A stretch of 64,000 nucleotides of DNA from Bacteroides eggerthii (GTDB lineage Bacteria > Bacteroidota > Bacteroidia > Bacteroidales > Bacteroidaceae), in the NCBI RefSeq assembly GCF_025146565.1, contig NZ_CP102258.1, positions 1,892,001 through 1,956,000 on the forward strand. The letters are read 5' to 3'. A model generated the notes under the pieces. The model saw only the letters and a program-made list of their open reading frames with translations, had not been told where the DNA came from and ran no database searches. The position numbers and the translations under genes are program-made. Below are positions 1 to 64,000 of this stretch, one piece after another. Positions within the stretch are counted from its first letter, which is position 1. Each line of letters opens with the position of its first letter.

Positions 1-935
1 GTAGAGGTTCGATACCGACTTGTATGCAAGAGGCAGATGTCGTTTTTTTGAACATGAGTCCTATTAAGAATGTGAAACGCAATAAAATCATTGGTTATAT
101 TCCGGATTTGCAGCATATTCATCTTCCATATTTGTTTACAGAAGAGGAGAGAGCTTCTCGTAATAGACATTTTATCAAGATGATGAGGGAATGTGGAACT
201 ATTTTTGTGAATTCACAACATACCTGCAAAGATTTGAAAGAACAATATTTGGAGGAAAGTAAAAAATGTAATTTTTTTTCAATGGATTTCTTGCCGTTTG
301 GAAGTAATCTTTATGATGTATTAAATGTTAATATCGAAAAATACAAATTGCCCAAACGATACTTTATGTTTTCCAATCAGTTATGGGTACATAAAGACTT
401 GCCAACAGCTTTACGAGCTATGAGGCTGCTGTTGCAAGATGAACGGTATAAGGACGTAGAATTGATATGTAGTGGTGTTACCTATGATTATCGTAATCTA
501 GATTATTGGGGACAGGTTGAACAATTGATACAAGATTTAGAGATTCAAAACCATGTTCGCTTTTTGGGTTATATACCTAAAAATGAGCAATTAGCAATTT
601 TGAGAAGTAGTATTTCGGTGATTCAAACAACATTGTTTGAAGGAGGACCTGGTGGAGGAGCAACGTATGATGCAGTGGCATATGGGGCTTCTGCTATAAT
701 ATCAGATATTGAGATAAATCAGGAAATTGAAAACGATAGAGTTAGCTTTTTTAAAGTTGGAGATTCCGAGGATTTATGCTTAAAAATGAAAGGACATTTG
801 GATCATCCATTGAAACCGTTGCCGGTCGCAATTGTTGAGAAGCAGTGTGAGCTTAATTTCCAACAGGCTTGTTTTGATATTGATAAACTCATAACTGAGG
901 TTGCACAGTGTAATGATAAATGTTCATCCGTCTAA
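1..935 (+). CDS. Glycosyltransferase family 4 (group 1), 5' end cut by the window
   Basis: The reading frame is open from the first full codon (base 3), so the ATG at 24 is probably internal and the true start lies upstream of the window. The visible part is about 310 residues of a GT-B glycosyltransferase. Its C-terminal half has the nucleotide-sugar binding region of group 1 enzymes: a Gly-rich GGPGGG stretch, then an alternating acidic and hydrophobic segment with SDIEINQE. Such enzymes transfer a sugar to the growing lipid-linked capsule repeat unit at the cytoplasmic face. It ends 43 bases before gmd on the same strand, consistent with a shared capsule operon. The DNA is AT-rich compared with gmd, as is usual for capsule glycosyltransferases. 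Donor and acceptor cannot be told from the sequence. Confidence 0.85.
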   Translation, partial: RGSIPTCMQEADVVFLNMSPIKNVKRNKIIGYIPDLQHIHLPYLFTEEERASRNRHFIKMMRECGTIFVNSQHTCKDLKEQYLEESKKCNFFSMDFLPFGSNLYDVLNVNIEKYKLPKRYFMFSNQLWVHKDLPTALRAMRLLLQDERYKDVELICSGVTYDYRNLDYWGQVEQLIQDLEIQNHVRFLGYIPKNEQLAILRSSISVIQTTLFEGGPGGGATYDAVAYGASAIISDIEINQEIENDRVSFFKVGDSEDLCLKMKGHLDHPLKPLPVAIVEKQCELNFQQACFDIDKLITEVAQCNDKCSSV

Positions 936-978
936 GAACTAGAGACCACTCGTTTATAAACAGTAAATAGATTTTTTT

Positions 979-2070
979 ATGAAACATATCGCACTCATCA
1001 CCGGCATCACCGGTCAGGACGGCTCTTTCCTTGCCGAATTTCTTCTTGAAAAAGGATACGAAGTACATGGAACCATTCGTCGTTCTTCAGTAGATTATCG
1101 TGAACGCATTGCCCATCTTGAAGGCACTCCAAACTTCCATTTGCATTATGCCGATTTGGGAGATTCCATGAGTATCATGCAGATTATCGGAAAGATACGT
1201 CCTACGGAAGTTTATAACTTGGCTGCACAAAGTCATGTTCAGGTCAGCTTTGATGCGCCGGAGTTTACGGCAGACGTGGATGCCACAGGCGTATTACGTG
1301 TGCTGGAAGCCGTTCGTCAGAGTGGATTGACGGAAACCTGTAAGGTGTATCAGGCTTCCACTTCGGAACTCTATGGCAAGGTGGAAGAGGTTCCGCAGAA
1401 CGAGAACACGCCTTTTCATCCTTATAGTCCGTATGCGGTGGCAAAGCTCTATGGCTATTGGATTGTGAAGGAATATCGTGAGGCTTATAATATGTTTTGT
1501 TGTTCGGGTATTCTCTTTAACCATGAGAGTGAGCGCCGGGGCGAAACATTCGTTACACGAAAGATAACTTTGGCTGCTGCCCGTATTGCACAAGGTAAAC
1601 AGGACAAACTGTATTTGGGTAATTTGTCTTCATTGCGCGATTGGGGCTATGCTAAAGACTATGTGGAATGTATGTGGCTTATTCTGCAAAACAAGACTCC
1701 GGAAGATTTCGTGATAGCCACAGGTGAGCAACATTCGGTTCGGGAGTTTTGTCAGTTGGCTTTCCACTACGCAGGTATCGAACTGGAGTTCCGGGGCGAA
1801 GGGCTTGAAGAAAAAGGCATAGACAAAGCTACGGGACGTGTGCTGATAGAGGTGTCGGAGGATTTCTATCGCCCTACGGATGTGGTGAACCTTTGGGGAG
1901 ATCCCACTAAAGCCCGTAAGGAGTTGGGATGGAATCCGATGAAAACTTCGTTTGAAGAGTTGGTAAGTATCATGATGAAACATGATATGGAAAAGGTGGC
2001 AGTGGAGCGCGTTGCAGGACATATCCGTACCAATCTTGCGGAGTATTTGGAAAAGGGGATTGTGAAATAA
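979..2070 (+). CDS. gmd: GDP-mannose 4,6-dehydratase
   Basis: This 363-residue short-chain dehydratase converts GDP-D-mannose to GDP-4-keto-6-deoxy-D-mannose, the precursor of GDP-fucose, GDP-rhamnose and related 6-deoxy sugars. It has the N-terminal NADP-binding motif GITGQDG (residues 9-15), the family stretch [16 protein letters not shown], a TSE active-site segment (128-130) and the YxxxK pair at Y152/K156. It also carries the [10 protein letters not shown] and [11 protein letters not shown] signatures of Gmd. Length and order match the bacterial family. No GDP-fucose synthase (fcl) follows; the next genes belong to a DNA-handling cassette on the other strand. The partner enzyme may therefore lie upstream of the window or elsewhere in the genome. 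Confidence 0.96.
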
Positions 2071-2220
2071 GTTGCGGGATACAAATTTGATTATTGCAAG
2101 TACCACTTGGTATGTTTTTCTCTCTCTTATCAAAGAGAATGTGTATTTTGTGAAATATATCACAAATAATCATGCTGCCGGTCAATATATTATATAAGCC
2201 TAAACCACCTTTGTTCGAAG

Positions 2221-2250
2221 CTCGGGGCCACGCCCTGAGACGTGGCCGAG
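2221..2250. repeat. Short GC-rich inverted repeat after smalltalk
   Basis: The arms at 2221-2232 and 2241-2250 pair (CTCGG/CCGAG plus CCACG/CGTGG), with two unpaired Gs in the left arm. On the minus strand it lies about 30 bases past the smalltalk stop codon, so it could end that transcript. However, no T-run follows the hairpin, so an intrinsic terminator is not certain. Confidence 0.45.
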
Positions 2251-2278
2251 CAGTGAATGATGATAGGCGTGGCGGTTC

Positions 2279-2386
2279 TCATCGGCCTATGCAGGAGCTG
2301 AGACCGAATACTCCTGCCAGTGCTGTGGCTACCGCTACAATAGATTTGAGGATGATACCCCATACTGATTTTGATTTTGCGCTCAT
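2279..2386 (-). CDS. Smalltalk microprotein (35 aa)
   Basis: A 35-codon gene runs from an ATG at 2386 to a TGA at 2279-2281. The peptide begins MSAKSKSVWG, has one hydrophobic helix rich in Ala, Val and Ile (about residues 11-28), and ends GLSSCIGR. This matches the small Bacteroides family named 'smalltalk protein' in public annotation, whose role is unknown. It follows the HU-like gene on the same strand after 57 bases, which is the usual neighbourhood of the family. The helix and the Ser-Ser-Cys end suggest membrane association, but that is inference. An N-acetylmuramoyl-alanine amidase often accompanies these genes and is not seen here. Confidence 0.85.
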   Translation of the reverse strand: MSAKSKSVWGIILKSIVAVATALAGVFGLSSCIGR

Positions 2387-2443
2387 GTGATTTTAGTGTT
2401 TAATGATTAATACTTGATTTGGTATTTCTTCTCACTGTCGACA

Positions 2444-2911
2444 TTAGCCCAGCGGGTTTTCCTCCTCACCGTTGTCGGGAGGGGTTCCTCCTGACGAACT
2501 GCTGTCATCAACGTTATATTGGGAAGTCTCTTTCAGTTGACCTTCCAAATTGATCTGAGCATTGCTCAACTCTCCTGTGGCGCGTGCCCGGAGTTTCAGC
2601 CCCTTGACGTTGTCGGCGAGGGAGAATTCGGCGGCTGAGGTTGCACCTTTCTTGCTGACGATGCCTACGGAGAATATGGCGAGATCGTCCAGTTTGACGT
2701 TCTTGCCATCCAGAATGAGTTCTTTGATGCATGAAATCATATCGGCAAGCACTCCTTTGATAACTCCGGCGGAGTAGGGAGTGTTGTGGTTTGCCATGTG
2801 TTTGGCAAGAGTTTCGATATTGAAGGTTTCTTCAATTACGGGGCGGGCGTACCAAAGTCCTTTCAAAGGGCTTTTCTCACCTGTCATCTGATACTTTTTG
2901 TAACGAATCAT
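2444..2911 (-). CDS. HU-like (HU-HIG) DNA-binding protein
   Basis: From the preferred ATG at 2911 the protein is about 155 residues and starts MIRYKKYQM. The open frame extends nine codons further upstream, but that extension overlaps an A/C-rich leader and begins with no better signal. The fold is the Bacteroidales HU/IHF-like domain: an N-terminal strand, a helical pair around ETLAKHMANHNTPYSAGVIKGVLADM, then the strand segment VKLDDLAIFSVGI. The tail is low-complexity, acidic and Ser/Gly-rich, ending in GEEENPLG. Such proteins bind DNA non-specifically, but the cellular role of this subfamily is not known. It precedes smalltalk on the same strand, likely one transcript. A TATCTTCG element near 2976 could be its promoter. 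Confidence 0.85.
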   Translation of the reverse strand: MIRYKKYQMTGEKSPLKGLWYARPVIEETFNIETLAKHMANHNTPYSAGVIKGVLADMISCIKELILDGKNVKLDDLAIFSVGIVSKKGATSAAEFSLADNVKGLKLRARATGELSNAQINLEGQLKETSQYNVDDSSSSGGTPPDNGEEENPLG

Positions 2912-3073
2912 TGTTTTGTTTTTTTGAGTTATTAACAATCGGTTTACTATCTCTTTGTGATCACGATGCGAAGATATGACACCGCACAGGAGGGTTTGTC
3001 ACTTTCTGTATGTTAGGGTCTGTTAGCGTTCGTTATAGGTGGAAATAGTTGCTTAGATGTGAAGATATTTCCG

Positions 3074-3081
3074 TATCTTTG
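3074..3081 (+). promoter_or_regulatory. -7 promoter element for the DUF4248 gene
   Basis: TATCTTTG fits the Bacteroides TAnnTTTG -7 consensus. A TTG at 3049-3051 could serve as the -33 element at slightly long spacing (22). The element sits 14 bases before the first candidate start codon of the DUF4248 gene. Confidence 0.6.
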
Positions 3082-3095
3082 TTCTGTAAGAACTA

Positions 3096-3335
3096 ATGAA
3101 CTCAAAAGATATGGAGATTTTTAAAATACGTACCTATGGGCGGACGGAACTCGCTCAACTTTATTGTCCGGCCCTTTGTCCTCAAGCCGCTTTTCGTAAA
3201 CTGAACCAGTGGATAGATTTCCATCCCACCTTGCGGCATGAACTCCATGCATTGGTTCCTTCGGACAGGGTGCGGACATATACACCGGCACAGGTGCGGC
3301 TGATTGTTGAGGCACTGGGAGAGCCGGATGTTTAG
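3096..3335 (+). CDS. DUF4248 family small protein
   Basis: This 79-residue protein resembles the DUF4248 family found in Bacteroides. Its core has the pattern IRTYGRTELAQLY, a Cys/Pro-rich turn, then AAFRKLNQWI and a C-terminal segment RTYTPAQVRLIVEALGEP. The mix of a short helix-turn-helix-like region and basic residues suggests DNA binding, but no function is established. A second ATG at 3111 (MEIFKIRTYG) is an equally good start. It is divergent from the HU/smalltalk pair and convergent with the VirE-like gene. This is the grouping commonly seen near capsule loci and mobile regions of Bacteroides. Confidence 0.75.
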   Translation: MNSKDMEIFKIRTYGRTELAQLYCPALCPQAAFRKLNQWIDFHPTLRHELHALVPSDRVRTYTPAQVRLIVEALGEPDV

Positions 3336-3400
3336 TTGAGAACTGAAAGCAGAGCGTGAGCAGCCGGGATGTGTAATGTCCGGTTTAGGATTCCTAAAGG

Positions 3401-3463
3401 TCAACTCTGTGATTGTAAAGTTTAACTCTGCGATTGTAAAGTTCAACTCTGGAAACCTAAAGC
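3401..3463 (+). repeat. 21-bp tandem repeat, about 2.5 copies
   Basis: Two near-identical 21-base units (3401-3421 and 3422-3442) share AACTCTG, GATTGTAAAG and a final T. A partial third unit with diverged end follows. The repeat lies in the gap between the convergent DUF4248 and VirE-like genes. Its length is a multiple of three and one plus-strand frame is open through it, but no gene is apparent. It could be a protein-binding site or slipped-strand expansion. Confidence 0.7.
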
Positions 3464-3486
3464 AGACCTTTACAGTTGTAAGATTT

Positions 3487-5598
3487 CTAACTTTCAGGTT
3501 TTTCCGTATATCTTCCCATGGCATAGAGGTTAGCCTGTATCTCATCGCCAGTGAGTTCCACCATCCGGTAGCCCCGCTTGCCGCCTGAGCGCATGGATTC
3601 GAAACCTTCCTGTTTCAGCACCATGCCTATTTTGACGGGACTCAGCTTTTGGCGGATGCCGGAGTTGATGCGGCAGAGTATCTGGGAGTTGGTGATGAAC
3701 ATACATTTCTCGCCCGGCATTGGACGGCGGTAATGGGTCAATATCAGTTCCTGCTCCAGACAGGGAATTTCGAAATGCCTGTTGTGCAGGTTCAGGGCTT
3801 CAATCTCTTTGTCTTCCAGCCAGTAATGGTAGCCGTTTTGCAGTAGGGTGTATGCTTGGGAGTAAACCCCGGCATAGTCCACCGGAAAGTCATAAGGGCT
3901 GTCGATATTCTCCACTTCAAAGGGGAGCCAACGGCGGTTTCCGGTGGGGTCGGCGAGGAAGTGAGTGTTGTTGCTGGTTCCGCAAAAGCTGGCTATGTGG
4001 TCGCGGTGTTCCTTGTAATGTGCGTATGCGGCGCGCTCGTTGACTACCTTCATGGTGGTAAGCGCCTTTATCTGGTTCACCTCTTGCGTTTCCATTTCGT
4101 CCAGTTCCTCCAGGCACACAATGGCAAATTCGGCAAGGGTGAGGAGGTCGTCTTTGGTGATGCGGCGGGCGTTGGACTTCAGATAGAAGTAACGGCGCAG
4201 TTCGGGTGAAAGCAGATTGTTGAGCCAAGTGGTTTTATAGATGCCTTGCCGGCCGGTCAGCACCAATATTTCATGGTTCACCACTTCCTTGTCGAAGAGG
4301 GCGGCAACCATTCCCACCAGCCATTTCTTGAAGTAGTAGGCAAAGGGAATGGTGTTGTTCCGGACGTGTACGTGGGTGGCAAGTTGCGCGATGTAATCGG
4401 TGGTTCCGTCCCAGGGTGGCAGGTTTTTAAAATATTGCTCGAAGGGGTTGAAGGTATCAACAAATTCCGAATCGAGCACTGCCCGTATGTGGGCGGCCTG
4501 TCCCGGTTTCGCTTCTTTGCACATACGGCACCACAGGGTATTGACGTAGCGATCTGTGAGTTCTTCGTACTTCCCGCCGCTTCCGGCTGTCAGCACCTCG
4601 CACTTGCCGGTTACGGTGTTCTTGCGAAAAGATGCCTGACCGTTGAGAAACTGTTCGATGTCTGCCACCGATGCCATAAACTCCTGCCGTTCATCATTGT
4701 TTTGCGACTTGCGGAGTGGAGGAAGAGAGAGGCTGCCATGCTCTTCGATGTTGAGGTAGCAGGAGGCGAAAATGCCTGTCACGTCGCCATTGTAGTCGGC
4801 AAAACGTTCTGTTGCCCATTGGGTGGCTACGTTCTGTGCCACTCCGTAGGCGTTGAGCAGATAGCCCATGCGCATGATATATTCGTTGTGGTGATGTTCT
4901 GCATATTCCACACCTTCATCCGCAAGGCGACGGCAGGCAGCGTCAATCACTCTTTGCAGACGGCGGTGGTTTTTGGCAGATGCCGGGCTATGCTTGGGCG
5001 CGGCAGTTTCCGCATTCCGGCTGAAAGGTACGGCATCGGGATTGAAAAACAGATGCTCGTCGTGTGCAAGTCCGCTTAGGCGGGTGGCATTTTTGCATTT
5101 CAGGTCACATTCAAGTCCGGTGAGACGGGTGTAGTACTCGTTAATGGCGGTAAAAGTGCGGGTGTGGAGTCGGTGGTTTTTCTCGCAGTTGTCGGTGAGT
5201 CCGGTGTATCGGCAGAGTAACCGGATACCATGTCCGCTGATGGTGACATATTGCAGCAAGGTGTGCTTGTCGGCTTTGAGCAGTTCCAAACACTGTTCCA
5301 TGCGTTCGGGCGGCACGTGGTCTATGTCTACCGGACAGATTCCTGTCCACTCGCTGATGTTTGCTTTCTGTTTTCCGCCTTCGAAGCGCACGCTGACGGC
5401 AAAGCAGGGGCAGGATGCTTTTTCGCGTGCAGCGGCGGTGACTTGTTTTTGCTCCAGATAATAGCGATGCTTTTCGGTGTGTTCGATCACCGCCTGATTG
5501 TCGCGGAGAAGGCTGATGATTGTTTTCAGGGGAACCTCTATCGGGCAGGTGTCCGCATAACCTTTAAAAAGACTGACTAAAATATTTTCCATTGTCAT
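3487..5598 (-). CDS. VirE_N / VapE-like primase-helicase family protein
   Basis: This 703-residue protein has two parts. Residues about 1-250 form the BT4734/VirE_N domain, with the hallmark core GICPVDIDHVPPERMEQC, then YVTISGHGIRLLCRYTG and a following Cys pair. This core resembles archaeo-eukaryotic primase-like folds. Residues about 400-640 form a VapE-like P-loop ATPase: VLTGRQGIYKTTW (Walker A), VCLEELDEME (Walker B), then FCGTSNNTHFLADPTGNRRW, the hallmark of the family. The rest is a DUF3874-like C-terminal segment. Such proteins occur in phages, integrative elements and capsule loci, and likely act on replicating DNA. The start could be 5598 or the second Met at 5592. The neighbours DUF4248, HU and smalltalk form a recurrent set. 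No frameshift is seen, so this copy looks intact. Confidence 0.88.
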   Translation of the reverse strand: MTMENILVSLFKGYADTCPIEVPLKTIISLLRDNQAVIEHTEKHRYYLEQKQVTAAAREKASCPCFAVSVRFEGGKQKANISEWTGICPVDIDHVPPERMEQCLELLKADKHTLLQYVTISGHGIRLLCRYTGLTDNCEKNHRLHTRTFTAINEYYTRLTGLECDLKCKNATRLSGLAHDEHLFFNPDAVPFSRNAETAAPKHSPASAKNHRRLQRVIDAACRRLADEGVEYAEHHHNEYIMRMGYLLNAYGVAQNVATQWATERFADYNGDVTGIFASCYLNIEEHGSLSLPPLRKSQNNDERQEFMASVADIEQFLNGQASFRKNTVTGKCEVLTAGSGGKYEELTDRYVNTLWCRMCKEAKPGQAAHIRAVLDSEFVDTFNPFEQYFKNLPPWDGTTDYIAQLATHVHVRNNTIPFAYYFKKWLVGMVAALFDKEVVNHEILVLTGRQGIYKTTWLNNLLSPELRRYFYLKSNARRITKDDLLTLAEFAIVCLEELDEMETQEVNQIKALTTMKVVNERAAYAHYKEHRDHIASFCGTSNNTHFLADPTGNRRWLPFEVENIDSPYDFPVDYAGVYSQAYTLLQNGYHYWLEDKEIEALNLHNRHFEIPCLEQELILTHYRRPMPGEKCMFITNSQILCRINSGIRQKLSPVKIGMVLKQEGFESMRSGGKRGYRMVELTGDEIQANLYAMGRYTEKPES

Positions 5599-5667
5599 TT
5601 GTATGAATTTTAAATAATGGCTGTAAAGGTGGGGATAATAACCGGAACTTTATGGCTGCGTGTTTTC

Positions 5668-5686
5668 CTCATGTGGAAAACATGAG
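5668..5686. repeat. Palindrome upstream of the VirE-like gene
   Basis: CTCATGT at 5668-5674 and ACATGAG at 5680-5686 are perfect inverted arms around GGAAA. An overlapping alternative pairs GTTTTCC (5662-5668) with GGAAAAC (5675-5681). It lies between the divergent VirE-like gene and the frameshifted small gene, so it could be an operator for either. Confidence 0.5.
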
Positions 5687-5770
5687 ACCGATATTTAACT
5701 GAAATTAACTTCGCTGGCTTGAGTTGTTACGCACGACTATTTAATAATTACGTTTTAAAAACGATAAACA

Positions 5771-6063
5771 ATGAAGCAAAATTTCGCTCCCAATGCCGAA
5801 TTGGGAGAACTCCTGGCCTTGTTGCAGGAAACGGTGCAGGTGTGTGGCAAGCATCTTACGGATCGTGTCATTTGCCAGTGCACCGGCATGAGTAGTAAAA
5901 CTTATACTGCTTTAAAAGGGGCTCCGTTTCAAACCTCTTGCCGTACTATACAGTGATATGTTTCTACTTGGACGAACTTATCGTCCGAAAAGACTCTGAT
6001 ACCCTGCGTATTGTACTGAAAGAACTGTACGAACGTCTCAAACTGGATTATTGCAACAGGTAG
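5771..6063 (+). CDS. Small helical protein, open only through a -1 frameshift
   Basis: The zero frame starts at ATG 5771 and ends at a TGA after 61 codons (5954-5956). The sequence looks protein-coding until codon 49, then loses character. From 5917 the -1 frame continues as coding-like sequence with the segments LPYYTVICFYLDELI and LKELYERLKLDYCNR and stops at TAG 6061-6063, giving 97 residues in all. The switch point is TTTAAAA at 5911-5917, with codons TTA AAA in the zero frame: a canonical X XXY YYZ slippery heptamer, followed by GGGG. The product would be all-helical and might be a small DNA-binding protein. I do not recognise the family. Either programmed frameshifting or an inactivating one-base indel would explain the data. 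Confidence 0.6.
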
Positions 6064-6189
6064 TGCCTTGACACCCTGGCATCGCTCTTGCAGAACTTTT
6101 CTTTATGTGCACGCATGAAGAATACATGTTTGAGACTTGGATAAAAAAAACTCTCTCCTGCGCGCGTGAGGGAAAGTTATACAAGGGTG

Positions 6190-6204
6190 GTGACAGGGTG
6201 TCAC
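6190..6204. repeat. Palindrome before the GT2 block
   Basis: GTGACA and TGTCAC are perfect arms around GGG. The same decamer also occurs inverted about 125 bases upstream (TGACACCCTG at 6069-6078). The pair flanks the 3' end of the frameshifted small gene and precedes the start of the downstream glycosyltransferase by about 50 bases. Confidence 0.5.
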
Positions 6205-6250
6205 AAACTACTATTTTTTTGAGTGTTAAATTATTGAATATCAGATAAAA

Positions 6251-6973
6251 ATGAAAATATCAGTAGTAACTGTTTGCTACAATGCTGCGGACACGATTGA
6301 AAAGACCATGCTGTCCGTACTTAATCAGACGTATCATGACATAGAGTATATTATTATTGATGGCGGCAGCACTGATGGCACTGTTGAAATTATCCGGAAA
6401 TATGCTGACAGAATTGCGTACTGGGTGAGCGAACCGGACAAGGGGATTTATGATGCGATGAATAAGGGGATAAAGGTGGCGACGGGGGAATATATATATT
6501 TCTTAGGGGCTGATGATCTCTTATGTGAGAACGTATTTTTTTATATTGCTCCATTGTTAACACGTACGCATACTATTTATTATGGAAATGTATATATGGT
6601 TAATCAGAAGATAAATTATGATGGACCATTTTCTCGTTATAAGTTAGCTATTCATAACATATGCCATCAAGCTATATTGTATCATCGTAGTGTTTATGAT
6701 GAACGATTATATGATGTGGACTATCGATTATTTGCGGATTATGTTTTTAATATTCAATCGTGGGGAGATAAGCGTGTTAAATTTGTGTATTTACCTTTTG
6801 TTATAGCTGATTTTAATGATTGTGGAAGATCTTCTATTAGGAAGAACGATTTGAGATTCTTAAAGAATAATTCTATGATTATTTTACAAAATTTAGGAAT
6901 TACATGTTTTGTATATTATCAGGTTGTACATTTTTATTTGAAAGTAAAGTCAATATTCTTAAGCAATGTCTAA
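6251..6973 (+). CDS. GT2 family glycosyltransferase (WcaA/AmsE-like)
   Basis: This 240-residue GT-A enzyme opens with the family strand ISVVTVCYNAADTIEKT, has IIIDGGSTDGT (the nucleotide-binding DGxSxDGT motif, about residues 36-47) and a metal-binding region FLGADDLL near residue 90. It is similar to glycosyltransferases acting on capsule or exopolysaccharide repeat units; the sugar is unknown. Its stop overlaps the next gene by 8 bases, so the two are translationally coupled. The first 80 or so codons use GC-rich third positions, while the rest is strongly AT-rich, which suggests a recombination junction inside the gene. Confidence 0.9.
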   Translation: MKISVVTVCYNAADTIEKTMLSVLNQTYHDIEYIIIDGGSTDGTVEIIRKYADRIAYWVSEPDKGIYDAMNKGIKVATGEYIYFLGADDLLCENVFFYIAPLLTRTHTIYYGNVYMVNQKINYDGPFSRYKLAIHNICHQAILYHRSVYDERLYDVDYRLFADYVFNIQSWGDKRVKFVYLPFVIADFNDCGRSSIRKNDLRFLKNNSMIILQNLGITCFVYYQVVHFYLKVKSIFLSNV

Positions 6974-8261
6974 TCTTGATTTTATAGAATTAGCATATGA
7001 GCATTGGGAAGCGTTGCTTTTTTGCATATCTTTTTCTTTTATTTGTTATATTCTAATATTTAAAAGTTGGTATATATCTATTTTAGATCCTTTTGTCTTA
7101 TCGGCGGTACTGTCTGCATGTGGATTTGGGGTCGTGATTTTCCTTTTTCTATGTAATGCTATTCAATTAAAATACTTTGTAAGCTATTTATTGACCCAAT
7201 TTGCTTTTATTAGTGGCATGTTGCTATTTAATAGAATAGGATTTAGAAAATTGAAGAATAAATTCTATATTCTTGATGAAAATAAACTGTTACGAATAAT
7301 ATACATTATAGTTATCTTCTCTGTTGTTATAATTCAATTTATAATATATAAAAATATTGGTATTCCTCTATTTATGGATTCGCGTTTGGAAGCTTCCTCT
7401 GGTGGAAGTGGAGCAGGGCTATTATTCCGATTTACTACTGTTTGGGGAACTTTGGCTTTACTTTTTTCATTTTATAATATAGAAAAGAAAAATAAACAGC
7501 GATATATAGCATATTGTTTCATACTATTTTCTATAATAACTTCTATTCTGAATGGATCTAAAGCTGGTTTTTGGGGACTTGTAACTACTTTCTTTCTATA
7601 TAGTGTGATATGTTCAGATCATATTCTTTGTCAAATTAGAAAACATGAAAAAAAAATTCTGCTAATAGGTATTGTGGCAGGAAGTTTTGTTGTATTTATC
7701 AGTAGTAACGATGAAATAAATTTTATTCAGTCATTGATAGCATTCGGTGAACGATTTATTTTTTCTGGTGATGTATATTGGCAGACTTATCCTAATGGCT
7801 ATATAGAACGAATAGATGGAAGTCGACCATTTGAAACTATTTTTGTTGATATTTTAGGATCTTATAGAATTATTCCTTGGAATGAACTCCCAGAACCTAT
7901 GGGGATATCCATTTTCCGTATGCATGTAGATACTGATTTATTGACGGGACCTAACCCTAGACATAATGTCATGGGATATGTACTTTTTGGTATGTATGGG
8001 AGCATACTCTTTTCGTTCCTATTGGGAGCAATAATTGGAACTATACATGCTTTGTTTTATAAGGCATGTGATTTGAATCTACTTATTAAATTTCTTATAG
8101 TGTTGTCTTATGGATATATATTTGGTTTGGAAGGAGATGTAAGTTATACTATTAGTTTATACAATTCTTTATTTATTGTTATGCTTGTCCTGTTCTTTTT
8201 AATACTTTGTTATTATTTGATTTTATCTATTCTTAGGGTGAAAAGGTGTATGTGTAAATGA
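6966..8261 (+). CDS. Wzy-like O-antigen/capsule repeat-unit polymerase
   Basis: The 431-residue product is almost wholly hydrophobic, with about ten to twelve predicted membrane helices and one longer loop around residues 260-320 (GDVYWQTYPNGYIERIDGSRPF to GPNPRHNVMGYVLFG). This layout, together with its place between glycosyltransferases and the very AT-rich DNA, is typical of Wzy polymerases, which join lipid-linked repeat units at the outer face of the inner membrane. Wzy proteins diverge so much that sequence similarity is weak, so the call rests on topology and context. An O-antigen ligase-like role is the alternative. It overlaps the upstream glycosyltransferase gene and is followed by another 18 bases later. 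Confidence 0.8.
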   Translation: MSNLDFIELAYEHWEALLFCISFSFICYILIFKSWYISILDPFVLSAVLSACGFGVVIFLFLCNAIQLKYFVSYLLTQFAFISGMLLFNRIGFRKLKNKFYILDENKLLRIIYIIVIFSVVIIQFIIYKNIGIPLFMDSRLEASSGGSGAGLLFRFTTVWGTLALLFSFYNIEKKNKQRYIAYCFILFSIITSILNGSKAGFWGLVTTFFLYSVICSDHILCQIRKHEKKILLIGIVAGSFVVFISSNDEINFIQSLIAFGERFIFSGDVYWQTYPNGYIERIDGSRPFETIFVDILGSYRIIPWNELPEPMGISIFRMHVDTDLLTGPNPRHNVMGYVLFGMYGSILFSFLLGAIIGTIHALFYKACDLNLLIKFLIVLSYGYIFGLEGDVSYTISLYNSLFIVMLVLFFLILCYYLILSILRVKRCMCK

Positions 8262-8279
8262 TTTTTTATTCTATTCAGT

Positions 8280-9176
8280 ATGAAAAAAAAAGTAATTTGT
8301 GTCTTAGTTCTCTATAATTCGAATGTCGAATTACTTTCTAAAGTTATCTCTGCCATATTGCCTCAGGTTGATTTGTTATGGATTTCGGATAATTCTATCG
8401 AACCGTTACATCTACCATTTATTGATGAAAAAACTTCTTGTATTATATACCGAAAAATGCCAGGTAATATTGGTATTGCAGCAGCTCAGAATTATGGTGT
8501 AAGGTATGCTATTGAGAACAATTTTGATTATTTATTTTTTTTAGATCAAGATAGTATATCTCCTGCGAATATTATCAATGAACTATTGTTGCAGTATGAT
8601 TACTTGTGTTCAAATTTCATGACTGTTGGTGCTATTGGTCCAAGAGCATTTAATCGTTGTGAAAATAAGGAATATAGGGGGAATGTTAAAAAGGGAAAGA
8701 AAATAAACAATGAGATTACAGAAGTTTCTGAATTAATTAGCTCCGCCTCATTGATAGCTATTTCGAATTTTGAAAAGGTTGGATTAATGGATGAAACGTT
8801 ATTTATTGATGGTGTTGATCATGAATGGTGTTGGCGTGCTAATTTGAGAATGGGTGGGCGTTTTTTTATAGTAGAAACTATAAAATTGAGTCATCATTTA
8901 GGAGAAGGGGATCGCCATTTCTTATGGAAGAAAGTTCCTATACCTACTTGTTTCAGAACCTATTATCAGTATCGTAATTATTTTATTTTATTACGGCGTA
9001 ATTATGTTCCGATTTATTGGAAAGTCTCTAATGGAATAAAGTATATGGTAAAACTTTTTTATTATCCTCTGTGTGTGCCGCCTCGACTTCTCTATATAAA
9101 AAACATATGGAAAGGGATTCGTGATGGCATTATATTAGCATATAGATTTAACATATTACCTATGTGGAAGAAATAA
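8280..9176 (+). CDS. GT2 glycosyltransferase, rhamnosyltransferase-like
   Basis: This 298-residue enzyme resembles the RfbF/WbbL-type rhamnosyltransferases. It has an N-terminal strand VICVLVLYNSN, an ISDNS motif where many GT2 enzymes have DNxS, the GNIGIAAAQNYGV segment, the catalytic FLDQDS (about residue 90) and the DGVDHEWCWRANLRMGG region, in which the DxxW pair is characteristic. It probably adds rhamnose or a related deoxyhexose, but that is only a family inference. It follows the polymerase after 18 bases in the same AT-rich run. A 307-base gap without a gene comes after it. Confidence 0.88.
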   Translation: MKKKVICVLVLYNSNVELLSKVISAILPQVDLLWISDNSIEPLHLPFIDEKTSCIIYRKMPGNIGIAAAQNYGVRYAIENNFDYLFFLDQDSISPANIINELLLQYDYLCSNFMTVGAIGPRAFNRCENKEYRGNVKKGKKINNEITEVSELISSASLIAISNFEKVGLMDETLFIDGVDHEWCWRANLRMGGRFFIVETIKLSHHLGEGDRHFLWKKVPIPTCFRTYYQYRNYFILLRRNYVPIYWKVSNGIKYMVKLFYYPLCVPPRLLYIKNIWKGIRDGIILAYRFNILPMWKK

Positions 9177-9483
9177 TGGCTATGGTTATTAAAAACGAGA
9201 TACTGTTGCAATGATTTGAATATCTATTTATTTATAACAAGATTACTCCTTTAATTCATGTTTTTATTATTTTATTCATCAAAGGCGCTTGACTAAGTAA
9301 AATATGGAGACTTTTTTCATCAATAATTGTGACTGTTTCTCAATGATGAGGGCATTATATTATTTTAGTACATGTTTTATAAAAACAGTTTCTTCTATGC
9401 GACATCTTAAGATTGAACACTAAATTAGGAAATAGGATAAATTCCCAAAAACTTGATATAATAATGAACTTATATATTTTATA
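9177..9483. other. AT-rich 307-base gap in the capsule locus
   Basis: No gene is recognised here. One plus-strand frame is open from about 9390 to the next gene and reads as a plausible protein tail (LLCDILRLNTKLGNRI), but it has no start codon and no similarity that I can name. It may be the remnant of a deleted capsule gene. No clear promoter or terminator is seen. Confidence 0.5.
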
Positions 9484-10293
9484 ATGAAATTTTCCGTACT
9501 TCTGTCTGTTTATAACAAAGAGAATCCTGAGTATTTGAAAGAGAGTTTAGAAAGTGTATTTTCTCAAACATTGTTGCCATCGGAAGTTGTTTTGATAAAA
9601 GATGGACCATTGACTGACGAACTTAACAAGGTGATAGACTTGTATACAAAGTACTATTCTTATCTAAAAGTTTTTTCATTAGCAGATAATCAAGGGTTAG
9701 GAAAGGCATTGAATGAGGGACTGAAACATTGCTCTTTTGATATCGTTGTTCGTATGGATACTGATGATATTGCTAAACCAAAACGTTTTGAAAAACAATT
9801 GGCTGTTTTAAAAATGTATCAGGATGTGGATGTTGTAAGTGCTTGGGTTGAGGAATTTGAAAAGGACGTTTCTGATATAAAGTCTGTAAGAAAATTGCCA
9901 GAATTTCATAATGCTATCCAAAAGTTTGCTAAATATCGAAATCCGATAAATCATCCGGTAGCGGCATTTCGTAAAAGTGCAGTACTATCTGTGGGGAGTT
10001 ATCGCCATTTCCCTTTATTTGAAGATTACTATTTATGGGTGCGTATGCTGATGAATGGTGCTAAATTTTATAATATTCAAGAAAGTTTGTTGTATTTCCG
10101 CTTTTCTTCGAAAGTGTTCAAAAGACGTGGTGGATGGAAATATGCTATAAATGAATTTCGTTTTCAGAAAATGTTAAGGCAGTTACATTTTATATCATTC
10201 CCCCAATATATAAGGAATATTTTTGTTCGTTTTTTGACCCGAATTATCCCTAATTCTTTGAGGAAATTTGTGTATAAAACAATACTCCGATAA
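9484..10293 (+). CDS. GT2 glycosyltransferase
   Basis: This 269-residue enzyme has the GT-A features KFSVLLSVYNKENPEYLKESLESVFSQT, a VLIKDGP nucleotide-binding segment, ADNQGLGKALNEGL, and the acidic metal site RMDTDDIAKPKRFEKQ near residue 95. This pattern (amylovoran AmsE-like) is common among capsule glycosyltransferases that add galactose or a related hexose. The C-terminus is basic and aromatic, which suggests it sits at the membrane surface. It is the last glycosyltransferase of the block and is followed after three bases by a small gene. Confidence 0.9.
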   Translation: MKFSVLLSVYNKENPEYLKESLESVFSQTLLPSEVVLIKDGPLTDELNKVIDLYTKYYSYLKVFSLADNQGLGKALNEGLKHCSFDIVVRMDTDDIAKPKRFEKQLAVLKMYQDVDVVSAWVEEFEKDVSDIKSVRKLPEFHNAIQKFAKYRNPINHPVAAFRKSAVLSVGSYRHFPLFEDYYLWVRMLMNGAKFYNIQESLLYFRFSSKVFKRRGGWKYAINEFRFQKMLRQLHFISFPQYIRNIFVRFLTRIIPNSLRKFVYKTILR

Positions 10294-10296
10294 AAT

Positions 10297-10521
10297 ATGG
10301 ACTACAAAGCAGTTGATATGCAGAAAATTATCGATTATATAGCTTCTTTTTATGGTGCTGTTTCGGTAGATGATATTATTCAAAATTCCGGTGCTGACAA
10401 GTTCCGCGTATACCCCGCCTTGTTTGAACTGGAGCAGGCCGGATATATCGAAGTAGTGGAGCGTGAAGAGCTCGGAGCACCATTGGTGGTACGTAGGCGG
10501 AGAGATGCTTCACAAGTGTAG
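10297..10521 (+). CDS. Small winged-helix-like protein closing the capsule operon
   Basis: This 74-residue protein starts three bases after the preceding glycosyltransferase stop and lies in the same operon. It has a helix-turn-helix-like arrangement: MQKIIDYIASFYG, then VDDIIQNSGADKFRVYPALFELEQAGYIEVV, and a basic tail with RRRR. That layout is typical of winged-helix DNA-binding proteins in which the second helix reads DNA and the final strand pair forms a wing. It is the kind of small conserved gene seen at the ends of Bacteroides capsule loci, but I do not recognise a named family. A role in local regulation is inference. Base composition returns to normal within this gene. Confidence 0.7.
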   Translation: MDYKAVDMQKIIDYIASFYGAVSVDDIIQNSGADKFRVYPALFELEQAGYIEVVEREELGAPLVVRRRRDASQV

Positions 10522-10589
10522 TATGACATTATGTGATGCAGTGTGATACTGGTAAATGACGGGTAACAGCGGTTACTTTGTTTTAGGCG

Positions 10590-10630
10590 CAGCCGAAATC
10601 GCTTTTTAGAAGTGGTTTCGGCTGTTTTTA
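10590..10630 (+). terminator. Intrinsic terminator of the capsule operon
   Basis: CAGCCGAAA at 10590-10598 pairs with TTTCGGCTG at 10616-10624, and the T-rich sequence TTTTTA follows. It lies about 70 bases after the small winged-helix-like gene. Confidence 0.85.
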
Positions 10631-10659
10631 TTGGGAATATCATATATCACTCATCTCTA

Positions 10660-10891
10660 AGGTAAAGAATAGTGCAGAGAGAGCATTTAGACTTGGCGCA
10701 ATATGCGTTTAAAGACCCTTATAATTTTAGTTTTTGGGGTACTGTGGCATTACAATGTGAGCTTGATATAGAGAAGAATCTTACTCGGCGTATTACTGAC
10801 TTTCTTTAGGAAATGGGTAAGGGCTTTTGCGTTTATTGGTCGCCAGTATCATTTAACGGTAGATGGTGATGATTATTATATTGATATATAA
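10660..10891 (+). pseudogene. Remnant of a DUF1016 / PDDEXK nuclease (YhcG-like) gene
   Basis: Conceptual translation from about 10660 gives LDLAQYAFKDPYNFSFWG, then ELDIEKNLTRRITDFL, an in-frame TAG at 10807-10809, and EMGKGF. A one-base shift within a TTTT run (about 10825) then restores AFIGRQYHLTVDGDDYYIDI before a TAA at 10889-10891. These blocks match the C-terminal domain of the DUF1016 family, whose conserved core reads like KDPYxxDFLGL, LGKGFAFVGRQ and GGxDFYIDLLFY. The N-terminal two thirds and the end of the nuclease domain are missing. With one stop and one frameshift in 230 bases, this is a decayed fragment and not a working gene. It lies immediately next to the convergent DUF2442-HTH gene. 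Confidence 0.8.
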
Positions 10892-10892
10892 C

Positions 10893-11306
10893 TTATGCCG
10901 GTACAGCCATTAATTCACACCCTATTGAACGTATTGTTTCTATAATATCTTCAAAACGTTTCTTAGACGGCTTTTTTGTTCCGCTTACATATTGAGCAAA
11001 CAAACTCTGAGAAATATCTAAGCGTCGTGCTATGGCAGCAGCATTCAATTCAGGATGAGCTATAAATAAATCATACAGAGGATTAGATTTCCTTTCCTGA
11101 AAGAATCCTTCAAAACTCAAATCTTCATCAAGCTCTCTCCAATGTATTCCGTCATGGCTCGTTGTGAAATTTGCGCGCTGCGCAGGAGTAGCCCATTTTA
11201 GCCTTTGGAAATCAGAAAACTTCTCACATGCCTCCTTCCCGTCAGTGGTACGTATCCATACCTCTGTATCAGTTAACCATACCTTTTCAACTATGATATT
11301 TTCCAT
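10893..11306 (-). CDS. DUF2442 domain protein with C-terminal HTH
   Basis: The preferred start is the ATG at 11306 (MENIIVEKVWLTDTEVWI); a GTG at 11312 is also possible. Residues 1-75 form a DUF2442 domain, and residues about 80-137 are an XRE-type helix-turn-helix (LNAAAIARRLDISQSLFAQYVSGTKKPSKKRFEDI). DUF2442 genes usually sit next to DUF4160 genes and are suspected to be toxin-antitoxin or regulator pairs. Here the DUF4160 partner just upstream is broken. The protein itself looks intact at about 137 residues. The HTH suggests autoregulation, which is inference. Confidence 0.8.
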   Translation of the reverse strand: MENIIVEKVWLTDTEVWIRTTDGKEACEKFSDFQRLKWATPAQRANFTTSHDGIHWRELDEDLSFEGFFQERKSNPLYDLFIAHPELNAAAIARRLDISQSLFAQYVSGTKKPSKKRFEDIIETIRSIGCELMAVPA

Positions 11307-11312
11307 AGCCAC

Positions 11313-11555
11313 TTATTTTGATTTATTAAAAAATTTATTCCAATGCTCTGCTATTACTTCTTGATTTTCTTCTATAACTGATTCTACAAGTTTCAGCTCA
11401 GATGACTTCAAGCCATTATTTTTGATTAATGTAACTGGAAATAAAGTAATTTAGCACTTATATCTCCTTTGATTACAGGAACGTGTATAGGCTCATGGTC
11501 ATTAGCGTAAAACATAAAACGAAAACCAAATAAAATCGCCGCTAACTATTCTATT
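11313..11555 (-). pseudogene. Frameshifted DUF4160 gene
   Basis: On the minus strand, translation gives LFGFRFMFYANDHEPIHVPVIKGD (abridged: FYANDHEPIH is the family core), then a stop after AKLLYFQLH. A one-base shift at the TTAC/TTTAT stretch restores FPVTLIKNNGLKSSELK and IEENQEVIAEHWNKFF, ending NKSK at a TAA (11313-11315). The segments together match a full DUF4160 protein. An in-frame TAG precedes the first segment and no start codon is evident. The gene is therefore disrupted at both the 5' end and the middle. It directly precedes the DUF2442-HTH gene, its usual partner. Confidence 0.78.
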
Positions 11556-11622
11556 TTTCTTGTACTAAAATTATAGTCTCCGTAATTTTTCTGACTAAGG
11601 GTCAATTTTCTGTCTTATTTTT

Positions 11623-12333
11623 TTAGTCCTCCAAATTGTATTTTAGCTTTTGATATTTGCGAATTGTTTCCCGTTGAAGGCTTTCAAGTGTGCTGATCTC
11701 TATGGATAGTTGGCGGAGCTTGGGATTAGCCTCTTTGAGAATTCGTGCTGTTTTATAATCATAGATTTCCGGTACTATTTCTCCGTTTCTTTTACATTCG
11801 TTCAGTAGGTAGGAAGCGCAGGCAATATAATGCTCTTTGAGGGTTTTGCGTCTTTTTTCGAGTAGCGGGCGGTAAGCTTTATCCTCATTGTATATGCGTT
11901 GATAGAAACCGTCTAAGGCTACTTTGCGGTCTTTTTTTTGTTCCGTATTGGTGGCTCTTTTGTATAAAGAATCGAGGGTGATATACTCCGGGTAGGATTT
12001 CAGTAGTGTTTCAACTTCTTTTTTAGTCTTTTCATAGGCCAATCTCTGAGGTTCCAGTTCTTCAGGCTTTATGGTAGTGGCAAGTTGTACCAGCCGGGGT
12101 TCTTGATTGAAGTTTGTAATTTTGTAGAGTTTTTTGCAATACTCAATGTACTTTTCTGTTATTTCCCAATTGTACTGCAAAGTCTTTTCTTGCAAATCAG
12201 TCTGTATGTTTGCCAGTGCATTTTCTAATTGAGCGATTTCAATTTGTAGCGAATCTGTCTTGGAAAGGGACTGTGCTGTTATCGGCAATAGGCAGCAAAG
12301 AGTAAAGACCGCTGATAGAATGTTTCTTTTCAT
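11623..12333 (-). CDS. Secreted coiled-coil protein of unknown function
   Basis: The preferred ATG at 12333 gives a 236-residue protein with a signal peptide (MKRNILSAVFTLCCLLPITAQS) cut near residue 20. The open frame starts 33 bases earlier but lacks that feature. The mature part is charged and helical, with long heptad-like stretches such as SLQIEIAQLENALANIQTDLQEKTLQY and the C-terminal LEESLQRETIRKYQKLKYN region. It is probably periplasmic or outer-membrane associated. I recognise no domain. It sits alone on the minus strand between a broken DUF4160 gene and the Abi-type locus. A different function, such as a structural or adhesion role, cannot be excluded. Confidence 0.7.
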   Translation of the reverse strand: MKRNILSAVFTLCCLLPITAQSLSKTDSLQIEIAQLENALANIQTDLQEKTLQYNWEITEKYIEYCKKLYKITNFNQEPRLVQLATTIKPEELEPQRLAYEKTKKEVETLLKSYPEYITLDSLYKRATNTEQKKDRKVALDGFYQRIYNEDKAYRPLLEKRRKTLKEHYIACASYLLNECKRNGEIVPEIYDYKTARILKEANPKLRQLSIEISTLESLQRETIRKYQKLKYNLED

Positions 12334-12514
12334 GATATTAGATGTTTGGGTTAGTAATGAAAGCAAATATAAATTCTTTACTTTATAATTCCAATAATTC
12401 CTTTGGTTTTTTGAAGGATAAGCTGTGCGGGTGTTTTTATAGTCTATTTTTGATTAGATAAGGATATTAGACAGACAAGATCAATATTATAATAAAACTG
12501 ATGAAAACTTCCTT

Positions 12515-12602
12515 AAATAAAGAACGCCCCTCAAGTATGCTGTCTTGCGACGCGCCTGAGAGGCTTATTATCTTTTGTTATTAAAACATCTGCCTTTTAA
12601 TT
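12515..12602 (-). ncRNA. Candidate small RNA following the Abi_2-type gene
   Basis: A promoter (see 12608-12637) lies directly after the Abi stop and would start a transcript near 12602 on the minus strand. The roughly 88-nt RNA has an A/U-rich 5' part and a 3' hairpin whose 8-bp stem pairs 12557-12564 with 12526-12533. Inside the loop, GUC-GCAA-GAC (12551-12542) forms a small stem capped by a GNRA tetraloop. The hairpin is followed by a U-rich stretch (GUUCUUUAUUU), so it also looks like an intrinsic terminator. No ORF fits inside. An RNA antitoxin or a 3'-end-derived regulatory RNA are both possible. That an RNA is really made is inference from promoter and hairpin. Confidence 0.5.
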
Positions 12603-12607
12603 TGTTA

Positions 12608-12637
12608 CAAAGATACGCATTTTTATCTAAACTGCAA
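12608..12637 (-). promoter_or_regulatory. Promoter of the candidate small RNA
   Basis: On the minus strand a -33 TTG (12637-12635) is followed after 19 bases by TATCTTTG (12615-12608), matching the Bacteroides consensus in both boxes and spacing. It lies wholly between the Abi stop codon (12651-12653) and the hairpin, so it cannot serve the Abi gene. Confidence 0.65.
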
Positions 12638-12650
12638 TGTCTTTTTCTCA

Positions 12651-13613
12651 CTATTTCTTGTTATTCCATATTATTTCATTTTCCCAGTTCTCGAAAAATC
12701 CCATTGCATTAAGTGAAATAATGTCCTCATTCTCTGTTAATAACGCTTTTAATTTTTTTTTGAATGGCGATGTCGGATTGGCAGTCTGTAACATATAGTT
12801 CAGCATACACAGGAAATAATATAGCTTGCTCCTTTTGGCTGTATCTGGATTGCTGATCCAATCAAGGGTTTTAGAAAAAGAAAGTTTTTCAGGGACTATA
12901 TTCAAGTCTCTGTTCCAAAGTCTGGCATGATGTGCACAGATATTACGAACATAATTGATTGTATGAAGCCACGAACAGAATGTTTTTGGAGGTAATGCGA
13001 AATAGGCGGCAATACCATTTATATCTGCACGTTGCTTCAGCCCTGTGCATATGCGTGAAAGATGATTGAAGTACATCACTTCAATACTCATCCAAGATGG
13101 AGGATTTTCCGGTTTGTCATATTTGTCTCTGTAGTGTTGAATAAATACTTCTGCCTTGTTGTTATGTAGTTGTTCCTTGATGTGTTTTTGAATGTCGTTA
13201 TATACGTCTATTGTAACGGTCTTCCCGTTACGTAGGGTTACGAGTGCCGGAGGATTAAAAATATCTTGTCTGTCTTGCCAATGTGAACCATATTTATGGC
13301 TGAGTTGATAGATTATTTGTGTACGAATGGCTATTTCAAGCCGCTCAATGGCATCAAAGACTAATATACGCAGTTTTCTGTCAAATACATACAAGTTGTA
13401 TATCATCTCCCAAGTGATTCCATCACGAAACGTATCAAGAATTATTCCATTTTCACTTTGTTTGTATGGTAGCATATAAGCGCTGAGGCGGTAGTAACTG
13501 ATATTAGCAAGATGCCTTTGGGCTCGTCTTTCGTCAGAAAAAATTAGGCCTCTTGATTTCAGTAGTTCAATCTGTTCCGTATATGTTAATGGTGCTTTAT
13601 TGTAGGTATTCAT
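12651..13613 (-). CDS. Abi_2 (AbiD/AbiF) family HEPN protein
   Basis: This 320-residue protein matches the Abi_2 abortive-infection family. The N-terminal block [13 protein letters not shown] and the segment [15 protein letters not shown] (about residues 11-50) are family hallmarks. The HEPN-type RNase motif Rx4-6H is present as RNICAH at residues 223-228, followed by HARLWNR. HEPN proteins of this family are thought to cleave RNA upon phage infection and stop cell growth. Abi_2 proteins have recently been discussed as relatives of the Cas13 HEPN effectors with an associated RNA. Length is full and no defect is seen. A TATCTTTG at 13643-13636 gives it its own promoter. Confidence 0.88.
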
Positions 13614-13635
13614 ATTTCTGTTTTTTTAGTAACTG

Positions 13636-13643
13636 CAAAGATA
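13636..13643 (-). promoter_or_regulatory. -7 element of the Abi_2 gene
   Basis: TATCTTTG on the minus strand lies about 23 bases upstream of the Abi start codon. No good -33 TTTG is at the usual distance. It is about 50 bases from the divergent guaA -7 element, so both genes share one intergenic region. Confidence 0.55.
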
Positions 13644-13690
13644 CGATATTTAAGTCGTTTAATTTTTGTGCTCAATCTCATTTTTCTTCG

Positions 13691-13698
13691 TATCTTTG
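13691..13698 (+). promoter_or_regulatory. -7 element of guaA
   Basis: TATCTTTG lies 30 bases before the ATG at 13728. A TTTG ends at 13668, 22 bases upstream. Its position inside the longest open frame shows that the guaA start must be 13728 and not the earlier in-frame codon at 13668. Confidence 0.7.
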
Positions 13699-13727
13699 TG
13701 CTCCAAATAATTAACACCTCTGTTTCT

Positions 13728-15281
13728 ATGCAAGAAAAGATTATTATTCTTGATTTCGGTTCACAGACCACGCAGCTTATCGGTCGTCGTGTTCGCGAGC
13801 TGAATGTATATTGCGAAATTGTGCCTTACAACAAATTTCCTCAGGGAGATGAGAGTGTAAAGGGAGTTATTCTTTCGGGCAGCCCGTTTTCCGTATATGA
13901 TGAGAGTGCGTTTAAAATAGATTTAAACGAGATTCGCGGTAAATACCCTGTATTGGGAATTTGCTACGGTGCACAGTTCATCGCTTATACCAATGGTGGA
14001 AAGGTTGAGCCTGCGGGTAGTCGTGAATACGGACGTGCACATCTGAATTCTTTTGATAAAGGCAATGTGCTTTTCAAGGGAGTGAAGGAGAACACACAAG
14101 TATGGATGAGTCATGGTGACACTATCACAGCAATTCCTGACAACTTCAAAACGATAGCTTCGACAGATAAAGTGAAGATTGCCGCTTATCAGGTGGAAGG
14201 CGAGAAGATGTGGGGTGTTCAGTTCCACCCGGAAGTGTTCCATAGCGAGGACGGCACGCAGATGCTGAAAAACTTTGTTGTGGAAGTGTGCGGTTGCAAA
14301 CAGGATTGGAGCGCTGCATCATTCATTGAAACTACCGTTGCCCAACTGAAAGAACAGCTTGGAGATGACAAAGTGGTGCTTGGCCTGAGTGGCGGAGTGG
14401 ATTCTTCCGTTGCTGCCGTACTGCTGAATCGTGCTATCGGTAAGAACCTGACTTGTATCTTCGTGGATCATGGCATGCTGCGTAAGAATGAGTTCAAGAA
14501 TGTGTTGCACGATTATGAGTGTCTGGGACTGAACGTAGTAGGCGTGGACGCAAGTGCCAAATTCTTTGCGGAGCTGGCAGGAGTGACCGAGCCGGAACGA
14601 AAACGCAAGATTATAGGAAAGGGATTTATTGATGTGTTTGATGAAGAAGCCCATAAGATAAAAGATGTAAAGTGGCTGGCACAGGGTACTATCTATCCGG
14701 ATTGCATTGAGTCGCTTTCTATCACCGGAACGGTTATCAAGAGCCATCACAATGTGGGAGGATTGCCCGAAAAAATGCATTTGAAGCTGTGCGAGCCGTT
14801 GCGTCTGTTGTTTAAGGACGAAGTTCGCCGCGTAGGACGCGAGCTGGGCATGCCGGATCATCTGATTACCCGCCATCCTTTCCCCGGACCGGGGTTGGCT
14901 GTGCGTATCTTGGGTGATATAACTCCGGAAAAGGTGCGTATCTTGCAAGATGCGGACGATATCTTCATTCAGGGCTTGCGCGACTGGAAGGTGAAGGATG
15001 CCGACGGAAATGAAACGGTGCTTTATCATCAGGTTTGGCAGGCGGGAGTTATCCTGCTTCCGGTGCAGTCTGTCGGTGTAATGGGAGATGAACGTACGTA
15101 TGAACGTGCTGTTGCCTTGCGTGCTGTTACTTCTACCGATGCCATGACTGCCGACTGGGCGCATCTGCCTTATGAGTTCTTGGGCAAGGTTTCCAATGAT
15201 ATTATCAACAAGGTGAAAGGGGTGAATCGCGTAACCTACGATATCTCCTCAAAACCGCCTTCCACAATTGAATGGGAATAA
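13728..15281 (+). CDS. guaA: GMP synthase (glutamine-hydrolysing)
   Basis: This 517-residue enzyme converts XMP to GMP using glutamine and ATP. The glutaminase domain has catalytic C79 in GICYGAQ and the H167/E169 pair in QFHPEVFH. The synthetase domain has the ATP pyrophosphatase loop SGGVDSS at 221-227, and the C-terminal dimerisation part ends in KPPSTIEWE. Start 13728 follows the promoter at 13691-13698. It is divergent from the Abi-type gene and followed by a bidirectional terminator. Purine genes are core, so this anchors the end of the accessory island. Confidence 0.97.
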
Positions 15282-15291
15282 GTAATACCAG

Positions 15292-15329
15292 AAAAGGGGA
15301 TGAATTTCATTTTGAATTCATCCCCTTTT
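15292..15329. terminator. Bidirectional terminator between guaA and the Crp/Fnr regulator
   Basis: Perfect 15-bp arms at 15292-15306 and 15315-15329 (AAAAGGGGATGAATT and its complement) form a hairpin with flanking A and T runs on both sides, which serves both converging genes. Confidence 0.9.
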
Positions 15330-15358
15330 AGTTTCTTACGTGAGGCAGTGCATCACTC

Positions 15359-16027
15359 TCATGCAAGTATCAGATTTTCCGCATAGGGTATTACGATTTC
15401 TCCGCGGTGCAGCTCTATCAATCCTCTGTCCTGCATGTTGTTGAGAGCCTTTGATATCCCTGCGCGAGTCTCGTTGACTATTTGGGCTAAATCTTCCATC
15501 TTGATTTTCAGTACTTTCTTTCCCGACGGGCGTTCTACGTGGCTGAGGATGAAATGGGAAATACGTGCTTCAAGATCGTTGCCTGCCACCTTCCATAAGC
15601 GGTTATGCAGCATTTGGGCGCGGTTGCTCACCATGTTCATATAGTTCAGGCGGAATATCTCATAGCTGAATAGCTCTTTCATCACGAACGCTTTGCTGAT
15701 GCTGACCGTATGTACCTCCGTATTGGCGCGGTGTGTAGAAGCATAGGATGTGTTCATGCCGAACATGGAATAAGGTTCGATCAGGTAGGGAGCCGGAAAA
15801 TATTCCGTAAAGCTGTAAGAAGCATCAGCGGATAATGTGGAAGATGCTACTTCTCCTTTTAGAATGAACACCAGTTCGTGGCAGGAAGAATCTTTTTGCA
15901 AAAGAAGCTCTCCCGGTTTATGTTTCGTGAAATGCAATTTTACCTTTTCCAAGATACAGGTGAAGTCCTCTTGGGCAAGTCCTTGAAAAAGGGGTAATTG
16001 TAATAGTGTATCGAACATTGTTTCCAT
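15359..16027 (-). CDS. Crp/Fnr family transcriptional regulator
   Basis: This 222-residue protein has an N-terminal cyclic-nucleotide-binding-like beta barrel (residues about 1-125, with HKPGELLLQKDSSCHELVFILKGEV) and a C-terminal winged helix (about 150-218, with MEDLAQIVNETRAGISKALNNMQDRGLIELHRGEIVI). It lacks an Fnr-type N-terminal Cys cluster, so it is unlikely to be an Fe-S oxygen sensor. A second start at Met4 (16018) is possible. A TACTTTTG element at 16061-16054 probably drives it. It converges with guaA and is divergent from marC. The genes it regulates are not shown by the sequence. Confidence 0.88.
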   Translation of the reverse strand: METMFDTLLQLPLFQGLAQEDFTCILEKVKLHFTKHKPGELLLQKDSSCHELVFILKGEVASSTLSADASYSFTEYFPAPYLIEPYSMFGMNTSYASTHRANTEVHTVSISKAFVMKELFSYEIFRLNYMNMVSNRAQMLHNRLWKVAGNDLEARISHFILSHVERPSGKKVLKIKMEDLAQIVNETRAGISKALNNMQDRGLIELHRGEIVIPYAENLILA

Positions 16028-16152
16028 ATAGTTTCTGTATTATGGTTCAAGAACAAAAGTAGGTATAATCGCTCTCTGCCGTAAACACTTACCCTCTCTT
16101 TTTGTTTTTTTTATTATTTCTTAAACGTGCTATTCATTCAGCTTTAAGAAAT

Positions 16153-16184
16153 TTTGCAGAATGTATAAAAATAGATTATCTTTG
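16153..16184 (+). promoter_or_regulatory. Promoter of marC
   Basis: TTTG at 16153-16156, 20 bases, then TATCTTTG at 16177-16184, both perfect. A strong AGGAGG ribosome binding site follows just before the ATG at 16208, which is unusual because most Bacteroides genes here lack such a site. Confidence 0.75.
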
Positions 16185-16207
16185 CAGAAAAGAAAAAGGA
16201 GGAACGT

Positions 16208-16804
16208 ATGTTTTCAGCATTTAATTGGCAACAAATGACCAGCGCTTTTATTGTGTTGTTTGCCGTAATAGATATTATAGGCTCTATTCCTATTATCATC
16301 AACCTGAAAGAGAAAGGAAAAGACGTAAATGCATTAAAAGCTACGTTGATATCGTTTGCACTGTTGATAGGCTTTTTCTATGCAGGTGATATGATGCTGA
16401 AACTGTTTCACGTAGACATCGAGTCGTTTGCCGTAGCAGGTGCGTTTGTCATCTTCCTGATGTCGTTGGAGATGATTCTCGATATTGAGATATTTAAGAA
16501 TCAGGGGCCTATAAAGGAGGCTACATTGGTGCCGCTGGTGTTTCCGTTATTGGCGGGAGCCGGAGCATTCACCACGTTGCTCTCTTTGCGTGCCGAGTAT
16601 GCCAGTGTCAACATCATCATTGCGCTGGTGCTGAATATGATATGGGTGTATTTTGTTGTCAGCATGACGGGACGCGTGGAGCGTTTTCTCGGTAAGGGCG
16701 GAATTTATATTATCCGCAAGTTCTTCGGCATTATCCTGCTGGCGATTTCCGTACGCTTGTTTATGGCAAATATATCATTGCTGTTGGAGAGTTTTCATAA
16801 TTAA
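16208..16804 (+). CDS. MarC family integral membrane protein
   Basis: This 198-residue protein has six predicted membrane helices in two triplets, as in the MarC/NAAT family. Recognisable elements are AVIDIIGSIPIIINL near the start and LVPLVFPLLAGAGAFTTLLSL in the middle. MarC proteins are widespread inner membrane proteins. Their transport role is not settled and the old link to multiple antibiotic resistance has been questioned. The gene stands alone, with its own promoter and a strong Shine-Dalgarno sequence, and is followed by 345 bases that lead into the glycogen operon. Confidence 0.88.
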   Translation: MFSAFNWQQMTSAFIVLFAVIDIIGSIPIIINLKEKGKDVNALKATLISFALLIGFFYAGDMMLKLFHVDIESFAVAGAFVIFLMSLEMILDIEIFKNQGPIKEATLVPLVFPLLAGAGAFTTLLSLRAEYASVNIIIALVLNMIWVYFVVSMTGRVERFLGKGGIYIIRKFFGIILLAISVRLFMANISLLLESFHN

Positions 16805-17149
16805 GACGGTCTTTTTTATTACTGTCCGGGGAGGAGGGGTGTGCATCTTTCCCTTCACTGTTTTTTCCTCTTCCTCAATTATCCTCTTTTGGGACTTTCT
16901 TTCATATTGTGGGATGAATAGTTAGAAATAGCGGTATAATCGCAGTCAGAACTATTTGTCGGGCATCATATTTCATATATTGTACACGAATTGATGATTT
17001 TCGTACAATGCTATGAATTATTTACTTGAAAAACGAAAAAAAACTGACTTTTTATTTTGCGTATAGGCTGAAATTTGTACTTTTGAGCATCGCTACAAGT
17101 TGTGTAGCGCGCATACCTGAAATAATTAACCTTTAAATAATGCACAACT
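16805..17149. other. Intergenic region before the glycogen operon
   Basis: No gene is recognised. Near the 3' end a TTTG (17056-17059) and TACTTTTG (17078-17085), spaced 18 bases apart, form a plausible promoter for the debranching enzyme, leaving a leader of about 55 bases. Nothing else stands out. Confidence 0.55.
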
Positions 17150-19090
17150 ATGAGTTATTTACGATTTGACAAGACCTTGATGGTTAATCTGCAAGAATCT
17201 TTGCCAAGGGAGATACTTCGGACTAACAAATCGGGGGCCTATCATTGTACGACAATTGTAGATTGTAACACACGAAAATATCATGGGTTGTTGGTGATTC
17301 CCGTTCCCAACCTGGATGATGAAAACCATGTGCTGCTGTCTTCTTTGGATGAAACGGTAATTCAACATGGCGCAGAGTTTAATCTGGGTTTGCACAAATA
17401 TCAAGGAAACAACTTCAGCCCGAACGGGCATAAGTATATCCGAGAATTTGACTGTGAGCATATCCCGGCAACAACTTACCGCGTAGGAGGGGTAATCCTC
17501 CGTAAAGAGAAAATTTTTGTACATCACGAGAACCGGATTCTAATTCGTTATACCTTGGTGGATGCCCATTCGGCAACAACACTCCGGTTCCGCCCTTTTC
17601 TGGCATTTCGCAGCGTGCGTGAATATACGCACGAAAATGCACAGGCCAACCGCGACTATCAACCGGTGGAAAACGGCATCAAGACCTGTATGTATCCCGG
17701 ATACCCGGAACTTTATATGCAACTGAACAAAAAGAATGAATTTCATTATCAGCCGGACTGGTATCGCGGCATTGAATATCCGAAGGAACAGGAACGCGGA
17801 TATGATTTTAATGAAGACCTGTATGTGCCCGGCTATTTTGAGGTGGACATAAAGAAAGGTGAAAGCATTGTGTTCTCAGCAGGTATCTCGGAGATTTCAC
17901 CGCGCAAACTGAAACAGACCTTTGAGGCGGAAGCGGAAGACCGTACTCCGCGGGATAGCTTCTACCACTGTCTGAAAAATTCGGCCCACCAATTCCATAA
18001 CAAACAAGGAGAGGAGCATTATATACTTGCAGGCTACCCCTGGTTCAAGTGTCGTGCACGCGACTTGTTTATTTCTTTGCCCGGCCTGACTTTGGCGGTG
18101 GACGAACAATCGGAATTTGAAGATGTTATGAAAACTGCAGAGAAGGCTGTCCGCGATTTTATGGAAGATAGGCCGGTGGGCTATAAAATCTATGAAATGG
18201 AGCATCCGGATGTGCTCTTATGGGCGGTGTGGGCTTTGCAGCAGTATGCTAAGGAAACATCGCGTGAGCTGTGCCGGCAGAAGTATGGCAAACTGTTGGA
18301 GGACATTATGAATTATATTCGCGGCCGTAAGCATGACAACCTGTTCTTGCACGAAAACGGTTTGCTTTATGCAAACGGTAAGGAGAAAGCCGTTACATGG
18401 ATGAACTCTACTGCCAACGGGCATCCTGTAATTCCTCGTACCGGTTATATCGTAGAGGTGAACGCTTTGTGGTATAATGCCTTGCGCTTTGTTGCAGATT
18501 TAGTTCGTGAGGGCGGAAACGATATATTTGCGGACGAATTGGATGATCTGGCCGAAATGGCGGGAAAATCCTTTGTAGAGGTTTTCCGCAATGAATACGG
18601 TTATCTGTTTGACTACGTGGACGGCTATATGATGGATTGGAGTGTCCGCCCCAACATGATATTTGCTGTGGCTTTTGACTACTCTCCACTGGATCGCGCA
18701 CAGAAAAAACAGGTACTCGACATTGTGACAAAAGAGTTGCTGACTCCGAAAGGCCTGCGTACTTTAAGCCCTAAGAGCGGGGGATACAATCCTAATTATG
18801 TAGGCCCTCAGGTCCAAAGGGATTATGCATATCATCAGGGCACAGCATGGCCATGGCTCATGGGATTCTACATGGAGGCGTATCTGCGCATTTATAAGAT
18901 GAGCGGCATTTCGTTTGTGGAACGCTATCTGATTGGTTTTGAAGATGAGATGACGAGCCATTGCATAGGATCGCTGCCCGAATTGTTCGACGGAAATCCG
19001 CCGTTCAAAGGCAGGGGAGCGGTGTCATTTGCCATGAATGTGGCGGAAATTCTGCGTATCTTGAAATTGTTGTCTAAATATAATTTATAG
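17150..19090 (+). CDS. Glycogen debranching enzyme (amylo-alpha-1,6-glucosidase)
   Basis: This 646-residue protein has the GDE family layout: an N-terminal beta-rich domain (residues about 15-230, with TNKSGAYHCTTIVDCNTRKYHGLLV) and a C-terminal six-hairpin toroid from about residue 290 on (GYPWFKCRARDLFISLPGL and later QGTAWPWLMGFYMEAY). It removes alpha-1,6 branches from glycogen or starch-like glucans in the cytoplasm. The downstream gene starts 14 bases later, so it opens a three-gene glycogen operon. This cluster is conserved in Bacteroides. Confidence 0.93.
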   Translation: MSYLRFDKTLMVNLQESLPREILRTNKSGAYHCTTIVDCNTRKYHGLLVIPVPNLDDENHVLLSSLDETVIQHGAEFNLGLHKYQGNNFSPNGHKYIREFDCEHIPATTYRVGGVILRKEKIFVHHENRILIRYTLVDAHSATTLRFRPFLAFRSVREYTHENAQANRDYQPVENGIKTCMYPGYPELYMQLNKKNEFHYQPDWYRGIEYPKEQERGYDFNEDLYVPGYFEVDIKKGESIVFSAGISEISPRKLKQTFEAEAEDRTPRDSFYHCLKNSAHQFHNKQGEEHYILAGYPWFKCRARDLFISLPGLTLAVDEQSEFEDVMKTAEKAVRDFMEDRPVGYKIYEMEHPDVLLWAVWALQQYAKETSRELCRQKYGKLLEDIMNYIRGRKHDNLFLHENGLLYANGKEKAVTWMNSTANGHPVIPRTGYIVEVNALWYNALRFVADLVREGGNDIFADELDDLAEMAGKSFVEVFRNEYGYLFDYVDGYMMDWSVRPNMIFAVAFDYSPLDRAQKKQVLDIVTKELLTPKGLRTLSPKSGGYNPNYVGPQVQRDYAYHQGTAWPWLMGFYMEAYLRIYKMSGISFVERYLIGFEDEMTSHCIGSLPELFDGNPPFKGRGAVSFAMNVAEILRILKLLSKYNL

Positions 19091-19104
19091 GAGGAGGAAC
19101 GAAG

Positions 19105-20370
19105 ATGAAAGTTTTAATGTTTGGTTGGGAATTTCCTCCCAAAATATATGGCGGTCTTGCAGTTGCATCATACGGAATCACCAAAGGACTGAGCTTGCAG
19201 GGGGATGTGGAAACGACTTTCTGTATGCCAAAGCCCACAGGTGAGGAAGAGAATTTCTTGAATATAATAGGCATGAACCAAGTGCCTATCGTGTGGCGTG
19301 ATGTTAATTATGATTATTTGAAGTCACGTTTGTCAACGATGAGTCCGGAACAGTATTATGCGTTACGCGATCATATTTATTCGGATTTCTCTTATATGCA
19401 TGTCAATGACTTGGGGTGTATGGACTTTGCCGGCGGTTATCCGGGAAATCTGCACGAAGAAATCAATAACTTTTCAATCATAGCCGGAGTTGTGGCACGT
19501 CAGCAGGAATTCGACATTATTCATGCTCACGACTGGCTGACATACCCTGCCGGAGTACATGCGAAAATGGTAAGTGGCAAGCCGCTCTGCATCCATGTGC
19601 ATGCAACGGACTTTGACCGTTCGCGCGGCAAGGTGAATCCTACCGTTTATTCTATGGAGAAGAACGGAATGGATTATGCAGACTGCATCATGTGTGTATC
19701 GGAGCTTACTCGCCGCACAGTGATAAATGAGTATCATCAGGATCCGCGAAAGGTGTTTGCCATGCATAATGCGGTGTATCCGCTTTCGCAGGAGTTGCAG
19801 GATATTCCGCGCCCGGATCATTCCAAAGAGAAGGTGGTTACCTTCCTCGGACGTATCACTATGCAGAAAGGCCCGGAATACTTTGTGGAAGCCGCAGCAT
19901 TGGTGTTGCAACGTACCCGTAATATACGTTTCGTAATGGCAGGTTCGGGCGATATGCTGAATGCCATGATAAACCTGGCTGCCGAACGGGGCATTGCCGA
20001 CCGTTTCCATTTCCCCGGTTTCATGAAGGGCAAGCAGGTGTATGAGGTTTATAAGAATAGTGACGTATTCGTTATGCCTTCCGTTTCCGAGCCTTTCGGT
20101 ATCGCGCCGTTGGAAGCCATGCAGTGCGGAACGCCTTCCATCATCTCCAAGCAGTCAGGATGTGGTGAGATTCTCGATAAGGTGATAAAAACCGATTATT
20201 GGGACATTCATGCTATGGCCGATGCTATCTACTCCATCTGTATTAATCCGTCTCTTTTCCGCTATCTTCAGGAGGAGGGTAAGAAGGAAGTGGACGGAAT
20301 AACCTGGGAAAAGGTAGGTTTGAGAATTCGTGCTCTTTATGAGGATGTGTTAAGAAACTATGGTAAATAA
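19105..20370 (+). CDS. Glycogen synthase-like GT4 glycosyltransferase
   Basis: This 421-residue protein starts MKVLMFGWEFPPKIYGG, the N-terminal donor-binding glycine loop of bacterial and archaeal GT4 glycogen synthases. Later come TFLGRITMQKGPEYFVEAA and VSEPFGIAPLEAMQCGTPSI (about 330-350), the nucleotide-sugar site. It elongates alpha-1,4-glucan from a nucleotide-activated glucose. An unusually strong AGGAGGAGG site precedes its start, so translation may be high compared with neighbours. It sits between the debranching enzyme and a GH57 enzyme with short spacers, which supports joint action in glycogen metabolism. A separate GT5-like half synthase lies further on (23532-24356). Confidence 0.92.
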   Translation: MKVLMFGWEFPPKIYGGLAVASYGITKGLSLQGDVETTFCMPKPTGEEENFLNIIGMNQVPIVWRDVNYDYLKSRLSTMSPEQYYALRDHIYSDFSYMHVNDLGCMDFAGGYPGNLHEEINNFSIIAGVVARQQEFDIIHAHDWLTYPAGVHAKMVSGKPLCIHVHATDFDRSRGKVNPTVYSMEKNGMDYADCIMCVSELTRRTVINEYHQDPRKVFAMHNAVYPLSQELQDIPRPDHSKEKVVTFLGRITMQKGPEYFVEAAALVLQRTRNIRFVMAGSGDMLNAMINLAAERGIADRFHFPGFMKGKQVYEVYKNSDVFVMPSVSEPFGIAPLEAMQCGTPSIISKQSGCGEILDKVIKTDYWDIHAMADAIYSICINPSLFRYLQEEGKKEVDGITWEKVGLRIRALYEDVLRNYGK

Positions 20371-20387
20371 TAAAACAATAAATACTA

Positions 20388-21818
20388 ATGAGAACTATCT
20401 GTCTTTATTTTGAGATACATCAAATTATACATCTGAAACGTTATCGTTTCTTTGATATCGGTACAAATCATTATTACTATGATGATTATGCTAATGAGAC
20501 AAGTATAAATGAAGTTGCTGAACGCTCGTATATTCCCGCCTTGAATACGCTCATTGAAATGGTGAAGAACTCGGACGGTGCGTTCAAGGTGGCTTTGTCC
20601 ATTTCCGGTGTGGCATTGGAGCAGTTGGAAATCCATGCGCCTGCCGTAATCGACCTGTTGCACCAGCTCAATGATACGGGATGCTGCGAGTTCTTGGCCG
20701 AGCCATACTCTCATGGACTTTCTTCTTTGGCTAATGAGGATTGCTTTAAGGAAGAGGTAATGCGCCAGAGTGCCAAGATGAAACAGATGTTCGGTAAGGC
20801 TCCGAAGGTGTTCCGTAATTCCAGTCTGATCTATAATGACGAGATCGGTGCGGTAGTGGCAAGTATGGGCTTCAAGGGTATGCTGACCGAGGGGGCTAAA
20901 CATGTGCTTGGCTGGAAGAGTCCGCACTATGTTTATCACTGCAATATGAACCCGAATCTGAAACTGTTGTTGCGTGATTTCAAGTTGTCGGATGACATCA
21001 GTCTGCGTTTCTCTAATTCCGAATGGAGTGAATATCCGTTGTTTGCCGATAAGTACATTAGCTGGATTGATGCATTCCCGCAAGAAGAACAGGTTATCAA
21101 CATATTTATGGAACTTTGTTCATTGGGTATGTCACAGCCTTTGTCTTCCAATATTCTGGAATTCCTGAAAGCGTTGCCTGCATGCGCAAAGGAAAAGGGT
21201 ATCACTTTCTCAACTCCTACGGAGATTGTCACTAAGTTGAAGTCTGTTTCGCAGTTGGATGTTCCATATCCTATGTCGTGGGTGGATGAGGAGAGAGATA
21301 CAAGTTGCTGGCTGGGTAACGTGATGCAACGTGAGGCTTTCAATAAGCTGTATAGCGTAGCCGAACGTGTACATATCTGCGATGACCGCCGTATCAAGCA
21401 AGACTGGGACTATTTGCAGGCAAGCAATAACTTCCGTTTTATGACAACCAAGAATAGCGGTGTGGGGTTGAATCGCGGCATCTATGAATCTCCTTATGAC
21501 GCATTTACCAATTACATGAATATTCTGGGCGATTTCATCAAACGTGTTGACTCTCTCTATCCGATAGATATCGATAATGAGGAACTGAATGCTTTGCTGA
21601 CTACTATCAAAAATCAAGGCGACGAAATAGAAGAGTTACACAAAGAGTTGGAAAAAACACAGCATAAGCTGGAGAAGGAGAAGACAGCAGAGAAGAAGAA
21701 GGAAGCAAAGGCTGCTGCCAAAACTGCTCCTAAAGCTGCCGTAAAGGCTGCTGTCAAGAAAACTGTTGCTAAAAAGTCGGTTGCCAAGAAAGCAGAACCG
21801 AAGAAAAAGGCTGAATAG
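20388..21818 (+). CDS. GH57 alpha-amylase/branching-type enzyme with Ala/Lys tail
   Basis: This 476-residue protein carries a GH57 domain in residues about 3-300. It has a catalytic-barrel segment with HGLSSLANEDCF and FRNSSLIYNDEI, and later DRLDD-type elements replaced by the family's helical linker. GH57 enzymes hydrolyse or rearrange alpha-glucans. The last 55 or so residues are a low-complexity tail of Lys, Ala and Glu ending KKSVAKKAEPKKKAE, which resembles histone H1-like tails and follows a coiled coil (EIEELHKELEKTQHKLEKEK). The tail may bind nucleic acid or act as a spacer; the role is unknown. It is the third gene of the glycogen operon and ends before a very strong terminator. Confidence 0.88.
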   Translation: MRTICLYFEIHQIIHLKRYRFFDIGTNHYYYDDYANETSINEVAERSYIPALNTLIEMVKNSDGAFKVALSISGVALEQLEIHAPAVIDLLHQLNDTGCCEFLAEPYSHGLSSLANEDCFKEEVMRQSAKMKQMFGKAPKVFRNSSLIYNDEIGAVVASMGFKGMLTEGAKHVLGWKSPHYVYHCNMNPNLKLLLRDFKLSDDISLRFSNSEWSEYPLFADKYISWIDAFPQEEQVINIFMELCSLGMSQPLSSNILEFLKALPACAKEKGITFSTPTEIVTKLKSVSQLDVPYPMSWVDEERDTSCWLGNVMQREAFNKLYSVAERVHICDDRRIKQDWDYLQASNNFRFMTTKNSGVGLNRGIYESPYDAFTNYMNILGDFIKRVDSLYPIDIDNEELNALLTTIKNQGDEIEELHKELEKTQHKLEKEKTAEKKKEAKAAAKTAPKAAVKAAVKKTVAKKSVAKKAEPKKKAE

Positions 21819-21835
21819 GCTCATTCTTCTGCTAT

Positions 21836-21888
21836 ATACATAAAAGAACTCCCGTTCCAATACTTGGAACGGGAGTTCTTTTATGTAT
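21836..21888. terminator. Long bidirectional terminator
   Basis: Arms of 25 bases (21836-21860 and 21864-21888) are perfectly complementary, with a three-base loop. A/T runs flank the stem on each side, so it ends both the glycogen operon and the converging DUF4270 operon. Confidence 0.92.
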
Positions 21889-21904
21889 CTGATTGATAGG
21901 GATT

Positions 21905-23509
21905 CTATTTATTGAAAGAAGTATGGGTGACTTCTATCTTCAAAGTGCTGCCGCCAAATGCCGGATCACCGCCTTTGAGCTTGGCATATGTCGGTTTCAA
22001 GTCGTGTTGGATGCCAATCATGGAAGGGTTGTTACTGCTTGTATCGTATGTCACAACTACGGGGATCAGCACTACTTTGTTCCAGTTTTTTCCTTCGCCT
22101 TCGTTCCATTCATCTTCCCATGCTGCTTCGTCCCATGCTGCTCCTGCCGCTTCTTTCGCTTTTTGTTTGGCAGCCTTTTTCTCATTGATACAAGTGGAAA
22201 CCAAGCGGGCTATGTTTTTGAAGGTGTATTGGTTGGTTTCTACGCTGTTATGGGTTGCCACAAAAGAAGTAACATTGTCTGCAAGTTCATTGTTGACAAA
22301 GAAAGATTCCATGTCTTTTTGGCGTACCAGCAGAACTGTTTGTGGCGCACTCATGCTGAATTTATATTCCTGATTGTCCTGCTTGTAGTTCGTAAAAGTC
22401 AGCTTGACCGCATTCAACGTATCATTAGCTAACTTCTTGGCTATTTCATCATAAGGCAGAGTTGCTTCTGTGAAGATACCGGCCGGTGATTTGAGATAGC
22501 TCCAGCCTTTTTCATTGTCATTGTTTACTTTCTCTGCCAGCTTTTCTGAGTTCTCAAATTTATTGGCTTGAATCACTTCTTTGGTAGAGGCAAAAGCAAC
22601 TGCCGTAGCAAGGTATGTGGAGTCTGTGCCGGCTTCACCATTTTTGTCTGTGACTTTTTTGGTCAGCTTAACTCCTAAACTGTCCACATAGTGGAATCGG
22701 AATTGCATTTGCAGGTCTACGCGGTCTACATAGAGAATGGTTCCGTCACCGTAGTCTGTTTGCAGGTAAACACCTTTGAATACATTTTCGATAAACTTAT
22801 CAGAGTTGTCAAAAAAGTCATTCTTCTTTTCTTGATATTGCCGGTTCAATTTCAAAATATTATTTCCCAGCTCTTTATCCAATGGGAAAGTGATGTTGGG
22901 GTAATAAGTTGAGTTACCGTTTGAATCGGTTGCTTTTCTTACGGAGTCGGGCACAGAGGTATCATAAGCTGTATATGCTTTTTTTCCTAAAGCCTTTGAT
23001 TCGTGATATAGCTTTGTATCGATATTGGTATATCGGTATTTATCAGGATCTTTACGCACTTTCAGCCATTCGTCGTTCAATTCGTATGCACTCATTCTGC
23101 ATGCATTTAAGGAGTCTCCGAACCAGCTGGAATAGTAGACTACTAACTGGATTTTCTCCACTTCGTCTTTCACCATTGTTCCTTTGCCGCTTTTTCCGTC
23201 TGCGCTTTCTTCATATACGGCAGGGAATGTGAAATTCTCCGTACAATTCAATTCGGCTAAGAAGCTGGCTTCGTAGTTTCCAAATCCTTTGGGATCAGGG
23301 TCTGTGAACTTACCGATATATCCTGTACTTGTCTTGGAGTAAACTTTATCTGCAAGCATGGATTTTGTGCTAACGTCAAATGTTTCTGTTTTAGCCGAAA
23401 TTCCGTCTGAATCGGGCAGCATATCCATACCCAACGTCCCGGTGTTATCGTCGCATCCGTACAAAGACAGGAGTGCTAAAAGTAATACTCCTAAATATTT
23501 TACTTTCAT
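21905..23509 (-). CDS. DUF4270 lipoprotein
   Basis: The start at 23509 gives a 534-residue protein with a lipoprotein signal peptide (MKVKYLGVLLLALLSLYGC), Cys at residue 19. The open frame extends 24 codons upstream, but the extension lacks a signal. The mature region belongs to DUF4270, a Bacteroidetes surface/periplasmic family. It has the early LGMDMLPDSDGI and the segment VYSKTSTGYIGKFTDPDPKGFGNYEASFLAE, then beta-rich stretches. Its function is unknown. It follows the half-length glycogen synthase after 22 bases in the same operon, as in other Bacteroides. The link to glycogen, if any, is not established. Confidence 0.86.
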   Translation of the reverse strand: MKVKYLGVLLLALLSLYGCDDNTGTLGMDMLPDSDGISAKTETFDVSTKSMLADKVYSKTSTGYIGKFTDPDPKGFGNYEASFLAELNCTENFTFPAVYEESADGKSGKGTMVKDEVEKIQLVVYYSSWFGDSLNACRMSAYELNDEWLKVRKDPDKYRYTNIDTKLYHESKALGKKAYTAYDTSVPDSVRKATDSNGNSTYYPNITFPLDKELGNNILKLNRQYQEKKNDFFDNSDKFIENVFKGVYLQTDYGDGTILYVDRVDLQMQFRFHYVDSLGVKLTKKVTDKNGEAGTDSTYLATAVAFASTKEVIQANKFENSEKLAEKVNNDNEKGWSYLKSPAGIFTEATLPYDEIAKKLANDTLNAVKLTFTNYKQDNQEYKFSMSAPQTVLLVRQKDMESFFVNNELADNVTSFVATHNSVETNQYTFKNIARLVSTCINEKKAAKQKAKEAAGAAWDEAAWEDEWNEGEGKNWNKVVLIPVVVTYDTSSNNPSMIGIQHDLKPTYAKLKGGDPAFGGSTLKIEVTHTSFNK

Positions 23510-23531
23510 AATTCTTCGTCTTGAAATCAAC

Positions 23532-24356
23532 TTATTCTTGTTCAGCTCCCCAAACCTGATCGTAGAAGTCGTTGCAGGCATCTGCGAAGTTTTCAGGAGA
23601 TTGATAGCCTAAGATAGGTTTACCGGCTTGGCGGGCATACTCCATGAGCTCCTCATTTACATGTTCGCTTTGCTGGATAATACCATCAGAGTAGTCTATT
23701 GCCAATTTGCAAAGAGCAATATAGTCTATCGGTTCTTTTAAGTCGGCAATATCCTTCTTGTTGATGCCTTTCAGCAGGAGTTTGCTGGTGAAGTCGGAAT
23801 GAAATGGCTGTTTGAAGTCATTGTCATACAGTGAAAAGACCACTTTGGCGTCTCTGAATGAAGGTTCGTCTTTATACGCCTTTTTAATATATAGCGGAGC
23901 CAGTGCTGTCATCCAGCCATGACAGTGGATAACGTCCGGACACCAACGCAATTTCTTTACTGTTTCCAATACTCCACGAGCATAGAAAATGGCACGTGCA
24001 TCATTATCCTCGTATTCAACACCGTTCTCGTCAATCACTTGCAGGCGGTTTTGGAAGTAATCATCGTTGTCGATGAAATAAACCTGCATGCGGGCGGATT
24101 GTATGGATGCTACCTTAATGATAAGCGGATGGTCGGTATCGTCGATGATAAGGTTCATACCGGAGAGACGTATCACTTCGTGCAGTTGATTTCTGCGCTC
24201 ATTGATGTTCCCCCACTTGGGCATAAACGTTCTGATTTCTCTGCCTTTTTCTTGGATTGCTTGCGGCAGGTTTCTGCCAACAAGGGACATCTCGGATTCT
24301 GAAACGTAAGGGGTAATTTCTTGTGTTATAAATAAAACCTTGTTCGCCTTTGTCAT
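23532..24356 (-). CDS. Glycogen/starch synthase, catalytic N-terminal half only
   Basis: This 274-residue protein resembles the N-terminal domain of GT5 glycogen synthases: it has VLFITQEITPYVSESEMSLVGRNLPQAIQEKG, the region that corresponds to the KxGGL donor site, and HCHGWMTALAPLYIKK. The C-terminal nucleotide-binding domain of the family is absent, so it is about half the usual length. Because the K-x-G-G motif is replaced (SESEMS), sugar transfer may be lost. This truncated form seems to be standard in Bacteroides. It may help in glucan binding or regulation, which is inference. TATCTTTG at 24389-24382 is a likely promoter. panC is divergent upstream. Confidence 0.85.
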   Translation of the reverse strand: MTKANKVLFITQEITPYVSESEMSLVGRNLPQAIQEKGREIRTFMPKWGNINERRNQLHEVIRLSGMNLIIDDTDHPLIIKVASIQSARMQVYFIDNDDYFQNRLQVIDENGVEYEDNDARAIFYARGVLETVKKLRWCPDVIHCHGWMTALAPLYIKKAYKDEPSFRDAKVVFSLYDNDFKQPFHSDFTSKLLLKGINKKDIADLKEPIDYIALCKLAIDYSDGIIQQSEHVNEELMEYARQAGKPILGYQSPENFADACNDFYDQVWGAEQE

Positions 24357-24602
24357 AATAACAATGTTCTCAATTATTCTGCAAAGATATAAAAAAAATC
24401 GGGCAATAACGCAAACAGGGCTCGCCTATAATTCCTTATGAATTGTTAACCGGTTGTATATCAATGAAAAATAGGCGCGGATACACCTCTGAAGCCGGGA
24501 CAACTTTTGCATTAATTTACGATATTTCTTCTTTATATGGTAAATAATAGCTTATTTTGCACCGTTTTTGCAAACAACTTAAGTTATTATATAACCAATA
24601 AA

Positions 24603-25448
24603 ATGGAAATAGTACATACTATCAAGGACTTGCAGGCCGGACTTTCGGCTATGAGAGCCCAAAGTAAAAAAGTGGGTTTAGTGCCTACAATGGGAGCCTT
24701 GCATGCCGGTCATGCTTCATTGGTAAAACGTTGTGTGGCAGAGAATGATGCCGCAGTGGTAAGTGTTTTTGTGAATCCGACTCAGTTTAATGATCAGAAT
24801 GATTTGGCCAAATATCCTCGTACGCTGGAGGCTGATTGTCGTTTGCTGGAAGAGTGTGGGGCTGCTTTTGTTTTTGCCCCTACGGTGGAAGAGATGTATC
24901 CGGAACCGGATACACGCCGGTTCAGCTACGCTCCTTTGGATACTGTGATGGAGGGGGCTTTCCGGCCGGGGCACTTTAATGGTGTGTGTCAGATTGTGAG
25001 CAAACTATTTGATGCGGTGAAGCCGGATCGCGCTTATTTCGGCGAGAAGGATTTCCAGCAGTTGGCCATTATCCGCGAAATGGTGCGCCGGATGAATTAT
25101 CCATTGGAGATCGTGGGTTGCCCTATTGTGCGTGAGGAGGATGGACTGGCTTTGAGCAGCCGTAACGCCCGCTTGTCTGACGAAGAACGCAAAAATGCTT
25201 TAAAAATCTCGCAGACTTTATTTGAAAGTCGTACCTTTGCAGCCTCGCATACAGTCGCTGAAACACAGAGGTTTGTGGAAGATGCCATTGCAGCGGCTCC
25301 CGGTTTGCGCCTGGAGTATTTTGAACTGGTGGACGGCAATACGTTGCAGAAGATTGCCAATTGGGAAGATACTTCCTATGCAGTGGGATGTATTACGGTG
25401 TTCTGTGGAGAAGTCCGTCTGATTGACAATATCAAGTATAAGGAGTAA
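24603..25448 (+). CDS. panC: Pantothenate synthetase
   Basis: From ATG 24603 the product is 281 residues and starts [19 protein letters not shown]. The family motif [10 protein letters not shown] is at residues 28-37, and later [16 protein letters not shown] and [12 protein letters not shown] fit the adenylating site. It joins pantoate and beta-alanine using ATP. A longer frame begins at 24537, but the added 22 codons are low-complexity and lie within the leader. It is followed by panD after 24 bases, so both steps of beta-alanine use are in one operon. Confidence 0.95.
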
Positions 25449-25472
25449 TAAACATAAAAAAAGAACAATCTT

Positions 25473-25826
25473 ATGATGATTGAAGTGTTGAAGTCGAAAA
25501 TCCATTGTGCCCGCGTTACGGAGGCTAACCTCAACTATATGGGGAGCATCACCATTGACGAGGATTTGATGGATGCCGCCAACATGATTGCCGGCGAAAA
25601 GGTTTACATTGCCGACAATAATAACGGTGAGCGTTTTGAAACTTATATCATTAAAGGCGAGCGCGGTTCGGGCAAAATATGTTTGAACGGTGCGGCGGCC
25701 CGTAAGGTCCAGCCGGACGATATTGTAATTATCATGTCGTATGCATTGATGGACTTTGAGGAAGCCAAGACGTTTAAGCCGACAGTGATCTTTCCTGATC
25801 CGGCAACAAATAAAGTGGTGAAGTAA
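25473..25826 (+). CDS. panD: Aspartate 1-decarboxylase
   Basis: This 117-residue pyruvoyl enzyme makes beta-alanine from aspartate for pantothenate. The self-cleavage site is G24-S25 in NYMGSITID, where the serine becomes the pyruvoyl group. The later segments [31 protein letters not shown] fit the family. It directly follows panC in the same operon, and its product feeds the panC reaction. The second Met could be the start (25476). A hairpin terminator follows at 25934. Confidence 0.96.
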
Positions 25827-25933
25827 GAACAGGTTTGAAATCCTACTCATAAGAGCTTTTGTTCAGCCTTTTTGAGTATGTTTTCCTCTTTCTCTTTCGC
25901 TACCTGTTCTCAGGAGGGTAGCAGCTGAAAATG

Positions 25934-25983
25934 AAAAAAGAAAAAGTCCCGTTTACTAATTGTGAACGGGACTTTCTTTTTTT
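25934..25983. terminator. Bidirectional terminator after panD
   Basis: AAGTCCCGTT and AACGGGACTT (about 25943-25952 and 25965-25974) form the core stem. The A-run before and T-run after (up to 25983) make a hairpin that can end both panD and the converging flavoprotein gene. Confidence 0.88.
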
Positions 25984-25995
25984 ATGGTGGAGCGT

Positions 25996-28302
25996 TTATT
26001 TCTTCAATTGCTCATTCATGGCTGCAGCAGCTTTCCGGCCGTCACCCATAGCAAGGATTACGGTAGCGCCACCGCGAACAATGTCGCCGCCGGCGTAAAT
26101 GGTCGGAATGGACGACTGCATACTATCATTTACGGCAATCGTTCCTTTGCGACCTAATTCAAGTCCTTTGATAGAGCTGGGAACAATAGGGTTGGGGGAT
26201 ACGCCCACACTGACAATGGCAAGGTCTATATCAATCGTTTCAGTGGCTCCCGGAATGGGAACAGGACTACGGCGCCCGGAGGCATCGGGTTCGCCCAATT
26301 CCATCTTTTGAAGGATGACCTGCTTAACTTTTCCTTGCTCATCGGCAATGTATTCTATCGGATTGTGAAGTGTCAGGAATTCCACTCCTTCTTCTTTGGC
26401 ATGTTTTACTTCTTCGATGCGGGCAGGCATTTCTTCCTCTGAACGTCGGTAAATAATCATGGCGCGTTCTGCACCCAGGCGGCGGGCTGTACGGACAGAG
26501 TCCATGGCTGTGTTGCCGCCGCCGATAACGGCTACGCATTTGCCAAAAGGCACAGGTGTATCAGAGTCCTCGCTGGCGGCATCCATAAGATTGACACGCG
26601 TCAAATATTCATTGGATGACAGGATGTTGATGGAGTTTTCTCCGGGGATGTTCATGAAGTTCGGCAGTCCGGCGCCGGAAGCAACGAATATGCCTTTGAA
26701 TCCTTCTTCCTCCAGTTGCTCTACGCTTAATGTCTTGCCGATGATGCAGTCTTTGATGAACTTCACGCCCATTTGGGCAAGGTTCTCGATTTCGACATCC
26801 ACCACCTTGTTGGGCAAACGGAATTCGGGGATACCATATTTCAATACACCGCCAATCTCGTGCAGCGCCTCGAATACGGTAACGTCGTATCCGTATTTTG
26901 CCATGTCTCCGGCGAAAGAGAGCCCGGCGGGGCCTGAACCGATTACGGCAATCTTGATGCCATTCTTTTCTTTGATTTCCGGTACGGAGATTTGCCCGCT
27001 TTCGCGTTCATAGTCCGCGGCAAAGCGTTCCAAATAGCCGATAGCTACCGGCTTTTCATTCATCTTCAGGTGGATGCACTTGGATTCGCATTGCTTCTCT
27101 TGTGGACAGACACGACCGCAAACAGCGGGAAGCGCACTGGTCTCTTTCAGTGTTTTGGCGGCTTCAAGGAATTCACCGCGTTCTATATTCTTGATGAAAC
27201 GTGGGATGTCTATTCCTACCGGACAACCTTCTGTGCAGCCCGGATTGGCGCAGTCCAGACAACGTTTCGCTTCTGTCAGTGCCTGTTCCTTGGTCAATCC
27301 CTGGTTTACTTCTTCTTTGCGGCTGTGGGAACGGTAGTCTGCATCCAATTCGTTCATCTCCACGCGAGGGATCGCTGTGCGTTCTTTGGCTTTCATGGAT
27401 TTGCGCAATTCCTGACGCCAAGCGGCATTGCGGCTTTTTTCATCCGGCTCCGCTGTGCTTTCTCCGGTTGCCTGGCATGTCTGTGGCTCTTCCAGTTTGT
27501 GCATTTCTTCGCGCTCAATGCTTTTGAATGCTCCCATGCGTTTCAGCATTTCGTCGAAGTCTACCTGGTGACCGTCAAATTCAGGTCCGTCTACACATAC
27601 GAATTTGGTCTTGCCGCCGATGGTGATACGGCAGGCGCCGCACATGCCTGTTCCGTCTACCATGATTGTGTTTAGAGAGACATCGGTGGGTATTTCGTAT
27701 TTCTTCGTCAGCAAACAAACAAATTTCATCATTATGGCGGGGCCAATGCAGAAGCATTTGTCAACTTTCTCGCGTTTGATGACATCTTCTACACCTTCTG
27801 TTACCAATCCTTTACGGCCGTATGAACCGTCGTCAGTCATGATAATGACTTCGTCGGAGCTTTCACGCATTTCCTTTTCAAGGATAATCAGTTCTTTGGT
27901 GCGGCCTGCCAATACTGTGATTACACGATTGCCGGCAGCTTTCAATGCCTGTACGATAGGGAGCATCGGAGCTACTCCCACACCACCGCCGGCGCAAACT
28001 ACGGTGCCGAAATTTTCAATATGGGTGGCTTGTCCCAGCGGACCAACAACATCGGTTATATAATCACCTTCATTGAGTTCGCACAGGCGGGTAGACGAGA
28101 GACCCACTTCCTGCACAACCAAAGTGATAGTTCCCTTTACGGGATCGGCAGAGGCTATGGTCAGTGGCATGCGTTCGCCTTTTTCACCTACGCGTACTAT
28201 TACAAAGTGTCCTGCCTTACGTGACTTAGCAATTAACGGTGCTTCAATTACTAATTTGAAGACCTTTTCTGAAAAATGCTCTTTGCTAATGATTTTATTC
28301 AT
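25996..28302 (-). CDS. Fused NfnA/NfnB-type flavoprotein (PyrK-like FNR plus GltA-like subunit)
   Basis: This 768-residue protein joins two parts. Residues about 1-270 are a ferredoxin-NADP reductase/PyrK-like module with a FAD/NAD site (VVCAGGGVGVAPMLPI) and a [2Fe-2S] cluster motif DGTGMCGACRIT...FVC. Residues about 310-768 resemble the GltA/SudA subunit: Cys motifs CLDCANPGCTEGCPVGIDIPRF and CGRVCPQEKQCESKC for [4Fe-4S] clusters, then FAD (VIGSGPAGLSFAGDM) and NADPH (AVIGGGNTAMDSVRTARR) sites. Separate NfnA and NfnB subunits in other bacteria carry out NADPH/NADH-ferredoxin transhydrogenation by electron bifurcation. The fusion suggests a similar role, though annotation as glutamate synthase is common. 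Promoter elements at 28359-28388 precede it. Confidence 0.9.
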   Translation of the reverse strand: MNKIISKEHFSEKVFKLVIEAPLIAKSRKAGHFVIVRVGEKGERMPLTIASADPVKGTITLVVQEVGLSSTRLCELNEGDYITDVVGPLGQATHIENFGTVVCAGGGVGVAPMLPIVQALKAAGNRVITVLAGRTKELIILEKEMRESSDEVIIMTDDGSYGRKGLVTEGVEDVIKREKVDKCFCIGPAIMMKFVCLLTKKYEIPTDVSLNTIMVDGTGMCGACRITIGGKTKFVCVDGPEFDGHQVDFDEMLKRMGAFKSIEREEMHKLEEPQTCQATGESTAEPDEKSRNAAWRQELRKSMKAKERTAIPRVEMNELDADYRSHSRKEEVNQGLTKEQALTEAKRCLDCANPGCTEGCPVGIDIPRFIKNIERGEFLEAAKTLKETSALPAVCGRVCPQEKQCESKCIHLKMNEKPVAIGYLERFAADYERESGQISVPEIKEKNGIKIAVIGSGPAGLSFAGDMAKYGYDVTVFEALHEIGGVLKYGIPEFRLPNKVVDVEIENLAQMGVKFIKDCIIGKTLSVEQLEEEGFKGIFVASGAGLPNFMNIPGENSINILSSNEYLTRVNLMDAASEDSDTPVPFGKCVAVIGGGNTAMDSVRTARRLGAERAMIIYRRSEEEMPARIEEVKHAKEEGVEFLTLHNPIEYIADEQGKVKQVILQKMELGEPDASGRRSPVPIPGATETIDIDLAIVSVGVSPNPIVPSSIKGLELGRKGTIAVNDSMQSSIPTIYAGGDIVRGGATVILAMGDGRKAAAAMNEQLKK

Positions 28303-28358
28303 TATCTAATAATTTTGTTGGTATAATTACGTAATCTCTTTCAGATTGATAGATTATG

Positions 28359-28388
28359 CAAAGATACTGCTTATTTATTAATAACAAA
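28359..28388 (-). promoter_or_regulatory. Promoter of the Nfn-type fusion gene
   Basis: On the minus strand TTTG (28388-28385) is followed after 18 bases by TATCTTTG (28366-28359). The transcript would start near 28352, about 50 bases ahead of the start codon at 28302. Confidence 0.65.
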
Positions 28389-28440
28389 GAATGTGAGGGG
28401 AAAAAAGAATGGATGCAGGACGAAATATGATATTGCAAAT

Positions 28441-28513
28441 CGGGCACAGATTTCAAGAATCCTGCCGGTTCTGTCCATTGAAGAACCATGCTGTTTCTTG
28501 TAATCTGTGCCCG
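28441..28513. repeat. 73-bp compound inverted repeat
   Basis: The outer arms of 12 bases (28441-28452 and 28502-28513) pair perfectly, as do CAAGAA/TTCTTG (28454-28459 and 28495-28500) and GGTTCT/AGAACC (28467-28472 and 28482-28487). The result is one long hairpin with small internal loops. It lies between the serS stop and the Nfn promoter, both on the minus strand. No T-run follows, so it is not a standard terminator. Confidence 0.7.
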
Positions 28514-28537
28514 AAATATAATGGATGGAAACTTTTC

Positions 28538-29812
28538 TTAGTCTATCACCTCGAATCCTGTATACGGAACCAGCGCCTTCGGGATACGGATACCTTCCGG
28601 TGTCTGGTTGTTTTCCAATAGAGCTGCTACGATGCGCGGCAGGGCCAATGCGGAGCCGTTTAATGTGTGGCAAAGCTCTGTTTTCTTTTCTGCTGTGCGG
28701 TAACGGCATTTCAGGCGATTGGCCTGGTAGGTATCGAAGTTGGATACTGAACTGACTTCCAGCCAGCGTTTCTGTGCCTCGGAATAGACCTCGAAGTCGA
28801 AGCAGAGAGCAGCGGTAAAGCTCATGTCGCCGCCACATAAACGCAGGATGCGATAAGGCAACTCAAGCTTCTGGAGCAATCCTTCTACGTGGTTCAGCAT
28901 CTCCTGATGGGATTCTTTGGAGTGTTCCGGCTTGTCGATGCGCACTAATTCTACTTTGGAGAATTCGTGCAGGCGGTTCAGTCCGCGTACGTCTTTACCG
29001 TATGAGCCGGCTTCGCGACGGAAACATTGCGTGTAAGCGCAGTTCTTGATAGGCAGTTGCTTTTCGTCCAAAATCACGTCGCGATAGATGTTCGTTACGG
29101 GAACTTCGGCTGTCGGGATCAGGTATAAATCATCTACTTCGCAATGGTACATTTGTCCTTCTTTGTCGGGCAGCTGACCTGTGCCATAGCCGGAAGCGGC
29201 GTTCACTACCGTTGGCGGCATTATCTCCGTATAGCCCGACTTGCGTGCTTCATCCAGGAAGAAATTGATAAGTGCACGCTGAAGCTGTGCGCCTTTGCCC
29301 TTATACACAGGGAAACCTGCACCTGTGATTTTCACACCTAAGTCAAAATCTATCAAATCATATTTCTTTGCCAGTTCCCAGTGGGGGAGCGCGTCTTTAG
29401 GTAGTTCGGTCTCCATGCCGCCCATTTTCTCTACCACATTGTCGTCGGCGCCTACGCCTTCGGGCACGCTGTCATAAGGGATGTTGGGGATTGTATAGAG
29501 GAGGTTTTGCAAGTCGGTTGCAGCTTGGTCCATTTCTTCTTGCAGGGCCTTGTTGGCTTCTTTCAATTCGGCCACCCGGTTCTTGGCGGTTTCCGCCTCA
29601 TCTTTCTTGCCTTCTTTCATCAACAGTCCGATGGACTTGGAAAGGGAATTGACTTCCGACAGGTTCTTATCTAAGATTGTTTGGGTATTGCGTCGTTTGT
29701 TGTTCGTTTCCAGCACTTGCCCGATTGTTTCTTTGGCATTTTTGAAGTGCTTCTTTTCCAGACCGCGGATTACGGCGTCGGTGTTGTCTGTAATTTGTTT
29801 AATGGTAAGCAT
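28538..29812 (-). CDS. serS: Seryl-tRNA synthetase
   Basis: This 424-residue class II synthetase charges tRNA-Ser. The N-terminal part is an antiparallel coiled-coil arm (about residues 25-105, rich in Glu/Lys/Ala), which binds the long variable arm of tRNA-Ser. The catalytic domain has motif 2 (CFRREAGSYGKDVRGLNRLHEF) and motif 3 (LNGSALALPRIVAALLENNQ). The length fits the family and no defects are seen. A TATCTTTG at 29854-29847 sits about 35 bases before the start. It lies upstream of the Nfn-type gene on the same strand. Confidence 0.97.
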   Translation of the reverse strand: MLTIKQITDNTDAVIRGLEKKHFKNAKETIGQVLETNNKRRNTQTILDKNLSEVNSLSKSIGLLMKEGKKDEAETAKNRVAELKEANKALQEEMDQAATDLQNLLYTIPNIPYDSVPEGVGADDNVVEKMGGMETELPKDALPHWELAKKYDLIDFDLGVKITGAGFPVYKGKGAQLQRALINFFLDEARKSGYTEIMPPTVVNAASGYGTGQLPDKEGQMYHCEVDDLYLIPTAEVPVTNIYRDVILDEKQLPIKNCAYTQCFRREAGSYGKDVRGLNRLHEFSKVELVRIDKPEHSKESHQEMLNHVEGLLQKLELPYRILRLCGGDMSFTAALCFDFEVYSEAQKRWLEVSSVSNFDTYQANRLKCRYRTAEKKTELCHTLNGSALALPRIVAALLENNQTPEGIRIPKALVPYTGFEVID

Positions 29813-29940
29813 ATCTTATACTTGTTATTATGTTTTTTTATTACTGCAAAGATAGAGAAAATGCTTATTCATTGTATGAAAAAGTATAATAAACAGCAGA
29901 AAATATGAAAATAAGGTGCTTTTTTGAATGAATAGTGCGA

Positions 29941-29990
29941 TAATAAAGAAAGGGATGCAATCAAACCAGATTGCATCCCTTTCTTTATTA
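29941..29990. terminator. Intrinsic terminator of the rplU-rpmA operon
   Basis: Perfect 22-bp arms (29941-29962 and 29969-29990) surround a six-base loop, and the A/T-rich ends act as the U-run for the minus-strand operon. It starts 18 bases past the rpmA stop. Confidence 0.9.
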
Positions 29991-30007
29991 TTCTTTTATC
30001 CGGAAAC

Positions 30008-30277
30008 TTATGCTTCTGCGTTTTCGGCAGGAATAACAGAAACAGATCTTCTGTCTGCTTTACCTACTTTGAACTGTACAGTTCCGTCTACCAAGGCGAA
30101 AAGAGTGTGGTCTTTACCCATACCGATGTTGTTACCCGGATGGAATTCAGTACCTCTTTGACGAACGATGATGTTACCTGCTTTGCAAGCTTCGCCACCA
30201 AATATCTTAACGCCTAATCTCTTACTCTGTGATTCGCGGCCGTTCTTAGAACTACCGACACCTTTTTTATGTGCCAT
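30008..30277 (-). CDS. rpmA: 50S ribosomal protein L27
   Basis: This 89-residue protein starts [16 protein letters not shown], the conserved Lys-rich N-terminus that reaches the peptidyl transferase centre. It contains [27 protein letters not shown], the family signature. No N-terminal extension to be processed is present. It follows rplU after 22 bases, which is the universal order in bacteria. It ends before a strong terminator. Confidence 0.98.
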
Positions 30278-30299
30278 TTCTTCTTACTTTTTTAATTGA

Positions 30300-30617
30300 T
30301 TAAGCTACTACTTCCTTAATTGTTAACTCTGTGAATTGCTGACGATGACCGTTCAGTTTACGATAACCTTTTCTTCTTTTCTTGTGGAAAACAAGAACCT
30401 TGTCGCCTTTTACCAAAGCGGAAACAACTTCGCAAACCACTTTTGCTCCTTCTACTGTGGGAGCGCCTACGGTGATGTTACCGTCTTTGTCTACCAAAAG
30501 AACTTTCTCGAATTCTACTGTTGCACCTGCTTCAGCATTTTGCATGTGGTGTACAAACAGCTTCTTGCCAGCTTCTGCTTTGAATTGCTGACCGTTGATT
30601 TCTACAATTGCGTACAT
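30300..30617 (-). CDS. rplU: 50S ribosomal protein L21
   Basis: This 105-residue protein starts [25 protein letters not shown] and ends with the signature [24 protein letters not shown]. It binds 23S rRNA and L20. It is the first gene of the rplU-rpmA operon. Its promoter at 30709-30740 leaves a leader of about 85 bases, long enough to hold a regulatory structure such as an L21 leader, but I cannot confirm one. Confidence 0.98.
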
Positions 30618-30708
30618 TTCTTATATATAATGTATAAGTTAGCTCCGTCGGGTGGTCTCTAATCACTTAGAAAGCACTTAATTAAACCCGGTGCGGAATA
30701 ATCGGGCA

Positions 30709-30740
30709 CAAAATTACTTCTTTTATTTGGAATGGGCAAA
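30709..30740 (-). promoter_or_regulatory. Promoter of rplU
   Basis: On the minus strand TTTG (30740-30737), then 20 bases, then TAATTTTG (30716-30709). Both boxes and the spacing match the Bacteroides consensus. Confidence 0.75.
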
Positions 30741-30794
30741 TCTTTCTATCTCTTTTTTAGTATAATTACTGCTTTCGTGTGTGGGGAAAGTTTT

Positions 30795-30855
30795 GTTCCC
30801 TCATGGAGTAAGTTTCGTTCCATCATGGTGGAACGAAACTTACTCCATGAAGGAA
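30795..30855. repeat. 28-bp inverted repeat (long hairpin)
   Basis: Arms at 30795-30822 and 30828-30855 are complementary at 27 of 28 positions and carry the shared core GGAGTAAGTTTCGTTCCA. The loop is five bases or less. Each arm also repeats the unit GTTCCnTCATGG. It lies between the HAD gene and the rplU promoter. No T-run follows on either strand. Confidence 0.85.
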
Positions 30856-30887
30856 CGATTTGATTTATGCGGGAAGCCCTTTTATAT

Positions 30888-31631
30888 TCAGGTGAGGAAA
30901 TAAAAGAGTGCTGCGAGTGCGGCAGATAGCGCCAACAGGAATATGATCTGCCGTACATTTGAATTCTTCGGGGCTTTGGCGGGTAATGGTTCCTGTTTCA
31001 ACAGTTCTTCCAGGCTGTCCATAATCTTTTTATGCGGGTAGCGTTGCAGTTCTTCGGCGGTGGTCATGCCATGCGTGATGCCGGCAAAGTCCACTCCCGC
31101 CTTTTGTGCGGTTTCTGCATCCACCGTACTGTCGCCGATATAGAGCGTTTCGGCTTTAGTGACGTGTAGCTGCTTGATGGCAAGCAAGAGCCCTTCGGGC
31201 GAGGGCTTGGGAGTTTTTACATCTTCTCCGCCGATGATGATGTCCAGAAAGTCTTCGGGAAAGTGCTGGTCCAGTAATTCCTTGATGCGGTAGCGGAATT
31301 TGGTGGAGATGATTCCGATGCGGGCGCCGGAATCTTTCAGTGCTATCAGCACCGATTTTGTTTCGAGGAAAAGCACCGTATTGACGGTCATGTGTGTATC
31401 GGCTTCTTTTACGTACTCTTTCTTGAATTCGGCGAGCTGCAGGGGATCTGTTACACCGGAAAGAATGGAAAAGGAATCTTCCAGAGTCTTGCCAATGGTG
31501 CGTTTGATATCGTCATCGGTAGGTTGCGTGTAGCCATGGCGGTTGAGTACGTTGCGGAAACAGGTGACGATGCCGCGTGAAGAGTCGGCAAGCGTATAGT
31601 CGAAGTCGAAAAGGTAGGTTGTATAATTCAT
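30888..31631 (-). CDS. HAD family hydrolase with C-terminal membrane helix
   Basis: This 247-residue protein has the HAD phosphatase DxDxT motif (FDFDYTLADSS, residues about 8-18), then ISTKFRYRIKELL (motif II) and YIGDSTVDAETAQKAGV (motif IV). The fold is that of phosphoglycolate phosphatase or a similar small-molecule phosphatase. The last 17 residues are a hydrophobic helix (FLLALSAALAALFYFLT), so the enzyme is probably anchored at the inner membrane with its domain in the cytoplasm. Such an anchor is uncommon in the family. A TAACTTTG (31653-31646) just upstream is a likely promoter and would leave a very short leader. Confidence 0.88.
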   Translation of the reverse strand: MNYTTYLFDFDYTLADSSRGIVTCFRNVLNRHGYTQPTDDDIKRTIGKTLEDSFSILSGVTDPLQLAEFKKEYVKEADTHMTVNTVLFLETKSVLIALKDSGARIGIISTKFRYRIKELLDQHFPEDFLDIIIGGEDVKTPKPSPEGLLLAIKQLHVTKAETLYIGDSTVDAETAQKAGVDFAGITHGMTTAEELQRYPHKKIMDSLEELLKQEPLPAKAPKNSNVRQIIFLLALSAALAALFYFLT

Positions 31632-31672
31632 ATGCCTTTTTGCGGCAAAGTTATGAATAAATTGGAATTATC

Positions 31673-31712
31673 AGCCCGTTGCCGGTTGATTAACTTCAAT
31701 CGGCAACGGGCT
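31673..31712. terminator. Hairpin between the HAD gene and the NlpC/P60 gene
   Basis: AGCCCGTTGCCG and CGGCAACGGGCT are inverted arms (about 31673-31684 and 31701-31712) with TTGA/TCAA extension. It lies just past the stop codon of the minus-strand NlpC/P60 gene, so it probably ends that transcript. Confidence 0.75.
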
Positions 31713-31732
31713 TTGGCATGGGATGCCGGTGA

Positions 31733-32245
31733 TTACTTCACTCTTCCGCCGCAGAGCCAGTATTGCGTATAATACCTTTCCTTGAGATTGCTCACAATGA
31801 CTCCTTGGCTGGTGCTGGCGTGAATGAATTTGCCGTCTTTCAGGTAGATGCCCACGTGGGCCACCCTCTTGCGGGATGCCCGGCTGGTGAAAAAGACCAA
31901 GTCGCCTTCGCGCAGGTTGCGGCGGGCTATTCGGTTGCTTTCTTTCAGTTGTCCGTCGGTACTGCGCGATAAACGTATGCGGTAGGTTTTCTTGTAAAGC
32001 TGGGACACCAAGCCGGAACAGTCCGTTCCTTGTTTGCTGCTACCGCCCGCCCGGTAGGGGGTGCCTATCCATTCGGCAGCGTTGATGTACAGCCTGTGGT
32101 TGTCTGTTAGCTCTATATCCACGCCCAAGCGTACGGAGGCTTGCGCCAATGCTTTATAGTCAAGGCGGGGTGCGGAGGTGTGGCAGGAACTCAGGCAGAG
32201 CACCAGTCCGACAAAGGCGATTATATGGGCAAGTGGCTGTTTCAT
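31733..32245 (-). CDS. NlpC/P60 (C40) peptidase lipoprotein
   Basis: This 170-residue protein has a lipoprotein signal with the lipobox LSSC at C21. The C40 domain has catalytic C76 in DCSGLVSQLY, H130 in RVAHVGIYL and H142 in FIHAS, so the triad is complete. Such enzymes cut peptide bonds in peptidoglycan stems, usually gamma-D-glutamyl-diaminopimelate. It would act at the outer membrane or periplasm. Its first 4 bases overlap the end of the ABC ATPase gene, so the two are translationally coupled, an unexpected pairing of a cell-wall hydrolase with an exporter. Confidence 0.9.
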   Translation of the reverse strand: MKQPLAHIIAFVGLVLCLSSCHTSAPRLDYKALAQASVRLGVDIELTDNHRLYINAAEWIGTPYRAGGSSKQGTDCSGLVSQLYKKTYRIRLSRSTDGQLKESNRIARRNLREGDLVFFTSRASRKRVAHVGIYLKDGKFIHASTSQGVIVSNLKERYYTQYWLCGGRVK

Positions 32246-33006
32246 GCTTGTTCTTCTTCCGGTGTTTCTTCGTCTGTATCGTTTTCCGTTTCAACCTTTT
32301 CTTCTACGCTGACATTGAAATAGGCTTCCAGTTCCTTTTCTGCCGAGTTGTTTTCGTTTTCTATGTCACGAATGATGACTCCATGTTCCAATAGGGCGAT
32401 GCGCGGGCATACATCTACTGTATGGTTGAGGTTATGGCTGGAGATGATGACAGTGGCTCCATGTTCCTCGTTGTATTTCTGCAGCAGTTGCTTGATGATG
32501 GACTGTGAACTTGGATCGAGGAAGTTGAACGGTTCATCCAGTATCAGCAGTTGGGGGTGGTGCAGCATGGCGGAGATAATACCTATTTTTTGCTTGTTTC
32601 CAGCGGAGAAATTGCGTATGAACTTCTTCTGTCCTATGACTTCACCATTCATGAAGCGCTCAAAAGGAACGAGACGTTCATCTACTTCTTCTTTTTTCAA
32701 TCCATACATCTTGCCGATGAAATAGAAATATTCCTCCGGGGTGAGGTAGTCTATAAGAAAACCGTCGTCAATGAAAGCGCCGGTAAATCTCTTCCAGTCT
32801 TCACTTTGGGATACATCTATATCATTGATGGTGACATTCCCACGATCTGCCTGCAATAAATCCAGTATCAGTCGGAAGAGGGTGGTCTTTCCGGCTCCGT
32901 TGTTTCCTACCAAACCCAACATGTCACCTTGACTGATGAGGTAGTTATCAATATTTACAGCGGTCTTTTCACCGAATCTCTTTTGTAAATTATTTATCTG
33001 AATCAT
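32242..33006 (-). CDS. ABC transporter ATP-binding protein
   Basis: This 254-residue ATPase has a Walker A GNNGAGKTTL (about residues 36-45), the signature NFSAGNKQKIGI (about 137), Walker B LLILDEPFNFLD, and an H-loop SSHNL. The last 35 residues are acidic and poorly conserved (ETENDTDEETPEEEQA). The signature SAGN replaces SGGQ, as occurs in export-type ATPases of the DUF5687 group. It pairs with the DUF5687 membrane protein encoded 25 bases upstream. Export of an unknown substrate is likely. Confidence 0.92.
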   Translation of the reverse strand: MIQINNLQKRFGEKTAVNIDNYLISQGDMLGLVGNNGAGKTTLFRLILDLLQADRGNVTINDIDVSQSEDWKRFTGAFIDDGFLIDYLTPEEYFYFIGKMYGLKKEEVDERLVPFERFMNGEVIGQKKFIRNFSAGNKQKIGIISAMLHHPQLLILDEPFNFLDPSSQSIIKQLLQKYNEEHGATVIISSHNLNHTVDVCPRIALLEHGVIIRDIENENNSAEKELEAYFNVSVEEKVETENDTDEETPEEEQA

Positions 33007-33031
33007 AGCTATAAATCTAAAATCATAAATC

Positions 33032-34519
33032 TTATTGTCTGCTGTCTCTGAATCCTTCCATGTTCTTGTAGCGCCGCTTCATGAAACGGTGGTATACGTT
33101 TTTCAGCCAGAAGCGTGAAGTCAGTATAAAACCGGCACCGACGGCAATCAGTATCCAGGCCGTAACCGTAGGTCCCCAAAAAGTTGTCAGCACAAAGTTC
33201 ATAAGCAGAGGCACGCCGAATGCTGCTCCGGAAATCAAGTTCTGCAATCCGGTTCCCATATTCTGGCGGTTGGTCATCTTGGCGTTTAAATCCACTGTTT
33301 TGTTGTTGTATACAGCCAATTGGAACAGGCAGAAGTAAACGCCGCCGGCTACGAATGTGGCCCAGGCTATACAACTCAGCACAGACAGCTTGCCGGTTGC
33401 CATGGCAGGTATCATCAGGATGAGAGGTATGAGTATGGCGATGCTGTATAGGATATATTTGGCGCGAAGCAGGGTGTAGATAGACTCTTTGCGGCTCATC
33501 AATCCGTCAATGTAGTTGCCTTCGTAGCTCATCAGGCTTGATAGAAACAAGATTCCGAAAATCACGAAGTTGTAGACCATGATAAAGTTTTTCATGCCCT
33601 GCCCGTCGTATGCTTCGGTGAAACTCAGAATACATGTAAAGGCGATGACCACCATGAATACTGTACGCAAGGCTGTCTTGCAGACTTTGTTGCGCAACAA
33701 CATCTTCAACTCCAGCCGCATGTATTCGCCAATCTCTCCGTAGCGGTCCAGAAATTTGTATTCCGACACGTGCTTTACTCTGGTGTCTTCCACTTTGTTG
33801 ATCTCGTTATAAATGAGCTTGATCATCAGTTCGCGGTTGATGAACCACAGTGCCACGATCGTTGCGGATACTCCGATGAAAGTAAGCAGGTGTCCGAGGA
33901 TAAATCCTTCTCCCAGGTCGATGGACCAGTCGAATAACGGGCTGTCTTCCGGAATGAATAGGCCGGCGGCAATAATTCCGTATACCAATATCGGCAGCAT
34001 CACCCACCAGATGCGTTCGTTCATCAACGTGCGGCATAGCAGGAACCAATAGTTGTTGAGTATCATCAACAGCCATATTCCGATGCTATAAGTCAATACG
34101 CCCGTTATACCGTAGAATTTAGTAATGCTGATGATAGCGAACGGGACAAAGAAAAACAGCCATATCAGATTGAAACCGTTCAATCCGGAACGTATCAGCA
34201 GAAAATCGATCAGGCGGTTGCGCCTTATCGGCAACAGGAGATAAGGCTTGATTTCCTGGCTGGGCGTTTTCTGAAACGGGAAGCGCATCAGAAAATCCAG
34301 AGCCAGGACAAATATCAGTCCGCTGTTCAATACATGGTATGCTTCAGTTGCGCCACCATCGAAGGCAAAAGCGAAAGTGGTTCCGAAGAAGATCAGATAG
34401 CCGGCCCAAAAGACGGCCATAAAGTACATCCAGAACTTACCGAATTTGTTCTTCTCGTACATCGGATTTCGCTTGGCGGCCAGCTTCCCTTGCTTGCGTA
34501 ATTCTATAAAGAGGCTCAT
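33032..34519 (-). CDS. DUF5687 membrane protein (ABC permease-like)
   Basis: This 495-residue protein has about ten to twelve predicted membrane helices, beginning after the cytoplasmic lead MSLFIELRKQGKLAAKRNPMYEKNKFGKFW. It belongs to the DUF5687 family of Bacteroidetes, which consistently accompanies an ABC ATPase, and so is probably the permease of an exporter. It contains SYEGNYIDGLMSRKESIYTLLRAKY, a typical conserved cytoplasmic loop. It is transcribed with the ATPase and the NlpC/P60 lipoprotein. The substrate is unknown. Confidence 0.85.
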   Translation of the reverse strand: MSLFIELRKQGKLAAKRNPMYEKNKFGKFWMYFMAVFWAGYLIFFGTTFAFAFDGGATEAYHVLNSGLIFVLALDFLMRFPFQKTPSQEIKPYLLLPIRRNRLIDFLLIRSGLNGFNLIWLFFFVPFAIISITKFYGITGVLTYSIGIWLLMILNNYWFLLCRTLMNERIWWVMLPILVYGIIAAGLFIPEDSPLFDWSIDLGEGFILGHLLTFIGVSATIVALWFINRELMIKLIYNEINKVEDTRVKHVSEYKFLDRYGEIGEYMRLELKMLLRNKVCKTALRTVFMVVIAFTCILSFTEAYDGQGMKNFIMVYNFVIFGILFLSSLMSYEGNYIDGLMSRKESIYTLLRAKYILYSIAILIPLILMIPAMATGKLSVLSCIAWATFVAGGVYFCLFQLAVYNNKTVDLNAKMTNRQNMGTGLQNLISGAAFGVPLLMNFVLTTFWGPTVTAWILIAVGAGFILTSRFWLKNVYHRFMKRRYKNMEGFRDSRQ

Positions 34520-34543
34520 AATGAATGGAAATTAATGTATATG

Positions 34544-34582
34544 AAAAAGGCTGCGCTGCTTTATTAACAACGCAGCCTTTTT
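34544..34582. terminator. Hairpin terminator between M16 peptidase and DUF5687
   Basis: AAAAAGGCTGCG and CGCAGCCTTTTT are inverted arms (about 34544-34555 and 34571-34582) with a 15-base loop. The T-run lies on both strands, and it follows the stop codon of the upstream M16 gene on the minus strand. Confidence 0.85.
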
Positions 34583-34619
34583 GGAAACTGTAATTTCAGC
34601 ACTTCGAAAGTTGGTAACC

Positions 34620-37439
34620 TTATTTCTTTTCAGGACTGATCATTGAAACAGTGATCTGGTTCTTCTGCTTCAGGAGTTCGTTGGCAAATTGCTGAACGTC
34701 CTTGGGGGTGATACTGTTAATGATTTGCTCGTAGTCCTTCACCGGATCGATGCCGGTGTACAGGTACTCGTCTATGCTGTTCAGCCAGTAGCCGTTTTCC
34801 TTGAGGTCTTCGCTGTGCTTCTTCAGCATATACTCTTTTACCTTGTTCAAACTGGCTTCATCGGGACCGTTCTTAGCAAAGGCTTCTGCTTCGTCGTAGA
34901 TGATTTTTATCAGTTTTTCCTGTTTATCGGGAGCTGTGTTGAAGAAGATCTGCAGAACGGCTTTTTCTGTGGGATACTTGATGAGCTGTCCCATGGGATA
35001 TACGCCGTAGGTACCGCCTTCGTCTTCACGTACCTTTTCGGTATAGATGAAGTTAAGAAGCTGGTCGGTCATGCTCATAAGAATCTCGTTACGGAGATTG
35101 TATTTGCAAGTACCGCTATAACAGATGAAGTTGTTCACTTTCGGAGTTTCCTGCTGGCGGATAAACTCATTTTTGCAGATGCCCTTGCGCATTGCGATGT
35201 GGTTGTCCTTGAATGTCTCCTTGCGGTTGATGGAGGGCAATGAACCCAGATAAGACTCGATTAGGGGTTTCACTGCTTCCACATCAACGTTTCCTACCAG
35301 AATGAAGGTAAAGTCGCTGGCATCTTTAAAGCGGTCCTGATACATGGACAGAATCTTGTCATAATTCATCTTGTCCACCATGTCGGCTTTTATCCGCAGG
35401 GTTCTGGGATGTTTCGAGTAGAGAGTGGACGTGATAGAGTCGCTGAAAGAAGAACTGGGGTTCAGGTCCATATTCTGTAATTCGGCTTTGCTGCGGTTCT
35501 TGTAAGATGCAAAAGCGTCATCATCGCGTCTCGGAGCAGTGAAAGTCAGATAGGTGAGCTGCATCATTGTCTCGAAGTCCTTGGGAGAGCAATTTCCGGT
35601 TACGGCTTCTGTCTTGTCGCCGATGCCATAGCTTACGGAGGCTTTTTTACCTGCCAGGGCTTTCTCCAGTTCTATGGCGCTGAAATTGCCTAAACCACCC
35701 AATGCCACTGCATCCAGTCCGTTGATATTGATGATTTCCGAGTCGGGGAAGAGTGAACTACCACCCATACTTACGCCTTTCATGCGAATCTCATCGGCTT
35801 TGAAGTCTGTTTTCTTGATTATAACCTTGACACCGTTGGATAAGGTCAACATAGTGGTTCCGAAGATGTCATCTTTCTTTTCGGAAACAATTTTACCGCC
35901 TTTCGGAGCTTCTTTCATCAGAGGTTCGTCGGATACCTTATCTATATACGGAGTGAGCTTCTCCGACTTCACTTCTTTCAACAGGTTCTTGATGGCTTCC
36001 TCTGTCGGAAGGCTCAAGCCTTCTTTTTCGGGTCCGAACAGTGCCACTACCTGGTTGCTGTCCGTCACCAGTTGTTGCATTATCTGGTTTAGGGCTGTCA
36101 CAGGAATGGCCGGTGCTATCTGATTGATGATAGTATATTCGTTGGCGATTCCCGGAATGGGTTCATTGTCGAGGAAATGGCGGACATATTCCTTGACGTA
36201 GCTTTCATTTTTACGCTTGTCGCGTTCTTGGAAAGCAGATTCCAAATGACGCAGGTATTCTGCTCGTGCACGACTGTATTCGGTTTCGGTGAATCCAAAT
36301 TGGCGTGCACGCTCTATTTCGCGGAGAATGGTTGAGATACCTTCCTCAATGTTATCTTCTTTGCAGACTACGATACCGGTGAAAGCATCTTTGGTCTTGG
36401 CAACAAAGAAATCATCATCGTAGGTCGTTGCATAGATGTAGGGCGGGTTGGCAACTTGGAGCAACTCGTTCAGACGTGCATTCAGCATGTTGGTAATCAG
36501 AGTGACAGCATAGTCTTGCATCAAGTAACCCACATTATTCTTTTCTTCTCTGGGAGTAGCTTGATGCTTGTTGAAGATAAAGGTCTGTACATATGGCTGC
36601 TCTTTGTCGCGGGCAACCAATACGATAGGCTCTTGGTTGTCGTTTACGGGATAATATTCACGCTTGGCGGCATTGGGCTGTGCGGGGATGTCCGAGAATC
36701 TTTTCTTGATAAGGGCTTCAATGGCGTCGACATCAATATCGCCTACCACTACTATACCCTGCAAGTCGGGACGGTACCATTTTTCGTAATAGTCTCTTAA
36801 TGTTTGAGGCTTAAAGTTCATCACAACGTCCATTGTTCCGATAGGGAAGCAGTTGGCGTATTTGGTTCCGGCAAACATAGCCGGAAGCATTTTTTCCTGA
36901 AAACGCTGCATGGCGCTCATGCGGGTGCGCCATTCTTCATTGATAACGCCGCGTTCCTTATCTATTTCTTTCGTGTCCAAAGTCAGGTCGTTGCTCCAGT
37001 CGTGCAGGATCAGCAGGCAGGAGTCAATGGCTCCGGGAGTGTTGACAGGCACATTGGAGATGTTATAGACCGTTTCGTCTATGGATGTGTATGCGTTCAG
37101 GTTTTCGCCGAATTTTACACCTATACGTTCCAGATACTGTATTAGGGAGTTTCCGGGAAAGTGGGTGGTTCCATTGAAGCACATGTGCTCGAGGAAGTGG
37201 GCAAGACCGCGTTGGTTGTCCTCTTCCTGTATGGAACCCACTTTTTGGGCTATATAGAAGTCGGCCCGGTTAGCGGGAAGGCTGTTTTTACGGATGTAAT
37301 AAGTTAATCCGTTGTCCAGCTTGCCGATACGGACATCCTTGTCGATGGGAATGGGTGGTAATTGTTGTGCAAATACCTGTTGGAAGTTACAGCATACAAT
37401 TAGTGCAACAATCCATAAGTTACGTAATAAATGTTTCAT
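34620..37439 (-). CDS. M16 family metallopeptidase
   Basis: The start at 37439 (second or third Met of a Met run) gives a 939-residue protein with a signal peptide (MKHLLRNLWIVALIVCCNFQQVFAQQ). The catalytic HxxEH motif is HFLEH, with the distal Glu in the same N-terminal M16 domain (about residues 50-240). A second M16 domain and the C-terminal domains follow, as in pitrilysin-like proteases. It is probably periplasmic and cuts small peptides. It converges with nothing on its 3' side but a terminator, and lies next to kdsA. The start could also be 37442 or 37445 because three Mets are adjacent. Confidence 0.92.
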   Translation of the reverse strand: MKHLLRNLWIVALIVCCNFQQVFAQQLPPIPIDKDVRIGKLDNGLTYYIRKNSLPANRADFYIAQKVGSIQEEDNQRGLAHFLEHMCFNGTTHFPGNSLIQYLERIGVKFGENLNAYTSIDETVYNISNVPVNTPGAIDSCLLILHDWSNDLTLDTKEIDKERGVINEEWRTRMSAMQRFQEKMLPAMFAGTKYANCFPIGTMDVVMNFKPQTLRDYYEKWYRPDLQGIVVVGDIDVDAIEALIKKRFSDIPAQPNAAKREYYPVNDNQEPIVLVARDKEQPYVQTFIFNKHQATPREEKNNVGYLMQDYAVTLITNMLNARLNELLQVANPPYIYATTYDDDFFVAKTKDAFTGIVVCKEDNIEEGISTILREIERARQFGFTETEYSRARAEYLRHLESAFQERDKRKNESYVKEYVRHFLDNEPIPGIANEYTIINQIAPAIPVTALNQIMQQLVTDSNQVVALFGPEKEGLSLPTEEAIKNLLKEVKSEKLTPYIDKVSDEPLMKEAPKGGKIVSEKKDDIFGTTMLTLSNGVKVIIKKTDFKADEIRMKGVSMGGSSLFPDSEIININGLDAVALGGLGNFSAIELEKALAGKKASVSYGIGDKTEAVTGNCSPKDFETMMQLTYLTFTAPRRDDDAFASYKNRSKAELQNMDLNPSSSFSDSITSTLYSKHPRTLRIKADMVDKMNYDKILSMYQDRFKDASDFTFILVGNVDVEAVKPLIESYLGSLPSINRKETFKDNHIAMRKGICKNEFIRQQETPKVNNFICYSGTCKYNLRNEILMSMTDQLLNFIYTEKVREDEGGTYGVYPMGQLIKYPTEKAVLQIFFNTAPDKQEKLIKIIYDEAEAFAKNGPDEASLNKVKEYMLKKHSEDLKENGYWLNSIDEYLYTGIDPVKDYEQIINSITPKDVQQFANELLKQKNQITVSMISPEKK

Positions 37440-37515
37440 CATCATTTGATTTAAAAATGTTTTTGCCTTATCTGTCGAAGCGATTAGGCGATAAATCACA
37501 AAACAATTCTGTTTT

Positions 37516-38316
37516 TTATTTAATTGCTTCCCGGATGCGGACTAATTTAGTCAGGAGTCCTTCCAGTAAATCCAACTTCAACATATTGGCACCGTCGCTT
37601 TTGGCTACGGACGGATTCTCATGTGTCTCGATGAACAGGCCGTCTGCACCTACGGCTATACCGGCTTTGGCTATCGTTTCAATCAGTTGCGGCATGCCGC
37701 CTGTGACACCGCTGGTCTGGTTGGGTTGCTGCAAGGAATGGGTAACGTCCAGTACAACGGGAAAACCGAAAGTCTGCATCTCCGGTATTCCGCGATAATC
37801 CACCACAAGATCCTGATAGCCGAAAGTTGTTCCGCGTTCTGTAATCATTACGTTCTTGTTGCCGGCTTCCACCACCTTGTCTGCCGCAAAACGCATGGCA
37901 AGCGGGGAGAGGAATTGACCTTTTTTGATATTGATGATTTTACCGGTTTGGGCGGCGGCTACCAGTAGGTCGGTTTGCCTGCAAAGGAAAGCGGGGATTT
38001 GCAGAATATCTACGAATTCGGCAGCCATGGCAGCTTCTTCCGCGGCATGGATATCTGTTACGGTAGGCACTCCGAACGTATCATGCACTTTTTTTAGAAT
38101 TTTCAAGGCTTTCTCATCTCCTATGCCCGTAAATGAGTCTAAGCGCGAACGGTTGGCCTTGCGGTAAGAACCTTTAAATGCGTAAGGAATCTGTAATCTG
38201 TCAGTGATGGTCACCACACGTTCGGCAATGCGCATTGCCATATCTTCACCTTCAATGACACAGGGGCCTGCCAGCAGAAAGAAGTTTCCGGCAGGATTAT
38301 TTTTCAGTTTAATCAT
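37516..38316 (-). CDS. kdsA: 3-deoxy-8-phosphooctulonate synthase
   Basis: This 266-residue enzyme condenses PEP and arabinose 5-phosphate into KDO 8-phosphate for lipopolysaccharide. The start has FFLLAGPCVIEGEDMAMRIAE, the family's PEP-binding strand. The core has FKGSYRKANRSRLDSFTG and later DVTHSLQQPNQTSGVTGG, and ends with the ENPSVAKSDGANML segment. The length is typical. It is the first gene of a group with a lipid kinase and miaA on the same strand, with short gaps. It is a core envelope gene. Confidence 0.96.
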   Translation of the reverse strand: MIKLKNNPAGNFFLLAGPCVIEGEDMAMRIAERVVTITDRLQIPYAFKGSYRKANRSRLDSFTGIGDEKALKILKKVHDTFGVPTVTDIHAAEEAAMAAEFVDILQIPAFLCRQTDLLVAAAQTGKIINIKKGQFLSPLAMRFAADKVVEAGNKNVMITERGTTFGYQDLVVDYRGIPEMQTFGFPVVLDVTHSLQQPNQTSGVTGGMPQLIETIAKAGIAVGADGLFIETHENPSVAKSDGANMLKLDLLEGLLTKLVRIREAIK

Positions 38317-38384
38317 ACGTTTTTATGAATTATAAATTATGAATTGCAAGTTATGAATTGAGAGGTGTGAAAAAAGTTCATTCC

Positions 38385-39311
38385 TCAGTTTGGTATAATC
38401 AGTGTGATTGCTTCGTGCAGCACTCCGATGTCTAATGGAAAATGACGGTCGAGAATACGCCCGTCCAAGTCGACGGAAGCGTTTTGGGCACGTAATACTT
38501 TTATCTTTTGGGTACGGTAGGGTTTTACCACTTTATGGTTGAGGATTCTTCCTTCCATTAACATCCATATTCCCGAAAAAAGCTGCAATAATTCGGGGCG
38601 ATAGATAACTGATACGTCCAACCAACCATTGTAAGGCACTGCACTGGGAGCTTGCCCGTATCCCCATGCACTGCCTATGCATACTGTCATAATGCGCCCG
38701 CGTATGTGTTCGCCGTTTATTTTAAGGTGCATGCGGTATAGTTTCCGTTCGAATATCAGTGAAAGGAATGCCATGAAATAGGACAGGAACTTCACACCCC
38801 AAAAACGTTTGCATTGGTCGGTGATTTTTACGATACTGGCTCCAAGCCCGATATTGATGGCATTCAGAAAGTAGCGGGTCATATGCTTTTCGCCGTCATA
38901 GTAGTAGCACGTGCCTACATCTATTTTTCGACGGCGGTTGTTTATGATGCAATCTACCGCATCCTTGTATTCCGAACTCATCTCCCAGTATTTGGCAAAA
39001 TCGTTACCTATTCCGTTGGGGATGATGCCGATAGCAATATTCTCTTTATCTTCTGCATTGGAGAGCATGATGCCGTTGATTGCGTCGTTCAGTGCGCCGT
39101 CACCACCTACAATGACAATGGTGCGATATCCGTTGTTGGCAAGAATTCCCGCCAGACGCTCTACCGAACCGAACCCTTCGGACTGCACGTAGTCATAAGA
39201 CACACCTTTGCTGTCCATATATGCTTTAATTTCTTTCCACCGTTTCTGTACTTTACGCGTTCCGGCTTTGGGGTTATAGATCACTCCCCATTTATTGGGT
39301 TCTACACTCAT
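38385..39311 (-). CDS. Diacylglycerol kinase family lipid kinase
   Basis: This 308-residue protein has the diacylglycerol kinase-type catalytic core: GVIYNPKAGTRK (N-terminal), IVIVGGDGALNDAINGIM (the GGDGxxNE-like loop, about 75-90) and IGIIPNGIGNDFAKYWEM. The C-terminal half is beta-rich as in the YegS/DgkB family. It probably phosphorylates a lipid such as diacylglycerol or a related head group at the inner membrane. Substrate cannot be told from the sequence. It sits between kdsA and miaA. Confidence 0.9.
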   Translation of the reverse strand: MSVEPNKWGVIYNPKAGTRKVQKRWKEIKAYMDSKGVSYDYVQSEGFGSVERLAGILANNGYRTIVIVGGDGALNDAINGIMLSNAEDKENIAIGIIPNGIGNDFAKYWEMSSEYKDAVDCIINNRRRKIDVGTCYYYDGEKHMTRYFLNAINIGLGASIVKITDQCKRFWGVKFLSYFMAFLSLIFERKLYRMHLKINGEHIRGRIMTVCIGSAWGYGQAPSAVPYNGWLDVSVIYRPELLQLFSGIWMLMEGRILNHKVVKPYRTQKIKVLRAQNASVDLDGRILDRHFPLDIGVLHEAITLIIPN

Positions 39312-39380
39312 ATGTTCGTCCCTTTTAATAAGTCTAACATTTCCATATTTGCTGTTTAGCCAGCGTTGCCGTCAAAGATA

Positions 39381-40301
39381 CTAAATCTCTTTGAGTTTTG
39401 ACTTTACAAAGGCTATCTTTTCTTCCATAGGCCATTGGACGTTTATCCAGTGGATGGTAAATCCCCGCCTCTCCATTCCCCGAAACCAGGTCATCTGGCG
39501 TTTGGCAAACTGATGGATAGCTGTCTCCAGTTGGTTGAACATTTCGTCGTAGGTCAGTTTGCCAATGACGTAAAGTGTCAGATATTTGTACTCCAATCCG
39601 TAGTAGATGAGATCTTCGGGTGGAATCCCTTGCTCTATCAATCGGCGCACTTCGTCTATCATTCCTTCGTCCAACCTTTGGCGCAGGCGGCGGGTGATTT
39701 TCTCACGCCGCAGTTCGCGGTCTATGTTCACACCGATAATGAGGCTGTTCAATAGCGGAAAAGAACGCTTGTCTACCGGTGTGTGGGCATAATATTCTTC
39801 AATCTCAATGGCGCGGATTGCCCGTTTCACCGTATCTACATCCGTCGTATTATGCAAGTTTTTATAGGTTTTCAACATTTCGGTGAGTTCTTCCAAGGAC
39901 TTGCCTGCTAAGCGGATGCGTAATTCCGGATTTTCGGGTACGGGCAGCAATTTGTATCCTTTGAGTACCGATTCTAAATACATTCCAGTTCCGCCGCATA
40001 CAATGGGCAGACAACCCTTTTGTTTAATACTTTCATAGGCGGTCAGAAAATCACGTTGATATTCAAAGACGTTGTACTTATATCCCGGATCGGCAATGTC
40101 AATGAGATGATAAGGTATTTGTTTGCCATTCACTGTATAGTCGGCAAGGTCTTTACCTGTACCAAGATCCATGTTACGGTATATTTGCCGAGAGTCGGCA
40201 CTGATTATTTCTGTATTTAGCTCTGCTGCCAATGCAGCGGCAAATGGAGTTTTGCCGGATGCTGTGGGACCTAATATGGCAATTAAATCATAGTCAGGCA
40301 T
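39381..40301 (-). CDS. miaA: tRNA dimethylallyltransferase
   Basis: This 306-residue enzyme adds a dimethylallyl group to A37 of tRNAs that read codons starting with U. It has the P-loop GPTASGKTPFAAALAA (about residues 11-20), SADSRQIYRNMDLGTGK, and later GLEYKYLTLYVIGKL and RQMTWFRGM. The length is normal. TATCTTTG at 40335-40328 just upstream is a likely promoter. The intergenic region to the GH43 gene (divergent) is long and contains the candidate sRNA and the xylan operator sites. Confidence 0.96.
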   Translation of the reverse strand: MPDYDLIAILGPTASGKTPFAAALAAELNTEIISADSRQIYRNMDLGTGKDLADYTVNGKQIPYHLIDIADPGYKYNVFEYQRDFLTAYESIKQKGCLPIVCGGTGMYLESVLKGYKLLPVPENPELRIRLAGKSLEELTEMLKTYKNLHNTTDVDTVKRAIRAIEIEEYYAHTPVDKRSFPLLNSLIIGVNIDRELRREKITRRLRQRLDEGMIDEVRRLIEQGIPPEDLIYYGLEYKYLTLYVIGKLTYDEMFNQLETAIHQFAKRQMTWFRGMERRGFTIHWINVQWPMEEKIAFVKSKLKEI

Positions 40302-40491
40302 ATAATGAGTATTTATTAATTTGAATACAAAGATAGTGTAATTTATGGGCAGAATAAAATGAAGTGGTTCATTTTGTTCTGAGAAGATGCAACTTTTCTT
40401 TACACTTGAGAAGACTGTCTGAAAAAGGAAGTAAAAAACAGAGTGGCTCTTCTTAAAAGGTGTTATGAAACATGCTTTTTTTCTTGGATAG

Positions 40492-40522
40492 TTTGCAAAT
40501 ATCCCAAGAGTCCGTATCTTTG
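40492..40522 (+). promoter_or_regulatory. Promoter of the candidate sRNA
   Basis: TTTG at 40492-40495, 19 bases, and TATCTTTG at 40515-40522 match the Bacteroides consensus in sequence and spacing. No gene follows within reach, which is why a short RNA is proposed. Confidence 0.7.
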
Positions 40523-40528
40523 CAATGT

Positions 40529-40591
40529 GTTTTTCATAGTATTAGATTTAAGGTTAACAAAGGTTGGAGTACAGCGGTACTCCTTTTTTTT
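40529..40591 (+). ncRNA. Candidate small RNA upstream of the xylan locus
   Basis: A transcript from about 40529 would run some 63 nt and end at a strong intrinsic terminator: GGAGTAC (40566-40572), loop AGCG, GTACTCC (40577-40583), then eight Ts. The 5' part is AU-rich and unstructured (about 40 nt) and lacks an ORF of note. The RNA is separated from the GH43 gene by more than 450 bases, so it is probably not a simple leader. An sRNA or an aborted leader of the xylan operon are both possible. I believe the AU-rich stretch around 40535-40562 recurs in Bacteroides genomes, but I cannot check that here. Confidence 0.55.
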
Positions 40592-40832
40592 GCTCTGTAC
40601 TTTTCTTTTCTTGCTGCAAATCAAGGACAAAAATGTAAAAATCTGAGTATATTCTTTCCTTATAGGTATACAATGTGATTAGCCTATATCTATACTTGTT
40701 CTTTAGGGATGAAATATTTTCGTTCTGTTTTTATGCTATATTCTATGCTTTTATTGCTTTTATAAGGCTGTTGCGGCGATGTAAAAGGTGTTCGAATTTA
40801 ACTTTTGATATATAATGGATTACTTAAGCGTG

Positions 40833-40900
40833 TGTTACATGTACGATAAAGAATGTAACATACGAAAGAAATATGTAATGTTGTCAAAAAAACATGTAAT
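40833..40900 (+). promoter_or_regulatory. ATGTAA operator array of the GH43 promoter
   Basis: TGTTACAT (40833-40840), 12 bases, then ATGTAACA (40853-40860) form an inverted pair. ATGTAAT recurs at 40873 and 40894, so ATGTAA half-sites lie at 20-21 bp intervals on one face of the helix. The array ends about 30 bases before a -7 element (40932-40939) that lacks a -33 box, as expected for an activator-dependent promoter. Confidence 0.65.
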
Positions 40901-40931
40901 ACGATTTTTTTAATCGCATGTGTGCCTTTTG

Positions 40932-40939
40932 TACATTTG
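40932..40939 (+). promoter_or_regulatory. -7 element of the GH43 transcript
   Basis: TACATTTG fits TAnnTTTG. No TTTG is found at the -33 position; the operator array covers that area instead. The transcript would start near 40946 and include a small upstream ORF. Confidence 0.6.
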
Positions 40940-40975
40940 TCGCAGAAAAGCCAGAAATATAAAACTACTCATATT

Positions 40976-41053
40976 ATGAAACATGCAAATATGAAGAACA
41001 CTTTATCTTTCGTCTGCCTTAAAAATATTAATAACTATAAAATCGAGTATTGA
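40976..41053 (+). CDS. Upstream ORF (25 aa) overlapping the GH43 start
   Basis: This small ORF starts at ATG 40976 with MKHANMKNTLS and ends at TGA 41051-41053. The stop shares its A with the GH43 start codon in a TGATG overlap, so a ribosome ending here could restart on the GH43 gene. The peptide resembles no known protein. It may control translation of the enzyme, or it may be chance. Confidence 0.45.
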   Translation: MKHANMKNTLSFVCLKNINNYKIEY

Positions 41054-42786
41054 TGAATAAAAGATCTTTTTTTGCAATTTTATCGGCCTTAGTAGTTTCT
41101 GCCGGTACATTGGGAGGTTTTTCGTCTTGCAATTTATCTAAAGCAAATGGAAATCTGCCTGCTGTTAAGGATTCTACAGCCCTTTTTGATTATTTTACTT
41201 ATAAAGGTAATGATGATTTTTATAAGGAAAATCCATTGCCCGATGATGAGTCGTTTTATAATCCTATTTTGCCTGGTTGGTATTCGGATCCGAGTATATG
41301 TACGAATGGGGAAGGAGACTATTTTTTAGTGACTTCTACTTTTACTTATTTTCCGGGCGTACCTATCTTTCATAGTAGAGATTTAGTAAACTGGAAACAG
41401 GTGGGACATGTTCTTAGCCGTCCTTCCCAACTGGTCAATATGAAAGGACAGCATGTGAGTGGAGGAATTTTTGCACCGGCAATTTCATATAATCCCCACA
41501 ATAAGACTTATTATATGGTAACCACCAATGTTGGAGCCGGTAATTTCTTTGTGAAAACTCAGGATCCTTTTGGAGAGTGGTCTGATCCTATTATGCTGCC
41601 TGAAGTGGGCGGAATAGATCCGTCTTTCTTTTTTGATGAAGATGGGAAAGCTTATATTGTAAATAATGATGATGCTCCGGATTATAAACCTGAGTATAGC
41701 GGGCATCGCACAATCCGCATACAAGAGTTTGATGTAAAATCGGATAAAACAATTGGACCTCGCAAAATACTGGTAAACAAAGGTGTGCATCCGGAGGAAA
41801 AACCTATTTGGATAGAAGGTCCTCATATGTATAAGATCAATGGAAAATATTTCCTTATGGATGCAGAAGGTGGCACGAGTACCTGGCATTCTGAAGTTAT
41901 TTTCCGCAGTGATTCTCCGATGGGAACTTTTACTCCTTGGACGAAAAATCCAATATTAACACAACGTCATCTCAGTGCCGAACGTCCTAATCCGATTACG
42001 TGTGCCGGTCATGCTGACTTGATACAAACCAAAGAAGGTGATTGGTGGGCTGTATTTTTGGCATGCCGTCCTATAAATAATAAGTTTGAAAATTTGGGGC
42101 GTGAAACATTTTTAATGCCGGTAAGGTGGAGCGAAGATGGCTTCCCTTATATGACGCAAGGGAATGAAACTGTTCCTCTGATTCTAAAACGAACTGGCGT
42201 AAAGCGTGATGCCAGTGTTACCTTTGGTAACTTTGAAGAGATTGAAGATTTTGATAATGCTTCTTTGGGTATGCAGTGGATAACATTGCGTGCTCCTGCT
42301 ACTGAATTGTATTCTTTATCCGACACTCCGGGCTTTTTGACCTTGAAGTGTGCTGATGTCAGTGCTGCTGAAAAAGATACTCCTGCTTTTGTTTGCCGTC
42401 GTATGCAGCATCATAAATTCGAATCTACTACCCGTATGTTGTTTAATCCTTCCAATGAAAAGGATAAGGCTGGTATGTTATTGTTTAAAGATGAAAAGCA
42501 TCAGTATTTATTTGCAGTAAATAGGCAAGGAGAAAATAAGTCCGTTTTCCTGAAACGAATTGGAGAGTCTGAACAGATATTGGCTTCTGATACTATTTCT
42601 GGAAACACAAAAGAGATTTATTTGAAAGTTATATCTCAAGGTACTCATTATGATTTTTATTATTCCTTGAAAGGAGAAAAAGATTGGACATTGCTCTGTA
42701 AAGACGTTGATGCAAGCTATCTTTCCACAACTACGGCTGGTGGATTTACAGGTAGCGTGATAGGACTGTACGCCACTTGTAAATGA
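41053..42786 (+). CDS. GH43 family glycoside hydrolase, lipoprotein
   Basis: This 577-residue enzyme has a lipoprotein signal with the lipobox GFSSC at C26. The GH43 five-bladed propeller spans about residues 65-370 and starts with FYNPILPGWYSDPSI, in which D79 is the likely catalytic base. GIDPSFFFDEDG supplies the middle Asp, and WIEGPHMYK the acid. A C-terminal beta-sandwich follows (about 390-577, the beta-xylosidase C2-like domain). It probably has beta-xylosidase or alpha-L-arabinofuranosidase activity on xylan fragments in the periplasm or at the surface. A TTG at 41050 extends the frame by one codon, but ATG 41053 is preferred. Its promoter carries the shared operator. Confidence 0.9.
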   Translation: MNKRSFFAILSALVVSAGTLGGFSSCNLSKANGNLPAVKDSTALFDYFTYKGNDDFYKENPLPDDESFYNPILPGWYSDPSICTNGEGDYFLVTSTFTYFPGVPIFHSRDLVNWKQVGHVLSRPSQLVNMKGQHVSGGIFAPAISYNPHNKTYYMVTTNVGAGNFFVKTQDPFGEWSDPIMLPEVGGIDPSFFFDEDGKAYIVNNDDAPDYKPEYSGHRTIRIQEFDVKSDKTIGPRKILVNKGVHPEEKPIWIEGPHMYKINGKYFLMDAEGGTSTWHSEVIFRSDSPMGTFTPWTKNPILTQRHLSAERPNPITCAGHADLIQTKEGDWWAVFLACRPINNKFENLGRETFLMPVRWSEDGFPYMTQGNETVPLILKRTGVKRDASVTFGNFEEIEDFDNASLGMQWITLRAPATELYSLSDTPGFLTLKCADVSAAEKDTPAFVCRRMQHHKFESTTRMLFNPSNEKDKAGMLLFKDEKHQYLFAVNRQGENKSVFLKRIGESEQILASDTISGNTKEIYLKVISQGTHYDFYYSLKGEKDWTLLCKDVDASYLSTTTAGGFTGSVIGLYATCK

Positions 42787-42793
42787 TCTTTTA

Positions 42794-42837
42794 TTGTTGC
42801 ATGTAACATGAAGGACAACTTCTGTTACATGCAACAA
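42794..42837. repeat. 15-bp perfect palindromic repeat with the ATGTAACA motif
   Basis: TTGTTGCATGTAACA (42794-42808) and its exact complement (42823-42837) flank a loop that itself pairs GAAG with CTTC. No T-run follows, so it is probably not a terminator. It contains the same ATGTAACA half-site as the operators upstream of GH43 and CE1. Confidence 0.75.
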
Positions 42838-42909
42838 ATCCTATGTAACGTTTATGTGGGTATGTGGAACACCTCCACAATTATTTTTTATATACATTAA
42901 ATATATTTG
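42823..42909 (+). promoter_or_regulatory. Operator and -7 element of the first susC gene
   Basis: TGTTACAT (42823-42830), 12 bases, then ATGTAACG (42843-42850) repeat the inverted arrangement found before GH43. ATGTGGAAC (42862-42870) adds a degenerate half-site 19-21 bases later. The -7 element TATATTTG at 42902-42909 lies exactly 59 bases after the ATGTAAC start, and no -33 TTTG is present. The leader to the susC start is about 140 bases. Confidence 0.65.
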
Positions 42910-43057
42910 TGCGGTAAAATAAAACATGTTAACTGTTAGCGTTTATTAATCTTATACTAATAAAAATGAAATGTATGTATGACGATAGCTAAGGCTATTA
43001 AAAAATGACTGATGATTAGAGAACAATGTAGTTAATTAACATCTTAAACTAGTGGTA

Positions 43058-46000
43058 ATGAAAAATGTAACAAAAAAAAATCAAAAGATTCCTTACCTGT
43101 TTTTACTTATGCTGTTCAGCTGTCTGATGGCATCGGCACAAAGTGGGATAACGGTAAGGGGAACTGTCTTTGACAATAACGGTGAGACGGTCATTGGTGC
43201 CTCAGTGGTATTAAAAGGTAATAATTCAATAGGTACGATTTCAGATATAGATGGTAATTTCATACTGACTGTGCCCAATGAAAACCCTACTCTTATTGTT
43301 TCGTTTGTGGGAATGAAGTCCAAAGAGGTAAAAGCGACTTCGAAAGGTTTGATCAAAATAACCTTGGAAGATGATTCTCAGCAGTTAGAAGAGGTAGTGG
43401 TAGTTGGGTATGGTCAGCAAAAGAAAGCATCGGTAGTTGGTGCCATAACCCAAACAACAGGTAAGGTTTTGGAACGGGCAGCTGGTGTTTCAGACATAGG
43501 TGCTGCTTTGACAGGTAACTTACCGGGGGTTGTTACTACTCAAGGTACGGGTATGCCTGGCGAAGAAGAGCCGAAAATAACTATTCGTGGTGCAAGCTCA
43601 TGGAATAACAACGAAGACCCATTGGTATTAGTAGATGGTATCGAGCGTCCTATGAGTTCTGTAGATATTAGTTCTGTACAATCTATTTCTGTATTGAAAG
43701 ATGCTTCAGCAACTGCTGTCTATGGTGTAAAAGGTGCTAATGGTGTAATTCTTGTAACAACAAAACGTGGTACGGAGGGTAGTGCTAAAATAGATGTAGG
43801 TTTCAATGCTACTTTAAAATCTCCTTCAAAACTGCCTAATAAGTATGACTCCTATGATGCACTGATGTTCCGTAATACGGCTATTGAACATGAGTTGGCT
43901 TTGAGGCCGGATTCATGGGAATATATTCGTCCTCAATCGTTTATTGAAAACTATCGCAACCAGACTACTGTTGAACAGAGAGAACGTTATCCTAACGTCG
44001 ATTGGCAAAAAGCTTTGTTTAAAGATAATACAATGTCTTATAATGCTAATATAAATATTAGCGGTGGTACGAAGTTTGTAAAGTATTTTGCTTCTGCTGA
44101 TTATGTGCATGAAGGAGACCTTTTTAGAGTTTATGATAACGGGCGTGGGTATAACTCTGGTTATGGATATGACCGTATTAATGTGCGCAGTAATTTGGAT
44201 TTCAATATTACAAAAACTACTGTGTTAAAAGTAAATTTAGCAGGTTCCAATGCCATTCGTAAAGCTCCATGGAGTAATACAGGACATTCTGAATGGCAGA
44301 TTGGTCAGCAATGGTCAGGTGCATACAATATTGCTCCAGATGTGTTTCTACCGCAATATTCTGATGGTAGTTGGGGTATGTATCCACTTGTATCCAATAC
44401 AACTAACTCGGCGGAAAATATTTCTTTAGGTGGTACGATGCAGGTTACAACAACACGTATCAATACAGATTTTACATTAGAACAAGATTTGAAGTTTATA
44501 ACCAAAGGACTTTCTGCTCGGGCTACTGTTTCTTGGGATAATGTTTTTGTTGAAAACAATCGTGGTATCAATGATTTGTTTAATAGTGCACAACACAAGT
44601 GGATCGATCCAGATACAGGTCAGGAACGATATGAACAATCCTATGATACCAATAATGGTTTTGATTGGACCCAAGGTGTCAATTGGAGTACTTCTCCTGG
44701 TGCAGTAGATAATGGTCAAACTGTTCGTAATCTTTATTATCAGGCACAATTAAATTGGGTACGTAGTTTTGGAAAACATAACGTAACAGCTATGGGATTG
44801 TTTAGCCGCCAGGAAAATGCACGAGGGAGTGTAATGCCTACTTATCGTGAAGACTGGGCATTCCGTACTACTTATAATTATGCAGACCGTTATTTTATTG
44901 AGTATAATGGCGCATATAATGGCTCTGAAAAGTTTAGTCCTGAGAATCGTTTTGCTTTTTTCAATTCAGGAGCTATCGGTTGGATGGTTAGTGAGGAGCC
45001 TTTTATGAAGTTCTTCCGTGAAAAGAAAATAGTTGACATGCTGAAAGTACGTGCTTCTTATGGTGAAATTGGTTCTGACCAATTGGGGCCCGATCCTTTT
45101 GATTCTAGTCGTCGTTGGCTCTATATGAACCAGTGGGCTTATGGTGGGCACACTGTGATGGATCTAAATCATACAGAAAGTATTTATACATGGTATCGTG
45201 AGTCAGCTATTGGCAACAAAGATATTCAATGGGAAGTTGTGAAAAAACTGAATATTGGTATAGACTATTCATTTCTTGAGGGATTATTTGCCGGTAGTGT
45301 GGAATTTTTCCGGGATGTACGTTCTAATATTTTTGTTTATGGTGGTGATCGTTCTATTCCGTCTTATTTTGGTGGAACACCTCCATCTGTTAATAAAGGT
45401 AAGATTCGTACAAGCGGATATGAACTGGAGCTACGTATCAACAAGACATTTGCTAATGATTTACGTCTTTGGGGAAACTTCAGTATGACTCATGCTAGAA
45501 ATAAGGTTTTAGTGAAAGATGACCAGGCTTTGCGTCCTGCATATCAAAAATCTGCTGGACATAGTGTAAATCAATATACTTCTTATATCGATGCAGGTTT
45601 TATTCAGAGTTATGACCAATTGTTTGGTGCTCCAGCTCATGATGCCAACGATTCTCAAAAACTAGTAGGAGATTACTACATTGTCGATTTCAATGGTGAT
45701 GGTGTGGTAGATAACAAAGACCAAGCACCCTATGGCTATACAAATTCGCCTGAGAATACGTTTAATGCGACAGTGGGATTTGAGTGGAAAGGATTCAGTG
45801 CATTTGCACAATTCTACGGTGTGACTAATGTCACTCGTGACGTTGCCCTTAATAGTTTTGGCAGTAAATTGAACACTGTATTCGATAATGGTACATGGTG
45901 GTCAAAAGCTACTCCCAATGCAGATGTAGTTGTACCTCGTTGGAACTCTACACCAAGTTATAATGATGGAACTCAATTCCTATATGACGGTTCCTATATT

Positions 46001-46213
46001 CGTTTAAAGAATGTTGAATTAGCTTATACTTGGAATAAAGGATGGATCAGGAAACTTGGATTAGGCAATTTAAAGATTTATGTCAATGGCAATAATCTTT
46101 GGTTATGGACACGTATGCCCGATGACCGCGAGGCAAATCTTTCAGGAGCTGGTTATTTAGGTGCTTATCCTACGGTGAAACGTTATAACTTTGGTATTAA
46201 ATTCACATTATAA
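43058..46213 (+). CDS. SusC/RagA TonB-linked outer membrane protein 1
   Basis: The start at ATG 43058 gives a 1051-residue protein with a signal peptide (cut after ASAQ). Residues about 30-115 are the N-terminal carboxypeptidase-like regulatory domain (GTVFDNNGETVIGASVVLKG). EEVVVVGYGQQKKASVVGAITQ follows as the TonB-box and plug entry, and GLPGV-like and VLVDGIERP segments fit the SusC plug. The rest is the 22-strand barrel, ending FNFGIKFTL-like with a C-terminal aromatic. It would take up xylan oligosaccharides with energy from TonB. It is the first of a tandem SusC/SusD arrangement and has the shared operator upstream. Confidence 0.95.
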   Translation: MKNVTKKNQKIPYLFLLMLFSCLMASAQSGITVRGTVFDNNGETVIGASVVLKGNNSIGTISDIDGNFILTVPNENPTLIVSFVGMKSKEVKATSKGLIKITLEDDSQQLEEVVVVGYGQQKKASVVGAITQTTGKVLERAAGVSDIGAALTGNLPGVVTTQGTGMPGEEEPKITIRGASSWNNNEDPLVLVDGIERPMSSVDISSVQSISVLKDASATAVYGVKGANGVILVTTKRGTEGSAKIDVGFNATLKSPSKLPNKYDSYDALMFRNTAIEHELALRPDSWEYIRPQSFIENYRNQTTVEQRERYPNVDWQKALFKDNTMSYNANINISGGTKFVKYFASADYVHEGDLFRVYDNGRGYNSGYGYDRINVRSNLDFNITKTTVLKVNLAGSNAIRKAPWSNTGHSEWQIGQQWSGAYNIAPDVFLPQYSDGSWGMYPLVSNTTNSAENISLGGTMQVTTTRINTDFTLEQDLKFITKGLSARATVSWDNVFVENNRGINDLFNSAQHKWIDPDTGQERYEQSYDTNNGFDWTQGVNWSTSPGAVDNGQTVRNLYYQAQLNWVRSFGKHNVTAMGLFSRQENARGSVMPTYREDWAFRTTYNYADRYFIEYNGAYNGSEKFSPENRFAFFNSGAIGWMVSEEPFMKFFREKKIVDMLKVRASYGEIGSDQLGPDPFDSSRRWLYMNQWAYGGHTVMDLNHTESIYTWYRESAIGNKDIQWEVVKKLNIGIDYSFLEGLFAGSVEFFRDVRSNIFVYGGDRSIPSYFGGTPPSVNKGKIRTSGYELELRINKTFANDLRLWGNFSMTHARNKVLVKDDQALRPAYQKSAGHSVNQYTSYIDAGFIQSYDQLFGAPAHDANDSQKLVGDYYIVDFNGDGVVDNKDQAPYGYTNSPENTFNATVGFEWKGFSAFAQFYGVTNVTRDVALNSFGSKLNTVFDNGTWWSKATPNADVVVPRWNSTPSYNDGTQFLYDGSYIRLKNVELAYTWNKGWIRKLGLGNLKIYVNGNNLWLWTRMPDDREANLSGAGYLGAYPTVKRYNFGIKFTL

Positions 46214-46215
46214 TA

Positions 46216-48168
46216 ATGTACAAGATGAAATATAATACATATAAAACTCTGTTTTATGCAGGTCTTTTGTCTTTTTCAGTAGGATTCTGCATGACATCTT
46301 GCGAAGATTATTTGGACAAGAGTCCAGAATCGACGGTCTCTGAAGAAGATGCGTTCAAGAACTTTCGTAATTTTCAAGGGTTCATAGAAGAAATATACAA
46401 TTGCATACCTGATAAGGAAAAATGTAATTACTGTACATCTTGGAATTGGGGTGATGATGAACTTTTCAATTCTATGGGAGATGCACATATGACGCATCAG
46501 GCCGATTTAGGTAATTTCCGCGCTTGGCAAAGTAATGGTCAGTGCTGGCTATATAGAAATCCCAGTAATCCGGCATCTACTGATAAATTTCAACATTCTT
46601 TGTGGCCGCATTCTTGGTATTGCATACGTAAGGCTAATGTAGGTCTTGCTAATTTAGATAAATTGGTTGGTACTCAGGAAGAAAAAGATTTGATCGCAGG
46701 TCAACTTTATTTCTTTCGTGCATGGTGGCACTTTGAATTGATGACTTATTGGGGTGGACTGCCTTATATTGATCAAGTGCTTGATGCTACTCAAGAATTG
46801 ACTTTGCCGAGATTAAGTTATCAGGAATGTGCAGACAAAGCAGCAGCAGATTTTCGTAAGGCTGCAGATTTACTTCCAGTTGATTGGGATAAAACATCTA
46901 CTGGTAAAGCAACAGAAGGCAAGAACCAATTGCGAATTAATAAAATAATGGCATTGGGTTATCTTGGTAAAAATTATCTGTGGGCTGGCAGTCCTCTAAT
47001 GAAAAATGGTGCACAACTTGGAGGTGCTAATACTTACAATTATGATGAAGAATATTGTAAAAAAGCCGCACAAGCATTCGGTGAGTTACTGACGTTAGTA
47101 GAGAATGGAGATACGCAATATGCTCTTGCTGAATTTAATTATAAGAATATTTATAATCATGAGAAAGCGAATGATGCTAAGACTTGCTATTCTGATATTT
47201 TTTATACACGCCGGCAAGGTTGGTTAATGCCAGGTTCTGTTGAAGCTATATTCCGTGGACCTTCTGCTGATTATAATGGAAGTAACTGGAATATGACAAA
47301 ATTATGGGGGCCGAAAGTTGCAGGGCTTGTTGCTCATGATAAGATTATACATTTGCCGACTGCTAACCTTGTAAAAATGTATGGCATGGCAAATGGGCTT
47401 CCTGTTGATGATCCGAACTCTAGATTTGATGAGCGATATCCGTTTAAGGATAGAGATCCGCGTTTTTATCATGATATAGTATTTGATGGCTTCCACTTTG
47501 TTTTGGCTGAGGATAAATTATCTGATGCGCAAAAACCTTATGCTTATTGTGATCTTTCTACTGGTGCAGACATGCGTTCTGCAGATCTCGGTAGTCGTAC
47601 AGGTTATTTCTTCCAGAAACTTGTTCCTCACACTTGTAATGAAGGTGATAAGGAATATGATTGGGGTAGTAACTTACATACTTATTTACCGTATATGCGT
47701 TTGGCGGATATTTATTTAATGTACGCTGAAAGCTGTGCTGCTGTCGGTGGTGCATCTTTCAAATCGGAGAACTGTTCACTAACCGCTCTTGATGCAATTA
47801 ATAAGATTCGTACTCGCTGTGGTGCAAAAGGCGTTCATACTTCTTATATAGCGGATAATAAGAAATTTATGGATGAAATACGTCGTGAACGTGCTGTGGA
47901 ACTATCTATGGAAGGTTTTCGTTTTAATGATCTCCAGCGTTGGTTGTTACTTACAGAAGCTCCTTATACAGAGAAATATTCTGTAGAATTCGATCGCGTA
48001 GAAAGTCCTGAATTTTATAAGACAAACGATCCTGCGAATGCAGAAGTTGCAAACTATCGTCATGAATTGATTGTAAAGCGTGTGTTTGGTACGAAGCATT
48101 ATTGGTTCCCCTTGCCCGATGACGATGTGTATCTTTATCCTGAATTCGGACAGAATCCCGGTTGGTAA
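46216..48168 (+). CDS. SusD/RagB family lipoprotein 1
   Basis: This 650-residue protein starts 3 bases after the first SusC stop. The lipobox is MTSC (signal MKYNTYKTLFYAGLLSFSVGFC), with EDYLDKSPES after it, as usual in the family. The tetratricopeptide-like helical repeats and the C-terminal block RRERAVELSMEGFRFNDLQRW are the family hallmarks. It sits on the cell surface as the lid of the SusC barrel and binds glycan. The start may be 46216 or 46225. It precedes the second SusC by 44 bases. Confidence 0.94.
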   Translation: MYKMKYNTYKTLFYAGLLSFSVGFCMTSCEDYLDKSPESTVSEEDAFKNFRNFQGFIEEIYNCIPDKEKCNYCTSWNWGDDELFNSMGDAHMTHQADLGNFRAWQSNGQCWLYRNPSNPASTDKFQHSLWPHSWYCIRKANVGLANLDKLVGTQEEKDLIAGQLYFFRAWWHFELMTYWGGLPYIDQVLDATQELTLPRLSYQECADKAAADFRKAADLLPVDWDKTSTGKATEGKNQLRINKIMALGYLGKNYLWAGSPLMKNGAQLGGANTYNYDEEYCKKAAQAFGELLTLVENGDTQYALAEFNYKNIYNHEKANDAKTCYSDIFYTRRQGWLMPGSVEAIFRGPSADYNGSNWNMTKLWGPKVAGLVAHDKIIHLPTANLVKMYGMANGLPVDDPNSRFDERYPFKDRDPRFYHDIVFDGFHFVLAEDKLSDAQKPYAYCDLSTGADMRSADLGSRTGYFFQKLVPHTCNEGDKEYDWGSNLHTYLPYMRLADIYLMYAESCAAVGGASFKSENCSLTALDAINKIRTRCGAKGVHTSYIADNKKFMDEIRRERAVELSMEGFRFNDLQRWLLLTEAPYTEKYSVEFDRVESPEFYKTNDPANAEVANYRHELIVKRVFGTKHYWFPLPDDDVYLYPEFGQNPGW

Positions 48169-48212
48169 TCGTGGAAAGCTACAAAGTATGTTTAACAATA
48201 AATGAATAAACA

Positions 48213-51077
48213 ATGAAATATATACAAGCAAGATTCATTCTCTGTACTATGCTGGCCACTTCTTCGGTGTTTGCCAGTGCTCAGGCTGCAGATTGGAATG
48301 AAACCGATTCATTGGCAAACAAAAAAGACCAAATGGTACAGGTAGCTTTTCGTAAGGTAGCCCAGAAAGACCTTTTGGGTGGTGTCTCTGTTGTCAATGT
48401 AGAGGAACTTACGAAAAAGAATTATAACACCTATAGCTTAGATAATATGCAAGGCTATGTCGGTGGTTGGAATGGTAACTCGCTGTGGGGAATGGATGGC
48501 GATAATGCTGGCTACTTAGTTTTAGTTGATGGTGTGCCACGTGACGCAAATAATGTAATGCCTTCTGAAATAGCCCAGATTTCCTTCCTGAAAGGTGCAC
48601 AAGCTGTGGTCCTTTATGGTAGTAAAGCAGCCAAAGGTGCAGTTGTAATTACTACTAAACGTGGTAATGTAGAGGGATTAAATGTTAGCGTTAGGGCTAA
48701 TACAGGAGTTCATGTGGCTAAGGCATATCCTGAATATTTGGGTTCTGCCGAATATATGACCCTTTATAATGAAGCTCTTTTGAATGATGATCCTACTGCA
48801 AAGCCTCTTTATACAGCAGAGCAAATCTATAATCATGGTTCAGGATTGAATCCTTATCGTTATCCTAATATCAATTATTATTCTTCGGATTATGTAAAGA
48901 AAGCGTATAATCGTTCGGAAGTAACAGCTGAAATTACCGGTGGTGGAAAACGTGCGCGTTTCTACAGTAATGTGAGCTATTATCGTAATGGCGATTTTCT
49001 TGATTTTGGTGAAGCTAAGAATAATATGACGGATCGTTTCAACGTACGTGGTAATGTGGATGTGGATATCAATAGTTTTATCAGCGCTTATATTAATGCG
49101 AATGCTACATTTTATAATTCGAAAAGCGCGAAAGGTGACTATTGGAATGCTGCGGCAACAGTACGTCCTAACTTCCCGCAAAATGCAGCTCCACTTATTC
49201 CTTTAGACATGATTGATCCTAATGCTTCGGCTGTATGGGAACTGTTAAGCACTACTTCCAATATTATTGATGGTAAGTATTTCTTATCCGGTAGTCAGGC
49301 AAATCCTACTAATGCGTTTGCTGATAGTTATGCAGCAGGAAGCAGCAAGTGGACAAGTCGTCAATTTCAGTTTGATACAGGAGTGAATGTTAATTTGGAC
49401 AAAGTGTTGAAAGGTCTCTCTTTTAATGCAATGTTTGCAGTAGATTATGCTACTTCTTATTCAACCTCTTTTGATAATAACTATGCAGTGTTCATTCCTA
49501 CCTGGGCCAACTACGGTGGAAAAGATGTTATTGTAGCACTCACCAAAGAAGGTAATGATGAGAAACCTGGAACTCAAAATGTTGGTGGAAGTTCTGATAA
49601 ACAGATGATTGCATTCTCTGGGCAATTTAATTATCAAAATACGTTCAAAAAGCATCACAATGTGTCGGCTATGCTTATAGCTAATGGTTATCAGCAGACA
49701 GTTTCTGCTCAATATCATCGCATCAGTAATGCTAATTTGGCATTGCAGTTAGGTTATAATTATCAGCAGCGTTATTATGCAGATTTTGGTGCAGCGCTCA
49801 TTCACTCGGCCAAACTTGCTGAAGGACATCGTCAGGCTCTTTCTCCTTCGCTGACATTGGGTTGGCGTTTGAGTGGCGAAAACTTCCTGAAAGATTCTCC
49901 TGTTGTTGATGATTTGCTATTCAGTGTATCTGGTAGTATTCTTAATCAGGACATTGATTTGGTGATGGGAGATAAGGAATTTTACCTTTATGAATCAGTA
50001 TGGACGCAAAATGATGGTTATTCATGGTATGATGGTCCGGCTGGTAAGTATACTATTTCTACCAGGGGACAGAATAAAGACCTTTCATTCATAAAACGTA
50101 AAGAGTTTTCTGCAAATCTCAAGACGTCACTGTGGAATAGATTGATAACAGCAGATGCTTCATTCTTCATTAATTCTACTGAAGGATATTTGATTAATCA
50201 GCCCACTTTCTTCCCGTCGCATCTTAATACAGGTTATCCGGCTGCATCGTTCATGGCAGTTATGAATTATAATAATAACCGCCGTATGGGTTTTGATTTT
50301 AGCGTGAATGCTAACAAGCGTTTTGGGGAGTTTGATTTGTCACTTGGTGTATCAGGAACATATTATGATACCAAAATAACTAAACGTGATGAAATTTATG
50401 ATGATGCTTATCGATATCGTAAGGGTAAACCTGTTGATGGCGTTTGGGGACTTCAAAGTGCAGGATTGTTTCAAAGTGAGGGGGAGATAAAAAACAGTCC
50501 GGAACAAAAGTTGGGTAGCACAGTTCGACCTGGTGATATAAAATATGTAGACCAGAACGGAGATGATGTAATTGACGAGAAAGATGAAATTTATTTAGGT
50601 AAAGGAGGATGGTATGGATCGCCTTTCACGCTCGGCATAAACTTTACGGCTAAGTGGAAAAACTTTACGTTTTTTGCATTGGGTACAGGAGGATTCGGTG
50701 CTTATGGTATGAAGAATAATTCTTACTATTGGGTAGATGGAGATGATAAATATTCTGCTATCGTTCGTAATCGCTGGACTGAAGAAACAGCAGCTACTGC
50801 GACTTATCCACGCTTATCAGCTAAAAGTTCAAGTAATAACTTCCGTTCTTCAGACTATTGGTTGTATAAAACCAATCGTTTTGATTTGGCAAAAGTACAG
50901 ATTACCTATGATTTACCCAAACGGGTATTGCGCAATACTTTCCTTCGTGAATTTTCTGCTTATGTAAGTGGTGCAAATCTGCTTACAATCTCAAAAGAGC
51001 GCAAACATATGGAGATGAACGTGGGGAGTGCACCGCAAACCAGGTTCTATAATATTGGTGTAAAAGCAGTATTTTAA
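48213..51077 (+). CDS. SusC-like TonB-dependent receptor 2 (no N-terminal regulatory domain)
   Basis: This 954-residue protein has a signal peptide (MKYIQARFILCTMLATSSVFASAQA) and goes almost directly into the plug region: QMVQVAFRKVAQKDLLGGVSVV where the first SusC has VVVVGYGQQKKASVVGAI, then LVLVDGVPRDANNVMPSEIAQISFLKGAQAVVLYG. The carboxypeptidase-like N-terminal domain is absent, so the protein is about 100 residues shorter than SusC 1. The barrel ends with TRFYNIGVKAVF. It likely pairs with the second SusD. The missing domain may affect TonB coupling. Confidence 0.92.
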   Translation: MKYIQARFILCTMLATSSVFASAQAADWNETDSLANKKDQMVQVAFRKVAQKDLLGGVSVVNVEELTKKNYNTYSLDNMQGYVGGWNGNSLWGMDGDNAGYLVLVDGVPRDANNVMPSEIAQISFLKGAQAVVLYGSKAAKGAVVITTKRGNVEGLNVSVRANTGVHVAKAYPEYLGSAEYMTLYNEALLNDDPTAKPLYTAEQIYNHGSGLNPYRYPNINYYSSDYVKKAYNRSEVTAEITGGGKRARFYSNVSYYRNGDFLDFGEAKNNMTDRFNVRGNVDVDINSFISAYINANATFYNSKSAKGDYWNAAATVRPNFPQNAAPLIPLDMIDPNASAVWELLSTTSNIIDGKYFLSGSQANPTNAFADSYAAGSSKWTSRQFQFDTGVNVNLDKVLKGLSFNAMFAVDYATSYSTSFDNNYAVFIPTWANYGGKDVIVALTKEGNDEKPGTQNVGGSSDKQMIAFSGQFNYQNTFKKHHNVSAMLIANGYQQTVSAQYHRISNANLALQLGYNYQQRYYADFGAALIHSAKLAEGHRQALSPSLTLGWRLSGENFLKDSPVVDDLLFSVSGSILNQDIDLVMGDKEFYLYESVWTQNDGYSWYDGPAGKYTISTRGQNKDLSFIKRKEFSANLKTSLWNRLITADASFFINSTEGYLINQPTFFPSHLNTGYPAASFMAVMNYNNNRRMGFDFSVNANKRFGEFDLSLGVSGTYYDTKITKRDEIYDDAYRYRKGKPVDGVWGLQSAGLFQSEGEIKNSPEQKLGSTVRPGDIKYVDQNGDDVIDEKDEIYLGKGGWYGSPFTLGINFTAKWKNFTFFALGTGGFGAYGMKNNSYYWVDGDDKYSAIVRNRWTEETAATATYPRLSAKSSSNNFRSSDYWLYKTNRFDLAKVQITYDLPKRVLRNTFLREFSAYVSGANLLTISKERKHMEMNVGSAPQTRFYNIGVKAVF

Positions 51078-51093
51078 TTAAAAAATAGAACAA

Positions 51094-52902
51094 ATGAAAC
51101 TAAGAAATATCATATTATCTACAGTTCTACTAGCTACTCTTTCCGCTTGTGAGGATCTTTTTGAACCTGCTAAGGAAAACAATCGTGGCGTTGAAGAGAT
51201 GCTTACAGACCCCAATTATGCAGTAGGTCTATTGGGATATGGTTATGCTATGTTACCGTACGAAAACACTAGTGTAAGTGATATCGCTACAGATGATGCA
51301 GTAACCAATGATAAGGAAAGCAATTATTCTAAAATGGCTCTTGGGGCATGGGCATCAAACAACAATCCTATGGAGCAGTGGCAAGCCCGTAAAGCCGCCA
51401 TACAATACCTTAATACATTTTTGAGCATTGTTGATCAGGTGAGTTGGGCAAAAAATGAGGTGACCAATAAAATGTTTATTGATAAACTCAGTGGAGAAGC
51501 TTATGGACTTCGTGCACTTAATTATTACTATTTGCTAATGGCTCATGGTGGCTGGACAGAAGATGGTAAGCTATTAGGTGTACCAATGCTTCTTGAACCG
51601 GAAAGTACTACTTCTGATTTCAATCAGGCACGTGCTCCTTTTAGTGAGTGTGTACAGCAAATTCTTGAAGATTTGAAATTGGCATCCGAACTATTACCGC
51701 TAGATTATGAAAATATTGACAGTGATGCTGAAGTGCCTGCTAAATACAAAGAGATAGGTGCTCAGTTGGGAAACTATAATCTTGTTTTTGGTACTTATCA
51801 ACGTGGCCGCCTTACAATGAGAATTGTTGAAGCTATTAAGGCGCAAGTAGCGTTACTTGCTGCTAGTCCTGCGTACAGAGATGGTTCAGAGGTTACTTCA
51901 GAAACGGCTGCAAATTATGCAGCGGCAGTGTTGAACCGTATTGGTGGTGTAACAGGCCTTGATCCTAAAGGTCATACTTGGTATATGAATACGGAAGAAC
52001 TTGACAATTTAGGTTCGGGTGAAGTTCCTGCTGAAATTCTTTGGAGAGGGAATAAAAGCATTGGAACGGAAGATTGGGATATGGGAATAAAGCAGGAAAA
52101 AGACAATTTCCCACCTACATTTTATGGTAGCGGGCGTATCAATCCTACCCAAAACTTAGTAGATGCTTTCCCCATGGCCAATGGTTATCCTATCGCTGAT
52201 AAGGCTAATAGCGGTTATTCGGAAAACGCTCCTTACACTGGTCGTGATCCTCGTTTGGAGAAATATATTTTGTTTAACGGTGCTGAATTTAAGGATAAGA
52301 CTATTATTACCGGTCTTTATCCTGACGAGGATAATAAACAAGATAATGGTTTGAACCAATTGAATACCTCCACACGTACGGGTTATTATATGCGTAAGTT
52401 GTTACGTGAGGATTGTAACGCTAACCCAAATTCGCTGAATGCTAAGTATCATATTCCGGTTCGTATTCGTTATACGGAGATATTTCTTGCTTATGCCGAA
52501 GCTGCTAATGATGCTTGGGGACCGACAGGCAAGGGTAGTAATGCCTATAGTGCCTATGATGTGATAAAGGCAATTCGTGCCCGCGGTGGAGTGGGAACTG
52601 ATAATGGAGATGCTTATTTGGAAAGTGTCAAAGGGGACAAAGACAAAATGGCCCAGCTCATTCGTAACGAACGTCGTATAGAACTTTGTTTTGAAAATAA
52701 ACGTTTCTGGGACATTCGCCGCTGGAAAATGCCTTTGGACGAGAAAGCTAAAGGTATGCAGATAGAAAAAGCGGGTGAGAGCCTGAATTATAAGGTGATT
52801 GAGGTAGAAAACAGAAACTATAAAGATTATATGTATTACGGCCCTATTCCTTATGGCGAGATGTTGAAATGGAGTAATCTGCAACAAAATAAGGGATGGT
52901 AA
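51094..52902 (+). CDS. SusD/RagB family lipoprotein 2
   Basis: This 602-residue protein starts 17 bases after SusC 2. Its lipobox is LSAC (signal MKLRNIILSTVLLATLSAC). It has the SusD tail QLIRNERRIELCFENKRFWDIRRWKMPL and TPR-like helices as in the first SusD. It probably binds a xylan type different from the first pair, since SusC/SusD pairs in xylan loci often have different preferences; this is inference. The next gene begins 30 bases after it. Confidence 0.94.
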   Translation: MKLRNIILSTVLLATLSACEDLFEPAKENNRGVEEMLTDPNYAVGLLGYGYAMLPYENTSVSDIATDDAVTNDKESNYSKMALGAWASNNNPMEQWQARKAAIQYLNTFLSIVDQVSWAKNEVTNKMFIDKLSGEAYGLRALNYYYLLMAHGGWTEDGKLLGVPMLLEPESTTSDFNQARAPFSECVQQILEDLKLASELLPLDYENIDSDAEVPAKYKEIGAQLGNYNLVFGTYQRGRLTMRIVEAIKAQVALLAASPAYRDGSEVTSETAANYAAAVLNRIGGVTGLDPKGHTWYMNTEELDNLGSGEVPAEILWRGNKSIGTEDWDMGIKQEKDNFPPTFYGSGRINPTQNLVDAFPMANGYPIADKANSGYSENAPYTGRDPRLEKYILFNGAEFKDKTIITGLYPDEDNKQDNGLNQLNTSTRTGYYMRKLLREDCNANPNSLNAKYHIPVRIRYTEIFLAYAEAANDAWGPTGKGSNAYSAYDVIKAIRARGGVGTDNGDAYLESVKGDKDKMAQLIRNERRIELCFENKRFWDIRRWKMPLDEKAKGMQIEKAGESLNYKVIEVENRNYKDYMYYGPIPYGEMLKWSNLQQNKGW

Positions 52903-52931
52903 TCTCATAATTATAAAATGCAAAAAAGAAT

Positions 52932-53978
52932 ATGGAAATGAAATTATATAAATTATTATCTACAATGGCCTTAGGAGGCTTGGCATTTGCTTTTGCTTCA
53001 TGCGAGAATGCAGATAAATCTTTTCCCGATTATGAGGGGGGGACCTCTGTGTATTTTGCCTATCAGTATCCGGTACGTACAATAGTGCTCGGTAATGATG
53101 AAATAGTAGACAATTCTCTTGACCGTCAGCATAAGTGTGCCATTTATGCCACGATGGGAGGTGCATACGGAGGTAGAGATATTACTATAGATATTGCTGT
53201 GGACAATACACTTTGCGACAATCTCTTTTTTGAAGATGGGACACCGGTATTGCCTATGCCTTCCACCTATTACACACTGGCTGGAGATAAAATCTCTTAC
53301 AATGGTGAACATTGGGGAAATGTAGAGGTACAACTCACAGATGCATTTTTTGCTGATGAAAAAGCGTTAGGATGCAATTATGTTATTCCTGTGGTGATGA
53401 AAGGACAGACTGGTGCCGACCGAATTTTAACAGGCACTCCTCTGATTGAAGGCGATAAACCGGTGCGTACTAATTCTGATTATTGGAGTGTGTTGCCAAA
53501 GGATTATGTTCTCTATTGTGTAAAATATATGAACCCATGGCATGCTTCTTATTTGCGTCGTGGAATAGACAAAATTACAGAAAATGGAACGGTTACAACC
53601 TCTGAACGTCATGCTCAGTCTGTGGAAAAGGATGAAGTTTGTGGTATTACTACCCGTTCGTTAAACACAGCTGTTTTTCCTATTAGTACGACTTCTACTA
53701 ATGGTACAACAGTGAACTGTGATTTGCTATTGACTTTCAATGATGATAACGAATGTACCATAACTTCGGGAACTACAGGAGTTTCGGCAACAGGCTCTGG
53801 AAAGTTTGTAGAAGATGGAGAGAAAAATTCTTGGGGAAATAAGGACCGGGATGCTATCTATCTCGAATACGATGTGGATTTCGGATTTAAACAAATTGCT
53901 ACGAAAGATACGTTGGTGTTGCAAACACGCGGAACTAATAAGTTGGAGGTATTTGCTCCCAAGTATAAAGCTAATTAA
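52932..53978 (+). CDS. DUF1735/DUF5627 surface glycan-binding lipoprotein
   Basis: This 348-residue protein has the lipobox FASC (about residue 20-24). The N-terminal half is a DUF1735 domain with YFAYQYPVRTIVLGNDEI, DNTLCDNLFFEDGTPVLPMPSTYY and ADEKALGCNYVIPVVMKG. The C-terminal half matches DUF5627 (SDYWSVLPKDYVLYCVKYMNPWHASYLRRG, LEVFAPKYKAN). Proteins at this position next to SusD bind the polysaccharide at the cell surface (SusE-like role). The start is 52932 or the second Met at 52938. It sits between the second SusD and the GH10 gene. Confidence 0.88.
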   Translation: MEMKLYKLLSTMALGGLAFAFASCENADKSFPDYEGGTSVYFAYQYPVRTIVLGNDEIVDNSLDRQHKCAIYATMGGAYGGRDITIDIAVDNTLCDNLFFEDGTPVLPMPSTYYTLAGDKISYNGEHWGNVEVQLTDAFFADEKALGCNYVIPVVMKGQTGADRILTGTPLIEGDKPVRTNSDYWSVLPKDYVLYCVKYMNPWHASYLRRGIDKITENGTVTTSERHAQSVEKDEVCGITTRSLNTAVFPISTTSTNGTTVNCDLLLTFNDDNECTITSGTTGVSATGSGKFVEDGEKNSWGNKDRDAIYLEYDVDFGFKQIATKDTLVLQTRGTNKLEVFAPKYKAN

Positions 53979-53989
53979 ATTTTGGAGAT

Positions 53990-56149
53990 ATGATTATGAA
54001 AAATAGCATAAATAAATATTTCGGTTTGGCTTTGTTGTTTATTTCAGCCTCTTGTGCCGACGATAAATTCGTCGATTTTAAGACGGAGAAACCAGAGAGC
54101 ATAGCCCAATATGAGTATCTTAATGCGTATGACGCATTGAAGACATATATAGACCGTAGTACTCATCCTAACTTTAAGTTGGGAACAGGGGTCGCAGCTA
54201 ATGATTTTCTGAAAGGAGAAATGGTTCGTAGCGTGGCTGTTACTAATTTTGATGAGGTAGTAGCAGGTAATGCTATGAAGTATGCATCCATTGTGGCAGA
54301 TGATGGAAGTATGGATTTCGGTACAGTGACGAAGTTTGTAGAGGCGGCAAAGACTGCTGGATTGACAGTTTATGGGCATACGCTTTGCTGGCATTCACAG
54401 CAGAATAATAAGTGGCTGAATAGTTTGATTGCAGATAAGGAAGTGGAAATCGATCCGGATGCGAAAAAAGAGGTGGAAGATGGTGCTGTGGATTACTCAA
54501 CTCTTGGTAGTTATTCATATTGGTCTCAAGGTCCTGATGCTATTGAAGTAAAGGATGGAGCATTGACTGTAACTAATAATTCGGTAAGGCAAGAATTTTA
54601 TAGTGTTCAGTACCATATAGCTGATAAAATTCCTACTGTAGAAGGGACGAGTTATAAGGTTACACTGAATATAAAAGCTTCATCTGCAGGACAGATTACC
54701 TTGGTTTTAGGAAATTGGGGAAAAACTTCCGATGTGAAGATAGATATTACTAATGAATGGAAAGAGGTATCTGCTGAACTCGTAGGCAAACATACTGGTG
54801 ATAGTTTTGTAATGTTACAATCTGGTAATTTTGCAGGAACTATTGATATAAAAAGTGTGAAGGTGACGCATTTAGAATCAGTGGGAGGTGTATTAACCGA
54901 TGTATATGTTGTAGAGGACGATTTCTCCAGTAATAATATGATTGGCTGGGGTAATAATTCCACTCGGGTAGTAAATAATGGAGTGATGGAATTAACGAAC
55001 CCGTCTGAAGTAAATCCTTGGGAGGCACAGGCTGGTTACGATTTCTCATCTCCATTAACCGAAGGAACTACCTATTTCTTGAAAATGAAAATTAAGGGTA
55101 GTGTAGCTGGTAGCATTGGAGCTGCTTTCCAGAAACCTGAAGGATATGAAGGGAGAGGAGATTTTCCTTCTATAGCGATTACAACAGATTGGAAAGAGGT
55201 TACGGTAAATACAAATTGTACAGGTGATGCTGCCACTCGTTTCCTTCTAAATTATGGTAAGTATGCCGGTACTATTTATATTGAAGATTTATCTATTTAT
55301 TGGCAGAAATCAAGTAGTGGTATTCCTTTAACTCCTGAAGAAAAGAAAGAAGTACTCACCAACGAGCTTGAACGTTGGATAAAAGGCATGATGGAAGCCT
55401 GCGGAGGCTCTGTAACTGCATGGGATGTTGTGAATGAACCTATTTCTGGAGGTGGTGATGATGGTAATGGTAATTATGCTCTTCAATCAGCTACCAATCC
55501 GGACGATAATGGAGTAGGGGGACAGAACTTCTACTGGCAAGACTTCTTGGGCGATGATTATGCTCGTGTTCCAATCAAGTTTGCCCGCAAATATTTTGCA
55601 GAAAATGGTGGTAATTCTGGAGATTTGAAACTCTTCATCAACGACTATAATCTGGAATCTTGGTGGGATGACAATAAAAAAGTAAAGAGTTTGATTAATT
55701 GGATCAAACGTTGGGAATCTGATGGTGAAACAAAGATCGACGGTATCGGTACACAGATGCATGTTAGCTATATCTTGAATGAGGCTGATCAGAAGAAACA
55801 GGAAGAATCTATTGTTAATATGTTTGAGTTGTTGGCCGCAAGTGGTAAGTTGATTAAGATTACAGAATTAGATATGGGTATTGTGGAAAAGGCATTTGGT
55901 GAAGGTATCAAGACTGAATTGGTTACTTTTGAACAGCATCAGAAGATGTCTGATTTCTACAAATTCATTATTCAGAAGTATTTTGAAATCATTCCGGTAG
56001 CACAACAGTATGGAATTACACAGTGGGCTGCTACGGACAGTCCTGCAGATTCAGGTTGGAGAAAAGGACAACCTATCGGTCTTTGGGATTTGAATTATAA
56101 TCGTAAGCATACCTATGCTGGTTTTGCCGATGGCTTAGCTGGTAAATAA
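53990..56149 (+). CDS. GH10 endo-1,4-beta-xylanase with inserted carbohydrate-binding modules
   Basis: This 719-residue lipoprotein has its Cys at residue 22 (SASC). The GH10 barrel begins (NFKLGTGVAANDFL, TVYGHTLCWHSQ) and is interrupted around residue 150 by about 300 residues of two tandem beta-sandwich modules (about 165-300 and 305-440) similar to CBM4/22. The barrel then resumes with TAWDVVNEPI, E483 being the acid/base, and ITELDMG, E626 the nucleophile. It ends with QWAATDSPADSGWRKGQPIGLWD. It cuts the xylan backbone at the cell surface. Insertion of binding modules inside the barrel is known for gut Bacteroides GH10 xylanases. It starts 11 bases after the DUF1735 gene. Confidence 0.94.
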   Translation: MIMKNSINKYFGLALLFISASCADDKFVDFKTEKPESIAQYEYLNAYDALKTYIDRSTHPNFKLGTGVAANDFLKGEMVRSVAVTNFDEVVAGNAMKYASIVADDGSMDFGTVTKFVEAAKTAGLTVYGHTLCWHSQQNNKWLNSLIADKEVEIDPDAKKEVEDGAVDYSTLGSYSYWSQGPDAIEVKDGALTVTNNSVRQEFYSVQYHIADKIPTVEGTSYKVTLNIKASSAGQITLVLGNWGKTSDVKIDITNEWKEVSAELVGKHTGDSFVMLQSGNFAGTIDIKSVKVTHLESVGGVLTDVYVVEDDFSSNNMIGWGNNSTRVVNNGVMELTNPSEVNPWEAQAGYDFSSPLTEGTTYFLKMKIKGSVAGSIGAAFQKPEGYEGRGDFPSIAITTDWKEVTVNTNCTGDAATRFLLNYGKYAGTIYIEDLSIYWQKSSSGIPLTPEEKKEVLTNELERWIKGMMEACGGSVTAWDVVNEPISGGGDDGNGNYALQSATNPDDNGVGGQNFYWQDFLGDDYARVPIKFARKYFAENGGNSGDLKLFINDYNLESWWDDNKKVKSLINWIKRWESDGETKIDGIGTQMHVSYILNEADQKKQEESIVNMFELLAASGKLIKITELDMGIVEKAFGEGIKTELVTFEQHQKMSDFYKFIIQKYFEIIPVAQQYGITQWAATDSPADSGWRKGQPIGLWDLNYNRKHTYAGFADGLAGK

Positions 56150-56164
56150 AAGCATCTTATAGAA

Positions 56165-56202
56165 AAAGGCGACGGGATTCGCAGGGCGCACCCGTCGCCT
56201 TT
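56165..56202 (+). terminator. Terminator after the GH10 gene
   Basis: AAAGGCGACGGG (56165-56176) and CCCGTCGCCTTT (56191-56202) form a perfect 12-bp stem. A weak T-run follows. It would separate the susC-GH10 transcript from the downstream GH5 gene or reduce its expression. Confidence 0.8.
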
Positions 56203-56253
56203 ATAGCCTTTTGTCCGTTATAGGGAATTAGGTTAGTTAATTCGATAAGATAA

Positions 56254-58242
56254 ATGAAAAACATGAAAAATACAGTAAGTATTCTTTTATTTTTGTTCGT
56301 GTTTCTCTCAGCTTGTTCCGATGATTCGATACCGGAGAAGTTGAAACCAGAACCACCCCAACCGGATGTGGAAGAACCAAACCCCGATGATGATTCGGAA
56401 AATTGTGGAAATAATCAAAACAGTGTGTTACCCGCTTTGAGTGTGGTGGGGCGTTATTTGAAAAATGAAAAGGGAGAAATCATTAATCTGCATGGTTTTA
56501 CACAGACTTACAGCCCTTTCTTTAATAATAATGCTTGGAATAATTATGATGTGCAGGGCTGTCTCAATTATAATAAGAGTATGGTGGACGGGATTCTAGC
56601 TGCCGGCTGGAAGTTTAACTTTGTACGAATGCACCTCGATCCTTATTGGAGCGATGATCCTGCTATGCAGTCTGTACGGTATGAGGGGCATGAACGTTTC
56701 TCCGAGTTCCGTTTCCGGAAGTATCTTGATGAATTGTTTGTACCGATGGCGGAATATTTTATGTCCAAGGGCATGTACGTAGTGATGCGTCCGCCGGGTG
56801 TATGCCCCAACGAAGCACCCTATCAGGGGATTGAGTTGGGAGACTCTTATCAGCAGTTCTTGCTCAAGGTATGGAATATCGTTTCACAACATCCTAAATT
56901 GAAAAACAACACTGGCGTAATGTTCGAACTTGCCAATGAACCCGTCAAGATAAAAGGTACGGACGGTACTTATGGCAGTACGGGTGACGGGCATTTCCAG
57001 AACCTTCAACTCTATTTCCAAGCCATAGTAGATAAGATTCGTGCCAACAGCCGTAATATTATCTGGGTACCGGGATTGTCTTATCAGTCGTCTTATGCCG
57101 GTTATGCTAAATACCGTATCCAAGGTGAGAATATCGGTTTTGCCGTACATTGCTATCCCGGTTGGTATGGCAGTGACGCTGAGGAAGACAGTAGCGAAGG
57201 TATAGGCTCTTCTACCGGTGGAGGTTATGAAAGCTTCCAGCGTGGTTGGGATGCCCAAGTAGGGCCGGTGGCGGCTTTTGCTCCTATCATGGTGACTGAA
57301 ATAGACTGGGCGCCCAAGAAGTACAATGCCACTTGGGGAAAGAGTATAACGGGAGTGGCAGGAGAAAAGGGCTTTGGGGCCAACTTCAAATATATTGCCG
57401 ATAATTCGGGTAATGTATCCTGGCTTTTCTTTACCACGAGGTCACATGAACTGGCAGCTTTTAAAGATATACCGGGCACTTCCGGCAATTATACGTTCCT
57501 CAATGATCCTGAGGCTTGCCCATGGGCTATGTACCATTGGTTTAAGGAGTATGCCGATGGTGTGGTGGTGAACGGTGCACCTGTAAGATTGGAACTTATG
57601 GGGCAGGAGGGTACTTTGAACTTGCCGATGGGTGGAGTGAATTACCTTAAAGTACGCGCTGTCTATTCCGACGGTTCTACACGAATGGTTACGGCAGAAG
57701 CCGATATCAGCAGTTCCAACTCTTCAGTGCTGGCTGTGGAGCGGGCGGGCAAACTGGTAGGAGTTGCTCCGGGAAATGCAACAGTGACAATAAACTATCA
57801 GCATCCTGTGACGAGAGCTTCCGGTACACTGACACTTGCAGTTACGGTTCTTCATCCTTTTTCATTGACGAAAGAAGCTTTTGATCCTTCTATCTGGGAA
57901 AAAGGCAGCTTTGATGAAAATACTCGCACGTTGATAACCGGACAATATGGCTTTGGTGGTTGGCAATTCTCTTCCGGACTGAATCTTTCTGCTTATCGCA
58001 CGATAACTGTGGAACTGGGCAATGATAATACGAGTGGTGCCTCTTTTCGCATCTTTGACAAAAATAATTATTGGACGGATCCCGCGACCTACGATTTCGG
58101 TTCATCACGTAAGGTTACAGTAGACCTGCAAAATATGAAAGACAAGAACGGAACAAAGATTGATCCTTCTCATTTATACATTGTCGGATTCTGGTCTACT
58201 GGTAACAAGCCGATTATTATAAATCGGGTAAACTTGGAATGA
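56254..58242 (+). CDS. GH5 family glycoside hydrolase lipoprotein with Ig-like domain
   Basis: This 662-residue protein has lipobox LSAC (C21) and an acidic Pro-rich linker (PEPPQPDVEEPNPDDD). The catalytic barrel spans about residues 60-440: VRMHLDP, then FELANEP with E229 as acid/base, and MVTEIDWAP with E349 as nucleophile. A BIG2-like Ig domain (about 450-535, VRAVYSDGSTRMVTAEADISSSNSSVLAVERAGKLVG) follows, and a C-terminal beta-sandwich (about 545-662) may bind carbohydrate. The family includes xylanases and endoglucanases. In this locus xylan is the likely target. It follows a terminator, so transcription may be separate or depend on read-through. Confidence 0.9.
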   Translation: MKNMKNTVSILLFLFVFLSACSDDSIPEKLKPEPPQPDVEEPNPDDDSENCGNNQNSVLPALSVVGRYLKNEKGEIINLHGFTQTYSPFFNNNAWNNYDVQGCLNYNKSMVDGILAAGWKFNFVRMHLDPYWSDDPAMQSVRYEGHERFSEFRFRKYLDELFVPMAEYFMSKGMYVVMRPPGVCPNEAPYQGIELGDSYQQFLLKVWNIVSQHPKLKNNTGVMFELANEPVKIKGTDGTYGSTGDGHFQNLQLYFQAIVDKIRANSRNIIWVPGLSYQSSYAGYAKYRIQGENIGFAVHCYPGWYGSDAEEDSSEGIGSSTGGGYESFQRGWDAQVGPVAAFAPIMVTEIDWAPKKYNATWGKSITGVAGEKGFGANFKYIADNSGNVSWLFFTTRSHELAAFKDIPGTSGNYTFLNDPEACPWAMYHWFKEYADGVVVNGAPVRLELMGQEGTLNLPMGGVNYLKVRAVYSDGSTRMVTAEADISSSNSSVLAVERAGKLVGVAPGNATVTINYQHPVTRASGTLTLAVTVLHPFSLTKEAFDPSIWEKGSFDENTRTLITGQYGFGGWQFSSGLNLSAYRTITVELGNDNTSGASFRIFDKNNYWTDPATYDFGSSRKVTVDLQNMKDKNGTKIDPSHLYIVGFWSTGNKPIIINRVNLE

Positions 58243-58394
58243 TATCCGGTTACAATGACTGGCAAACCTCTATTTTTAATAATTAGTAAACAAAAACTGA
58301 CATGGAAAACAAAATACGCTGCAAAGGAAGGTATTTCCCTGAAAGATGTACTAAATATAAGTGATTGTTGGTTTGTGTTGGCAAGTGCGTAGGT

Positions 58395-58430
58395 AAGTGA
58401 CGGCAATAATTTGCCGTCACTTGTTTTTTT
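58395..58430 (+). terminator. Terminator after the GH5 gene
   Basis: AAGTGACGGCAA (58395-58406) and TTGCCGTCACTT (58411-58422) form a perfect 12-bp stem with a four-base loop, followed by seven Ts. It ends the xylan transcript before the inserted cassette. Confidence 0.93.
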
Positions 58431-58508
58431 GAGAAAATTGAAGACCTTACAATGTGGTATTGTATGCCTTTGTTTGTTCTCTTTGATTCTGTTCCACGTT
58501 TTTTAGTA

Positions 58509-58934
58509 TTAATGGAAAAGTTGTTCGTCCCTATGAACGAAGCATAGCGGTACATCTCTTGAATACTGCTTCCGACAAATGTGGCATAGGTCTGCGGCAA
58601 TAGTGACACCTGCTCTTTCACCGGCTCCACTTCCGACAGCCCGGAAAGGTTCCGCACTTCCAGCAGTACAATGCTGTTGCAACGTTTCACTCGCTGCTTG
58701 CCCTCGTGTGCACGTCCATATTCCAATGCGGGACAGATGTGTGGCAGGCGGTCTATGTGTTCGTAATGTCCACCGCTGTTGCCACTTGTATATTCCAGTA
58801 TAGTACGCAATCCGTTGATATACTTTCCTTTGGTTTCCGACTTGATTTTGCTGATAAACGTTTCCGCTTCGCAAGTACTGATAGATAGTTTCTGTCCCGT
58901 GGTCTTGATCTTCCTTCGTCAAGGTTACTTTCAT
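58509..58934 (-). pseudogene. Truncated, frameshifted VirE_N (BT4734/BF3469) gene
   Basis: On the minus strand the start MKVTLTKE is in one frame. After about seven codons a one-base shift is needed to enter the frame that reads KIKTTGQKLSISTCEAETFISKIKSE, RTILEYTSGNSGGHYEHIDRLPHICPALEYGR, NSIVLLEVRNLSGLSEVE and LLPQTYATFVGSS. These blocks match the conserved N-terminal domain of VirE_N proteins found in this clade. After VGSS the expected RSVKIWVRF continuation is missing and replaced by unrelated sequence; the open frame continues to 58283 but without similarity. The ATPase part is absent. The gene is dead by both frameshift and truncation, in contrast to the intact copy at 3487-5598. Confidence 0.82.
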
Positions 58935-59108
58935 TGCTGACTTTTGTTTTTTTTAATTATTGAAGAATACACTTCGTCTCTTAGAGCTTGCAAGTTATAT
59001 TACAAAACGTGCCGAAGCGAGTAAATACAGCCTCTTCTTTGGAAATATTTTGCCTGATATAACCGATATGATACAATAAGAAAAATTGAAAAATAAACCT
59101 GCAAAAAC

Positions 59109-59139
59109 TTGACTTTACCTCATGGATTTTGTATCTTTG
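59109..59139 (+). promoter_or_regulatory. Promoter of the HU-like cassette gene
   Basis: TTG at 59109-59111, 20 bases, and TATCTTTG at 59132-59139 match the consensus. The transcript would start near 59146, leaving a leader of about 360 bases before the HU-like gene. Confidence 0.7.
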
Positions 59140-59161
59140 AAAGTAGTAAAACCTCGTTTTT

Positions 59162-59233
59162 CAATTGCGGGCCGGACGGTTTCCATCTGCGGGCTGTCTG
59201 GCCCGCAATTGTCCCCCGCACAGCCCGCAGATG
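59162..59233 (+). promoter_or_regulatory. GC-rich interleaved inverted repeats (possible pseudoknot leader)
   Basis: Two inverted pairs overlap in crossing order. CAATTGCGGGCC (59162-59173) pairs with GGCCCGCAATTG (59200-59211), and CATCTGCGGGCTGT (59184-59197) pairs with ACAGCCCGCAGATG (59220-59233). Both stems are perfect (12 and 14 bp). They share a GCGGGC core, so the two stems could also swap partners. The element starts within the first 20 nt of the predicted transcript and is far more GC-rich than its surroundings. The sequence itself does not say what it does. Confidence 0.65.
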
Positions 59234-59504
59234 CAAAACGAAGTTATACTGCAGGCATAACGGCATTTTTGCTGAAGCAAAAAGACAAAAACGACGGGGG
59301 AAATGATAATTTAGATTACACCACAGAGAGTACAGGGTCTCACAGAGTTTTTTTCTCCTTATTTTATTTTAGACAGAAGGACATAAGATTAAAAACCATG
59401 CACCGCAGCAGAATCTGTTCTTTTGTTCTTATTTCTGAAAAAACTGTGATACTCTGTGGTGGAACCGCAACAATATTATTAATCAAATAAAAACTAAAAG
59501 GGCC
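59234..59504 (+). other. Leader region of the HU-like gene
   Basis: This 271-base stretch holds no convincing gene. It contains an inverted pair CACCACAGAG (59319-59328) and CTCTGTGGTG (59452-59461) spaced 123 bases apart, with TCACAGAG lying inside. Such CACAGAG-type words are scattered in Bacteroides intergenic DNA. An open frame from 59122 crosses the region but overlaps the promoter and the structured element. Confidence 0.45.
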
Positions 59505-60143
59505 ATGGCAGCAGAATATGACTTCCAAAGAAAGCCCAATCCAAAAGGCGACGGCGAGTTACAACCCCTTTATCCCCGCATCGTAAACAGGGGAACTATC
59601 ACTACCAAACGGCTGGTGAGTGATATTTCACATGCATCCAGCTTTACTCCCGGAGACATCGAAGGATTATTGGCGGCATTTGAGGACCGCATTTCCTACT
59701 ATCTTTCCGAAGGGCATCATGTGCAGCTGGGCAACATGGGATATTTCTCGGCAGGACTGGTGTCCCGTCCGGTGGAGGACAAGAAGGAGATTCATGCACA
59801 GAGCATATTCTTCGGCAAAGTACATTTTCGGGTATCCCCTGGCTTTCGTAAGCAGTGCGCAGGTTTTGTGGAACGTGTCAAGGCGGGATATGGCTTCAGG
59901 CATAGTGCCGAAATCAGTGGTGCGGAACGTTACCGTCGACTATTGGCTTTTTTGGAGACACATCCTTTCATTACCCGCAAAGATTATAGCGGTATTACGG
60001 GACTTTTGAAGAATAAAGCACTGAATGATCTTAATTTGTTGGTGAAAAAAGGATACTTGACAACAGTGGGACAAGGTTCGCATAAAGTATATGTAAAGGC
60101 TGATAATGAAAAGATTATAGTGGGAGAAAAGACCGAAAACTAA
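59505..60143 (+). CDS. HU-like (HU-HIG) DNA-binding protein with C-terminal winged-helix-like region
   Basis: This 212-residue protein has an N-terminal HU-like domain (about residues 1-125), with YPRIVNRGTITTKRLVSDISHASSFTPGDIEGLLAAFEDRI and HVQLGNMGYFSAGLVSRPVED. The C-terminal part (about 140-205) reads like a winged helix: RYRRLLAFLETHPFITRKDYSGITGLLKNKALNDLNLLVKKGYLTTVG. It belongs to the Bacteroidales HU-HIG group. It may bind DNA, but no function is established. It sits next to a broken VirE_N gene within the xylan locus and is unrelated to xylan use. Its long structured leader suggests regulation. Confidence 0.85.
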   Translation: MAAEYDFQRKPNPKGDGELQPLYPRIVNRGTITTKRLVSDISHASSFTPGDIEGLLAAFEDRISYYLSEGHHVQLGNMGYFSAGLVSRPVEDKKEIHAQSIFFGKVHFRVSPGFRKQCAGFVERVKAGYGFRHSAEISGAERYRRLLAFLETHPFITRKDYSGITGLLKNKALNDLNLLVKKGYLTTVGQGSHKVYVKADNEKIIVGEKTEN

Positions 60144-60215
60144 GAGTTTGGCGTACTGGCAAAATCTTTTTTATAACTCATTGGATCCTGTTTTATTTGA
60201 GCGTTTTCAGTAAGC

Positions 60216-60250
60216 AAGCCGCTACAGTTATCTTCTCAGCGGCTTTTTTT
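60216..60250 (+). terminator. Terminator after the HU-like gene
   Basis: AAGCCGCT (60216-60223) and AGCGGCTT (60238-60245) form an 8-bp stem, followed by a T-run. It marks the right edge of the inserted cassette. Confidence 0.85.
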
Positions 60251-60354
60251 GTTTGTTTTTGGGCCTTTGATTAAATTATGAGATAAACTAAACTTTTAGA
60301 CAGTAGAATATAATATTTATAGAATTTGCACTGGGCTGTATACTTTTCTGAAAT

Positions 60355-61603
<1,249 letters not shown>

Positions 61604-61646
61604 GAATTAATATAAAGACGATAATTACATGTAGTTTAATACAAAT

Positions 61647-64000
61647 ATGAAAAAACAAAAAACTCTTTTACTTTTATGTAACTTGTTTTGTTGCATACTA
61701 TTACCGCTGTCGGCGCAAAAGCCTGCAACTAATCCTGTGATTTATGCTGATGCACCAGATATGTCAATGCTGCGTGTGGGGGATACTTATTACATGAGCA
61801 GCACTACGATGCATATGTCTCCGGGAGTTCCTATTATGAAATCAAATGACTTGGTGAATTGGAAATTGGTGAATTATGCTTACGATACGCTTGCCAATAT
61901 ACCTACCATGAACTTGGATGACGGGAAAAATACTTATGGGCGTGGGTCGTGGGCGAGTTGTCTTCGCTATCACGAGGGAGTGTACTATCTCTCCACTTTC
62001 GCTCAGACTACGGGCAAGACATATTTTTATACCACTAAAAATCTTGAAAAAGGTCCCTGGAAGTGTACGGAATTCTCTCCCGCTTATCATGATCATTCTT
62101 TTTTCTTTGATGAGGACGGGCATATCTACATGATATATGGTAATGGGAAACTCTTTTTGGCAGAGCTGAAACCGGATCTTTCAGGCGTAAAGCCGGGTAC
62201 GGAGAGGGTGCTGATAGAGAATGCCAGTGCACCGGCCGGAGATAATATCATGCTGGGTGCTGAAGGTTCACAACTTTTCAAGGTAAACGGGAAGTATTAT
62301 CTTTTTAATATCACTTGGCCACGTGGCGGAGTGCGTACTGTGATTGTGCATCGTGCTGATAAGATAACTGGACCTTATGAAGGACGAGTCGTTTTTCAGG
62401 ATCGTGGAATTGCACAAGGTGGGCTGGTGGATACACCGGATGGACGCTGGTTTGCTTATCTGTTTGAGGATTGCGGTGCGGTAGGTCGTATTCCTTATCT
62501 TGTTCCGGTTGAGTGGAAAGATGGATGGCCTGTTTTGGGTGTGAATGGGCGTGCTCCTGCTAAGTTGGAATTGCCCGATAGTCGTGGACTCATTCCGGGT
62601 ATTGTTGCTTCTGATGATTTCAACCGGAAGAAAGGAGAGCGTGCCTTGCCGTTAGTATGGCAATGGAATCATAATCCGGACAATGCGTTGTGGTCTCTTT
62701 CTGCCCGTAAGGGATATTTGCGGTTGACAACTGGTCGGATGGAGACTTCTTTTACACAAGCTAAGAATATATTGACGCAACGTACTATCGGTCCTGTTTG
62801 TACAGGTTCGGTCAGTATGGATGTTTCAGGAATGAAAGAGGGAGACTTTGCGGGACTGTCTCTTTTCCAGCGTAAATATGGACAGGTAGGTGTTAAGGTT
62901 ACTGATGGCAAGAAATATATTGTGATGGTGAATGGTGAGAATGAAACTCCCGCAGAGGTGGAAAAAGTACCGTTGAACCAGCAGGTTGTTTATTTCAAAG
63001 CAGAGTGTGACTTCAGGAACAAAGTCGATAAAGGCTATTTCTATTATAGCTTGGATGGAAGTAATTGGAAAGCTATCGGTAACGTCCTGAAGATGCAATA
63101 TACCATGCCGCACTTCATGGGCTATCGCTTTGCTTTGTTCAATTACGCAACGAAAGAAGTGGGAGGATATGCTGATTTTGATTATTTTAAGATAGAAGAT
63201 AAGATTTCCGATTGTCGTTGGGAGGACATCTGTTATGCGGATGACAAACTGGAAGGTCATAAGTTGGATATCTACTTGCCTGATATGGACGAGCCTTCTT
63301 ATAAGGTGGTGGTACTTATTTATGGCAGTGCCTGGTTTGCTAATAATATGAAACAAGCAGCCTTTCAGGTTTTTGGTAAGTCGTTGCTTGATAAAGGTTT
63401 TGCAGTGGTTTCCATTAATCACCGTTCAAGCGGGGATGCCAAATTCCCGGCACAGATTAATGATGTGAAGGCTGCAATTCGTTTCATTCGTGCTAATGCT
63501 GCCAAGTATAAGTTGGATACTTCTTTTATAGGAATTACCGGCTTTTCATCGGGTGGACATTTAGCTTCTTTGGCGGGGACAACCAATGGTGTGAAATCTT
63601 ATACGATAGGGGCTAAGACGGTAGATTTAGAAGGTAATGTAGGGTTGTATCCTTCTTTCAGCAGCCGGGTGGATGCGGTAGTTAATTGGTTCGGACCGAT
63701 AGATATGACACGCATGGAGAACTGTAATACCACTAAAGGGGCTAATTCTCCTGAGGCAGCTTTGATCGGCGGGGTACCCGCCGATAATTTGGATATGTTG
63801 GCTCTTCTAAATCCCATTACTTATATAGATAAAAACGATCCTAAATTTATTGTTATTCATGGTGAAGCGGACACTGTGGTTCCCAATTGTCAAAGTATCT
63901 TTTTCTCTGAGGCTCTGAGGGCACAGGGACGTTTGGAAGAATTTATTTCTGTTCCCGGCGGACAACATGGTCCTGTCACTTTCAATGAAAATACTCTCAA
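61647..64000 (+). CDS. GH43-esterase fusion, 3' end cut by the window
   Basis: The start is ATG 61647 (MKKQKTLLLLCNLFCCILLPLSAQ, a signal peptide), and the frame stays open to the end of the window, at least 784 codons. Residues about 25-310 are a GH43 propeller with YADAPDMSML (base Asp), YHDHSFFFDEDG and MLGAEGSQLF (acid Glu). A beta-sandwich follows (about 315-520, with DDFNRKKG). The last part, from about residue 530, is an alpha/beta-hydrolase: VVVLIYGSAWFANN as oxyanion loop, GFSSGGHLASLAG with the Ser nucleophile, and a late Asp/His pair (GEADTVV and GGQHGP). It probably removes arabinose or xylose and an acyl group from one side chain. The stop codon lies outside. Confidence 0.9.
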   Translation, partial: MKKQKTLLLLCNLFCCILLPLSAQKPATNPVIYADAPDMSMLRVGDTYYMSSTTMHMSPGVPIMKSNDLVNWKLVNYAYDTLANIPTMNLDDGKNTYGRGSWASCLRYHEGVYYLSTFAQTTGKTYFYTTKNLEKGPWKCTEFSPAYHDHSFFFDEDGHIYMIYGNGKLFLAELKPDLSGVKPGTERVLIENASAPAGDNIMLGAEGSQLFKVNGKYYLFNITWPRGGVRTVIVHRADKITGPYEGRVVFQDRGIAQGGLVDTPDGRWFAYLFEDCGAVGRIPYLVPVEWKDGWPVLGVNGRAPAKLELPDSRGLIPGIVASDDFNRKKGERALPLVWQWNHNPDNALWSLSARKGYLRLTTGRMETSFTQAKNILTQRTIGPVCTGSVSMDVSGMKEGDFAGLSLFQRKYGQVGVKVTDGKKYIVMVNGENETPAEVEKVPLNQQVVYFKAECDFRNKVDKGYFYYSLDGSNWKAIGNVLKMQYTMPHFMGYRFALFNYATKEVGGYADFDYFKIEDKISDCRWEDICYADDKLEGHKLDIYLPDMDEPSYKVVVLIYGSAWFANNMKQAAFQVFGKSLLDKGFAVVSINHRSSGDAKFPAQINDVKAAIRFIRANAAKYKLDTSFIGITGFSSGGHLASLAGTTNGVKSYTIGAKTVDLEGNVGLYPSFSSRVDAVVNWFGPIDMTRMENCNTTKGANSPEAALIGGVPADNLDMLALLNPITYIDKNDPKFIVIHGEADTVVPNCQSIFFSEALRAQGRLEEFISVPGGQHGPVTFNENTL

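Follow-up and report, generated by a model that had tools for sequence, protein, structure and literature searches.

A conserved hairpin RNA with its own predicted promoter behind an Abi_2/AbiF-type gene of Bacteroides eggerthii, most likely a relocated relative of abiF antitoxin RNAs

Does the hairpin that follows an Abi_2/AbiF-type gene of Bacteroides eggerthii simply end the transcript of the gene, or is it an RNA partner of the encoded protein? The locus lies within a 64,000-nucleotide stretch of contig NZ_CP102258.1 (hereafter the window), where the Abi_2 reading frame (12651–13613, minus strand) is intact and encodes a 320-aa HEPN RNase-like protein, the presumed toxin, assigned from the open frame together with Pfam, PADLOC, PDB and fold matches. 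The protein matches Pfam Abi_2 (PF07751) with an E value of 1.5e-52 (179 bits against a cut-off of 25.6), and the gene matches the PADLOC AbiD profile with 1.5e-73; the Pfam scan returned Abi_2 only and did not place the protein in the ToxN/AbiQ family. A sequence search of the PDB found one strong relative, PbAbiF (8VZ6, E 1.1e-45; next match 0.34), a dimer with a bound ncRNA. Foldseek, run on a predicted model (pLDDT 77.9, built from a 13-sequence alignment), likewise matched 8vz6_A (E 6.2e-14, TM 0.74/0.79; next match E 1.5) and no other fold at E 0.001. The initial annotation had read RNICAH as an Rx4H HEPN motif. This holds: the motif occupies residues 223–228 (12930–12947, minus strand), aligns with R210/H215 of PbAbiF, whose mutation inactivates that protein (PMC12373285), and its R, N, C, A and H are unchanged across 13 aligned sequences. 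The same genome has a second, distant Abi_2 match outside the window (G000 contig 1, 3573071–3573625, 26.5 bits).

On the same strand, directly after the stop codon of the gene, the sequence and a promoter-box scan reveal ATTG (-33 box, 12635–12638), a 19-nt spacer and TATCTTTG (-7 box, 12608–12615), in agreement with the TTG-N19-TATCTTTG promoter described previously. From this promoter and a U-rich tail, an RNA of about 89 nt is predicted (12513–12601, minus strand), starting near 12601 and ending near 12513. Within it lies a hairpin (12526–12564), delimited by alignment, covariation and a model match (R1, see below), with an outer 8-bp stem, a 1-nt 5′ G, a GC/GC inner pair, an apical GUC-GCAA-GAC and a 3′ bulge, AUACU (12534–12538). 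The earlier description of the hairpin and its U-rich tail was correct as far as it went; it omitted the invariant GC/GC pair and the AUACU bulge, the two features that carry most of the resemblance to the abiF RNA family. Folding of a 105-nt segment gives -26.0 kcal/mol, compared with -15.95 (sd 2.83) for 200 dinucleotide shuffles, none of which folds as well (z -3.55). The single minus-strand ORF of at least 20 aa in the segment has 27 aa and runs from the stop of the gene to 12568; a coding role was rejected on this ground, and the promoter would lead to a non-protein product, as had been proposed. The gene itself is preceded by TATCTTTG as a -7 box (13636–13643, minus strand), with no good -33 box seen in the promoter-box scan. 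Model R1 matches once in the window, downstream of the gene, and no tandem RNA repeats are found upstream. An integron attC identity of the hairpin was also considered by eye against the consensus and rejected. Elsewhere in the window, the Rfam BTncRNA_FopS sRNA scores above its gathering threshold (40527–40593, plus strand).

The hairpin is retained with the gene. Nineteen loci were collected from the protein side: the window, L004–L007 (genus, 73–77% identity) and 14 further loci, L033–L046 (50–83%), from Xylanibacter, Parabacteroides, Bacteroides, Prevotella, Alloprevotella, Tannerella, Muribaculaceae and other Bacteroidales. Among these, the window and 18 found by protein similarity, 17 have the same hairpin directly 3′ of the gene, as the RNA-partner reading of the initial annotation expects of close relatives that keep the gene. 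L040 is a real exception, in which the gene is kept and the RNA is absent (its contig stops 136 nt past the stop codon, with other sequence there), and in L046 the Abi gene is degraded. L044 (Tannerella forsythia ATCC 43037) has an intact RNA hairpin beside an abi frame that is broken into two parts. An alignment of the 17 hairpins (A1, 15 distinct rows) gives a common structure of an outer 8-bp stem, an unpaired G, GC/GC, a variable apical stem-loop and the 3′ bulge AUACU. Pairing is maintained in 99.0% of 195 cells, 5 of 13 pairs have changed on both sides, and the covariation score is reached by none of 500 shuffles. Sliding the structure along A1 lowers pairing to 28–57%, and the lowest-energy fold, which pairs columns 17–18 with 39–40, was set aside as less consistent in relatives (96.8% of cells paired vs. 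99.0%). Further pair types, used as another measure of covariation, show no excess over shuffles (483/500). In a 21-sequence alignment all of 246 cells are paired (100%), but this alignment was fitted to the model and therefore leans to the structure. A1 shows no variation in AUACU (17/17), in the GC/GC pair or in several of the upstream A's; the AUACU bulge is likely to be a protein-contact element.

The promoter is conserved as well. A TANNTTTG box occurs within 75 nt of the stop codon at 16 of 17 loci, 15 of them at the usual distance, compared with 166 of 3400 resampled sequences (4.9%); the outliers are L045, where the box is misplaced, and L044, which has TACCTTTA at that place. A -33 box with at least three of four letters accompanies the RNA at 14/17 loci, a count made without a control. 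For the gene, a -7 box lies within 45 nt of the start at 11/17 loci (the starts of L042 and L043 being placed by hand), and a -33 box of at least three of four letters is found at only 2 of the 14 loci having any -7 box. Because of this difference (14/17 vs. 2/14), the promoter of the RNA looks stronger than that of the toxin.

Is this RNA related to a known family? An Rfam scan of the whole window at the gathering score does not match abiF RNA (RF03085), and RF03085 gives no match in 12370–13750 at E values up to 10. The RF03085 consensus comprises an outer stem, a 1-nt 5′ bulge, AGC/GCU, an 11-nt loop and a 6-nt 3′ bulge, and this plan is common to the window hairpin. A scan by shape alone, applied to 25 distant relatives (L008–L032, 33–44% identity, the best 25 of a longer hit list), found 22 in which an RNA of the abiF plan precedes the gene, with 1/162 upstream and 3/162 downstream matches in resampled controls. 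Some of these upstream RNAs resemble RF03085 and others are missed by Rfam; those of L009–L013, L008, L015, L019, L025 and L028 give no RF03085 match even at E 10. Since the abiF-shaped RNAs of Bacteroidales thus extend past the Rfam model, Abi_2 genes annotated as standing alone may often have an unannotated RNA partner. At the 17 scannable window-clade loci among those collected from the protein side, the plan was found downstream in 13 (L006, L007 and L045 were missed, and L040 is without RNA). The downstream RNA in L088, which is nearly a duplicate of L007, is missed as well, and the scan matches apparently unrelated upstream hairpins in L005, L006, L007, L088 and L042.

The connection between the two groups comes from intermediates, with R1 as a model of the window-clade RNA and R2 as a model of the upstream RNAs built without intermediates. 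L073 and L074 score above the RF03085 gathering score (37.4 and 39.1 vs. 37) and are also matched by R1 (35.6 and 33.6 bits); an intermediate form of the RNA is visible in alignment A6, and L076 is a weaker third bridging sequence. R2 matches L074 (6.5e-6) and L073 (1.6e-5), gives weak values for the deep-branching window-clade members L045 and L072 (E 0.04 and 0.41), and on the window RNA yields 5.7 bits, which is not significant and is exceeded by three chance hits within that stretch. Because this direct link failed, the kinship with abiF RNAs rests on the intermediates. The gradient of R2 scores would fit descent with divergence, although R2 fails when the window RNA is tested by itself. 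Taken together, these comparisons make relocation of an abiF antitoxin RNA the most likely origin of the window RNA. L073 contains two tandem abiF-like motifs by R2 (521–571 and 588–640), resembling the two motifs of RCd22 of Clostridioides difficile, and no Abi match was found around them in the 2.1 kb examined.

The protein tree (51 proteins, drawn with a midpoint root) suggests how the arrangement arose. The window clade comprises 21 rows, 20 with the RNA downstream plus L040 without it (support 99/97), and is joined by L074, whose RNA is upstream (100/99); PbAbiF falls in a separate clade, grouping with L030, L031 and L032. A single move of the RNA from upstream to downstream would explain this pattern, with L074 and L045 flagged as long branches. 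L092 and L097 have the hairpin downstream yet are placed elsewhere in the tree. The idea that these AbiD-type genes use the downstream hairpin is weakened, as a differently shaped RNA lies upstream of them and of their relatives; because of this RNA of their own, AbiD-type genes need not use the downstream hairpin. This further type of upstream RNA accompanies the AbiD-type genes L106–L114 (AACAGAACCCGUCGGC...GGCGGGUC in L109–L111). In L114, an AbiD-type gene, its RNA is present on both sides, upstream and downstream, possibly illustrating an intermediate state.

Gene and RNA also behave as a unit. In two relatives (G007 and G077) the guaA and DUF5039 genes directly adjoin, and the window has about 1.28 kb between them that contains only abiF and the RNA (12405–13687, minus strand); in G007, 138 bp separate the matched stretches at the empty site. 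This is read as an insertion of the module in the lineage of the window, the alternative being loss in both relatives. By tblastn, relatives occur in 409 of 72,556 plasmid records and 71 of 50,697 phage records, none at 60% identity or more in either set. A scan of viral contigs with six peptide patterns found no close relative.

The RNA also occurs apart from the gene. R1 was scanned against 157 genomes of the genus, 393 of the order and 301 of the family (overlapping samples), with matches of at least 50 bits taken as strong. Of 31 strong distinct copies, 13 lie behind a window-clade abiF gene, and eight of these 13 were used to build R1. The 23 fresh copies divide into five behind window-clade abiF, three behind AbiD-type Abi genes (G041, G756, G750) and 15 without an Abi match in the flanks checked (about 0.6–1.5 kb upstream for seven loci, several kb for eight). 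The 18 copies that are not behind window-clade abiF (L079–L087, L089, L092, L094–L099, L101), several of them beside defence-like genes, still pair in 97.7% of 219 cells of a model-fitted alignment, and three (L062/L080, L063/L083, L089) have the promoter box at the usual distance. Upstream neighbors of the RNA copies include, by Pfam, HSDR_N, HipA_C with Couple_hipA, Peptidase_M78, an MBL fold with RMMBL and a nucleoside-hydrolase-like domain, and, named by eye only, HNH-like, GNAT-like, AAA/DUF4143-like and Wzc-like genes. At one conjugation-linked site the flanks are common and the gene differs between loci, which looks like replacement of abiF with the RNA staying in place. Solitary copies may be remnants, terminators or immunity RNAs. 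That solitary copies of the putative antitoxin RNA (15/31, in mobile elements and defence hot spots) serve as immunity or anti-addiction RNAs is a rather speculative reading; if true, an incoming AbiF module would meet a host that is already protected or could be displaced by an element, and gene and antitoxin would have been able to separate because the RNA had been relocated to the 3′ side of the gene.

These observations bear on three other explanations. The initial annotation had itself allowed that the hairpin might be just the terminator of the Abi gene. It is indeed a stem followed by a U-rich tail, and at several loci (e.g., L060, L067, L095, L098) it stands directly behind other genes without the promoter box, where a terminator would suffice. 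A plain intrinsic terminator, however, would keep its pairing and neither its unpaired bases nor a promoter. Here, compensated variation in the paired bases goes with an unchanged single-stranded AUACU and several unchanged upstream A's, the promoter box lies just ahead of the hairpin at 15/17 loci, and bridging sequences tie the hairpin to the abiF RNA family. A further hairpin with a T-run also follows shortly downstream in L004, L006, L033 and L035 (by eye). A terminator and nothing more is therefore unlikely; the hairpin may double as the terminator of the RNA itself.

A recombination or cargo-exchange site, beside which defence-like genes are swapped in conjugative elements and chromosomal hot spots, would account for the hairpin lying within a constant right flank at the conjugation-linked site (traG-like neighbor, by eye) while the upstream gene differs: abiF in L004 vs. 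a Peptidase_M78 gene in L081, and abiF in L033 vs. AbiD-type genes in L084/L097. It would also account for extra sequence directly after the hairpin in L005 (about 420 bp from about 2598, plus strand, missing in the closely similar element of L007) and a short way past it in L083, which is about 4 kb longer there than L079. But the breakpoints vary from -32 to 0, no integrase was noticed beside the hairpin, the promoter box and the abiF RNA kinship are left unexplained, and replacement of abiF by other cargo with the RNA left behind explains the same data, which leaves an exchange site very unlikely. The remaining explanation, that the RNA is no antitoxin but regulates in cis as a 3′ untranslated region or pairs as an sRNA with other targets, draws on the lack of a visible terminator between the stop of the gene and the RNA, so that the mRNA would carry the RNA at its 3′ end, and on the RNA copies without Abi. 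Against it stand the linkage to the abiF gene from the protein side (17/19) and the kinship with abiF RNAs, which in C. difficile are shown to neutralise in trans by binding directly (PMC12373285); it is the most improbable of the three.

The locus is thus probably an AbiF-type module whose toxin is neutralised by an RNA, with the RNA relocated behind the gene and acting in trans. Conservation, covariation, promoter-box retention, kinship via intermediates, phylogenetic placement and presence or absence of the unit were obtained here, and the suggestion of the initial annotation that an Abi_2 toxin is coupled to an antitoxin-like RNA gains support from the PbAbiF fold and family, the covarying RNA and the bridging kinship. 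We infer transcription, binding, toxicity, neutralisation and the trigger of the module. The gene product would be a HEPN RNase-like protein that the downstream RNA, transcribed from its own better-looking promoter, would bind as a folded hairpin and hold inactive. Were the balance between RNA and protein disturbed, for example by an infecting phage, the RNase would be released and growth would cease. Related clades have the RNA after the promoter and ahead of the gene, a position in which it may also serve as a leader terminator limiting toxin transcription. Placed behind the gene, the RNA would act only in trans, and since its new place removes leader attenuation, control would fall to the two promoters and an excess of RNA. 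In C. difficile AbiF is toxic, and RCd22 binds and neutralises it in trans and, in the leader, also terminates transcription ahead of the gene (PMC12373285); as RCd22 neutralises its AbiF, the window RNA should by analogy be an antitoxin. AbiF and its RNA are reported as the origin of Cas13 (PMC12373285, PMC12737573). The window clade may be seen as a natural experiment in turning a toxin-bound RNA into an independent RNA gene, a step also required on the way toward CRISPR RNAs.

Among known systems, PbAbiF with its AbiFr ncRNA (8VZ6) shares with the window an Abi_2 HEPN protein whose R and H align and whose fold matches, and AbiFr has a single-stranded bulge and is a reported RNase inhibitor (PMC12373285, PMC12737573); the window RNA is also bulged. 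In the PbAbiF clade, one neighbor has a mapped RNA (L031), which is upstream, whereas the window RNA is downstream, has its own predicted promoter and lies outside the Rfam model. AbiF_Cd/RCd22 of the phi027 prophage likewise combines an Abi_2/AbiF protein, an RNxCAH motif and a hairpin RNA. RCd22 is upstream, has two abiF motifs and a promoter in common with the gene, and attenuates the gene (PMC12373285); the window RNA has one motif, is downstream and has a separate predicted promoter. RF03085 and the window RNA share an outer stem, a 1-nt 5′ bulge, a GC/GC inner pair, an apical part and a 5–6-nt 3′ bulge, and differ in that the window RNA has a mini-hairpin of variable length in place of the apical loop, AUACU in place of CAAAUC and no match at E 10. 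Type III toxin–antitoxin systems (ToxIN, CptIN, TenpIN) resemble the proposed module in a toxic RNase neutralised by direct RNA binding; unlike it, they use a different toxin family, have their RNA repeats ahead of the gene and form pseudoknots (PMC12373285). Of the hallmarks of AbiF systems, the abiF RNA architecture and kinship are found here (shape scan; L073/L074 matched by both models), while placement in the upstream leader of the gene is not: in 17/19 clade loci, the window among them, the RNA is downstream. An RNA behind the gene, with a promoter of its own, would, judging from the sequences, be what is new relative to the AbiF systems described in PMC12373285.
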